From positions 31,220,298-31,284,297 of the forward strand of contig NC_089856.1 in assembly GCF_036373705.1 (NCBI RefSeq): a stretch of 64,000 bases of DNA. The letters run 5' to 3'. The position numbers were made by a program, and so were the translations under genes. The stretch comes from Amia ocellicauda. Its lineage: Eukaryota; Chordata; Actinopteri; Amiiformes; Amiidae. Every line of letters begins with the position of its first letter. Within the stretch, counting starts at the first letter, position 1. Of the stretch, positions 1-64,000 are shown in pieces. The notes under the pieces were generated by a model. The model was not told the origin of the DNA and ran no database searches. It was given only the letters and a program-made list of their open reading frames with translations.

Positions 1-2209
1 GACTACATTCCAAAACTGCCAAACCTTCTCATTTCTGCTGTTACAGACATTACTCAGACAGCACTCTGGGCTAAAAGTTTAGCAGCTCTAACTGGTGATT
101 ACAACATATCCACTTTCCCTTCCCGCCTTTGACAACTCATTGACTTACTACTCCCGCTCCTTCTTTTACTCTATCTATTTTCCACTTCCCCTGTTGAAAA
201 GAAACTGTAAAATACCAGTGAACATAGTTTAAGCAATCTAAGAAATGAGTAAGTAAGTCTGGATGGTGATTAGCTCTTTCTGTCAGTACAGGTCAAAAAT
301 TGCTCATGTCTGCTTGTTATGGTTATCATATTATTAGTTTAATAATTCAAATTCTATTTCAGATTAACTTCAGTACCTGTCAAAATATATACAAATTTGG
401 ATCTAAACACGTGTTTTCATGATATGAAGTACAGTTGAACTCATAGTAGGTATTTGTTCATTCCATCCAAAGCCAAACTCTTTGACCCTCAAAACTTCCT
501 CAGAAAACTACTTATTTCTGTTTTGTTCAGCATGTTTTAAAAAAAACACAAAGCAGGCCCAGATTCAAGGAGAAAAAAAAAGTGAGCATTGGAAGGAATG
601 TATAAAGAGATCACACCTCATTAGAAAGAAGATTTAAGGAAGATCTGATCGACTTCTCATATGAGTTCTGTGGTTTGTTGTAGGGCTTTTATGGAAAAGC
701 GGGGAATGGAAAGGAGGCAGGCACATTGTAAATGAGGAGAGGAATGTGACGTGTTTTGGGTCTAGTTTTTTGTAACAGAATACTGTGATGCTCTCATTAA
801 CCCTCAAATAAATACCACATAGCTTTGAAATTTGAGGCAATGCAGCACGGATTCATAGATCGTTAAAATGTTTTGTAATCCAAGAGGCATTTAACTGATG
901 AGGAAAGCAAAAACTTACATCTTATGTCCCCATTATCTTGATAAGTATCAGTACGAAATTTTGTATTGTCCCAGAATGAATTTTAGAGACAAAGCGTCAT
1001 TCTTTAAGAAGCATAGTAAGACTTTGTCTGGTTCAAAATCCAAGCCAGTTCTATTTTTAACACTGTAAAAGAATGGACTGAGCTATATTTAAAAGTCTCA
1101 ATCTAAAAAAATAGACGCACTAAAGTATTCTGCAGATTTCCATGCCAAAGTGAAGTTCTTCTATAATATCCATAGGAGCAGTCGGCATGGGACATTTTTG
1201 TGGTGTATAGAGTGTAAACAAACTCAGAGCAATAACCTGTCCCTAGCTTTTGGCATCAACAATTTAATTTAAAAACCCATATTAATGTTATTTCAGTTTT
1301 TCAAAGCCACAACAAAATATCCACTCTTGCATTGCCAAGTTTTCGAACCTGAACTGGAAGAGAACATGCAAATAATAATCAAATGTGAAACAAAAAACTG
1401 ATATCTTCCAATTCCAGACATCTGATAACTCTTGTATGCAAATGCCACTCAGAATGGTGAAATCAAACCTCATTTAAGAGGAACTTGGATACAATTTAAA
1501 AAGGTTCATTATCCATTGTGCACACAAAAAGCACGTTCATACATGTATTTTGAAAACATTTCTGATACACTTCCCCTATCCGTGCAGCTATTTTTCTTGA
1601 TGTTGTTTGTGTAAAGCCCGTTTACAAAGGTATACATTCACCACCTCCATTTTTGGTGCTCAGGAAAGGAACTCGAAGCGAGCCACAAAGTCTCCCTCGC
1701 AGAGAGCTGTTTACTATTAAGAAGGAATTTGCGACAGAAGGCTAGAAGCATGCCTAGAGTACTCTGTGTCCTATTAGACGTCAGTGACACATTAAACACG
1801 TAGCCTGAGCGTAGATAGGGGCTGGTATTGACTTTAGTGTACAGTTACTCTAAGTCTCAGTAATGCTGGGCAATGAAAAGTAGAGGTTAGCCAGGGATCA
1901 CATAGCTTTTACCTAACCAGTTTCTTTCTTCCAAATCTAAACGAATTAAGCTAGAATTTCCAAACGGTTGCTCCCATTAACACCCATATACAACGACACC
2001 AAGCATTTTACATAACAGAAGGTTACAGGAGCCTAAAAAGGTTGTGTCAAATATAGATTCAGTGCCAATTAAATAATGCCAGCCCCCCACCTACTTGTGT
2101 ATTTCATCAGAGATCTAAGGTTCTCAACAAAGGTCTGAGGTGAATATATGGGTTTGCTTTTTAAGTGTGCAGAACACAGCCTTCATCACAGAATGTACTA
2201 AAGTTCACT

Positions 2210-2249
<40 letters not shown>

Positions 2250-2843
2250 CAAAAAAAATACTTTAGCACATTCCATTACGTTTCAGTCGAGCTGACAGGC
2301 TGGACTCAATGGATAACAGTCATATGATTTTTCTGTTTGTTTCTTTATATAGGTCACTTGCTGAACACTTCCAACTCTGCACTTCTCGATTATCAAGAGC
2401 TGGGTCAGATTTGCATCGCCCTTAGGATACTGGTCTTGCAATGCTACACGTCTTTTTAATAACATTTTAATAACATTTCTCAGGTGATAGAATACAAAAT
2501 CAAATGCCAGTTTCTGTTCCTGTTTCTCACAATAAGTAACCAAAATGATTTCAACTAATAATACTAGCAAGTTATATAATCTATTATGTTTGGAGCTACA
2601 AGACTGGACAAGTGCAATCACGCAGTGTCATTTATCATAACAGTGTTACACAATAAATTGCTTGGAAAGGTTGAGTCACCTCAACCCCACTTCTCCCATT
2701 CCCTTAAACATGACCAGTGCCCACTTTATTTGACACCACATATTTACTTCATTCCTTTATTATTTTTTTTCTGGCATTGGTAGTGTTCATTACCAATAGC
2801 TTGTCATTATGTGCTGACATAAACTGCACTGAGAATTTCCATA
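1..2843. other. Gene-free stretch with one (CA)n repeat
   Basis: AT-rich sequence. I found no exon with both a convincing coding frame and splice sites, and the open frames here are short and compositionally random. A perfect (CA)n microsatellite lies at about 2212-2246. Untranslated or regulatory sequence cannot be excluded. Confidence 0.5.
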
Positions 2844-3039
2844 CTACCTCAGTGAGCATGTGGGCAAAAATGTGATTCCCCCAAAAACGTCTACTGAAAG
2901 ACGGTACATTTTGGTATCCATGGCAGAAGCGTCCTTAGGCTTCCTGATCACCATCAACTCAAACTCTCTCACCATTTCTATTTTAGTCTTGTTGGATACC
3001 GGGATGGATGGATAACGCAGGTTAAAGACCAAGTAACCC
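2844..3039 (-). CDS. Possible terminal exon of an unidentified gene
   Basis: On the minus strand a CAG acceptor (at 3042-3040) opens an uninterrupted frame of about 65 codons ending at TAG (2846-2844). The product has a balanced, protein-like composition and ends VDVFGGITFLPTCSLR. An alternative reading is an internal exon using the GTGAGAG donor-like sequence after the IEM codons near 2970. I recognise no family, and no partner exon was found upstream. It could be a real last exon, a pseudogene exon or a chance frame. The acceptor and amino-acid composition are what I see; gene status is inference. Confidence 0.25.
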
Positions 3040-6028
3040 CTGCCGGTGAAACATGCCATTTATGGAAAAAGTGCAGTGTCTGAGATGAAACCACGGTGTA
3101 TGAGGAGACGGATGAATGTGCTTGACATACCTTGACTCAAGAGATCATTGTGGGGAATGTTCATTCTCCAGAGCTATGAGTTTTATGAAATCGTTATCAG
3201 TTAGACACAATGGGCCATCACTTTTGACTCAAAGTGTCAATAATAGATACATTTTAAAACTGGTGAAATCCCTAAAATAATAAAGAACATTTTACAAATG
3301 CTTGTGGAAAGCTCTAGGGAGGAGTGGAGTAAATACAGTGCTGAATATTACAACGTTTGTAATCGAGTTATGGTAATCACAAGCATGCATGCACACAAAT
3401 AAAATAATAGGAAATTGGCACCTATGGGTTGGAACTTTTCTTTAAGCTTCCTTATCACATGCTCTCTGCCACTGGAGGGTCCATTGTGTATGAGAGCTGA
3501 TAAGAATGTGCTCTTTGTGTTCACTACATTCCAAGAGTCCTGGACTGGATGTTTGGACTCCGATGTATGAGGCCAGCGAACCTGTTTCCCTTCTGTACAT
3601 CAAACAATGGGATGCCTGAAAAACAAGGAATAGGCTACAACTGGGAGGAGAGCTCTCGGGACAATTATGACAGACATTCCTCTGAGTCCTGGCCCAAATG
3701 TGTTGAAAAAAAATGTGTAAGGGAGAAACAATTGTGGGAAAGTGTCTTTTCGACTTTTTTTTTTTTTTTCTTCTTTGTTGGAATTTCAGTCGCATGACTA
3801 AAAATATATTACAGGAAATGAGAAAGGAATGAGCTTACCCAGCATCTCTATGAGTAAACCAGTGTTAAGAGTGTGAGTTTTTTTTCTTCTCTCTTTTTCA
3901 TTAATCCAGATGTCTATTGCACTTAAGCTTTAAGCTTTTCTGTCCAGTCATTTTCAATCAGGCTACAGACTGATTATCAGGATAAGTTCAATCACAATAT
4001 ATATTCCAACCACCTTAAAGTCAGGAAACTAAACTGGACCTGATTGTTAAGCAGATAACTTCATTGTTAAGCAAAAGTCTGTTGGCTTTCGATGGTCTCT
4101 CATTCACTTATCTTTCACGATTAACTCGGTAACGACTTTTTTGGAAACAACAAAGACCTCCTAATTCCTAAAGGTTACAAAGCCCGTTTTAGAGAATACA
4201 TTTTCAACCTTTGGTTCAACAATGAACTGCCTTTTGTGTGTTTGTTTTGATGCTTATATTGTTTACTATTTACAGTTATTTCCATTGTACAAAACCAATC
4301 CATCAAAAAAACACAACTTTGTTCTGTCACCTGCCCTACCTTTAAGGCAGAAGTATCATAACCATAGCAATAGGAATGCATCAGTTGTACAAGACAAAGC
4401 TGAACTGTCATACTTTAGGAATACGTTCAAAAGTAGAGAAAGAGGAAGGGAGAGAGATAGTGGGAGAGAGGGGGGAACCTTTTCAAATAACCCCTAGTTA
4501 GAAAATATACCACCTGGTCTTACTGAGATGTTGTGCAAACAGTGAAGATATTGTAGGCATCTGGTTATGTTGTGAGTCTGTTTGTTTTGGCAATAGTCTG
4601 TTAATATCCCCATAAGCTAGATTGTAGTGCAGTTACAGCACAATGGTTAACAAAGTTTACCTTCCCTAGATTTAGTCTCTATGTGGATTTACTGCCATTT
4701 GGAAGTCTTATTCAGACCTTCACTTCTTGACTAGTCTTCGATAGGTATATATATACCTTATCAAGCCTTATGTCTCATTTCACAGAAGACAGGGCATGTG
4801 CTGTATACAAAAAAATAAAAACAGCGGTAGATTTTCTAATATTAAATTTTTATATATATTGCACCGAGCTATGCAGTGAATGTTTCCTTTTAATTAAGGC
4901 AGATACCAACATCTGATAACCAGTCAGGGATAACGGAGCTGAACAAGGTCTTTCGTGACATTGCACTTTGCTGAAGTATTTATAATCTGGAATGATGGGT
5001 ATAAAAAAGGAACAGTTATGAGTTTCTGTTATTAAAAGCTTATTCATTATAGAGGCCTTCAACATCATAGTTAATAGTCATCTTTCCTGGTTGCCCTTTT
5101 CTAGGTTATGCGCTGTGTAACAATGGCATTCTTGTGCCATTATTAACGATTTTCCCACACAATCTTTGAAGGATTGTGGCAGAGAAATAGTTTTTTTTTC
5201 CCCTTTGATTTCAGTGTCATTTTCTGTATACTTAGTCACTATTTTGACATACATTCATCTGTATTATATTCAGATTACTGTTCACTACTGTGGCATTGAC
5301 ATATATATTATATAAATTTGTGTGCGTGGTTGGTTTGGGGATTTTTTGCTCAGATGCAGTGTACATATGCAGGCAATGCTTCATCAAAGCATGTCCAGAG
5401 CAGCTGTAATAGAAGCTGTGGTTTCCACACTGACTCAACGGCTAGACTCTCTTAAACAATGACCAACCAAACTCCCACAAAGTTACCACTCCTGTTATTC
5501 AGGACGGCTACACAACAATACACCGTTTTCTTATAGAAGAGCACATCCTCACCCACTACACATGTGTAGTAATAAACTACACAGACTGATTCCAGAAACA
5601 ACCTCATGGCAGCAGGCGAGGCTAAAAACAGAACCATCTGCCTTAAATCAAAGTTCAACATAAGTTAGGTTTATTCCAGATTCCATTCCATCCAGAGCCA
5701 TTTTCTGTCCTTAACTCATCTATTTTTAGTCTCTCATTGTGACTTAAGGTCTGTGACACAAGATTTCATTGTTGAGCTTCAAGTAGCCTGTTGTGAGGAT
5801 TTGCCAATATCTTTCAGGATATCATATAATGTGTATGGGCTACCTTTGCAGATAAGGAAGAACTCTTGTCACTGTTCTTCTTAAAGACTAAAGGATGTAT
5901 CAACGTATATAGGAGACTTAAAAAAAAACAAATACATTGTCTTTGAGGAAGCCCCTAGTAGGTCTCATTGTTAAAACGGGTCGTTCTGTGATTAGCCGTG
6001 TGTGAATGCGTGCTTGTTAAAATGTAGA
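3040..6028. other. Gene-free stretch
   Basis: No recognisable exon, RNA gene or mobile element. A short purine-rich (GAGA) tract lies near 4437-4475, and homopolymer T runs occur near 3755 and 5190. Confidence 0.45.
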
Positions 6029-6142
6029 TCACACGAAGTTGTTCTTGGCCAAGAAGGTCACGTCAATGTTAGCATTCACGTAGGCAAGGAAGGGAGGCGA
6101 CGTCGGTTTGTCACGTCCATTGGGCGAAAAGAGCCGCAATGT
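6029..6142 (-). CDS. Probable terminal coding exon of an unidentified gene
   Basis: On the minus strand a pyrimidine-rich tract and CAG acceptor (6145-6143) lead into 37 codons plus TGA (6031-6029), in phase 0. The peptide begins TLRLFSPNGRDKP and ends DVTFLAKNNFV. The sequence is locally GC-richer than its flanks, with several CpGs, as expected for a conserved exon in an AT-rich background. Upstream exons of the same gene should lie at higher coordinates on the minus strand, but I could not identify any before the cep63 3' end. I do not recognise the protein. It may be a real last exon or the remnant of a decayed gene. Confidence 0.35.
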   Translation of the reverse strand, partial: TLRLFSPNGRDKPTSPPFLAYVNANIDVTFLAKNNFV

Positions 6143-8469
6143 CTGGAGATATGAGGAAATTCATTGATCCTACACTGTCCCACATCCAGAGTACCTGAAC
6201 AGCAGTGGTGCTCAGATTCGAGCATTGCGTGTTACTTGACAATAACACGCAAATTCACAATGATATTATAAAAAGGAAAAAAATAGATTCTGGGCCCTAG
6301 CAGATGTTTCACATAAATATTCCGAGGTAGATGATGTAGAGAAAAAGAAAAAAATATGTTTAAACTTGTATACAATAAAGGCATTATGAAGTGTGCGGAT
6401 TCTCTAGTCTAGCCAAAGAAAAGTGACTACTATAAGTCATCAACATAATGTCGACCAAGGGAATTGAATTCTTTGCAATTATTTCCTTTGATAGGGACAT
6501 TTGCTAAAAGGCTTTTTTCTTATAAAGGATCCAGGTGTTCACATTTCCATTCACTGAGTCAGACCCATCCAGTTACAAGTCATTCATTGTTCAATTAGAA
6601 GTGATTCAAAACACATACAACCTCACAGAGAAAGGCACTGAAAGGACTAAAAGTATTTTTTAAGACTCTTTTTCAGTTTTGTTCTTTTCATTCCATTTGT
6701 GTGAACTGCACCAAGGAAAGCGGGCAGCAAATGACAGAGCGCCCTCTGCTGTTATCTGTGGTGAATTAATTCACTTTATAATTGCATCGCTGAATGTCAT
6801 ACATAAATAAATGTTACAAGATAAAAGGTAGATAGATCAGTAGCACTTTTGGTAACGATTTACATCAAATGACTTCCTTGCCTCAATAATACAGCTGCTT
6901 GAATGTCCTTTTATTTTCAGGTTATGCAATAATGAGCTTGTAGTAAAAACATTATTTGCCACTGATCTCTGCAATCAATAATCCTGAGTACTATAACATG
7001 TTAAGAGCTGGACAAATTTAACTTTCTTCTGCTTTCTAAGGAGTCCTTACTGTGCTTTGTGTCTGATATATTGTTGGGATTGTCAACTCCTATTGTATTT
7101 TCTGCATCTAAAGGGTTACAACTGCTCACTGTTGGGAAATCTCTTTATATTAAAAACATTTTTTAATGCTCCATGGAGAGCAAATGTCCAACCTTCCAAA
7201 TTCCTTTTCATTTCTGTTTGTTGGCCCTTTTGGAGCATGTAACCATAGTAACTGAATACCACTAGTAACCCTGGCCTGCAGCCTAGCATAACTCCACACA
7301 TTATCCACTGATAGTTAGAAGGAGAATAAAAAATCTTCAATTTATTTTTTTCTAAACTATTTCTTATATCCCCTTCCTTTGTTTCTCATCAAGGGAGAGG
7401 GTGGTTATTTTTCAGTTACCTTGTACGATGCTATCAGTGTTAGATGAAATGCAAAACCCTCCCCTTCTCCAAAATCCATTATGTTTAGCTGCTCCATTTC
7501 CAAATTTCAGAATCCCACATGGTTGACATTAAAATTCCACATGCGTTTTCTCATGCAGCCCATAAAGGAGGACACATTGACAGCACTGGCTCTCTATACA
7601 GATTCCTTTGAGCAAACTTAGTTAAACAATTCTGAGAGAGATGTCAGGATCGGAATGCTCTGGTAGAAGAATGTGCCCTCGGCTCTGGAATTCTGTGGGT
7701 TCACATCCTGACACTTCCCACAAAATCCTGCGCGGCATTTCTCTCTCAGACCTTTCAGATCATACGAAGCCGAGCTGTGCTTTGTAGCATCTTACAACTG
7801 CCGTTTTGTTCAAAATCTGAAAATGAGCAGAACTATTCTTTTCCTCAAATGATGGAAAGCACAGGGCAAGAGAGATGTCATACCATAGTCAGCCTTGTAT
7901 AACATCATTTCTCAGTGGCTTTTCAATGTCATTTTGTATCCAAGAAATAGCTGATTGGTTCTTTAGGGGGCTGAAGCTGTAAAAAGGTAGCACGCTTGAT
8001 TTTAATTGCTTTTAATTAAAGACAGTTGAAGAAGTTATTAACGTGAACATGTTGTTGAATACCTAATCCTCTGCCATAGTTCTCCTGTTCCACATCTGGA
8101 CAAGAGAAGCCTGAGTTCGCCAAAGACTCTGTGGGAGATAAGAAGAATGACATCACAGTAAACACTTCACTTCATGCCAAAGGTGCTGCATGCAGAGTGA
8201 TGTCATTGCACAAGGTTGGCCAGGGAAGCACTGCAAAGTCGGGGTGCTTGCAGGTAATGCAAGGACACTCCGGCCTAATACACATAGGTGCTGCTGGTCA
8301 ACATCAATAAAGTAGATCTGTCCACTAACATGTCCTCTTAACACAACATCCCACACCCTCATGGGATGGGTGCCTTACCCTGAACAATGATCAGAAAACC
8401 TCAGCCCAAATAAGAAAACAACCAATCACAACAATCAGCTAAGAAGAACCACTAAGAGTTCATGACAGA
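6143..8469. other. Gene-free stretch between unidentified exon and cep63 3' end
   Basis: No exon could be assigned. Two open minus-strand segments (about 7650-7800 and 8210-8370) have some coding-like composition but lack convincing splice sites or recognisable similarity, so they are not called. Confidence 0.4.
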
Positions 8470-8475
8470 TTTAAT
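8470..8475 (-). terminator. Candidate poly(A) signal of cep63
   Basis: ATTAAA on the minus strand, about 650 bp past the cep63 stop codon. It would give a 3' UTR of ordinary length. No other signal in 8450-9126 looks better, but usage is inferred. Confidence 0.3.
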
Positions 8476-9126
8476 AATTGGACTACAGATCCACGGAAGA
8501 CACACAAACAGTTAAAAGACTGTACAAAAATATTTTACTTCTCACTTATTAGAAATGAATTTGCTAAAACATCTCTCTTTTCCCCAGAAAGGTCTGTGAA
8601 GAATATAACAATTAAAGAAAGTGCATGATAAAGGCACACAAAGAAAAGACAAAATAAATATTACACAGAAGAAAAACACATGGTGACAGGAGGCAAGTGC
8701 TGTTTGCAGTTAGGTTGACATTTAGGTTGAGTATTCATCGGTCCTACCACTGAACTTCACTTTAAATGGCTATCAGCCTCCAAATAACATACCATAGCTG
8801 TTTGAGATGTCATTAATTTCAAAAGGAGCAAGGTCTTCAAAATGAGTCACTGCTGTTTGAAAAGAGAGACAATGTTTCCCAAGAGAGGCATGTCTGCAGT
8901 TTGGAGAGTCTAACTAATACGTTTACACTTGTTTGAGGTGTTTCCCTGCAAGCTCTTAAGAAAGCCAACTTCCCAGACTCCATTAATTGTATTTCCATCC
9001 CACCATAAGTTCTTGATTGACAAGCCACGCACATTTGTGCAAATTCGCCCATGCAAACAAACCTGTGTTTTTTTTTTTTAATCCAAACTGGAGTTTCCCT
9101 GGTTACTCCCCATTCTTATGCCAGGT

Positions 9127-12100
9127 TTAGTCAGAGGAAGACTCAGCAGCCTGCCCAAGGTACTTCTTCACAGTTTTAGTATTGTCCTCTCTCATATCCT
9201 GGATGTGGGCATCAAGCTGCTGGAGCAGTTCCTCAGAACGCCGGTTTTCCTCCTCCAGGAAGCGAGTGGCAATAGAGCCCACTGGGGAGGCAGGGAGAGG
9301 GGCCTGGGTGGGGGGAAAAGCAGTGAAAGGGTTCAGAGAAGAGTTCAGCACATGGATTACTGAGATGCACATTTTTGATCGATGTGCGACTGGAAATGGT
9401 GCATAAGAAAATGCCTGTACAACTATAATACGGTCTATCGCCCAACCAGTTATAAAATCCTTGTAATGCAGATTGGAATAATAAAGATGGCAACTAAAAC
9501 ATGATTGGAAAAATAAATGAGACATAAAATACAGAGACAACTCACCAATGGCATAAACTCATCACGTCCAAGTGACCCCATAGACTCCACTGAGGCGGCG
9601 TCCGAGAGATTCCCCTCATTCCCATCGGGGGCTTTGCTCGGAAACGAATGATCTTCTGGGGCTCCTTTCGGTGACTGGGGGGATGAGGATGTTCCCGAGG
9701 TACTATCGCTGACCAGGGACTGTCCATCTGCTTGGCTGGGGGCACTTCTGAGATTTTGTTTTTCCAACTGGCTTTTGAGGTTCTCAATTTCCCTTTCGTA
9801 CTGCCAGGCGTTTTCCTCCATCTTGGTTTTCATGGCTTGGAGCTCTTGTGTGTGTTGCATCTGGATTTCCTGAATTTTCCTATAATATGAAAGCTGGCAA
9901 GTTACCATGGGACCACTGATTGTCCCAAGGATTGCAGCCCACATGCAAGAAGGATTAGCCAGTTGGCTTCACATACAATACATACATATAGAAGACATAG
10001 AATCCAAGAGAACAAATCTCACCATCACTGCTCATAGGGAGAACAAGTTCAAACCAGTTGTTCAGCACTAACTCATGGCATAAACAAGACCAGGCTTGAG
10101 CTCCTACACGTCCTATAGACCATAACCCTGGGTGTCCACCTCAAAGAGTATGACCCCCGAAAAATTAAATAAAAGGCAAAATGTATGAATTAATTAAGCT
10201 TTGCATTGATACTCTCAGTAATTCCTGAAAGCTCACGCTCAGATCTCCACACATGTCCGTGTACCTGTCGTCAGTAGTGCGGAGCTGAGTTAGTCTGCCC
10301 TGGGTCTGCAGTGCCCTCTCGTACTTGTCCTGCCAGGTCTGGGTGGAGGCCTCCAGTCTCGCGCGTACCTCAGCCAGGTCCTGTCGCAGCTGCTGGTTCT
10401 CCTGCTCCAGGCTACCCAGCGAGGACACGTAGCTCTCTCTCAGGGCCGACAGCGACCCCTCCGATTTCTGCGGCAGACACCGTAAACCATCCATTCCAGG
10501 AGTTAGTAAGCACAATTAAACTAAGCCGATCAGCATCAAACACGATGGTTCTGAAACATTGTACATGGAAAGCGATCAAATTAATGATAAATTGAGATGA
10601 CACAAGGGGAAACGATAAGGCCTTTATGATAGATACCTCATTATTATCGCTCCGATTAATAAAATCCAGGCAAATTATACTAAAATAACAAAACCCTCCT
10701 CTTTCGAAATACACACACAATGGGTGGAATATGAATACAAGCCATTTTATTTGTAGGAACAATCGATGCTTTTCAAACCTTGGTTGTTCTGGATTCCACA
10801 CGCTCCAGTATCTCAGTCAGATGCTGATTCTCGATCTTCAGGGTCTCGAGCTGAACCTGAGCAACCTGCAGACAAAACAGCAGCACATAACGTATCCATG
10901 TGATCCTTTAGCATGGCTCTTATTTTGCCAATTACTTTCTCACTTTGACAGTGTCTTGGGATTTTAATATACAACCCAGAGGATTTTCTATCCATTAAGG
11001 ATTAGAGTGAAAGATGATTTTGATACTAGGAGCACAGTTTGGTTTGGTTCCTACTTCACAACCTACGCCACACACTGTGCGCCATGCCCACCTTGAGTTC
11101 CGCTGCCCTGCGCTCTGCCCTCTCCACCTCAGAGCGCAACTGACGCTCAATGCTGGAGGCAGAACCGCTGAGAGTGGCTATGGTGATGTCTCTCTGGTGC
11201 AGCTCGCTGGTAAGCTGGGTCACCTCCCTCTTCATGCCTTCTACCGCCGCATTGTGCGACCCATCTGCCTGCTGCAGCTCGTCCCTCAACTGGGCAACAT
11301 GAAAAGGTTCAAATACAGTAATAGTTCAGTGATTTCAGCTATCTGATATTTCCCTTGCAGATGAGCTACGGTTACTTAACTGTAACAGACTAATTTAAGG
11401 CAGATGACAAATTTAAGGACTTCAGGACTGCGGGACACAAACTGGATTTAAGATACCTTTGAGCTTTCAAACACACAAGGCAAACTTGTCACAACATGCA
11501 GTTAAATGGACAGACCACAAAATGTTGAGAATCACTGCGGAAAAATGTGTGGCAGAATGTTGTGTGATTTCTAGACGAAGGGTGGCTAGACAGCTCTCTG
11601 AAAAATACACTGGTTTAGACACTAGCAATTAGACAGAAAAACAGAACAGCTACTTCTTACTTTCTTTACTTCCCCCAGGCAGCATCTGTGCTCCTCTTCA
11701 ATGTGTTGGAGCTCCTGCTGTTTTCTGGACAAATCTTTCTTTATGTCTTCTTTCTGTCCTTTCACTTTATCAATGCTGGAAAACAAGAATCTTTTAGTTA
11801 ATACATGGCTAACTTCACTCATTTTCACATTTGTTATAGTAGGATATATCTGATTTTTGTGAAGAATGGCAGAGTATGTGTCATTGCTCTGATCAGGTCT
11901 AATTAAATATGCCTGAGAGAACTCCATTGTCGTCTTGTGGACTTCCTACCTCTCTTCAAGCCGAGCCACTTCAGCCTTTAGGCGTGCATCACTTGAGCGG
12001 GCTGCATGGAGATGAATTAGCGTCTGTTCCAGCTCCTGCCTGAGGGGTCCCAGTCCTGCAAACACCCCCTTCTCCTGCAGACAGCCTTCTAGAGACCTGT

Positions 12101-15100
12101 GGAAAGCCAAACAAATAAAAAATATATATATTACGGTGTATAACTTTACTATTGTCGAGTTTTTGTAATAACTTACATTTCTTACCTAACAATGTGCTCT
12201 TTAGCCTGCAGGGCCTCTGACAGTCTGGCCACCTGAGCACGGAGTTGATGCTGCTGGAGCCCAACGCTGCGGACAAACTCATCCTGCGTGTGCAGAGTGG
12301 CCCGGAGTTCAGCTTTTTCCTCACTCAGCACCTGGATACACAGAACAGGGTTGCGACGTTCTTCAATTTATCAAAATATAGACAACTGCACACTTTGTGC
12401 TTCATAAAGCCATAACTCAATTCTTAAAACATGCAAGCACTTCCAATTAAAAGGTGCATCTGGTTATAACAACTGAAGACAGATGCTCAGCTCCATCAAC
12501 ACTGGGTCTAGAGCTTTCCTCTTTGCATAACATCAAATTGAGACTCAATTATAGTCAAAAGTAATTAAAATGAAATTAATGCATTACGAACTTATATATG
12601 ATACATATATTGTGGTGTAGTGTGCAGTTCAAGCCGTGTGCGTTTGGGGTCATGGCACTGGATTGCAGTCAATAGGGGTAGGTAGGGGCCAGGCAGTCTT
12701 GTTGTCAGTAGTTGGTCCATGTCGGTTTTCCAGGTTTTCTCATATGGTTCAAGGTTGGAATCCAGGTGGTCAGTCAGTTGACTTTTCATTCTCTCTCTCA
12801 TTCGTCTCGCTCGTAAACACTTCTATTGACCACCCACGTTTCCCTGGAGGTTCAGGTTTCGAGATGAGCTGCAGGTTTGTTCACCTGGCTTAGTTCGACA
12901 GATGATTGACATTGAGCGTCCCATGTGTGGCACGGTGTCACATTATATATTATCAACTCTTTCATCGTGTTTTCCCATCTCCCCTTCTCCCATCTCTAGC
13001 ACGGCTGGACCAAAGCCTACCGTGCTGACCTGCAGTTCCCGCTGGGAGTCCCCCAGCTCCCCCTGCAGCAGGCTGAAGCGCTCCAGCTCCAACTCCTGGG
13101 CATGCAGGGTATCCTGGGCCCTCTGCAACTGGCTCCGCAGACGCCGCACCTCAGCAAGGCCCACCAGCTCACTCTGCTCCTGCTGACGGCTGGAAGTCTG
13201 TGACAGGTGGGCAGCCGACTGCTGCGTAACAAAGAAATGGGCACAACACCCAGTAGGTTTATTTCTGCACTGCACCATGAATTAAGGGTAAGCTTCAGTG
13301 AATCATATATTTGGGTTACAGAAGCCCAGCACAGCTACCTGTTGGGTCTTAGCCCCCCTATTTATTGTCTTAAATGTCAAAGTAAAATTCACTACCCAGC
13401 CTTCAGCATGAAAGTTTCCTATGCAATTAAACACAACATAATGTTATCATGTTCTGACTGCTCTACAAAGTGGTACCTGTATGAGTTGATGCTGCTCTGC
13501 CAGTGCTTTCCTCTGGGCCTCTAGAGAGGCCACCTGCTTCTGGTACTGCACGCGCTGCTGCTCCCACTCAACAGACTTCTGACGGAACTCCTGACAGACG
13601 ACACGAGTCGGTCAGAAACTATCCTAAAGACATTGTTTAGTTGCCCCTGTACAAACTATTCAATCAAGCTATCATGATACACACTTTTTTTTTTGAGACC
13701 ACACCGTAATAACAGTAAAACTGAACTGAAATCTTCCCATTTTCAGGAGAAATCTGTACCAAGGGATAAACAGCAACTTGCTTCCCTGATATTTTCTTAA
13801 AACTGTCACAATTTACCTTGACAGGTGCACATAATGTCATCTGTAACCCTCATGTGCCAAGGAGTATATGATGGGGAAAAGCAGAGCGCTACATTACCTC
13901 TATCTTGCCGTTTAGTCGGCTCACTTCTGTCCTGTCTTCCTCTCGGCTCCTGGCTCCTTCCCTGGCTTCCTTAAGCTGCTTGCGCTGGAGTTTCTCATAG
14001 CTTCGCTTAAGCTTGGATAACTGTAGAAATGTCAATTTGTCAGTAGACACACTTATTAGCACAGACTCAGATACATTCAGTGCATGTTATTTTGTTTCAT
14101 TACTTTGACAGCATTTTATATTAATGATTTCCTCTGAGGCGTAATTTCTAAATGGGACTGTGTCTTCTACCACAGTGCTGCAGCACACAGATATTGGAGT
14201 TTTGCACTGATCCATATTTCTTTGTGAAGTGCTGCATTGAAGCGCTGCGGTCCACAGTCTTAAAACATGAGCCTGGAGGAGACTCACCTCTTCCCGTACT
14301 CGCTGAAGCTGTTCCTCATATTTGGACACCAGCTCTTGCTTCCCATTCAAGACCTCTTGTAGTTGCTGCCGTAGGATTCCCACCTGGTTAAGCAAGGAGA
14401 ACAATCATCAGATCAACTCAGACCACACTCCCCACCAAAATTCATCTTTGCACAAGACTGCAATTCTGTAAGGAGTGCTATGACAGCAATCTGACCATGC
14501 AAGGCTGGAGAATGTCAGTTATGCATTAACTCCTTTGAGGATGAGGGTGTAGTTTGTATGAATGTATGCTAAAACACAGATTAATGGGGCACTTCAGCTT
14601 CTGAACATATTAAAAGTATGGATGTGAGGAAACTTGAAAAGTGGCTTTTAAATCCCTGAAGAAGGGCACTGGAACACTCTCTCCAAAACAACTGGACAAG
14701 AGAGATGCCACTGTCCAGACAATACAAATATTTAGAATTTACCTAAACTAGATGAGATTTTCTGCCACTTATTGAACATCCATTTTCCAAACCACTACAT
14801 TTGAGCTTCCGTGTAGAATCTCAGTAAGCATGCAAAGCATTCCAACACACTGGCAACTTCCATGCTGGTTCACCTTCAACATTTCCTTTTCCACTACTAA
14901 CTTCACCATCTGAAAGGCAGTGCTTTGGAGATCTAACAAAGCAACAATGGCCTCTTTGATTTTAAATGTCTACCAGGAGTAAAAAGAGACTGTCAGTTTC
15001 CTTCCAAACAGCTTTTATAAATTGCAAATACAGGTGTTATCGAAAACAACCCAATAGAAACACTTCAGCAGGAGTCTCTGGAGTGCATCAGCATTAACGC

Positions 15101-16198
15101 TCGCCATTCTTAATGGCAAAAATAGGATTTCATCACTAACCTGTTTTCCATCTATCATCAACTGGCATTGTTTTGCACCATCTAGTATGCATATATTTTC
15201 AACATGTTTTTTTTTTTAAATCATATAATAATGTAGTCAACCGAGAGCTTCTATTTGGTCTGTTCCTTTCAGAATATAGCTCCAAATATCAATTCATCCA
15301 AGTAAAATATGTATGCGAGATAACCAGGGTTGCAGAGTCTTGCATTAATCACCAAGGAAAGTATTCTCCCATAGCCTTATTTATTGATTTATTGGCAGAA
15401 ACATTTCAACACATTACAAAAGTGTAGTAATACAACAAATACCAAATACAATGTAAAGCATTACTAAAGTGTAGTAGTAGCAGAATGCTCCTTAATACAT
15501 CACAATTGTAAACGACTGTCATGTTATTCTGACAGGTCAAATTTAAAAAGGTACAAGTCCCTCGAAAAGGTACCTCCTTGTGCTTCTGCTCCAGCAGGTC
15601 CCTGGCAGAGTGGAGCTCCCCCTCTTGGGTGTGTAGCCGCCCCTCCAGGGCCTGGGTCTGACTCTCCCACTGGGTCCTCTGGTGGGCCACCATGATGTCA
15701 ATCTGGCGCATCAGCTCCTGAAGCTCTGGCTCACATGATGTCAAAATGGAGCTGGGAAGGAAAGACACTGATAGTATTTATATTGTCCAGTTAGATGTTT
15801 TTTTTTTGTTGTTGTTGTTTTTTTTACGTACTAGGCCACCTAATTCATAGTTTGTCAATATGTGTTTAAACTCTTACCTGCTGTGATCAAACTAACTGAG
15901 AAAACTGATGCTCTAAGGCCCACTGGTGGTGAATGAAGATGTTTTCCTATCATGTAGCAGACTGGAACAATGTTGTACTATAGCAAGACAACTATCAAGA
16001 TGTGAATACATAAAATACTATGGAGATGAGTTTTTAAGCATCATTTTAGCTACTAAAGTAATCCAGAAGTACATAAATGTAACCTTTAATGTACAATTCA
16101 TTACATGTTATTAAGTTACATTATTCAATGTGCATTAAATAATAATTTAACTCCTACCTCCCAGGTTGATCCTGTAATGTCTCCAGAAAGGCATCCAT
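9127..16198 (-). CDS. cep63: cep63, centrosomal protein of 63 kDa (14 coding exons)
   Basis: Coding exons, in transcript order on the minus strand: 16198-16158, 15751-15574, 14383-14288, 14020-13898, 13590-13477, 13221-13030, 12331-12186, 12096-11950, 11775-11661, 11289-11092, 10865-10779, 10467-10265, 9879-9546, 9303-9127. All junctions are GT-AG and phases agree, giving 2,151 nt and 716 aa (human CEP63 is about 703). The start [10 protein letters not shown] leads directly into [18 protein letters not shown], a hallmark of the family's N-terminus. [15 protein letters not shown] marks the middle, and [13 protein letters not shown] the conserved C-terminal motif. The protein is almost wholly predicted coiled coil, with a Ser/Pro-rich segment in the 334-nt exon. 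The known family role is at the mother centriole with CEP152, in centriole duplication and mitotic entry. The gene lies head to head with lsm2, with three tRNA genes between. Confidence 0.95.
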
Positions 16199-16827
16199 TT
16201 CCGATTGATCCTAAAGGGATATCCCTGCTAAAATATAAAATAATAAATCCCGCTACCATCGACCCAGACAACAAAGACCTGTACGTTATTAAGGTAGCCG
16301 TTCATCTGTATGATCAATTCATCAATCAACTAACTAAATCAAGTCATGTACCAGAAAAGGCATTATGTAAGGGTAGGCAAGGTCATATTCATAGACGATT
16401 GGTGAAGTAGAATCCACATCGAATGTAGAATTGAAATAAACAGTCAAAGTTTTCAGTGAATTCTGAATATTTGCTTAAACAGGCCAAAAAAGCAGGCGCA
16501 GACTTTGACAGATGCAGAAGGTGAACTGAGTTAAACCCTCTACGAAATACATCCTGCATAAATAATCAAACCCTAAGCTAAAATCACCACCGTTGTTTCG
16601 TTTTGAAAACAACTCACTCAGCCAGAAAGCTGTCTCATAACCGTTTACGCTTCATAATACAAACCACGTGCTTTTCTTTTGACGCAAAGCTGCAGAAATA
16701 ACAACATGTCACGATATTACACCTATATTCACTTCACAAAAATCCGTAGCAGGTAACAATCTTTTCAAAACAGTGCCCAGAACAAGTTTAAATATGAAGC
16801 GATTGTGCGCAAAAGCGCTGCCGAACA

Positions 16828-16846
16828 GCATGTTGGGAAAAGTAGT
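16828..16846 (-). promoter_or_regulatory. ZNF143/THAP11-like promoter element upstream of cep63
   Basis: The minus strand reads ACTACTTTTCCCAACATGC, a close match to the vertebrate SBS-type promoter motif (ACTACAANTCCCAGCATGC). It lies about 630 bp upstream of the cep63 start codon and just before the first tRNA gene, where an untranslated first exon and the core promoter of cep63 would be expected. The motif match is visible; that it drives cep63 is inference. Confidence 0.5.
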
Positions 16847-16912
16847 TCTGACGGTACATCCGGTGAAGACGCTTGAGATGGGAATAAGATCACTTCCTTC
16901 TTCTAAGTCCAC

Positions 16913-16984
16913 GGCTCGTTGGTCTAGGGGTATGATTCTCGCTTAGGGTGCGAGAGGTCCCGGGTTCAAATCCCGGACGAGCCC
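16913..16984 (+). tRNA. tRNA-Pro (anticodon AGG)
   Basis: A 72-nt cloverleaf. The 7-bp acceptor stem GGCTCGT/ACGAGCC has discriminator C, the anticodon stem CTCGC/GCGAG encloses loop TTAGGGT, and the T arm is CCGGG/CCCGG around TTCAAAT. The A box (TGGTCTAGGGG) and B box (GGTTCAAATCC) are intact. The anticodon AGG (wobble base at 16945) would be edited to IGG and read CCU/CCC. There is no intron. A T-rich tract just downstream can act as the Pol III terminator. Confidence 0.97.
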
Positions 16985-17151
16985 TTTATTTCACTTTTTA
17001 GTAATGTTAATATATACACTACTGAGCAGTAGCTCACGGGTAGTACGGGTAGCTATGATCATTGACTGGTTTGATATCTATTAACGACCCAAGTTCGTGA
17101 AAGTATGGCTGCCATTACTCGATAAACCTAACTGGACACACAGCGATGCGT

Positions 17152-17223
17152 GGCTCGTTGGTCTAGGGGTATGATTCTCGCTTCGGGTGCGAGAGGTCCC
17201 GGGTTCAAATCCCGGACGAGCCC
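17152..17223 (+). tRNA. tRNA-Pro (anticodon CGG)
   Basis: Identical to the tRNA-Pro at 16913-16984 at every position except the wobble base (17184), which is C. The anticodon is CGG, reading CCG. The cloverleaf and internal promoter boxes are intact and there is no intron. Confidence 0.97.
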
Positions 17224-17299
17224 AGAACTGTGCATTTTGAAAGACGGAAGAACACATATTTTGTACTTACAATGAAAAGAGCATAAGAACTTAAGATAG

Positions 17300-17505
17300 T
17301 TTAGAAACGAGAGGAGGTCATTCGCCCCATAGTGCTCGTTTGGTGTCGATTAATAACGGGGTGATCCAAGAATCCTATCCAGTCTATTTTTGAATGTTCC
17401 CAAATTTTCTGCTTCACCCACATGGCTGGGGAGTTTGTTCCAGACTGTGACGACTCTCTGTGTGAAGAAGTGTCTCCTGTTTTCCTTCTTGAATGTCTTG
17501 AATCA
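17300..17505 (-). mobile_element. LINE fragment, C-terminal end of reverse transcriptase ORF
   Basis: The minus strand encodes RRHFFTQRVVTVWNKLP followed by a segment ending NLGTFKNRLDRIL. This is the conserved tail of L2/CR1/Rex-type LINE ORF2 (FxxRVVxxWNxLP...FKxxLD). Only the 3' end is present, as is usual for 5'-truncated insertions, and a stop follows shortly after. It sits between the second and third tRNA-Pro genes. The exact clade cannot be set from so short a piece. Confidence 0.75.
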
Positions 17506-17682
17506 TATGAATATGAATGGAGGCGGATGTTGGGATGGTGTGAGTCGCTGTAGCCTATGGAAAAGTGTGTTGGTTTTCCGAGCATTTCGCTCTTTTAATT
17601 AAATCCCGCAGCTTCACTAAAGCGTTTAACAAAATTATGATTTCATGAAGTTCTCTCTCTAAACAGAGCCTCTTTCTCAGGC

Positions 17683-17754
17683 GGCTCGTTGGTCTAGGGG
17701 TATGATTCTCGCTTTGGGTGCGAGAGGTCCCGGGTTCAAATCCCGGACGAGCCC
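17683..17754 (+). tRNA. tRNA-Pro (anticodon TGG)
   Basis: The third copy, again identical except for wobble base T (17715). The anticodon is TGG (UGG), which reads CCA and by wobble CCG. The acceptor, D, anticodon and T arms are intact, and an oligo-T terminator (GTTTTT) follows within a few bases. Confidence 0.97.
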
Positions 17755-18160
17755 AGTTTTTCCTTTTTCTTCTTAGCGATGAAATGTATAACTAACTGAG
17801 CGGGCCAGAAATTATATCTATACATATAACAATGTATACAATTACACTGTTTATGTCAACTAATGAAAGTATATCTTCTGGATGTACAAACATATGCATG
17901 TATTGCTATTAATCTTTACTACTAATAAAATCAAAATTAATCAATACCCCTTGGTATTTCTCTATAACATGCATATTTCTAAATGTTTACATTAATTTAA
18001 GGTATACATACAATTGTATATATTTTAAGGGATTGTTCGGGCAACAAAAAGTTCATTTTTAGACCACTAGAGAGCAACTATGTATTCTGTTTTAACAATG
18101 TTTAACAAGACTTGTGGCATAAGTTACTTAATTAGCCCTATGTTACATATTCCAATGTTC

Positions 18161-18197
18161 AAACAAACAAACAAACAAACAAACAAACAAACAAACA
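18161..18197 (+). repeat. (AAAC)n microsatellite
   Basis: About nine tandem AAAC units upstream of the lsm2 promoter. Confidence 0.95.
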
Positions 18198-18320
18198 TCT
18201 ACAAGCCTTTAGCTGTAGCCGTCCCAGATGCATCAACGTATTTACTAACCGTGTGGCATAATGCGCACGGCGTTTTTTTATGACGTAGCACGAACGGCCC
18301 CTTTAGATTCGGGATTTCAA

Positions 18321-18339
18321 ATCTCGTTCTCCACGAGAT
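18321..18339. promoter_or_regulatory. Inverted repeat in the lsm2 promoter region
   Basis: A perfect 7-bp inverted repeat ATCTCGT / ACGAGAT around a 5-nt spacer, about 55 bp upstream of the lsm2 ATG. A CRE-like TGACGTAG lies just upstream, near 18281. The region is CpG-containing and is the likely lsm2 core promoter. Function is inferred from position. Confidence 0.3.
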
Positions 18340-18391
18340 AATGACGCAGAAATAACGCGCCGTTACGCGATAGAGGCTTTGCTGCTTGAAA

Positions 18392-19913
18392 ATGGTAACA
18401 TAAGTTTTTACTTCATTTTATGCTTAATGCGTTTTAATGACCTGTTTTACATTTATTTTTGTAATTGATTTTCATAAGAATAAACGCATAGTTTTCCTTA
18501 AGTGCGTCACAACATCAAAAGTCGGACTAAAGCTAGTTAAGTTATTGAAAGGAATACCTTTTCAATACGAAACTATTTCAACGTGATTCTGAAATAGTAT
18601 CATTTATTTATCACTAATAAAATAGTTTCAGTTTAGTAAACGAGCGTCTCTTTCCTGGGATTAATGTATCTTTGCGTCATAAGCATTGTCTTCTGTGGTC
18701 AGCTCACTCACCATGCTACTAAACCAGATCAAAATGTATAAGAAATCCTTAATCAAATTGAAATGCAGCATGTTCAGCATCTACGAAGACCTTAAACTCC
18801 AATGATGCCAAATGAATTTCGGTTTGGAAAACTAAAATCAATCTGTGATATAGAAACGACATTGTCTTTTGATTATGGTATGTGATTTGCACGTTGATAA
18901 GGCTGTATTGGAAATGCGGATCAGTCACAAACGTCTTGTTTTCTATCGCAGCTGTTCTACTCGTTTTTTAAGTCGTTGGTGGGGAAAGACGTTGTTGTGG
19001 AGCTGAAGAATGATTTAAGGTGAGGATTATAATAGTTAATGCCGGTTCAGTTGATTTTAATTCCTGAAAATACGTCTCCAGAGTCATGGCTCTTGCCTAC
19101 AATGATTTAGAACTTGACTTTTATTAGAGATAATCCAACATCAAGGCAGTTACTGTATGTGGTATATTGTGTGCAGCCAGTACAAATGTATATTGAAATG
19201 CCTTGTTCCTCTCACACCAAATGGATTTGCTTCTGGTCTTTTTATATGAAGAATATAAAATACTCAGGATGTTTAAAGCTGTTATTTTTAACAAGCCTAT
19301 TGATGCATGTTTCTGTGCTTTTTAGTATCTGCGGGACGCTCCATTCTGTTGATCAGGTATGTTTATTTGTATTTTATTTCTCTGGCATGTAGTGCTAATG
19401 TAATGCCTATTTCCAGCTACACATGTAAGCCGGTGCTGAAAGCATTTGGTCAATTGAGTTGCTGCCCCGTGGTTTTAAACTGTTAAAGATTTCTTTTGCA
19501 ATTATTTTGCTGCAATATGTCAACATTTTCTGCATTATTCCAACTGAGAAGCACACTTGTTCTCTCCTCTTTTTCTTTAGTACCTGAACATCAAGCTCAC
19601 CGACATCAGTGTGACCGATCCAGAGAAGTACCCCCACATGGTGAGTTACATTGACAGTTGGAGGCATCAGGCTTCCACAAATTACACTGCAGTTAAGATC
19701 TATATATTTATGGAAATGGAGTATTTTAAACCGTAAACCTCTGGGTGAATGAAGTCCATCACAGTGCCTTTGACTTGTTTCCTGCAGCTGTCGGTGAAGA
19801 ACTGTTTCATCCGTGGCTCTGTCGTGCGGTATGTGCAGCTCCCGGCGGATGAAGTGGACACACAGCTGTTGCAGGATGCGGCGCGCAAGGAGGCCATGCA
19901 GCAGAAACAGTGA
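18392..19913 (+). CDS. lsm2: lsm2, U6 snRNA-associated Sm-like protein LSm2 (5 coding exons)
   Basis: Exons: 18392-18394, 18952-19019, 19326-19356, 19581-19640, 19788-19913. All introns are GT-AG and the phases join to 288 nt and 95 aa, the length of human LSM2. The first coding exon contributes only the ATG, which is followed at once by GTAACA. The product starts MLFYSFFKSLVGKDVVVELK (Sm1 motif), continues with CGTLHSVDQYLNIKLTD, and has the Sm2 signature IRGSVVRYVQLP at about residues 64-75, before a short basic/glutamine tail. It is essentially identical to the vertebrate protein. LSm2 is a ring subunit of nuclear LSm2-8 (binds the U6 snRNA 3' end) and cytoplasmic LSm1-7 (mRNA decapping and decay). 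The gene is divergent from cep63. Confidence 0.98.
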
Positions 19914-21559
19914 TCCAGCTTTGGGAGGGGGTGGGGTGGGGTGGGTTGGGTGGGGGGGGGCACACATCAGGGATAGTCTAAAACACATTTGCTGAGACTT
20001 CAGTAAGACAACTATTAAAAAGCTACACCTTTTATTTCCCAACTTTTTGTCATCAGTCTAAAAAAAAACATAACAAAAAAACCACCTCAGCCTGTTCACA
20101 ATTTTGTGTCAAGCCTCAAGAGTATTTATTCTCACTCCTGTTTCTGGATTCTTCTGGTTTTCCTTCCAGCTGAGCTCTTAATTCCTGAATTCAGTCAATT
20201 AATGACTTAATTGATCTAAAAGACTACTGCTTGAAGATCATTAGTTAATGTTTTTAAGTTAAAAATACAACTTGCAGGCTTCAGTTCTTGGGGACCAGGA
20301 ATGAGTATAACTGCTTTATCGCTCTACGCCATGCCCTTTAGTTTTGTGTGTGTGGCCAGATAGGGTACCATAACCTACCTCACATGAACAGTAACTTGGG
20401 TGGTAAATTCACTGTGTATCACCTGAACTTATTTTGTTTATCTCTTGTAGGAGATGTGAGGCACTGACTTTTTACTTTTTGGTTTATATCTGGATTGGCA
20501 TAGCTGTAGTTATGCTTTTATAATCTCATAATACAAAAAACACTGCAAGTAAATATAAATTCAGTATAAAAAAAGTCTAATCTGTAAATGATTGGGTCCA
20601 CACTTTAAGAAATTATCCTACATGATGTGTATCTGCTTATATTTGTTATGCAAGTGGTATGTGTTTTTTTTTCTGACCTATTTGAAAATTGTAGCTGTAG
20701 TCTCCACTAACAGGATTATACATAATAGAGCCACAATGTTTGTTGCATTTTCCTGGCCATAGGGGGTCCTCTTACCAGCTGTAAGCCTTCGAGACATCTT
20801 TATAAAACATTTATAGTAACTTTTGATAAATGCATGAAGTTATAATACCTTTTCCAAGTGAAATAATTCCCATCATAATTTGTTTTCATAATGCTTGACA
20901 CATCGGTACACTTTTGTACCTCGGTAAAGAAATTAAATATTAGGAACAGTAAAACCTGTTTGTTTTGCAGGGCTATTTGGAACAATTAAGTACTGGAAAT
21001 ATATTTTTTATTAATAGGAAATTCATATATTTTTTTCAGTCCTGATCAGGCAATCTTTTTATGTATATATACTTACTGCCTTCGAACAATGTGGGCAAAT
21101 ACAGTACTGCATTCCCCCCCCCCTTATGTTTTTTTTTTTTTTAATAACAATTTTGGGTAAGCACAACATGTTTGAATTTCTTGTGATGACTGTTCCTAAT
21201 AAACCAGTTACATATTGCATTAAACTTTCCTGCATTTCCAACCATGATCTTCAAATTATTAAAGTTTCTTGCTTTGGTAGTGAGTTTTACGGTTTCATTT
21301 GTTGTTATCCCTGTTGTTTTGAACTGTAAATGCTTTGGATGTTGGCCATTTTAGGGGGCCTTGTGATTTTTGTTTTTGGAAAGCGTTCCACGTTTTGTTT
21401 CGATTATCCATTGTGTAGCCTGTTCATCTTTACATTATAGAAGTAATTTATCTGAAAGTGTGGAACTTGATGTTTTTGTTTAGAGGAGATGCATGCAGTG
21501 CAAAGTAAATTCAGAATGTTTTTGTTTTTGAGATCGTGGTTATTTTGTTATGATGTGGT

Positions 21560-21565
21560 AATAAA
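21560..21565 (+). terminator. Candidate distal poly(A) signal of lsm2
   Basis: AATAAA about 1.65 kb past the lsm2 stop. An earlier AATAAA at 21198-21203 and ATTAAA near 21219 could give shorter 3' UTRs. The region 19914-21760 holds no other gene. Which signal is used is unknown. Confidence 0.35.
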
Positions 21566-21707
21566 ATTAACTTTTTCTTTACTACCAGTGGCAAGCGCTT
21601 TTATCCATCCATCATAAACTGCTGTAGAAGTTAAATTATTCTAAAAAGTTTCTAGAAGTTTTCTAAATGGAAATTGGCCTGCTTTACTATATATGGGTAA
21701 ATATTAA

Positions 21708-21716
21708 TCACAATGC

Positions 21717-21749
<33 letters not shown>

Positions 21750-22838
21750 TCCACAACACAGCATACACTCACCTAAAGGATTATTAGGAACACCATACAA
21801 ATACTGTGTTTGACCCCCTTTCGCCTTCAGAACTGCCTTAATTCTACATGGCATTGATTCAACAAGGTGCTGAAAGCATTCTTTAGAAATGTTGGCCCAT
21901 ATTGATAGGATAGCATCTTGCAGTTGATGGAGATTTGTGGGATGCACATCCAGGGCACGAAGCTCCCGTTCCACCACATCCCAAAGATGCTCTATTGGGT
22001 TGAGATCTGGTGACTGTGGGGGCCAGTTTAGTACAGTGAACTCATTGTCATGTTCAAGAAACCAATTTGAAATGATTCGACCTTTGTGACATGGTGCATT
22101 ATCCTGCTGGAAGTAGCCATCAGAGGATGGGTACATGGTGGTCATAAAGGGATGGACATGGTCAGAAACAATGCTCAGGTAGGCCGTGGCATTTAAACGA
22201 TGCCCAGTTGGCACTAAGGGGCCTAAAGTGTGCCAAGAAAACATCCCCCACACCATTACACCACCACCACCAGCCTGCGCAGTGGTAACAAGGCATGATG
22301 GATCCATGTTCTCATTCTGTTTACGCCAAATTCTGACTCTACCATCTGAATGTCTCAACAGAAATCGAGACTCATCAGACCAGGCAACATTTTTCCAGTC
22401 TTCAACTGTCCAATTTTGGTGAGCTTGTGCAAATTGTAGCCTCTTTTTCCTATTTGTAGTGGAGATGAGTGGTACCCGGTGGGGTCTTCTGCTGTTGTAG
22501 CCCATCCGCCTCAAGGTTGTACGTGTTGTGGCTTCACAAATGCTTTGCTGCATACCTCGGTTGTAACGAGTGGTTATTTCAGTCAAAGTTGCTCTTCTAT
22601 CAGCTTGAATCAGTCGGCCCATCCTCCTCTGACCTCTAGCATCAACAAGGCATTTTCGCCCACAGGACTGCCGCATACTGGATGTTTTTCCCTTTTCACA
22701 CCATTCTTTGTAAACCCTAGAAATGGTTGTGCGTGAAAATCCCAGTAACTGAGCAGATTGTGAAATACTCAGACCGGCCCGTCTGGCACCAACAACCATG
22801 CCACGCTCAAAATTGCTTAAATCACCTTTCTTTCCCAT
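21708..22838 (-). CDS. Tc1/mariner transposase, DD36E type, stop codon lost
   Basis: A single open frame. The N-terminal paired-like DNA-binding region contains an HTH (LLGFSRTTISRVYKEW, about residues 31-46). The catalytic DDE domain has D155 (WSDESRF), D246 (FQQDNAPCH) and E283 (SPDLNPIEHLW). There are 36 residues between D246 and E283, not the usual 34 of Tc1, which matches the DD36E (Incomer-type) group. The core protein should end after GGQTQY at about residue 346. In the copy at 50405-51625 the next codon is TAG, but here it is TTG (21800-21798), so the frame runs through the terminal inverted repeat into flanking (TA)n, adding a YIYIYI tail. Otherwise no lesion is visible, so activity is conceivable. 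Confidence 0.92.
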
Positions 22839-22986
22839 TCAGACATTCAGTTTGGAGTTCAGGAGATTGTCTTGACCAGGACCACACCCCTAAATGCATT
22901 GAAGCAACTGCCATGTGATTGGTTGGTTAGATAATTGCATTATTGAGAAATTGAACAGGTGTTCCTAATAATCCTTTAGGTGAGTG
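21766..22986 (-). mobile_element. Tc1-like DD36E transposon, full length (copy 1)
   Basis: A 1,221-bp element bounded by perfect 29-bp terminal inverted repeats (left end CACTCACCTAAAGGATTA..., right end its exact reverse complement, ending GGTGAGTG). The flanking TA dinucleotides (21764-21765 and 22987-22988) are the duplicated target. It encodes one transposase on the minus strand. A (TA)n run lies just outside the left end. The same-length relative at 50405-51625 shows the ends are correct. Confidence 0.95.
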
Positions 22987-23082
22987 TATATCCTATGTAT
23001 TAATGTGCAGTAGTGATAACAAAACCTGTTTCGGGGAGATAAAATGCATCAGGAAATTGATCTTTCTGCCCTTTCTATTTGA

Positions 23083-23355
23083 CTGTGTATTTGGAGACTG
23101 ACGTACCCTATCAAGTTGTCTACAAAAGTGTCACAAATACCTGCCACTATAGAAAGTGGTGTAACAGAAGTATTTTTTGAAGGGTATACTTTCAACAATC
23201 AAATATGGGGCCTTCTTGAACAAACAAGCTCTACAGAAGGTGGTTTCTTGAATGTTGTTGGTTCAGTAGAAGCTGGTGCATTTGAGGGTTTGACTAACAT
23301 TATAGAAATTGAGTCTGCAAACATGCCTCTCCTCTCTGCCTGTGGGTGCATTTAA
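23083..23355 (+). pseudogene. Leucine-rich-repeat-like exon fragment
   Basis: The open frame contains VSQIPATIESGVTEVFFEG and, further on, AGAFEGLTNIIEIESANMPL. This spacing is typical of an LRR N-terminal cap followed by a repeat (IPxxIxxxVTEVxF...GAFxGLTNIxxIE). An insert of unusual sequence sits between the two blocks. There is no initiator, splice context or second repeat. It lies between a Tc1 element and a LINE fragment. Probably a decayed exon or retro-fragment; the family assignment is a judgement by eye. Confidence 0.3.
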
Positions 23356-23379
23356 TTATTTTCTGCAGATTTTGCCTCC

Positions 23380-24283
23380 TCAAGATCACAGGCATCCACA
23401 AGCTCTTCAACAGTCCCCCCTCCTCTCCCATCCCTCCCAAGTCTCCCACTGATCAAGCTTCCTTTTCTTCATTCTCCTCTCTCCTCCACAACGTGTGCCC
23501 TGCACCCTCGCCGCACTCGCCTCCTCCAAGCGACTGTTCCTGATCTACTCCCCTTCATCTCCTCCCTCAACTCCTCACTCCTCTCTGGCTGTTTCCCCTC
23601 TGCTTTTAAACAAGCTGCTGTCATCTCACTCCTCAAGAAACCAACCCTTGACCCTACCTCTCCTCAGAACTACCTCCCTATCTCTCTACTCCCCTTCCTC
23701 TCAAAGAACCTCAAGCGTGTGGTCCGCCGTCAGCTCTCTGCATTTCTTTCTCCATCACTCACTCCTCTGCAATCCGGCTTCTGCACAGTTCACTCCACTG
23801 AGAGGTTCTCCTGGCAGTCACTGACTCCCTCAGCTGTGCTCGGGCGGCCTCCCTCTCCTCAGTCCTCATCCTCCTCAATCTCTCTGCAGCATTTGACACA
23901 ATCGATCGCTCTATCCTCCTCTCCACTAAGTGGTGGAACGACCTTCCCACCGAAGTCAAAATGGCAGAGTCCCTGACCTCCTTCCAGAGACTACTCGGGA
24001 CTCATCTTTTCAGACTACTTGCATTACATTTACTATGTACTCATTGTTTTTGATTTCCCCTATGCTCCCTTTCCCTTGGCCCTTGACTACGATTTAACAT
24101 CTTTTCTGCACTTATCGGCTTTTACAATCTAGGATGTAAGACCTTATTGTTTACTGTACATCTTGTACACTTGTGTAAATTTGAATTTGTAAAATGTATT
24201 ATGCCTTGAACTGCACTATATTGCACTTTGTATTGCTCTTATTTTGTACGTTGCCCTGCTAAGGAAATGAGTGCCTAATAACC
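23380..24283 (+). mobile_element. Rex1-like LINE fragment, internally deleted
   Basis: Although broken by frameshifts, the plus strand encodes reverse-transcriptase blocks: AAVISLLKKPTLDP, a PISLLPFLSKNLKRVV block, TPLQSGF, and VLILLNLSAAFDTIDRSILL. This is the start of the RT fingers/palm as in Rex1/Babar-type LINEs. The frame then jumps directly to KWWNDLPTEVKMAESLTSF, the LINE C-terminal tail, so most of the palm, including the YADD-containing part, is missing. The 3' UTR-like tail runs to a short AATAA-type end near 24283. The element is dead and 5'-truncated. Confidence 0.75.
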
Positions 24284-24431
24284 CTGTTTATTACAGTATG
24301 TAACCTACTTTTGCCTCTCCCAGAAGTATAAACATTTGTTTGAGATACAAATACACTATGTGCAGCAAAACAATTTAACATGGATAAACTTGAGCTGTTC
24401 ACCAGCATAAACCACCAGGAAACCCCACCAT

Positions 24432-24476
24432 ACTCTGGTTACCAGCTAAAACCAGAGTGCAGTGGCTTAGCTGGTC
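24432..24476. repeat. Small nested inverted repeat
   Basis: ACTCTGGTT...AACCAGAGT encloses and overlaps ACCAGCTAA...TTAGCTGGT. Degenerate CCAGCATAAACC-like units lie just upstream. Probably a remnant of a CAGCTGGT-type fish repeat. Confidence 0.4.
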
Positions 24477-25317
24477 TAAGCATACATTTTTTTTTCAGCA
24501 GGGTCCATAAAGGTCTAATATCTGAGGTGGAGTCGTGCACTTGCTTTGTGTAAAATAAGCACAGCTTTCTTTTCAGAGATGGTAATGTGCTGGGATCAGT
24601 ATTGCCAGGTCCTCTCCTCAATTTCCTCCCTAACTGGCAACACTGGCTCGGATTGTGATGTCTCCTTTGCGGTCTCTTGTGATTTCAGTAGAAGCGTGCT
24701 GTTCTTTTCAGCAATCTGGAGGAAGCTGCCCTTAGTGATGCTGAAGTAATTAAGCACCTATAGTTTCTTTAGTCAAACCTGCTTTCCAAAGAACAGAAAA
24801 TTTAATTGAAAATTGAACCATGTTACCACAACATCTTTTCATTTAATGAATCTTGGGAACAGCTTGATTATGATTTTTTTTTTAATTAACTGATAATGTA
24901 AAGACAGTATTTTAAAGTAGAGATTACTTGTAATTCCAAGAAGTCGCCATTCCCCTTGCTTTTCTGATCACAGGAAGAAAACATCACAACGGCCCTTGTG
25001 CTTAGCTCAAGTTAAGAAAGTTTGGATGATGAGGTAAATGAACATCGAATGGGAACAAACTATTTGAGTTGCTATGCATCAAGTGCACTACATTTGTGAA
25101 CTTGTAGGTAGTTATTTTTTGGAGAACATGTTTATTAAATTGGTTCCAATTACCAGCTGTAAACAAATGGTGGGTCAATTGAGGGTTTAAAGTCCCAATT
25201 CTTTTTTTATTTTTTTGGGGGGGCCAATCAAGAATACCATGGATGTAGTTACTTTACATTTGTACAGGTATCCATGAACAAGGAGTGGCATTGGAGACTT
25301 GGTCCAGAAGACTGATC

Positions 25318-25320
<3 letters not shown>

Positions 25321-25360
<40 letters not shown>
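25321..25360. repeat. (TA)n microsatellite
   Basis: About 20 TA units, directly abutting the left end of the Tc1 derivative at 25361. Confidence 0.97.
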
Positions 25361-25362
<2 letters not shown>

Positions 25363-26245
25363 GATCAGCAATAACATTATGACCACTGACAGGTGAAGTC
25401 AATAACACTGATAATATCGTTATCATGGCAACTGTCAGTGGGTGGGATATATTAGGCAGCAAGTGAACATTTTGTCCTCAAAGTTGATGTGTTAGAAGCA
25501 GGAAAAATGGGCAAGCGTAAGGATCTGAGCGACTTTGACAAGGGCCAAATTGTGATGGCTAGACGACTGGGTCAGAGCATCTCCAAAACTGCAGCTCTTG
25601 TGGGGTGTTCCTGGTCTGCAGTGGTCAGTACCTATCAAAAGTGGTCCAAGGAAGGAAAAGTGGTGAACCGGCGACAGGGTCATGGGCGGCCAAGGCTCAT
25701 TGATGCACGTGGGGAGCGAAGGCTGGCCTGTGTGGTCCGATCCAACAGACGAGCTACTGTAGCTCAAATTGCTGTTAAAGTTCATGCTGGTTCTGATAGA
25801 AAGGTGTCAGAACACACAGTGCATCGCAGTTTGTTGCGTATGGGGCTGCGTAGCTGCAGACCAGTCAGGGTGCCCATGCTGACCCCTGTCCACTGATGAA
25901 AGCGCCTACAATGGGCACGTGAGCATCAGAAACTGGACCACAGAGCAATGGAGGAAGGTGGCCTGGTCTGATGAATCACAAGTTCAAGGTGTTGACTTGG
26001 CCTCCAAATTCCCCAGATCTCAATCCAATCGAGCATCTGTGGAATGTGCTGGACAAACAAATCCGATCCATGGAGGCCCCACCTCGCAACTTCCAGGACT
26101 TAAAGGATCTGCTGCTAACGTCTTGGTGCCAGATACCACAGCACACCTTCAGAGGTCTAGTGGAGTCCATGCCTCGACGGGTCAGGGCTGTTTTGGGACC
26201 TTCACAATATTAGGCAGGTGGTCATAATGTTATGGCTGATTGGTG
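25361..26245 (+). mobile_element. Deletion-derived Tc1-like element (copy A)
   Basis: The ends are inverted repeats containing CATAACATTATGACCAC-type sequence (left CCGATCAGCAATAACATTAT; right GTCATAATGTTATGGCTGAT, then TGGTG and TA). About 885 bp. It keeps the 5' half and 3' end of a Tc1-like transposase gene, but the middle is deleted: the sequence passes from WSDES directly to VLTWPPNSPDLNPIEHLW. The second catalytic Asp is therefore missing. The copy at 29405-30296 has the same junction, so this is an amplified non-autonomous form. Confidence 0.92.
25507..25896 (+). pseudogene. N-terminal half of a Tc1-like transposase (copy A)
   Basis: An open frame of 129 aa starting [16 protein letters not shown] and including the HTH region [16 protein letters not shown] and a basic GRPR-type linker ([14 protein letters not shown]). 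It ends at TGA after VPMLTPVH, before the catalytic domain. The remaining C-terminal sequence is readable at 25971-26213 in a different frame (WPPNSPDLNPIEHLWN to VRAVLGPSQY). As a DNA-binding-only product it could in principle bind the repeats, but nothing shows that it is expressed. Confidence 0.8.
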
Positions 26246-28030
26246 TATATATAACAGTCATTTTATTGAAAATATTTCAACTTTAAAAATGGTCTGTAAT
26301 GCACTGAACTTAGTAAATGTATATAATTTTTCCTGACATGTTTATGGGCGTTTAAAAAAAAAAAAACACAACCCACAAATCTTCTTTACAAAAGATTCCA
26401 ATCTCTTTGCTACACTTAAAAGGGTATTTCTTTGTTATTGCATGCATTGTTGAGCAAATTCAGCATGTACTGCCTACAATACACTTCACTTAAGATTTTC
26501 ACTTATTCATATTTGTGTTTTTAATTGTGAAGACCATTGAGACAATGTATTGTTTGATCTGCTTTCTGCATTAGTTTGTCTTGGGTATATTGTCATGCCT
26601 CTTTGTCAGGACATTCTGCTGTCATTGGAAGTAACAAACTTGAAACTAAGTGTTTAAAATACAATTTAATAATTATCCAATGTACATTGTGTTTTCCAGA
26701 TTTTTTATTTTAATTTCTTCATTGTAACTGTGGAACGTCTTTTTTTGTCCTTCACCTGCCAGGATCCTTTTGTGGTTTATTTCATGATTTAAACAACCAA
26801 TAAAATACATTTTAAATAAACTGATTCAATGTCAATTAAAAATCCTTCAGATAATCGAAACCTATAAAAGGTTATTAATTAGAAAAGCCATTGGGTCCAT
26901 CTTGCTTGTTTGGGATAGCTAATTTATCTCAACATCTCTTCCAACGGTTTATCACGTGATCCCTGTGAGGGAGTCAAGCTGAACAACATGGTTTTGATTT
27001 TAAATTTATTGTCTTTAATGGACCACATTGGATCATCATCCCTAGAGAATTTGCCCATTGAGGATTCAGGAATGAGCTCACGCTTGTCACTTTATTCTGT
27101 CAACAGGCTTGAAGACTTGACAAGGCATAGATGACCATAACAATTCCTCATCCACTGCTCTTGCCAGGTAAATATTGTTTACTGAATTAATCCAGGTTTA
27201 TCATGAATGGCCAAGAACTGGTGGAGCTAAAAAGAGAAGTCTGTGGAGCATCAGATTACTTGTGGCTCAAATGACTGCAATCTGTTCTTGATTTGTTTGT
27301 ATTCACTGTAATATTTACTTGTTCTGTTACTGATTTCCTCTAATGACTGATTTAGCTCAGAAGCTGAAATGTTTTGGCAAATGCCTTCTTTCAGTTGTGT
27401 AACTCTGACATCTTGTGGGGATAAAAGGTATTTGCTGAAGAATAAAACCCATCCCTCTTCCATCATGCCAACAGTAGTTACCATATATGAGTCTGTATGA
27501 ATATAATTTAAGGGCTTCTATAAGCTTCTGGTGAAAATATTAAATACTATTACCTTCTTGTGTGGAGATGTGCTTGTTTTAATATGCCTTGTTTTTTTTA
27601 AAGAAAGAAATACAAGTTTGAACAGTTCATAAGAAACCTTTTTTTTAAAGGTCTTCAAGCAGGTGACATCTGGTTAGGTACTGAAAGCATTTTAAAACAC
27701 CCGCTGACAACACTCCAGAGCAGACCAAGCTAAGGTACCACTAGGTCTGTCCACTGACCACCACTGATTGACTAGTTGATTATTTACAGTTAGTCATATG
27801 ATTGCATAAAAATATACATTTTGGACCTTTAGCTCTAAATGGTAATTAGCATATATGCATTAAACTGTATATGTATGCCACAGTACTTCTATGTAAATTA
27901 AAGAAAAACTAAACCTGCAGTGTGATATAATTCTCAATTTAAATCAGTAAATACTGAAATAACCCCAACAAAGATTAACAAACTAAAATTTCATCAGTAT
28001 CTAAAAGGCCAAACTAAAACCATATAGGTA
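26246..28030. other. Spacer between transposons
   Basis: AT-rich sequence without a recognised gene. A minus-strand open segment at 27254-27430 is listed separately. Confidence 0.45.
27251..27484 (-). pseudogene. Unidentified coding-like segment
   Basis: A minus-strand frame whose last about 50 codons look protein-like and helical, with LKEGICQNISASELNQSLEE and YSEYKQIKNRLQSFEPQVI. I see no splice partners and recognise no family. It may be a fragment of a decayed retrocopy or a chance frame. Confidence 0.2.
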
Positions 28031-29323
28031 TAGTGCATCCGGAAAGTATTCACAGCGTCAGTGCACAGCCATTTTCAGATCTCTCCAGAGATATTCAATC
28101 AGGTTCAAGTCTGGGCTCTGGCTGGGCCACTCAAGGACATTCACAGAGTTGTCCTGTAGCCACTCCTTTGTTATCTTGGCTGTGTGCCTAGGGTCGTTGT
28201 CCTGTTGGAAGATGAACCTTCGCCCCATTCGGAGGTCCAGAGCGCCCCGGAGCAGGTTTTCATCAAGGATGTCTCTGTACATTGCTGCATTCATCTTTCC
28301 CTCAATCCTGACTGGTCTCCCAGTCCCTGCCGCTGAAAAACATCCCCACAGCATGATGCTGCCACCACCATGCTTCACTGTAGGGATGGTATTGGCCAGG
28401 TGATGAGCGGTGCCTGGTTTCCTCCAGACATGACGCTTGCCATTCAGGCCAAAGAGTTCAATCTTTGTTTCATCAGACCAGAGAATTTTGTTTCTCATGA
28501 TCAGAGAGTCCTTCAGGTGCCTTTTGGCAGACTCCAGGCGGGCTGTCATGTGCCTTTTACTGAGGAGTGGCATCTGTCTGGCCACTTTACCATACAGGCC
28601 TGATTGGTGGAGTGCTGCAGAGATGGTTGTTCTTCTGGAAGGTTCTCCTCTCTCCACAGAGACACGCTGGAGCTCTGTCAGAGTGACCATCGGGTTCTTG
28701 GTCACCTCCCTGACTAAGGCCCTTCTCCCCCGATCGCTCAGTTTGGCCGGGCGGCCAGCTCTAGGAAGAGTCCTGGAGGTTCCAAACTTCTTCCATTTAC
28801 GGATGATGGAGGCCACTGTGCTCATTGGGACCTTCAATGCTGCAGAAGTTGTTCTGTACCTGTCCCCAGATCTGTGCCTTAATACAATCCTGTCTCGGAG
28901 GTCTCCAGACAATTCCTTGGACTTCATGGCTTGGTTTGTGCTCTGACATGCACTGTTAACTGTGGGACCTTATATAGACAGGTGTGTGCCTTTCCAAATC
29001 ATGTCCAATCAACTGAATTTACCACAGGTGGACTCCAATCAAGTTGTAGAAACATCAAGGATGATCAGTGGAAACAGGATGCACCTGAGCTCAATTTTGA
29101 GTGTCATGGCAAAGGCTGTGAATACTTATGTACATGTGCTTTTTTTGTTTTTTATTTTTAATACATTTGCAAAGATTTCAAACCAACTTCTTTCACGTTG
29201 TCATTATGGGGTATTTTTTGTAGAATTTTGAGGAAAATAATGAATGTAATCCATTTTGGAATAAGGCTGTAACATAAGAAAATGTGGAAAAAAGTGAAGC
29301 ACTGTGAATACTTTCCGGATGCA

Positions 29324-29328
<5 letters not shown>
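28031..29328 (-). mobile_element. Tc1-like transposon with deleted 3' transposase end
   Basis: Terminal repeats share AGTGCATCCGGAAAGTATTC (left, plus strand) and its reverse complement at the right end (GAATACTTTCCGGATGCACT). TA dinucleotides flank both ends. It is about 1.3 kb and encodes a minus-strand transposase. Between the transposase block LWRDLKMAVH and the left terminal repeat only a few tens of bases remain, so the C-terminal coding sequence and adjacent noncoding DNA have been deleted. Confidence 0.92.
28058..28927 (-). CDS. Tc1-like transposase, C-terminally truncated
   Basis: 289 aa, starting MKSKELSGDLRDRIVLRHRS. It has an N-terminal paired-like HTH pair with a GRPAKLSDRGRR linker, then the DDE domain: first Asp in LWSDETKIELFG, second in FIFQQDNDPRHTAK, and Glu in SPDLNLIEYLWRD. 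The spacing fits DD34E. The usual NPIE reads NLIE here. Tc1 transposases of this type are about 340 aa. This one stops at KMAVH, about 50 residues early, because of a deletion reaching the terminal repeat, so it is probably inactive. Confidence 0.88.
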   Translation of the reverse strand: MKSKELSGDLRDRIVLRHRSGDRYRTTSAALKVPMSTVASIIRKWKKFGTSRTLPRAGRPAKLSDRGRRALVREVTKNPMVTLTELQRVSVERGEPSRRTTISAALHQSGLYGKVARQMPLLSKRHMTARLESAKRHLKDSLIMRNKILWSDETKIELFGLNGKRHVWRKPGTAHHLANTIPTVKHGGGSIMLWGCFSAAGTGRPVRIEGKMNAAMYRDILDENLLRGALDLRMGRRFIFQQDNDPRHTAKITKEWLQDNSVNVLEWPSQSPDLNLIEYLWRDLKMAVH

Positions 29329-29394
<66 letters not shown>

Positions 29395-29396
29395 CA
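29327..29396. repeat. (TA)n(CATA)n microsatellite between two transposons
   Basis: A TA run followed by about seven CATA units and a shorter TA run. It fills nearly all of the gap between the element ending at 29328 and the one starting at 29405. Confidence 0.95.
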
Positions 29397-29404
29397 TTTA
29401 CAGA

Positions 29405-30296
29405 CCGATCAGCCATAACATTATGACCACTGACAGGTGAAGTGAATAACACTGATAATCTCGTTATCATGGTACCTGTCAGTGGGTGGGATATATTAGG
29501 CAGCAAGTGAACATTTTGTCCTCAAAGTTGATGTGTTAGAAGCAGGAAAAATGGGCAAGCGTAAGGATCTGAGTGACTTTGACGAGGGCCAAATTGTGAT
29601 GGCTAGACGACTGGGTCAGAGCATCTCCAAAACTGCAGCTCTTGTGGGGTGTTCCCGGTCTGCAGTGGTCAGTACCTATCAAAAGTGGTCCAAGGAAAAG
29701 TGGTGAACCGGCGACAGGGTCATGGGCGGCCAAGGCTCATTGTTGCATGTGGGGAGCGAAGGCTGGCCTGTGTGGTCCGATCCAACAGACAAGTTACTGT
29801 AGCTCAGATTGCTGAAAAAGTTCATGCTGGTTCTGATAGAAAGGCGTCAGAACACACAGTGCATCACAGTTTGTTGCGTATGGGGCTGCGTAGCCACAGA
29901 CCAGTCAGGGTGCCCATGCTGACCCCTGTCCACTGATGAAAGCGCCTACAATGGGCACGTGAGCAACAGAACTGGACCACGGAGCAATGGAGGAAGGTGG
30001 CCTGGTCTGATGAATCACGAGTTCAAGGTGTTGACTTGGCCTCCAAATTGCCCAGATCTCAATCCAATCGAGCATCTGTGGGATGTGCTGGACAAACAAG
30101 TCTGATCCATGGAGGCCCCACCTCACAACTTACAGGACTTGAAGGATCTGCTGCTAATGTCTTGGTGCCAGATAACGCAGCACACCTTCAGAGGTCTAGT
30201 GGAGTCCATGCCTCGACAGGTCAGGGCTGTGTTGGCAGTAAAAGGGGGACCTACACAATATTAGGCAGGTGGTCATAATGTTATGACTGATTGGTG
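29405..30296 (+). mobile_element. Deletion-derived Tc1-like element (copy B)
   Basis: A near-identical relative of the element at 25361-26245, with the same ends and the same internal deletion joining WSDES to the TWPPNCPDLNPIEHLW region. It differs by point changes, a 4-bp deletion near 29695 that frameshifts the N-terminal ORF, and retention of about 13 bp near 30235 (GGCAGTAAAAGGG) that copy A lacks. It has no intact ORF and depended on a transposase supplied in trans. Confidence 0.92.
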
Positions 30297-30517
30297 TGTG
30301 TGTGTCTCTATTCCCTCAGTGTGTCTGGGCAGAGTAGATCTAACATGATGATTAACCACCTTTGCATAGATTGAATATGATTTAAACATTATGGTATATG
30401 AAACAAGCTACTACTTTTAGTAATGAAGGCCTACACTGGAATGTCATTCCTAGGCTAAAATGTCCCCAACCCCACCCATAAACAAATGCACAAAAATATA
30501 CATAGAAATTCAATACT

Positions 30518-30523
30518 TTTATT
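30518..30523 (-). terminator. Candidate poly(A) signal of bcl6
   Basis: AATAAA on the minus strand, about 1.1 kb after the bcl6 stop and immediately before the transposon cluster. It would end an AT-rich 3' UTR (about 30500-31615). Confidence 0.45.
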
Positions 30524-31364
30524 TTACATTCATACATCTATATTTTACAATATAAGCTTAATGCAGTTTAAAGAAGCCCAACCCCAAATATTTCCTGAAG
30601 ATTTACAGCTCAAGCAATGTTGAATTTGCGGGTTTTCAAAGATAGATGAAAAGCAGAAAAACAAAACAAAAAACAAAAACATGAACAGGACCAATATTGT
30701 CCTGCAGTCGTACCTTAATAGAGCTGGGCTGAATGAAGTTTCAGTCACCACAGAAAAAGGCACCTTGAGTACACAGTGTATGTACAAACAAGAACTGAAC
30801 AATATTACACCCTACTTTAGCTTCTAAAACAATGACGGAAAACTGTAAACCTTCACTTGCAAAAAAAAACAAAACAAACAAACACATCTATACAAATAAT
30901 TTGAAGCAATTTAGACAAAATATTTTCTTGCTTATACAGAAGCAATACCTTAAAATACATATTTTAAACATTAATTCCAGATTACTTTCTGCCAGCAGAA
31001 AGCAATCCAATCTTGACATAATTATACATTGTCACATAATATTTATGAAATTGCCAATTTCCTTAATTTTACAGTCAGCGAAAAATCCACTGTTTCGTGC
31101 ATCAAAGTGTTTAGTTCAGTTTTGAAAGATTCTGATAGTCATAACATGTACACCTATATATAAATGTATAGTTATTTTACGACCATTTCCCTAAAAAATA
31201 TACCATCCAATCAATCAAAATTTCTGTAATACTTTCAGAAAAGTATGTTCTTTATATAAAATACTATATCCTCAAAAACTGGATTTTTATAGGTTTACAT
31301 TCCATCCTTTTTTTTCACCAAAATAAAGCTTTATATACTTCAGAAAGCTTATAAACACTCCCAT

Positions 31365-31366
<2 letters not shown>

Positions 31367-31415
<49 letters not shown>
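31367..31415. repeat. (TA)n microsatellite in the bcl6 3' UTR
   Basis: About 24 TA units, about 200 bp past the bcl6 stop codon and so inside the presumed 3' UTR. Confidence 0.95.
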
Positions 31416-31425
<10 letters not shown>

Positions 31426-31615
31426 ATATACATACACAATAAAGTGACTATAAATAAGAGAAGATCTGATTCTAGTTTCACATGTAGAGGAAACCCGTTT
31501 GGGGAGGCATATTCTGCCCAGGTTTTTATCCGGTGCAGTGTGGCACTACAAGTTTGGACGATTGTACAAGTCAGGTCCTTCAAATCCAAGGTCAGATTTG
31601 CTTTCCAGTTGCTGC

Positions 31616-35781
<4,166 letters not shown>

Positions 35782-35792
35782 TTTGTCGAGAT

Positions 35793-38700
35793 CTATTCAT
35801 AAAAAACAAAAACAAAACAAAACACACACATTAGAATAGTTTGAATAATGCACTGTATTTCCAGAAGTTGTACAAGTTATTGTAAAGTAACTGGGTAGCC
35901 CATATATTATTTTCCTGTTGCATGACTTTAAAATCTCTATACAAGTTATTCTAAAATGGTTTCTGTATACAGTTTAATATTACACTTTCCCAGTGACATT
36001 AAGGACATTCTTAAACCAACCCAGTTGTTTAAAGTTGTCCATAAAAGAGTCAAACCATTTTAAATGGCAGCAATATTTTGTCTAGGCTAACTTAATTGCT
36101 GAATCCCTTAGCCTAACCTTTCAACTGCAATTGGAAAACATTTGAATTCCTAACTAATTCAATCCATCAACAGAATATCGATAATACTACTTAGTACCAA
36201 AGTTGTGACAAATCCTTTACCTATAATATTCATTTATTTTGTTCCAACTTAATGCAGAACACCCACTTTATTGCAGTTGCTATACAAGAACCTTGATAGG
36301 AATAGAAGGTATTTTAATTAAAATTGTTCCAACCTGTATTTGTATGCAGATAGTGCACACACGTATAAACGCCTACACTGCTTACAAAAAATATTTTGAA
36401 CAAATACACATCATATCGATTGCCTTAACAGACCATTATTTTAATGTAAATGTCCCGTTGCCATGGAAACGGTACCACAACTGTATATTCGAAATGAACG
36501 ATTCATCTGCTTTAATGTTAACACAAATAACATACTGGATGCATTGAATCATTGTTAGATTATACTATAGATCATCAATACATGATCACCAACAACACAC
36601 ATACACACTCCATAGTTTAGCCTGGTTGGTCTGCAGGGTAAATATGTTTTCACTGAAGTTACCATTGAAAAGTTTAAAGCACAGGCAAGATGGTCATCTT
36701 TACACATTAAAAGCATTTTGCTCCTATCGCAGACATTTCAAAGATCACTTAAAAGAAAACAGGTTTGAGGTTATAGTCATGTAAAACATCAACTTAACTG
36801 TAGGCTAGTCTGTACCTTATTCGAAGAAGCAGGACATTGTCTTAGAATCTTCTTTCCCCCTTTTGGTTTTGCAGTTTGGTATTAATAACACGACATACTT
36901 CATCTACACGTTGTTTCAAAGTAGATTTAACTAAGTAACGGGCAAGTGCCATTGCATTGTATATTTGCTGCAGAAGAGCAGGGAATGTAGCTGTGCACTC
37001 ATTCCGGGAATGCGGGCTGCAGCCGGGGCGGATTTTCACAGAATAAGTCTGGTATCTCTTCAGATCCAGAAGAACTGGGCTTCCTGGAAAGCCCTTCGAG
37101 GTCTACAGCAGAAGACTGGTTTATGCAGTTATTCTGTACGCACCACTTGCGTTGAAAGTTTAGGAAATGCCCCAACACACCCACATGGTTTTCTGATTTA
37201 AAAACGTCCGAGAAGGCGCCGTCTCCATTAAGAAAACGGTTACTGCAATTCTTCTTATATGGTTATTGTTGTTGGTGTTGTGTTTTAAGAACTTTTAGTG
37301 CATCTCTACACTTAAAAAGGCAAACATGTTATACACATAAGTGGGACTTTAAAGGTTAAATTCAGATGACAGACCCCGCATTGAAAGTGCATTTCACACC
37401 CACGTTTTTAAGAGCTTTTTTTTTTTTTTTTTTTTTTCCGATGCTTTATTTCAGCTAAACGAAAATGAGTGTAGCCTCTATGGCTGTAATCTGATAAAGG
37501 AAATTTCCAGTAAACTTTTTATCCGAGTTCAAAACATCTATAGCCCGTATTCTTGAAAAAAAAAAAAAAGGTCGTTTTCTTAATGTTCAGTGTATTGGAG
37601 GAAAGGGCGCACACGCCTGCAGACGGCGCAGTCTGATCAGCTGTGAATTGTGGACAGGTTACATTTCTGAGAATCAGACCTTTTTCAGCCCTCCAAAAAA
37701 CAATATTCCGTTTCTACAGATCTACGATGCATGTTTCAGAGAAATGCGTCCCTTTTTTCTTATTTTTTTTTTAAACATTTTCCGGATGCAAATTAGAGCC
37801 GTAGTTTAGAGGCTGCTTGCAATAAAACGCATGCCAAGAATACAGCAAGAATTCCTGGAAGCACCACAGTAAGCGCCCAACACATCAGAAATCATTTGCT
37901 GAATGGGATTGTGAGGCTTTTGGTTGTGCCGTCAGCGTTTATTAGTCTACAAAAGTTATAATTAAATGTAATCTGAGAATATGTGTGTGAAGGAGTTTGA
38001 CAGTTTGTTGTTGTTGTTTTGTTTGTTTAATGACTCATACTAATAGAGCATGTATAATATAATCTATGGGATTATAAAACACCGACTGACAATATCTTCA
38101 CTTGGTGTGTGTGTGTGTGTGTGTGTGTATACACATGTATAGCATGCATATGATATTAAACCGACTTCCCCACATAGTCTCAGTGCACTGCAGACCTACA
38201 CTAATGCCACAGGGTGGTTTCCTGCTCCACCATAAAAAAGCAAAAGTCACCTTTTTAACCTGTGACATTTAAGCGTCCCACAAGGACCTTCCCCACCCCC
38301 ATTAAATACATGCGTGTATTGATACGGATGTATTTATGTCGTATATTTTGTATTATTTAAATCACTGAAACAACCCGAAATAAAGAGAACTGCATGCAAT
38401 AAAGTCACATCTTCCGACCTAGAATTATAATTTAGCCACTAGATGTCACAGCAGTACACTTTTTTTTCCCCTCACTAAATTGGAGGAGCATTTTTAACTT
38501 GACAGGCAAACAGGCTGTAGTTAATACATTCACAAGTAATTAAGGTACTTGGAGAACCAAACTTTTTCAGAGAAAATACGGAAAGGACATTATATGACAG
38601 GTTTATTGACAGGCAAATGAAGCACAAGTAAAATACTGACAACAAAATAACCTGCCAATTGAACAGATTGTATATAATTTACGTTTATAGTTGGTCTTTG

Positions 38701-40664
38701 CCAATTCTTTAACTGAATTAAACAAATAGTGGTGGGGGGGGGGAAGGTATCCCAATACAAATATACTTATCCAGAATTGGATACGTTGCATTTTTGTTGT
38801 GGAAGTATTGTTTAAGTTTTGGTTGTTTAGTGGAGAGTGGAAATCAATCAGTTCAACTTGAAAGGAGTCAAGTTTAATTGCGCAAAGCAGGAAACGTTGG
38901 GAAACATTTGGTAGACTCATAATCACACAAGTCATTAAACGTGTCACAACTTTCTGTTGGGTATACATGCAGTCCTCATACTTTCACATTAAATGCATGC
39001 ATACACATTAAGCTTAAACATTAAAATCTGCCACCCCAATACATTCAAGGATTCTCTCTTCTGGACGTTCCCACTGAATTCCCAACATGTTTGTGCGATT
39101 TAAAGCCAAACCAGGAAGGCAAATATGAACGATTTACTAGCAATACAAACAATCTGCAGCAGTGAGACACAGATCTGAACAGAGGTGTTTTAAAGCTACA
39201 TTTCACTATGACAAAACCTTTAAATGGTCTTTTGGGATATTCGGACAGATCAGAACATTATCCAGAGAAAGACAAAATGCTGATCATATTTTAAACAGTC
39301 TATTTATTCTCAAATGATATATTAAAATACAAGACAAAACTTAATTTGATGAACTGCCTGAACCCTAAAACAGATTGGCTATCCAAGAATAGCGTGTAGA
39401 GGATGTCCAATAACACGCAAACCCTGGACAGAGATTGATGACCCCTCTGCCTCGGTGCCAAAGTCAAGGGCTGCTACTCGGCACTTAAACCTGTATTTAG
39501 GAGGCCAAAGCTAATACCCCAGAGACAAGCTGAACGTAAACAGCATTGCAACCAGAAGTCCTTTCCTTTCCTGAGGTCTATACACCAACATTTGGGTTAG
39601 CTTTCGCTTTTTTTATATAGGTTTAGCCCAAAGAGTAAGAGCCCACAAAAACAGTTAGCATCAAATCACTTTGACTGGGCTTTTAGAAGTTTTTCTTGCC
39701 ATGCCGAATATACACGCACTCGTGCATTCTTCCTAACAAAATGCATACACTGCAACCTGGAGACTGTATAATGTAAAACTGTTTATTTGAAAGTGGCCAA
39801 CTTCTAGATGTGCATACGCAAAACACCTGTTCAAATTGGCTTATGCGGGTGTGTATATATAGATCCAATATAAGCACAGGCACAGAGCCGTAGCTAGGCT
39901 TGCAATAAGGTATTTACACCTTGACAGTGCCGCCAACCACAGTTCAAACCAGTTATATAAAGGTATTTTCCTGTCGCAGAGCCATGTTTGTATCCCATCT
40001 CATCGGCATGCAGTCACTACCCACAGAAACACCCGCAACGCACAAACACAAGCGGGGTGAAAGCGACCGGCTCGGCGCAAACGACAACACGGGACCGCCT
40101 GCGTCGCCGGCCGGGCGAGAGCGCCGATTTTATTTTCTGCAACCCGATCAGACAGGCTTGGCCAGTGCCGGGCGGATGATCCCTCCAGCAGTCACTGTTT
40201 CTCAACGCCTGTGCCATTTCTGAGCCAAGCCTGAGTCACGCAGATCGTCCAAAAATACAGCCCTCCTCTCCAGCGTGTCAACACTTTCCAAAAAGTACCA
40301 GCCGCCCACTAACTCGGACCCGCACCGCCAGCGACGGCCGGGGCAGGTGGCGCACACGGGCTAAATATAATCCGTACATCTGCCCACATCTAGATCTCTG
40401 TATGGCACCAAAAACAAACCAGCGTGGCAGAATATATGCATTCGTGAAATGTACAGCTTGACATGAAATCACATTCGCGTACAGGATTACACAGTCAGTC
40501 GTAAATAAAGAGCTGTTGGTTCGAGTGCTGATCGGGGTCTCAACTCCCCTCTGACACTTCCCCCCCATCCGCAAACTCTTACAGAATAGCCGAGCATACA
40601 TTTCTACAGTGTTGCCGCAAAGCCCTCGACTGAACAGCCGCAGAGAGCAGCTCCCGCACAGCGG

Positions 40665-40704
<40 letters not shown>

Positions 40705-40903
40705 TGTCAAGAGTGCTGTCAGTAGCCAAGCCACACAAGATCAACACTGCGCACAAAATAAACTGCCCCAAACACCTTGAAATCACCTACAACCCTTGTT
40801 AAAAAACACATTCACACACACGGCTGTGTTTGAGCTAAGCCACCTGCAAAGAAAAGTACAACTTCGCGCCAAAGTATTGGCAAAAAAGAATTAAAAAAAT
40901 CAC
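35793..40903 (-). other. bcl6 intron 1 (presumed)
   Basis: An acceptor (ATGAATAG, at 35800-35793) lies 11 nt before the bcl6 ATG, and the proposed first-exon donor is at 40903. Between them there is no coding gene. Features include (GT)n at about 38104-38129 and a T26 tract near 37412-37438. An additional untranslated exon may be hidden here, as human BCL6 has more than one. Confidence 0.5.
40667..40702. repeat. (GA)n microsatellite
   Basis: About 18 GA units within the CpG-rich bcl6 upstream region. Confidence 0.95.
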
Positions 40904-40990
40904 CTGGTAGGGCTTTCCTAGAAACTTCTTGCATCACCACTTCTAAGAACCCCAGTTCTAAGAATCAGAGGAGCTCAATTCTCGGAATTT
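40904..40990 (-). other. bcl6: Untranslated first exon of bcl6, 3' part
   Basis: On the minus strand, CTTTCTAGGAAAGCC... from the site cluster runs to GCCCTACCAG followed by GTGATT, a good donor (exon end 40904). From memory, human BCL6 exon 1 ends in a very similar arrangement, with GTTTCTAGGAAAG a short distance before a CCAG donor. The 5' limit is unknown. The donor and motif are visible; homology to the human exon needs an alignment. Confidence 0.55.
40915..40987. promoter_or_regulatory. Cluster of four TTCYNRGAA sites (BCL6/STAT) in bcl6 exon 1
   Basis: Four imperfect palindromes on the plus strand: TTCCTAGAA (40915-40923), TTCTAAGAA (40941-40949 and 40956-40964) and TTCTCGGAA (40979-40987). 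All fit the STAT consensus TTCYNRGAA. The first is also an exact BCL6 core site (TTCCTAGAA). In mammals BCL6 represses itself through sites in exon 1, and STAT factors act in the same area, so this is a likely conserved autoregulatory module. Confidence 0.65.
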
Positions 40991-42879
40991 GAGCTTTGGG
41001 CCGTACCACTGGCATCGGGCAGGGGAGGATTAGGTTTTTGTCAGGGTCGTCTTAACAGCATTTCAGGAGAACGATTTTAGCGGCACATATACGACTTGAA
41101 TTATCACAGAGAAAGAGATGGAAATCGAAATGAAGCTGATTGTTCTTATGGACGTATTTGGGGGGAAAGGACAGAAAAATAGCGCCCCGTGCCGCGCAGG
41201 TCCCCCTCTACGGTGGCTCGCTCCGAACACAGACGGTCACGTGCGCAGACGAGCAGTCGACGTCGCGCGTGGCTCTGGGCCGGCCTCGCAGTTCTCAGAA
41301 CTAATTTGCTATTCCATGACATAAGCGCGGGCTGCTGCTGCCTGTGCGTGTACTAAACCCACAGCCGTAACATACACACAACACAGGAGGGGTGCTTATA
41401 CACAGGGATGCATGTCCCTTATTGTTCTCTCAATTACTGTTTTTTTGTTTTGTTGTTGAGGTAGCTTTTTCCCTTTTTTTTTTTTGTTTTGTTTGGTTTT
41501 CCGGTCGAGATCTTTTTGCAAATGCTATTTTGTTTTTCTCTCATTGGCATTGGATTGAAGGCCCATCATCCTGCGAGGGTTTCGTTGGAACTGGGAATTG
41601 TTTATGATCGCATGACACTGTGCTTGAAAACTGTTTTTTTTTTTTTTTTTTTGTCAGCTTGGAGGCTACGTTGGTATTTCGTTTATTTTTGCCATTAGAC
41701 CAATGCAATGCATTGCATTTGAATGTAAATATGTGCATGCCATTGGTGATTGCTGTTGGTACTGGTGGCATGCTGTGAGATGTTTAATGGATATAATCGG
41801 TGATTAGTTTTAAAGGATCGTATGCTGCTTTCCTGCAATATGGTTTGCAAACTATAAAACAGCATTTCACTATGTAATTAAAGAACTACTTAAACTTAGT
41901 CAATGCTTAGTGATTCTTTACAGCAATCCATAGACACTAAAGCTAGGGGTGGGCGGAGGTACCGGCTGCTTGCTTACACTGTAATGACAAATAACAACAT
42001 GCAAAGGTACTGTATCTACTGCATAGTTTGATGTTACAAACCAGGGGGTATAGATTGGAGGATTGAGATACAATATACATGTTTCTATTTGTCAGCATTT
42101 GAATTGCCTATAATCAGCTGGAATAACTAATAATATTTTGGACAATAAGGCAACGTCTTCGAATCGATGCCCGAATCTAGTACAGCTTTTCACTTGAGAA
42201 ATGCGTTTCTGTGTCAGCAGAAAAGTATCCATTCAGATCCGAATGTCTGTTGGAGGTTGTAGATCCAAGGCGGTAATGCAGAATACAAAAACATATATAT
42301 TTCAAAAGTTGATGTGAAATGAGAGTAGACTACGTTGATGAGAGTGATATACAGATATATTGTTACAAAACGCTAAGTCCTTCTTGGCCCTGGCGTTATA
42401 AAGTGACAAACGCTATCCAGGGTGATCAGTAACACCTTCAAGACCAAGGACCTTATATGAGTTTGAAACAGTGCTGATCACAAGTCTGTATAGTGTGACA
42501 GTGTTGCTGCAATTGTACAATTACAATCCTTACCAGTGTCTTCTAAGTGTATAACACATCCTGCCCCAGTTCATAAGTATAGGGCGCTCCTCACTAAATC
42601 CTAAAGTTAGAGGATGACATACAAGTTCAACATCTTAAATGCGTAAAAGCGCGTCAATTACAGGATTTACACTAGGCATTTGCAGACTATCTTCTACGCA
42701 TTTTAATATAATGTTAATGAAGAGGTAGTGTGATGACACTGGACCAAACATATTTTGGGCTACATGGTTTCCATTGTAGCCTAAACTTGTTTCTGAACAG
42801 TTCCTTGCGTACTTTGGTAACGTTCATAATAAAACATGGGTGGGAATTACTGTTGTGCCTGATATTAAAGAACAATGCG

Positions 42880-42885
<6 letters not shown>

Positions 42886-42940
<55 letters not shown>

Positions 42941-42955
42941 AATAATAATAATAAT
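42886..42955. repeat. (TTA)n-(AAT)n self-complementary microsatellite
   Basis: A TTA/TAT run of about 53 bp passes directly into a run of AAT units (42939-42955), so the tract is an inverted repeat that can fold into a hairpin. Confidence 0.93.
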
Positions 42956-43351
42956 ACACTTTTAATAAACCACTGACAATAGCTTTTGCACCCCGAATAG
43001 GATGACCTAGTCTCACACCATGCTGGCATATGACCATGCCATTGGCATTTTTCATACTGCAAATAGTATTTCTTCGCATTTAATTTACTTTTTAGTTGTT
43101 GGAACAGAATCGATTGCATTTGCCCACTCTGCCCCTTTTTAAAGCCCTTCAGACCTGGACGTTTTTCGCTTGTCTTTACGAGCTATCTACTGTTCTGTAA
43201 AACTCAGCATTACCAATAGGCTAAATGATCACAAAACAAAACCAAAAACCAAGTAAGCAAACCAAAACTGAACCCTAACAGTCCAATGCACAATGCAATA
43301 TGTGTCACTGGGCAGATTTGTTTGGTAACAAGTTGTAAACGTAGCTTATTA

Positions 43352-43414
<63 letters not shown>
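43352..43414. repeat. (TTA)n microsatellite
   Basis: About 20 perfect TTA units, 400 bp from the preceding TTA tract. Confidence 0.95.
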
Positions 43415-46400
43415 AATTGCAGAATTAACTGTAAAGTGTTTGCCAGACTGCGCAATGTTCTTCAACCATATCACGGAGTATGTGATATCACTCAAGTTAT
43501 ATAGTGATGTGTTTATACATTAAAATAAATAAATAAGGTTCTTGTTTTTAAATATTTGTCTTGGTCCACTTCATTCGTGTTTGCTGTCCTGGGTGCATTG
43601 GATGTCTAAAGCAATATACGTCTTATGTATAACAAGATTTAAATATGAAACCAGTGTGAAGCCGTTAACACATTTACCGCGTACTCTTTTTATATTGCAC
43701 TGTAGTTAACCAGCTCCGGGCTGATACACGGTCTGCATAACACCTACAAAATATGACAGCTCACATTTAAGTATTTCTGTTACTCTAAATGCTATCATGT
43801 GTACAGTTTGCATTTCTTATGTTTGAATTATCAATACCTCCAATGGCAACCTGCATTATCCTATGCTAAGTTTAGGTACAGGATATACCAATAACAGCAT
43901 ATTTTTCAGATAAAAAGCAGTACCCAACATACACAAAGTGGTCTGATAAAATTTTGTTACGCATAATTACCTCAGTATGAACACTTACAATGCTCAATAG
44001 ACGTATGATTAGAAGTTTTCTCTATTCTCTATTATCTAAGTTTTTTCTATTACGTTGTGGCATATACACGAAAAACTATTATTACTTGTGTATGTAACAG
44101 TAATTCTAACAAATACATTTAGCAAACAGGGTAAATTGATCCAGAGAGCTTTAATATGAACAATTCATGAATTATTACATTTTTTTACATTAATTGATCT
44201 TCATTATTGTGCAAAGTGTGGTTTTACTGTGTGAGTTGCAGATCCGATAACAGTCCTTAATCAACAAGGACAGTGACAGTCTTGGATACAATCAGACTTA
44301 CAAAGCATCTTTTAAACAATCTATTATTTGTGTTTATATTTTCTTCTTTTGTTGTTTACAATTTTAGTTTTTTCATTTGTACAGTTGGAATGTAGGTTAT
44401 ATTTTGAACTTTTTGTCCACAATGTTCCTGCATTTGACTAGGAAAAGACAATTTCGGAGGCCTGCCTGTGAAAGGTTGTATGGACTGGACACTTACACCA
44501 CAAAGTGTATTTGACTTTAAGTTTATGTAATCGTCTACAGAACAGGTACAGTGGCATGTGATACTATATAGGCTTGTTTATATTTTAAAATGGATTGAAA
44601 GTGTATCACACACAGATAATAGCAGTTTGACCCATATTACCTCCCACGGCATTAAAAATGTCACTCAGGTTAATGCTGTTCACATGTATAATGCCTTTTG
44701 GATAGCCTTATTGCAGTTTAATTGTATTCTGAATTTGCCATGTTTCAGTGACATAATGATTAATGTTAGGTTAGATTACTCTACTGTAAATAGTATTATT
44801 TTGTTGTTTATTTGTTTGTTTCTGCTAGAACCATTCAGGTAACTTGGTTATTCTCGACCCCCCAACCTTGTCATTGGCTAGTGATAAGCATAATGTTTTT
44901 TGCAGAGTAGTAGTCCTACACTTCACAAATCTAGAACAGTTTGTGTTCTACTATATTTAAGTTAAATAAAGCCTATTCGATTAAATTATGTTTCTACAGA
45001 GTAGTAGCATCTCATTTGATATTTATATTTAATGATATTTAACAATGTTTATAATACTCTACATTTTGTAATGTATTGTTATTATGATTAGTGTTATTGA
45101 TTTTGCTATGAAATTATAAGACATAATAATGATTCTGCCTTTTAATATTTAGTTAATGGTAGTCGGACATTTATAGGACGAATAATAACAAATAAAGCAA
45201 TGTCTGACTTCAGTTACATCAAGTTTATTTTGTCACAAAGCACACTACAGTGAATCTAACCTCATTTCTAAATGTAAAAATACTTGTGAAACTGAAATTA
45301 GATGGGGGGAGATGTGTATGAAATTTGAAATTATTTAAATCAATAGATAAAAAAAACAGAGACATTAATTAAACATTCCTCTCTAACACTAGTAGGCTCT
45401 TTTTGCCACATGAAAATACACGCGCTCGCCATAAACAGAAAAGTGCAAAGACAGACACCCCACCAAAAATAAGGTTAAAGAGATCTGACAGGGGTGAATA
45501 ATGGGACATGGATAGAAGTTAGTGGGAAATTTCCAGGTGACTGGATATTCCACTGTCTATGGTTAACCCTGATTGTCCAGATCAAGAATAGCATAAGGCA
45601 TTTGTTTCTGGAGTCTCTAGCAAATAGGCACGGCAATGCGGAAACATAACTCCGGATAAATGCCTACGTGGCTGAAATGTGTGCGTGTTGTCTGTGTGTC
45701 TGCTGGAACTACCAGACAGAACTGGGTAGAAAGGAAGATCAGGTAGATGTAAACCACGCTTCTCCACATTCAATGTCAGTCGTGGCAAACACAGAGGCCA
45801 CGGCCTGCTGTACGCTGACACTTTACAGATGAGGGTTTTGTTTTTCATTTTATTTTTGCAAGTCTTAGTCAATGGAAATAGATGCTGGTGGTCTGTGTTA
45901 GTTCAGCTGCATATAAAGACTGACCAAGAGGACGTCAGCTTTCACTGCCAGTCAAACACAAAGATGGAAGGCCAGTCAGGGCATCACTAACTCACCACTG
46001 CCTGCCAAGTCAGCTGAGTCAACCCTAATGAACAGGCGTGTCTTGTCCTCGACTGATCCACGTCACCATGTCCCACTATTTCTGCTTCTTGGGAATGCCT
46101 ACTAAAGATTCGGTGCCAATAACACTCTGTAGACCAGAAACGCTGATCTTCTCCACTCCACACAGAATGACTACTAAGCATATATGTGTAAAATGGAAAC
46201 ACCCAAAATAAAACGATGTCAAATCTCACAATGTATCCTGATATACAGACTGATTTTTAAAATTATTTTTAAAGTTTACATCAGGGTCAATTCATTTGGA
46301 ATTTGCAGGTGTTTTATGTTTGAAATATCTACGTTTACTATGATACATAGTGCAAAGTTATTGGCTACTACTACTACTACTGCTACTACTGCTAATAGTA

Positions 46401-48387
46401 ACGTAATATACAATTATCAGTCTTGTTTGGATCAGTTGTTACAAGGAAAAATATGAAATAACGTTCTACCAAAAGTCACAAAAGTCAAACTGAAGTGTAA
46501 TGACTGGGAATGCATGGTGTGTATGTATATGTATTAATAGAAATAGATAGGTAGAGTATAGGTAGGATTTATTTTGTATAAGTAGGTGTGAGTTTGAATG
46601 ACTATGTATTTACAGTAGAAAACTGCATCACTGATGTGTAAAGGTCATCGTTGTGCTCCCACCACCCCCCAAAAAAAAGTCTGTATACACTCACTGTGTT
46701 GCTGCTTAACAGATAATATATTGTCTGTTTACAGCCATTATATAAACACACCGGAACAGCCAAAATAACATATTTTGCCTAAGGGCAGTGCATTTTGGCT
46801 GCCCAAGGAACTTGTCAGGGAATGTGTGGAAACACCAGTTTGTACCACAGAGTGTGACAGCTTTTAAATTAACTGTAGGTACATATGTAAGTGTTGCAGG
46901 TATTAAAACTTTTTAACCTCCCTTATTGTAAATTGGAGTAAACCCTATTATTGGCCATTTAAATCATTGTAAAAGATAATGATGTTAACCCACAGTTACA
47001 TGCAGAAAGCTTGCAAACCAGTGTTCGTTTATTGAAAGTGGCAACAATTCATTTTATAACCGCTAAGCAAAAAAGAGAACCAAACAGGAAACTGGAATAA
47101 AATGTATGCATACTTACATTTTAAAAATACATACTAAACTGTAAGGGGTGTGGTGGAGTGGTGAGGAACAAACCTCTGAATTACAAAAAGTTTGTTGGGA
47201 TACAAAGAAATAAAAGAAGGGTGACATGAATAAGCAGTTATTGTTAAGGATCATACTTTTAAGGATTCTTTTAAAGTTATATACAAATCAACTGAATATC
47301 AATTTTAAAAAGTTTGATAAAATTAAAAAAAAATTGATATGTACCATCTTATATACTAATAAATAGAAAAAAACAAATTCACAATTTCAGTCATAATAAT
47401 TCAGATGTAGCTCTCTTTTAAAAAATGGACCATTCATTTTTACGAGTTACACTCCTGCAACTTACAGCTATCTCTTCATTTTGTAATACCTTTCAGTGTT
47501 ATTAGTTTTCTCATATAATTTGCTATTCAAAATATGTTGCCCACCACACAGGTTCCTTCCTCAAAGGCTCACAGCTATAAAGCTGAAAGTCATATATTAC
47601 TTTGCCACAAACTAGTCTGGGTCAAAGAATGATACAGAGGAGACGCTTGAGACTGTTTAACGTATACATCCACCAACAAGCCCATAGAAGATAGTTTTAG
47701 GCTACAGAGACAAAATCTCTTAGGAATATAGCTCATTTTAGTGCAAAGTGTTCCAGATTGAGAAACAATGTCATTAGTAAACCTCATGTCCCTCTACACA
47801 TACATTTACAGTAAGCACTGTATGTTGTATACTGTATTGTATGACAATATGTCGGGTGCAGGCTGCTTACAGTTAGAACTTTTCACCCTTTCGTTGAATG
47901 AAGCTCAGGAACAGAGAGAGATCCAAAGGCAATGTATGAAACCTGAACCTGAAACACGGTGGGAATGACATATTTTACTAATGAATCCAAAGGGGTTTCA
48001 TTTTAGAGGTGTATTTAGTTGTGGTTTTAGGGATTACTGCCTATTTTCATTTGCAAATGTTGTTAGTGGATGTTGTTTGTATTACAGATCGGATATGAGT
48101 TCATATTTGTGTTTTTCTATGATTTTACTTCTATGTATCCAGTTATACATATGATGTGCAATTTTCTGTGTTTTGTTTCTGTTGCTTGGATTATTTGACT
48201 GACCTTCTGACTAAGCTCTCAAGTAAGAATTCTTCTAGTCAATTTGAGAAGTGCGTGATAAGTACGTTTCAGGCAATTTCTTAAACCTACAGGCTAGGAG
48301 CTGGGCTTAAAAACAGGAACAATTATGAGTCTCTTCCCCACCTGATCTCACCATTATGTTACCCTTATATAGTTAAATGGAAAATTA

Positions 48388-49563
48388 CAGTTAGGTCCAT
48401 AAATATTTGGACAGTGACACCAGTCATCATTTTGGCTCTGTACGCCACCACAATGGATTTGAAAAGAAACAATCAATATGTGATTGAAGTGTAGACTTTA
48501 ATCTTTAATTTGAGTGTAGTTACATCCATTGGGTGAAAGGTGTAGGAATTACCCCCATTTTTATAGGTGGTCCCCCCAATTTTAGGGGCTCAAAAGTATT
48601 TGGCCAAACTAACATAATCATGAATTAAATTGTGAGTTTCAATACTTGGTTGCAAATCCTTTGCAGTCAATGACTGCCTGAAGTCTGGAACCCATAGACA
48701 TCAACAGATGCTGGGTTTCTTCCCTGGTGATGCTCTGCCAGGCCTACACTGCAGCTGTCTTTAGTTCCTGCTTGTTCTTGGAGTGTGCTATCCTATGGAC
48801 AGATGAGATGAAGTTCAGCTTGTACCAGAATGATGGGAAGAGAAGAGTATGGAGAAGGGAAGGAACAGCCCATGATCCCAAACATACCACCTCATCTGTG
48901 AAGCATGTTATGGCATGGACATGTATGGCTGCCAAGGGAACTGGTTTCCTTGTATTTATTGAGGATGTGACTGCTGATAAAAGCAGCAGGATGAATTCTG
49001 AAGTGTTTAGGACTATACTATCTTCACAGTGCAGATGGACAATGACCCGAAGCATACTGCGAAAGCAACCCAGGACTTTTTTAAGGTGAAGAAGTGGAAT
49101 GTTCTGCAATGGCCAAGTCAGTGAACTGACCTGAATCCAATTGAGGCAAAACCGAAGACAAAACGCCACCAAAAACAAGCAGGAACTAAAGACAGCTGCA
49201 GTGCAGGCCTGGCAGAGCATCACCAGGGAAGAAACCCAGCATCTGGTGACGTCTATGGGCTCCAGACTTCAGGCAGTCATTGACTGCAAAGGATTTGCAA
49301 CCAGTATTGAAACGCACAATTTAATTCATGATTATGTCAGTTTGGCCAAATACTTTTGAGCCCCTTAAATTGGGGGGACCACCTATAAAAATGGGTGTAA
49401 TTCCTACACCATTCACCCAATTTGGATGTAATTACCCTCAAAGTAAAGATGAAAGTCTACATTTAAAGCTTAAAGATTGTTTCCTTTCAAATCCATTGTG
49501 GTGGCGTACAGAGCCAAAATGATGACAATTGTGTCACTGTCCAAGTATTTATGGACCTAACTG
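48388..49563. mobile_element. Snap-back Tc1-like element with 393-bp inverted arms
   Basis: Flanked by TA (48386-48387 and 49564-49565). The ends read CAGTTAGGTCCATAAATA inward. The left arm (48388-48780) and right arm (49171-49563) are inverted copies of each other, with only scattered differences. The right arm includes the transposase C-terminal coding sequence (AVQAWQSITREETQHLV and SRLQAVIDCKGFAT). The left arm is therefore an inverted duplicate of the element's 3' end, replacing the normal 5' end. The central about 390 bp keeps a broken transposase segment. Confidence 0.92.
48782..49155 (+). pseudogene. Catalytic-domain remnant of a Tc1-like transposase
   Basis: Readable in shifted frames: ILWTDEMKFSLYQNDGKRRV (first Asp), then [20 protein letters not shown], then, after a frameshift, [15 protein letters not shown] (second Asp), [11 protein letters not shown] and, past a TGA, TDLNPIE (Glu). 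The DNA-binding N-terminal half is absent. It continues into the right arm, where the C-terminal end is encoded. It cannot make an active transposase. Confidence 0.8.
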
Positions 49564-49943
49564 TATAAATTGAACAGCCACAACAATGGAAACTTACATG
49601 CTTAAATTTAAATATGGTAAGGAACATAATTGTATTTCCTCTTAATATTATCAATTTATCATATTTAATATGTTTTTTCTACAACGTACATTATTCATTT
49701 TATTATTTTTTCCCCTATGAAATAAAAAGATCAGCCTGTTTTTAGATTTAAGCCATTGCTTCCAATGCTTCAAATGTATGCAACATAGTGGTGTGTTTTG
49801 TCTAGGCAGATTATTGAGAAACATGTCTGAAAGCATTTAACAAACTGATGCTGAGTATTTTAGGTCATTCTGTAGGTAGTAATTAGGTTTTTTAAGGGAT
49901 TTCCAAATAAAATATGCAGGAAACATATATTCTAATATACCGT

Positions 49944-49988
<45 letters not shown>
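49944..49988. repeat. (GT)n(AT)n compound microsatellite
   Basis: A run of GT units passes into a run of AT units. Confidence 0.93.
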
Positions 49989-49990
<2 letters not shown>

Positions 49991-50372
49991 TTCAGATTTA
50001 TTTATACCTTGTTCATACCATTCATACAGTATTTTAAGTACATTATTGTAAGTGTAACTAAACGTTAACTTACCATGAAAATGCATGTGTACAATACATA
50101 TGTTTTTATACAAATAAAAAATAAAAAAATGTAATATATATGTAATTATATATTTATAATATATGCCTCCTGAGATGTTGATGAACCCATTAAAGGGTTC
50201 TCTGCCATGTCATCATAGCAAGATTTACGAAATACTCATTTATAGGGTATGAATAAATGTTAATACCAAGTGTAATACATACAATATTGATAGTTATACA
50301 ATTCCTACATTTTTTGTGTATTTGTATTGTCAGTATTGTATTGACATTCAGTTGATACATCTACTTTAAATT

Positions 50373-50404
<32 letters not shown>

Positions 50405-50407
<3 letters not shown>

Positions 50408-51625
50408 TCACCTAAAGGATTATTAGGAACACCATACTAATACTGTGTTTGACCCCCTTTCGCCTTCAGAACTGCCTTAATTCTACGTGGCATTGATTCA
50501 ACAAGGTGCTGAAAGCATTCTTTAGAAATGTTGGCCCATATTGATAGGATAGCATCTTGCAGTTGATGGAGATTTGTGGGATGCACATCCAGGGCACGAA
50601 GCTCCCGTTCCACCACATCCCAAAAATGCTCTATTGGGTTGAGATCTGGTGACTGTGGGGGCCAGTTTAGTACAGTGAACTCATTGTCATGTTCAAGAAA
50701 CCAATTTGAAATGATTCGACCTTTGTGACATGGTGCATTATCCTGCTAGAAGTAGCCATCAGAGGATGGGTACATGGTGGTCATAAAGGGATGGACATGG
50801 TCAGAAACAATGCTCAGGTAGGCCATGGCATTTAAACGATTCCCAATTGCCACTAAGGGGCCTAAAGTGTGCCAAGAAAACATCCCCCACACCATTACAC
50901 CACCACCAGCAGCCTGCACAGTGGTAACAAGGCATGATGGATCCATGTTCTCATTCTGTTTATGCCAAATTCTGACTCTACCATCTGAATGTCTCAACAG
51001 AAATCGAGACTCATCAGACCAGGCAACATTTTTCCAGTCTTCAACTGTCCAATTTTGGTGAGCTTGTGCAAATTGTAGCCTCTTTTTCCTATTTGTAGTG
51101 GAGATGAGTGGTACCCGGTGGGGTCTTCTGCTGTTGTAGCCCATCCGCCTCAAGGTTGTACGTGTTGTGGCTTCACAAATGCTTTGCTGCATACCTCGGT
51201 TGTAACGAGTGGTTATTTCAGTCAAAGTTGCTCTTCTATCAGCTTGAATCAGTCGGCCCATTCTCCTCTGACCTCTAGCATCAACAAGGCATTTTCGCCC
51301 ACAGGACTGCCGCATACTGGATGTTTTTCCCTTTTCACACCATTCTTTGTAAACCCTAGAAATGGTTGTGCGTGAAAATCCCAGTAACTGAGCAGATTGT
51401 GAAATACTCAGACCGGCCCGTCTGGCACCAACAACCATGCCACGCTCAAAATTGCTTAAATCACCTTTCTTTCCCATTCAGACATTCAGTTTGGAGTTCA
51501 GGAGATTGTATTGACCAGGACCACACCCCTAAATGCATTGAAGCAACTGCCATGTGATTTGTCGGTTAGATAATTGCATTAATGAGAAACTGAACAGGTG
51601 TTCCTAATAATCCTTTAGGTGAGTG
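50405..51625 (-). mobile_element. Tc1-like DD36E transposon, full length (copy 2)
   Basis: 1,221 bp, exactly the length of the copy at 21766-22986, with the same ends and TA flanks (50403-50404 and 51626-51627). It is inserted next to a (TA)n run. Only scattered substitutions separate the two copies and there is no net indel, which points to recent transposition. Confidence 0.95.
50437..51477 (-). pseudogene. DD36E Tc1-like transposase with premature amber stop
   Basis: Same start (MGKKGDLSNFERGMVV) and HTH as copy 1. The frame is open for 243 codons, then codon 244 is TAG (50748-50746) where copy 1 has CAG, in the GYFQQDN motif just before the second catalytic Asp. The rest stays in frame to the native stop (TAG, 50439-50437) after QTQY. 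One substitution thus separates it from an open frame. Some residues also differ from copy 1, for example AIGNRLNAM against PTGHRLNAT. Confidence 0.9.
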
Positions 51626-51627
51626 TA

Positions 51628-53016
51628 TATAGGGATGCTTTTATACTGACTTTGACTAACTTCATTAATTTGAATGTAAACACTTATACAAGTGTTGAGA
51701 GAATTAAAGACCATAACTGTTGGCCAACAAATATATTGATTAGGGCAGTCTTTTTGTTGTTGTTAGATGTTCTAGGTTTTTAACAGTTAACAGACTTTGA
51801 CATTCTGCGTTGTTAATTTCCTATTTGCTAAGGGGAAAAAAGGTTCAACAACCCAGGAAGAGTACATTTCCCTGAGACTGAAACCTCTATTTTATTTTAT
51901 TAATACAAGTTAATTTTACTGAAGCTTTAATGGATGTTCAAGAACTGGATATGTCGTTCTGTGTTTGAACAGTCTGACACTCAGAACAAGACCTTTTGCA
52001 TCTTATTTGTTATCCAAGTTTATGGCATTCCCTGAACCTAATATGACATACAATTGCTGTATCATATTCTTGAGAATGATATTAAAAAAAAAAAAGCTAA
52101 GTCACTGTATGCTATCGAGGATCAGATATCTAAAAAGGAGAAGAAGCAAGCACAAATTGCAATTCCTAGCAGTTGGCTTTCATAACAAATATGTGAAACC
52201 TATCATTGCTTAATAATCACAAGTTTGATTGCAAATCTTCTGTAGAGGCTCTGTTTTGGTTAAGCTGGGGAAAGCTATACAGCAGTGAAAATAAATTGAA
52301 ATTTATTTTATGTTTTTACTTGAAATAAATAAATAAATCACCCTAATGAGAAATACTTAAACAAAACACAACATCTGCTCTGTTATTGTCATAGAATAAG
52401 CAGGAAACATGCACAATTAAGTAACAGGCCTCCCTAAACACATTTTTACAAAACACATTTTTAGACATTATCACCCTTCTTTAACTACTTCACAAACACT
52501 TTTACTTTTCTTTAAAACAGTTTAGCAAAGTAGCTAGGCATTAACACACATAGCCACACAGTAATGTTTTCAGCAATTCATAATCACTTTAAGTAGCACT
52601 TTGCTATTATTTCAAATTCCTAATAGAATCAGCTTTAATCGCATATTGTACAAATGTGCATTGAGCTGTCATTATCATTACTCAGCTTTCACAAGTAAAC
52701 TAGTGGTGATCGTATTTATCAGGTGAGTGCTTTTTTGAGGACCAAGAAAAAAACAATCCAGTCAACAGTCCAGTCATATAGCCAAGTGTGCTTGTGTTTG
52801 GGTGAGTCTGAAGTTAGCACTTGCCATGCAACATTGACACTGTGTCTCAGAAGCATTGCCTTCAGCACTTTACCTCTGCTGTTCATGTTAAGTCCTAGTA
52901 ATGTGAAGAGGTTGTCCTATAAGTGTATATTTCAGGGGGCTTGTGTGTGTTGTCTTCCTCAAACCTGTGCTGGTATCAGGGTTGTCACAGTGAGTCTGGT
53001 TGAATACTACTGCTAC

Positions 53017-53020
<4 letters not shown>
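51628..53020. other. Gene-free stretch
   Basis: AT-rich. No exon or element recognised. Confidence 0.45.
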
Positions 53021-53095
<75 letters not shown>

Positions 53096-53154
53096 CTATA
53101 TATATATATATGTCTATATATATATATATGTCTATATATCTATATATATGTATG

Positions 53155-53212
<58 letters not shown>
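53021..53212. repeat. Complex (TG)n(TA)n minisatellite-like tract
   Basis: About 192 bp: TG units, then TA units, then repeated blocks of the form TGTCTA(TA)n, TGTATGTATG, and a final long TA run. The TGTCTA interruptions recur at fairly regular spacing, so the tract is a higher-order repeat and not a simple dinucleotide. Confidence 0.93.
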
Positions 53213-53217
<5 letters not shown>

Positions 53218-55825
53218 ATATGGTAACATATTTCTGAAGATGTAAGAAAGTTTATTGATAACTTATTTAAAGAAACCACTGAAAATGCAAAACAATGTCT
53301 TCTAATAGGAAAGAATCAAATTATTGCCCTGAAAAATTATGATGGCATAACAATCAAAATCAGTGATGTGATTATCAAGAGAGTGGATGCATCCTACAGA
53401 AACCTGTAAAGATGCATTCAACTATAATTCTAGGAACCGTGCAAACAAACATAATTCTGTTTTTAAATAATATTGAACTCTTTTCAAGTGGGATGAATAA
53501 AGAAAACTAGAAAGTATGCTACTCTTCCGGATCCCCCCCCCACACACACACACAGACACACAGACACACACAATTTTGTTGCAGACAAGAAAATGGCAAA
53601 GCAGCACTAAGCAGCATCTTCTTGAACATGTATTTGTGCCAAAGCAAGAGAAAAAAGAACACAAGCCTCATGAATGTTTTTTGAACATTTGCTGAAAGAT
53701 GTGTAGGAAGGCCTGTTCCAAATATAGTATGTTTCTGTTCTACTTTGCTGCCTGGCTTTGCTTTGTGTGATGCTTTCTTGCAAATTTGAAATTGCTGGGT
53801 AAGTAATCCCCCCTCTAATCAGAATCTCAGGTCCTTTCCATTTTGGCAAAATTTGCTCCAGTCTGCCTACAGAAAAGCCGTGACTAGGGGGCAACCAATT
53901 GAAGCTGTTTCTTTTTTTTTTTAAGCGATCAAACTAGTAGACCACATGAAATGTTTTGGGTTCTGCAGATGTATGAAGTGCACTCCCACTCTCTCTTTTT
54001 CTCTCTATATGTATAAAATAACTGACCTAGATATTTTAACTACTGCAGTCTCAGTTTTAGTTAAATATAGCTCACAGTTTTCAGCATTTTTTCCTATATA
54101 AAGGTCATGCTGATAAAATAAGAACAACAAACACAACTACAATATACATAGGTGTTATATATATACAGTATATAAATTAGATACATAAGTAGAATTAATC
54201 TTGTATCCCTATCTTTATTTCTCTTTATTTGATTTCTGGGATATATGCATGTGTTTTTGAGATTTCATAATGAAAAAGAAAAGCTACAATTCATAAATAT
54301 GGTAGGAGAGTTAGAAGTAAATGCATACCTAACAGAATACATACAGTGAGATGAACAGCATCAGAAGTATTGGAAGAGTGTAATACATTGTCTTAAACCC
54401 TCTTAATTTTCTGTCACATCAACAACCACGCAAAAAATACAGATTGCAACACAGAGCATGGGGCAGTATTTTCTCTAAATCATTAATTGTTGAAAATGAA
54501 AATTCATTGTTGCTGGTACTGGAATGACAACACTTTAAATACTGTGAATTCATCTTGCTTGCATCTGGTTTCCTTACATATCTTTCAGTGCTTGTGAATG
54601 ACTGGCTAACATGGAGCATAGATCTTACAAGTGTTTGTGTAAGCGCACGAGGCACATGACTTCAGTTCCTCAGTTTTCCATGTTCCATGTTCAAGCTTAT
54701 TTGTCTTGCCTGGCTTCTCATCGTGTAGATTAATCTTGAAAATACTGTGCTAATAACATTTTTATTGGAGTCATGTTTTTGTCATGTTACATCATGACAA
54801 ATAAACAGATAGAAAGACGACTATCTGGAATTAATTGATGGAATATCTTTTCAGGTTAAAGGAGTGTTTTTAAACTTTAGTGTATGTGTTACATGGACCC
54901 TTAGATTTCTAAACTTTGCTCTGTTTCTATATGAAACTACTCTTACTGTTTACACAAAGGACTTCTAAAACAGAATTGTTTTAATATCTGGGGTGGGAGT
55001 ACCTGCTTTACAATATAAAATGAAGTCCATGGCATTTGAATGAACCCCAATTTAGCAATGTCAAATAAAGTATTACAGAGTCGCAAACAAGGAGCAGTCA
55101 TCTTTGCCTTCGTTTACTTGGGATTTATTTAGGATGTTTAAATACGGTTTTGCACAATGTCAAACTTTAAACATCCGTGAACCTAGTGAGAAATGTGTAA
55201 TTTACTCGGAGTCCCTGCTGTGGAAAGCAGTGGAAAAGCCTGAGATAATTACCACATAAGCTTTGCGAAATTGTTCTGAGCTGACAGACACTAAAATACG
55301 TGACCCAGTTAAAAGCAGAATAAAAAGAGCCATCTAATCAATACTTGTGTTTGTGTTATTTATTATTCACATGTTTTAGATGTATGCTGCTTTCAAAATG
55401 AATGAGTGAGAGTGGCTGAACATTGATATTGATATTCGGTGATAGTATCGTGTATGTTCCCGCCCTTGGGTGCCTATAGGAGATTGAGATTCTCACTTTA
55501 CCCAAGCATCTAAATATGTGATTGGACTAATCAATCAACTTCCCTGATGTGATTTGTGAATTTGTAGACCATTTAGACATTATGATCTTGTTGCTTTCTT
55601 GATGGGCATAGATCCACTTAAAGAAAACACTGTGCTTTCCAGATCAGAAATGAGTATGGGAGAATATGTTGTAAATTGGGGCTTCCCAGGCCTACTCCCT
55701 GTTGGCCATGGTGATTCAAGTTTTTGGTTTATCTGGGCCCTTAACTACATCATTGAGCTTTCTCAGGGCTTTCTTGGATTAATTGAGCCACTATTCCCAG
55801 TTCTTCAACTTCTGAAGCTTTAAGA
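53213..55825. other. Gene-free stretch
   Basis: No exon or RNA gene recognised. A short (CA)n/(CAGA) tract lies at about 53540-53573. Confidence 0.45.
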
Positions 55826-56127
55826 CAGGGGCGTCAGATTCTAGTCCTGGAGGGCTGCAGTGTTTGCTGGGTTTTGTTCCAGTCCAGCTCTTGGCTCCTT
55901 AATTGGTCTAATTAAACAATTAACTGGATGAATGTAAAACCTCTCCAGACTCTGATGTGTTCTGTGGGTTCAATGTTTTGCATAATCAACACATTGTAAG
56001 ATATTGGCTTCAAAAATAAAATATGAAGGTTTTGGATAAGCCTACCTGAGTAAATAATGACATTAAGTAATTGGGAGCTCCTGTTGGAACAAAAACCAGC
56101 AGATACTGCAGCTCCACAGGACCCCTG
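55826..56127. mobile_element. hAT-type MITE with 8-bp target duplication
   Basis: 302 bp. It starts CAGGGGCGTCAGATTC and ends CAGGACCCCTG, with longer imperfect inverted similarity inward (CTGCAGTGTTTGCTGG against its complement CCAGCAGATACTGCAG). The flanks CTTTAAGA (55818-55825) and CTTTAAGG (56128-56135) match at 7 of 8 bases, as expected for a hAT 8-bp target duplication. No coding capacity. Confidence 0.85.
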
Positions 56128-58937
56128 CTTTAAGGAGAATTATAGACCCTGCTGCACTATGGCCACCTAGGACCAAAACTGTGATCTGTTCTCCATATAT
56201 GACATTGTCACTCTACTCCAAATGAAGGAAGAAAAATCCAAATTTGTCTGCATCCATCAATCTCAAACAGAGAGGAAGCTTGTGAAGCCATTTTAATTTG
56301 TATATTCAGATCAAGTAAAATTTGCATGGAATTTGATCAAAATCAGATACCGTCACCTTCTAACATCCTTATGGAAAATGTATTTTATTGTAATTTGTCA
56401 TACACTAGTATACTATCAGCATACAACAGTATAACAGTATCCAAAACAAAGAACAAATAAGTCCTACTTTGTGTCTATGAAATGATAACCTTGTAAGAGC
56501 TGTTCCGCACTAGAGGGTTTATTAGAGAAGTTTCCTTTTCCAAACCACACCTTGGTATGGTTTAAGTGTCTGCTGTTTTTCTAGCAACAGAGTGGTAAAA
56601 TATGCTATTACAGGAGATGAGAGACAGTGAGGAAGTGACTACACAAACTAAACTTAACAAAAATGCAAAATGTGGTAGTATATCTTGTACCTCGCACTGC
56701 ATACCACAGAATAGCAGAGTCTTAATTGCTGTTCTGACTGTTGGCAGTGCCTCAGACTTTAGCCCATCAGTTCAAAACAAGTGTAGGAGACATTCATTTT
56801 ACGGCCTTCATCAACTCATTGAAATTAAACGTTGCACAGAATTTGCTGTCATTACTCTTAGCTTGTTTTTAAAAATTGACTTCCAGTGTTTTTTTCTTTT
56901 TTTTTCTTCAAAGGCAGAAATGACAATGCAAGTGGAATAAACTCTAAGGCTAAAGTGAAATCTTACTTTCAGAAATCACCTAGACGTGTGGTGAAATCTG
57001 AGGAAATGAAGACTGCCAGATCTCTTGGTTCCTGCAACCTAACTTCCTGTTTCTTTTCAATTATTTTTTATTTTTTCGTGGTTTGTTTTGCTGTCACCCA
57101 TTGCAAGCTTTTTTTTTTTAAATGAAGTATTTGCAACCCCCCATCATGCTGTGTGTTGTAACTAAGTCTTATCAGAACTTTCAACTATCAGATTTCCCTC
57201 TTTTTGGTAATGGCGTAATCTTAATCTCCAGATTAAGCATGTAGCGTGAAAGCAAACATCTTGTGAAAGAAAATTATACTAGAAAATCCATCAGTATATG
57301 TATAAATCCATGTATATGTTTTTGAAAGCTGTTTTAAACAGTGCAACTTTGTATACGTTTTCAGGATTTTATGATAAAGAAATGCGTAGATAAGAATCTG
57401 AATTGTAATGGGTGAAAAGTAGGCACTGTGCAATATATTGCATTAAAACACCAGCTCATAATCATTGTAATATCCCTGTAAATGCTCATTTGTATTGTCC
57501 TGAAAGAAATATTATAAAGCTATCTGAAAAAAGAGCTTGTTACACAAATGATGTAACTTAGCTGAAACACTAGACTACTGTGTGCCTTTTAAGTTCAGAT
57601 GTTTTTTTTTGGAAGCATTAAAAGGAGTTGAATAGGGTTATATCTGCAGCCTGCAGCGAGCGCAAGGCTGCTGCCTCTTTTATACAGTCACATTAACACA
57701 AGCTATACCTCCACCCTCTGATGCATAGCTCTTAAGATAGCGCGCTCTGAGACCGTCTTGACTTTATCTCTGGGCTACCTGGGGGCTTTGGAAGACGAGC
57801 TAGTGTGTACTTGCTTCAGTGATGAAACACTAGGCTGCAGACACAGGTTTGGAGAAATCTCAGGCAGAGATTCAGATACGGGGAAGACTAGGTTCATAGG
57901 AGTTGGCATAGGAGTGCCTGGGGGTTAGGAAGCTTCCAATAGTGTAGTATTTGAGGAGAAAGTTTTTCAAAAATGTATTTTAAACATCTATAAACATTTG
58001 AGGAGCACAAAGATAAATGATTGCCATGGAAATAAACAGAAAACAGCATTAATGTATCCGGAGCTAAAGACACTGACCAAGATCATTGAAACCCAGAAGA
58101 AGATTCTGAACTGGCCAACTAACCTAGCTATTTCATTATTTCTTTTGTTGGTAAAATATCCTTGGACGACATTAAAGGCCTTTACGTTCGACCCCAACAC
58201 AGTCGCAATTGTGCTATTTTCCATTATATATAATTATAGATACCATTATTTATATTTTTTTTTTTCTATTGTCACTTTGTAAGTGGTTAATGTATGTAGG
58301 GGTGTAACTGCCATTAGCAGCACTTCTATGTTGGAATATAAAATTGCGAATGAACATGCTGTCTGTGAAGAAAGCAGCCAAGGTGATTTCAAATCATAAG
58401 GAAGTGTTCTTAAAGGAAAGTGGTGTGCTGGCTAGAAAAGAAGTAGTAGTGGCTTCTGGTTGCTCTTAGAGTAGAAATGTGGGGCAGGATTGAGTGGTTT
58501 TCAAATGTTCACATTTATTGACTCGCAGGTACAAAAATTCCCATGCTTGTGCAATTGCCAGTAGTAAGTGAAACAATATATTGATCGACAGTGTTTTATT
58601 GACATACTGTGCAGGAACAAGCTGTAACTCACGAGGAATTTGATTGATAGTCCTCGGGTTAATATCCAATCAGACAATTTGATCTGCTAAGTGTCCAAGT
58701 CTCATGACCTAGCCCATCACTGCAAGAACAGACCAAAACAGTCACACAGAGATACTGCTTCTTTTCATTTTTTGTATGCCTGTATTCTGTCAGTACATTT
58801 AAAGCTTCCGGATTACAGCTGTATCAAATGGTATTTATAGACACATTTGTATATGTTAATGTGTGACAGTATATCCTGATTTCACACAAGCCATATCTGC
58901 ATTTTACAATTGTACTTTGCAACTTGATATAATTAAA

Positions 58938-58939
<2 letters not shown>

Positions 58940-58989
<50 letters not shown>

Positions 58990-58990
58990 G
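58940..58990. repeat. (TTA)n microsatellite
   Basis: About 17 TTA units. Confidence 0.95.
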
Positions 58991-61970
58991 CATAGTGTAG
59001 TTATTGGGAAAGTAGTAGGGAAAGTAATATACGTCATGACTCTTGATGAACAACACCTACTCCACTTGTAGGCATATATCTACAAAGTTACTAATCTTGG
59101 CTGATTTTGGTAAATAATTAGGTTGCATTTGTTGTTGTTCTCATCAAGGGTGATATGTGTAAAAGCAATGTGACATTTCAAAGTTTTAAGTGGGTCAAAT
59201 GGCATAAAATGATTCTCTTACTGAGAAAGATATCAGGTTGTTTTGTAAGTTGTGTCACACAAGTCAAACTGTTTCAAAGATCACTGATTAATTGGCAGGG
59301 CATTATATTGACAAACACAGAGGGAGGCCATCCAAGCACACTGAAATAAACTGTCTGTGAAGCACTTTTGGAATCTGAGCTTTGGGCACAACGACAAAAA
59401 CATTTATTGAAAGAAAATGTTCTAGGAAAGGAAAATATACGACATATATCCCAGCAGTTTTATGGTTCCCGGTGCCAGGACATCTCTTTCTCTATAAGTT
59501 ACAAATGTAGGATTTGACCCACACTTCTAGATTATGATTGTAATTTTTGTTATAATCTCCTTATATCTCTGTTTTCATTACTCATTCTAAATAGTGTAAA
59601 GAAGAGGGGGAGCCGAACTTTCAAAAAGTGAGTCATGACTTTCTTCTTGTAGACTTCCAGAGGTCAGCAGCCTGGGCTGTTTCTGACCTTGCCTTTAAAC
59701 ACACTTGAACCTGATAACCTAACTGATGGTCAGTGAACAACACACCTCTTTTATAAACATGTTGAATGTAGCAGGTCCATAACAATTGTCTGGATGTCTT
59801 AAATATGGCTAAGTCAATAATTGCTTAGTAAGATGGCCTTTGTACAGTTTTCTTCTTTTTCTCTCAGTAAGATTCCTTTGTGGGTGGCTTGAAGGTCAAC
59901 AGTCAACTGAAACCACCCCTATTGAAACTTCCCCTTGCTTCTCTGATTTTGGTATAAAATAAATAGAGGAAGATTTATAGAAACTAGAATCAACTAAACA
60001 GAGACATAACAAGGTGAATAAGGCCAATTATAGATAGAGGTATGAAAGCAGAACACTTTAAAAAGCAGAGAGTCTTAGAAAATTAGACATTTACAAGAAA
60101 CTTAAACAATCCCAATGCCCATATAGTGGAGGATTCAGCAAGATAGGATACAAGATTTGAATATGATTAAAACCCAGATGGATTGCCAGTAAAGATTGTC
60201 CAGGGGCAGAGATTACTACTTGTTCTACAGACACTCATTAATACATACAGATAAGAACAATGAATAAATGGTATAAATGATAGGAATATAAAATAGTATA
60301 AAAGGTAGAATAGAACAAAGACTGTGTATCCAAGAGGATGACCTTATTGGGCAGCAGTGTAGAACAGCAGTAAGAGCTGTTCTACACTGGACCAAAGTAC
60401 TGTACCTAGATTGCTCCAGTAAAAACACAGATGTATACATGGGTAAATGTATGTAAAAATAATATGATATTTTGTAATTGTAAGATTCTTTTGGCTCAGT
60501 TGGCTTGACATTGGCCTATGTCATTAGGAGCTGGATATGGCAATGACATGGCACACAACTACAAAGCTTCGACTTGCCTGCGTGGATAAAAAATAAGCCT
60601 GACTTGCCGAGACCCCCATAGCGGATTGAGCACGTGGTAAGAATTACATCAGTCCTCTGTCTGATACATGAGCTCTGCTGTTTACGTTGTCAGCTAGTAG
60701 TATACTTTTCAGACACATGGGTGTGTTCAAAACTCTCCAACAGAGTGACACAGCCAGTGCAGTTTCACTAGGTGTAGAAATATAGTGTCACTAAATTTAG
60801 GACAAAGGACAAGAGGCACTTCTTTACAAAATGAGATAGCACAATGGTTCTTGGATCTGCATTCAAGACTGGGTGTTTGCAAAAGACAGTGCACAATGTA
60901 GATTCCATTTGATTTCCCTTGCGAGCTGACAGGAAGTACTGTCCTTTTCAACAGTCTCACGAGGAAAAGTGGGTGTGATTCATAATTATAAGTGAAAACT
61001 TGCAGTGGATTCAGAAAGTGCCATGTCACCATAGATGCACACATGCTGCTTGTGATCATATGCTAGTCACAGGAGCTGACTTGTTTGCAGCTTTGTTAAA
61101 ATGGGATGGAACCTGGCAAAGAAAGATCTCAGTGGCAACGAGATGTTGTCTGGTTGATTTCTTGACAACTCACAGGCAAAAATGTAAAGTTTGTACAAAA
61201 CCCATCACAAACCTTTGTGCAGAGGTATAGGGTCCAATTAAAAATGACGACCTCTAGGAAAATAAATTGGTGATATTCTGTATTCAGTGAGATTCTTGCT
61301 CCTGGGTAGATAACGTAATAAAGTAAATCAGATTATTTAGATGAAAGATGAAAATGCTCTATTTAATGACCTAAAAATGTTCAAAAGTTGAAACATTTGC
61401 TAGGATTCATCCAGAGCTCTCCTTATAGTGATGCTATACTCAAAATAATACTACCAGGGTGTAATGGAAATCTTATAGAAATATCGTGATCTTGAAAACA
61501 GTAATTAACGCCCTCTATGCATTCATTACTTTCATTTCTTACATGTGTCAAGTCTCAGGGATTCTCTGTTCTTTCTGCATGCTAATGAATATTTTCTGAA
61601 GAACCAACCTTCTTAATAGTAATGCCAGGAAATTACAGTTAGTTTGGATGACTAACACTCCAGGCAGAAACCACAGCATCACAGAGAGCTCCTATAGGTA
61701 TACAACATGGAAGAAAGTTAAAAAAACCAACAAAAAAAAAAAACCTTTAAGATGCCTCTTATTGACACATTAGAGATGTGTAGGCGCAAATCTGCAGTCT
61801 GATCTCCACAGGCTGCAGTCCATAATATTAAAGCACAGTTATAATGAGAAGTTCAACTGAGGAGAGAAATGTTTTTCTTTTTAATCAGAACAAATAATAA
61901 CTTGCACATTTTCTTTATTTGTTTTGAGGGAGTGCTTGTTTGCGATTGGCTATGTTCTTTCTATTCTATT

Positions 61971-61972
<2 letters not shown>

Positions 61973-62006
<34 letters not shown>
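61973..62006. repeat. (TG)n microsatellite
   Basis: About 16 TG units, with a second interrupted TG run at about 62046-62074. Confidence 0.95.
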
Positions 62007-62007
<1 letters not shown>

Positions 62008-64000
62008 CTCCTTTGTTGGATCAAAAACCATTATGTTGCCCCTTTTTGTGTGTGTATGTGTGTGTGTTTGTGTCAGCTGTTGCAGTATAGGTAAAGTATG
62101 CTTTCTTTCTCTCTCTCAAAAAGGTTAAAAAGCAGGAAGTGATGTGACATTAGACATATGATTCAACTCTGCCTTGAGATATTTGACATGGTTGATTCAT
62201 ACTATTTCCAGTGTGGGCCGCACCTCGCAGCATCATTTGTTGGCTTTTGAAAACCTGTCTTGATACTTAAACCCTAGAAGTGTTTTTTCCTAGATGTATG
62301 CAAACCATTTATGCGATCAGCAGACCCATTCACAGGTCCAGCTGATCCGAAGCCACTGATAAACATCTACACACCAAGTTGGGGTGAATGTACAGAATTG
62401 TATCCATAGGCACATGTGGGTGGAAAAGGGGAACTTACTCAACAGTGGTGACAATTATATGTTTGTGTATATTCATATTAATGTTTTCTGAGCAATGTCT
62501 GTTCTCCTGAATTGTCTATTACCTGTAGCTATTTGGTTTCACATGATGCCAGCTGTTATGAGTGACAGTTTAATGGTAAACTACTGTGTAGCAAGGTACA
62601 ATTTGTATTACTTCAGCAGGGGACTGAACTTGACTTGAATGCACACCTCGATACATATTTTTAGGTTTATGAATGGATTACCTACAATCATCCTGTAGGG
62701 CTTTTAAGGTAATATATTTAGACATACTTGTTTGGTTTCTCGTAATTGTAAAAGCCGACGTTTCCTCTTAAAATAGATATGAAATAGAGTGCAGCATTCT
62801 TACTATAGCCTTTTATAATGTGGACAGCTGCCCCACCTAAACAAAACTCTTTGAGGGCTTGAATCAGCAAGGATCAATGCTCTTTACTCCTCACAAACAC
62901 TAGGTTTATAATCAGTATGTAAACAATACAAATAAACAATAGTAAGGTAATTATATAAATATTGTTAATTTAATATAAACCAATAGAATCTATGTTTATC
63001 TCTAATCTAACTCTCTAAGGCTTATGTCAGTATTATTCTACTGAAGTGATTTGGTATATAAAGGACAATGGAGATAAATCCATACACATAACAGGTTATG
63101 CCCCACCAGAAGAAAATCACAAAGGGCATTTTAGCACACACTTCATTTGAGTGTTTGTTTGACATATCTTTCTGTTTCTATATTTGGGATGTTATCAATA
63201 CAAAAGAAGCAGAGACTAAAGAACAATGTGTAAATACCGGTGGTTTGTACTGCCTACTGGAAAGCCACAGTACTCCCAAACACCTCTGCCATGTTTATTT
63301 CCAAAACAGTGAAAAGAACTGAATAGCCTTCTTCAATTTGAAACTGTTTCCGGCATTCTGAGGTGTATCTGGAGATTGATTATTTTTCATGTGTCTTTGG
63401 ATTTCCTTTTTCAATGTGTACCTCTTTGACCTGCCAAAGGCTGCAGGATTTTTTGTGAAAATGACTAGATGCAGGAAACCTTATTTTAAAGTTAATAAAA
63501 TGTCATGAAACAATTTACTCAAGATAGCTGTTCAAAACCTAAAATGTGCTGGTCACAGTCGCGTGTTTTTGCAGTACTCTTATATGGCCCGGAAACTGTT
63601 AAACTACCAAGACAGATTGTAACAAATGTTCCAGCTACAGGCTGAAAAGTGTGATTATCTGAAACCAGGGTGTCATGTGTTTTTATTTTTTAATGATCAC
63701 AGCTTATTTGTCATATATGACCAAGGTGTACTTTTACTAAAAGATGTTTGAAATGTTGTAATCTTAGTCGGGCAATTTTCCCTGCCTTTTTCTTTTTTGT
63801 CCCTAATATTTTACCATAGTGGTATATGTGACTTAATTATGACTGAGTGATGTTTTGTAAGTGTGATATTTCCTTGGGTTTTTGTCTTAATTCATTTGTT
63901 TTCTGATACATGTCAACTTACACTGTAAGGTGCAAAGATTGAGTTACAGAACTCACATATGAATAATTGGACTTTGCTATGTTTTTCAGTATGGCTTACT

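Follow-up and report, generated by a model that had tools for sequence, protein, structure and literature searches.

The exon-1 switch of BCL6 is one of the regulatory elements that suffer damage in human B-cell lymphoma; does a fish bcl6 gene carry this switch, and how far back does it go? In mammals, BCL6 exon 1 is described as the BCL6 autoregulation site, and the BCL6 protein acts on sites in this exon to repress its own gene (PMC7288929). The region of the human promoter and first untranslated exon is described with the STAT sites alpha, beta/gamma, and delta, that is, four sites, two of which are written as a pair (PMC3759668). STAT5 represses the gene and displaces STAT3 (PMC6087715), and the binding of STAT6 and STAT3 together with feedback has been described in germinal-centre B cells (PMC3651038). 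The stretch of DNA analysed here, termed the window, comprises 64,000 nucleotides of Amia ocellicauda (NCBI RefSeq assembly GCF_036373705.1, contig NC_089856.1, positions 31,220,298 to 31,284,297 of the forward strand). The original prediction placed a cluster of STAT/BCL6 palindromes in the presumed first exon of bcl6 in this window, and its premise, exon-1 self-repression and STAT input in mammals, matches the descriptions given in PMC7288929 and PMC3759668.

Judged by its BTB domain, middle region, zinc fingers, and LPP-like neighbour, the minus-strand gene in the window is bcl6 (BCL6A). The ATG exon, which encodes the first part of the BTB domain, lies at 35617..35792 (minus strand) with the ATG at 35781, and the acceptor ATGAATAG immediately precedes position 35792. 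Minus-strand open frames containing the second BTB exon (35174..35443) and the large middle exon (34060..35100) follow, the latter matching human BCL6 (6xmx). The zinc-finger exons at 31616..33549 (minus strand) matched the human BCL6 zinc-finger chain 2lce with an E value of 1.1e-39, 2lce being one of 45 PDB sequences that matched these exons at E ≤ 1e-20. When the BTB and middle parts were joined, the best PDB match was human BCL6 6xmx (E 1.8e-107). Identity to human BCL6 was about 80% in the BTB domain (100/125) and 46% in the middle region (101/219); the values given for zebrafish bcl6aa are 77% and 35%, respectively (PMC9650189). Zyxin-family LIM exons were found on the plus strand at C7:31485268-31488077, head-to-head with bcl6 and 224 kb upstream of it. 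These exons were 66, 78, and 59% identical to a TRIP6-like query, and the gene is LPP-like and presumably LPP; BCL6A-LPP synteny is described in human, mouse, and zebrafish (PMC9650189). Elsewhere in the window, CEP63 exons lie downstream of bcl6 at 9127-15768 on the minus strand, and Tc1-like transposase open frames were observed at 21708-22838, 25489-25896, 28058-28927, and 50746-51477, one of which encodes an HTH domain of the Sleeping Beauty type.

Four 9-mers fitting TTCYNRGAA had been claimed within 73 bp just inside a splice donor about 5 kb upstream of the ATG, and both the sites and the donor were confirmed. The 9-mers start at 40915, 40941, 40956, and 40979 and span 40915-40987. In gene order, all on the minus strand, they are TTCCGAGAA at 40979..40987 (plus strand TTCTCGGAA), TTCTTAGAA at 40956..40964 and again at 40941..40949 (plus strand TTCTAAGAA in both cases), and TTCTAGGAA at 40915..40923 (plus strand TTCCTAGAA). 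The centre-to-centre distances are 23 bp between the first and second palindromes, 15 bp between the second and third (a 6-bp gap), and 26 bp between the third and fourth. We take TTCCTAGAA to be an exact, high-affinity BCL6 core site, the only such site among the four. The palindromes end 11 nt before the donor of the presumed non-coding exon 1 (40902..40904, minus strand; last exon base 40904, GT at 40903-40902), where the exon end following the block reads CCCTACCAG/GTGATTT with the donor CAG/GTGATT. The ATG is 5.1 kb downstream of the block, and the intron from 40904 to 35792, if direct, is also 5.1 kb long. A (GA)n run occupies 40668-40702 in the presumed intron 1, some 0.2 kb past the donor.

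The clustering of the four palindromes is not due to chance, because in 400 dinucleotide-preserving shuffles of the whole window the maximum number of TTCYNRGAA sites per 73 bp was two, which was reached in 16 shuffles. Shuffling the surrounding 1 kb 2000 times never gave more than one. The exact arrangement TTCTTAGAA-N6-TTCTTAGAA occurs at a single place in the 988-Mb genome, namely the bcl6 block, and allowing one mismatch added six further places genome-wide (eight rows, two places being found on both strands). A search with the 111-bp bcl6 exon end gave one BLAST-level match, which was the query itself. The repeat search reported zero repeats in the block at the settings used, and a bacterial-type promoter/terminator scan of it yielded nothing useful. 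A loose two-site pattern gave 81 stretches in a collection of viral contigs, which were judged to be chance matches, and a tighter site pattern gave 0 matches in the collection of genome contigs.

Further sites were observed around the block. A fifth palindrome, TTCTGAGAA, lies about 0.3 kb further upstream (41292..41300, minus strand); it is a possible counterpart of the epsilon GAS site that human BCL6 has upstream of exon 1 (PMC3759668). In the presumed intron 1, eight TTCNNNGAA sites occur in the 1212 bp at 36649..37860 (no strand assigned), a number reached by 0/500 shuffles (highest 6), and a second region responsive to STATs may lie here.

Homology to mammalian BCL6 exon 1 was investigated using 12 oligonucleotides printed in papers for human or mouse BCL6, which were scanned ungapped on both strands. 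MAFFT misplaced the short oligonucleotides; ungapped scans and pairwise alignment were relied on instead. Five forward exon-1 oligonucleotides had their best match at the bcl6 block, with identities of 22/25, 21/21, 18/18, 22/22, and 16/20. The second palindrome lies within the human primer GAGCTCTGTTGATTCTTAGAACTGG (22/25; PMC7762542), the third within both a human primer (21/21; PMC7288929) and a mouse primer (22/22; PMC4667269), and the fourth within the mouse primer AGTTTCTAGGAAAGGCCGGA (16/20; PMC8770984). The 18/18 match was that of the BCL6 ChIP primer for the exon-1 autoregulation site (PMC7288929). Further mouse letters came from GGGTTCTTAGAAGTGGTGATGC, from a reverse primer (complement starting with CAGGTGATTATTG; both PMC4667269), and from AAAGGCCGGACACCAGTTTT (PMC7288929). 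A 46-nt composite of three overlapping primers was identical at 43/46 positions to 40976-40931, the next best place in the window giving 25/46. The mammalian letters compared cover the second to fourth palindromes apart from a 4-nt interval separating tiles two and three, and do not reach the first one, TTCCGAGAA. Amia and mouse agree over 14 nt at the TTCTAGGAA site with its flank, AGTTTCTAGGAAAG. Across the mouse exon-1 end and donor, 30/35 aligned bases were identical with one 3-nt and one 1-nt gap, and CAGGTGATT at the donor is common to Amia and the mouse exon 1/intron 1 primer (PMC4667269). Thus the proposal that the block aligns to BCL6 exon 1 of other vertebrates held, as far as the letters of human and mouse oligonucleotides are concerned.

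Outside exon 1, one coding primer also had its best match in bcl6 (15/20). For 6 of the 12 oligonucleotides, i.e., two from exon 2, one from the human intron, one from the mouse intron side, one from the mouse exon junction, and one coding, the best match in the window was outside bcl6. An ungapped search for human exon 2 gave 14/19, 14/20, and 16/23 (the last with a 23-nt tile) as its best matches, none of them near the expected place. The oligonucleotide scan of the window thus yielded no short exon 2 like that of the human gene, since none of the oligonucleotides for exon 2, intron 1, or the exon junction had its best match in bcl6.

These comparisons also bear on the alternative that the sites cluster by chance in a stretch that is not exonic and has no relation to BCL6 exon 1. 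The window-wide count of 12 TTCYNRGAA sites would suit it, being only mildly high (shuffle mean 5.8, sd 2.66; at least 12 in 6/100 shuffles), but such clustering was seen in none of the 400 window shuffles and the 43/46 identity with mammalian letters refutes this explanation at the level of homology; we regard its probability as negligible. We consider it nearly certain, on sequence comparison, that the bcl6 block is homologous to mammalian BCL6 exon 1. The two share the orthologous gene and the close TTCTTAGAA pair, their letters are nearly alike over the compared 46 nt and at the donor, and the Amia block would likewise lie at the end of a non-coding exon 1. They belong to different lineages, and the Amia exon end is 3 nt shorter than that of mouse.

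The block would most plausibly be a regulatory module at the 3' end of bcl6 non-coding exon 1 that works as a Bcl6 feedback/STAT input, and we hold this reading with considerable confidence. A different explanation for the conserved letters is that the exon end serves at the RNA level or in splicing, for example through 5'UTR structure or exonic splicing enhancers, with the palindromes being incidental. The location of the block in the last ~90 nt of the presumed exon, adjoining the donor, fits such a function. However, the predicted RNA folding of the exon end was ordinary (z -0.88; 29/200 shuffles folded equally well), and RNA structure as the cause of conservation was therefore rejected. 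Four palindromes in 73 bp, where 400 shuffles gave two at most, and the DNA binding mapped here in mammals (PMC3759668, PMC7288929) also argue against it, and we consider an RNA or splicing function very improbable. The unremarkable folding suggests that the constraint acts at the DNA level.

Spacing provides a further indication of the factors that may use the block. For STAT5 tetramer sites, centre distances have been reported to peak near 15, 20, and 26, and a tetramer model gives near-zero feasibility near 13, 18, 23, and 29 (PMC4990345). Compared with these values, the distances of 15 and 26 in the bcl6 block fall on the staggered-tetramer peaks and the distance of 23 falls at near-zero feasibility; hence two of the three distances (26, 15, and 23) fit STAT5 tetramers and one does not. 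A further alternative is that the block was kept mainly as a STAT response element and that only mammals added self-repression by Bcl6 through it. All four sites conform to the general GAS form, and a single one is the presumed high-affinity BCL6 core. The two tetramer-compatible spacings point in the same direction, as does the published statement on fish, which in the passage concerned names STAT5 only (PMC11507070). On the other hand, the TTCTAGGAA site and its flank are unchanged relative to mouse, and it is to this exon-1 region that BCL6 autoregulation has been mapped in human (PMC7288929). We therefore judge a mainly STAT-directed block to be rather unlikely, with a probability well above that of an RNA function.

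The preferred reading, a DNA-level Bcl6/STAT element, is based on the mammalian data, the tetramer spacings, and the ordinary RNA folding. Under this reading, the module would have been inherited from the common ancestor with mammals, and the presumed exon 1 would be transcribed and spliced from the donor at 40904. Bcl6 protein would most likely bind the palindromes, the TTCTAGGAA site first, and repress its own transcription, as it does in mammals. Activated STATs would use the same 9-mers as Bcl6: STAT5 would presumably repress the gene, probably by binding as a tetramer to the two TTCTTAGAA sites that are 6 bp apart, and STAT3 or STAT6 would presumably activate it or displace STAT5.

The age of the module was further considered using the BCL6 family in the same genome. 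One clear BCL6-family paralog was identified at C20:3799122-3798478 on the minus strand, with its BTB domain split at the matching place. BTB identity was 49.6% between bcl6 and the paralog and 51.7% between human BCL6 and the paralog. Since the former value is far below the 80.5% obtained in this comparison between bcl6 and human BCL6, the duplication within the family probably predates the split of fish and human lineages. By its likeness, the paralog is probably bcl6b. It may instead be bcl6ab. In zebrafish, bcl6b is described next to different genes, and a bcl6ab specific to fish is known (PMC9650189). In the paralog, a strong acceptor precedes the ATG exon, whose first 10 nt lie ahead of the ATG; therefore, this gene should also have an upstream non-coding exon.

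A similar block was found about 11 kb upstream of the paralog, on the same (minus) strand, in CpG-rich sequence at about 3810319-3810391 of contig C20. It consists of TTCTCAGAA, TTCTTGGAA, a decayed TTCCGAGCG, and TTCCAGGAA in this order, followed by the donor-like ...TTAATTAAAG/GTATCTG. Hence three sites are intact and one is decayed, and the centre distances are 24-15-25, compared with 23-15-26 in bcl6. In an unbiased, oriented scan of 30 kb (C20:3790001-3820000) using the bcl6 spacing ±1, this block scored 30/32, and the opposite orientation reached 24. Shuffle maxima were 26 (1000 shuffles of the 30 kb) and 27 (5000 shuffles of the local kilobase). With ±2, the best background score was 25 in a small set of 149,830 bases made up of 22 other genome stretches and the window minus the module. 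The decayed site occupies the expected slot; when the intervening bases were put in random order, this happened in 112/20,000 trials. A genome-wide search for the site pair with the 15-bp gap gave 15 places, among them the paralog block itself and seven that resemble one repeat. With ±2 tolerance, 2/200 random spacing triples also scored 30 in the paralog region, because three perfect sites are present there.

The letters between the sites were compared as well. When the bcl6 exon end was aligned locally, and in an unbiased manner, to the 21 kb upstream of the paralog, the best score of 31 was not significant (100 shuffled queries: mean 30.3, highest 44). Global alignment to the paralog block beat 499/500 and 500/500 shuffles, the block having been chosen beforehand for its sites. 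The similarity of between-site letters in the bcl6 and paralog blocks was not significant and gives no independent support.

A TRIP6-like LIM gene lies at about 3814000-3818000 of contig C20 on the plus strand, head-to-head with the paralog, which mirrors the arrangement of bcl6 and the LPP-like gene on contig C7. As this gene starts on the other side of the paralog block, the block could be the promoter of the adjacent TRIP6-like gene. The two head-to-head pairs also suggest that the whole interval was co-duplicated. On balance, we lean slightly towards the view that the four-site module arose before BCL6 and BCL6B were duplicated. The ancestral gene would have faced a zyxin-family LIM gene head-to-head and would have had the module in its first exon, and both daughters would have kept it. 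If this is true, both genes may be cross-regulated by BCL6, BCL6B, and STAT proteins via a common grammar.

A part of these findings has a precedent. Zebrafish bcl6 is stated to have almost identical tandem STAT5 sites in a 2024 review, and thus the central idea of the original prediction, that fish have conserved this relation, has been published before (PMC11507070). Both are fish bcl6 genes with tandem STAT5-type sites, in zebrafish described as promoter tandem STAT5 tetramer sites; the zebrafish sites are compared here by description, the passage being given without sequence, coordinates, or citation. That passage is silent on four sites, on the exon position, and on BCL6 self-binding in fish. 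The Amia locus extends this to another lineage and adds the layout of four sites, their position in the exon, and the donor, and the similar block upstream of a BCL6-family paralog is possibly new.

A nearly unchanged exon-1 switch in a fish bcl6 gene would mean that feedback and STAT input have been strongly constrained since the lineages parted, and this constraint would hold with or without germinal centres. If the spacing at the paralog was inherited, the circuit would be older than the BCL6/BCL6B split, and cross-regulation between BCL6 and BCL6B would be testable in both fish and mammals.
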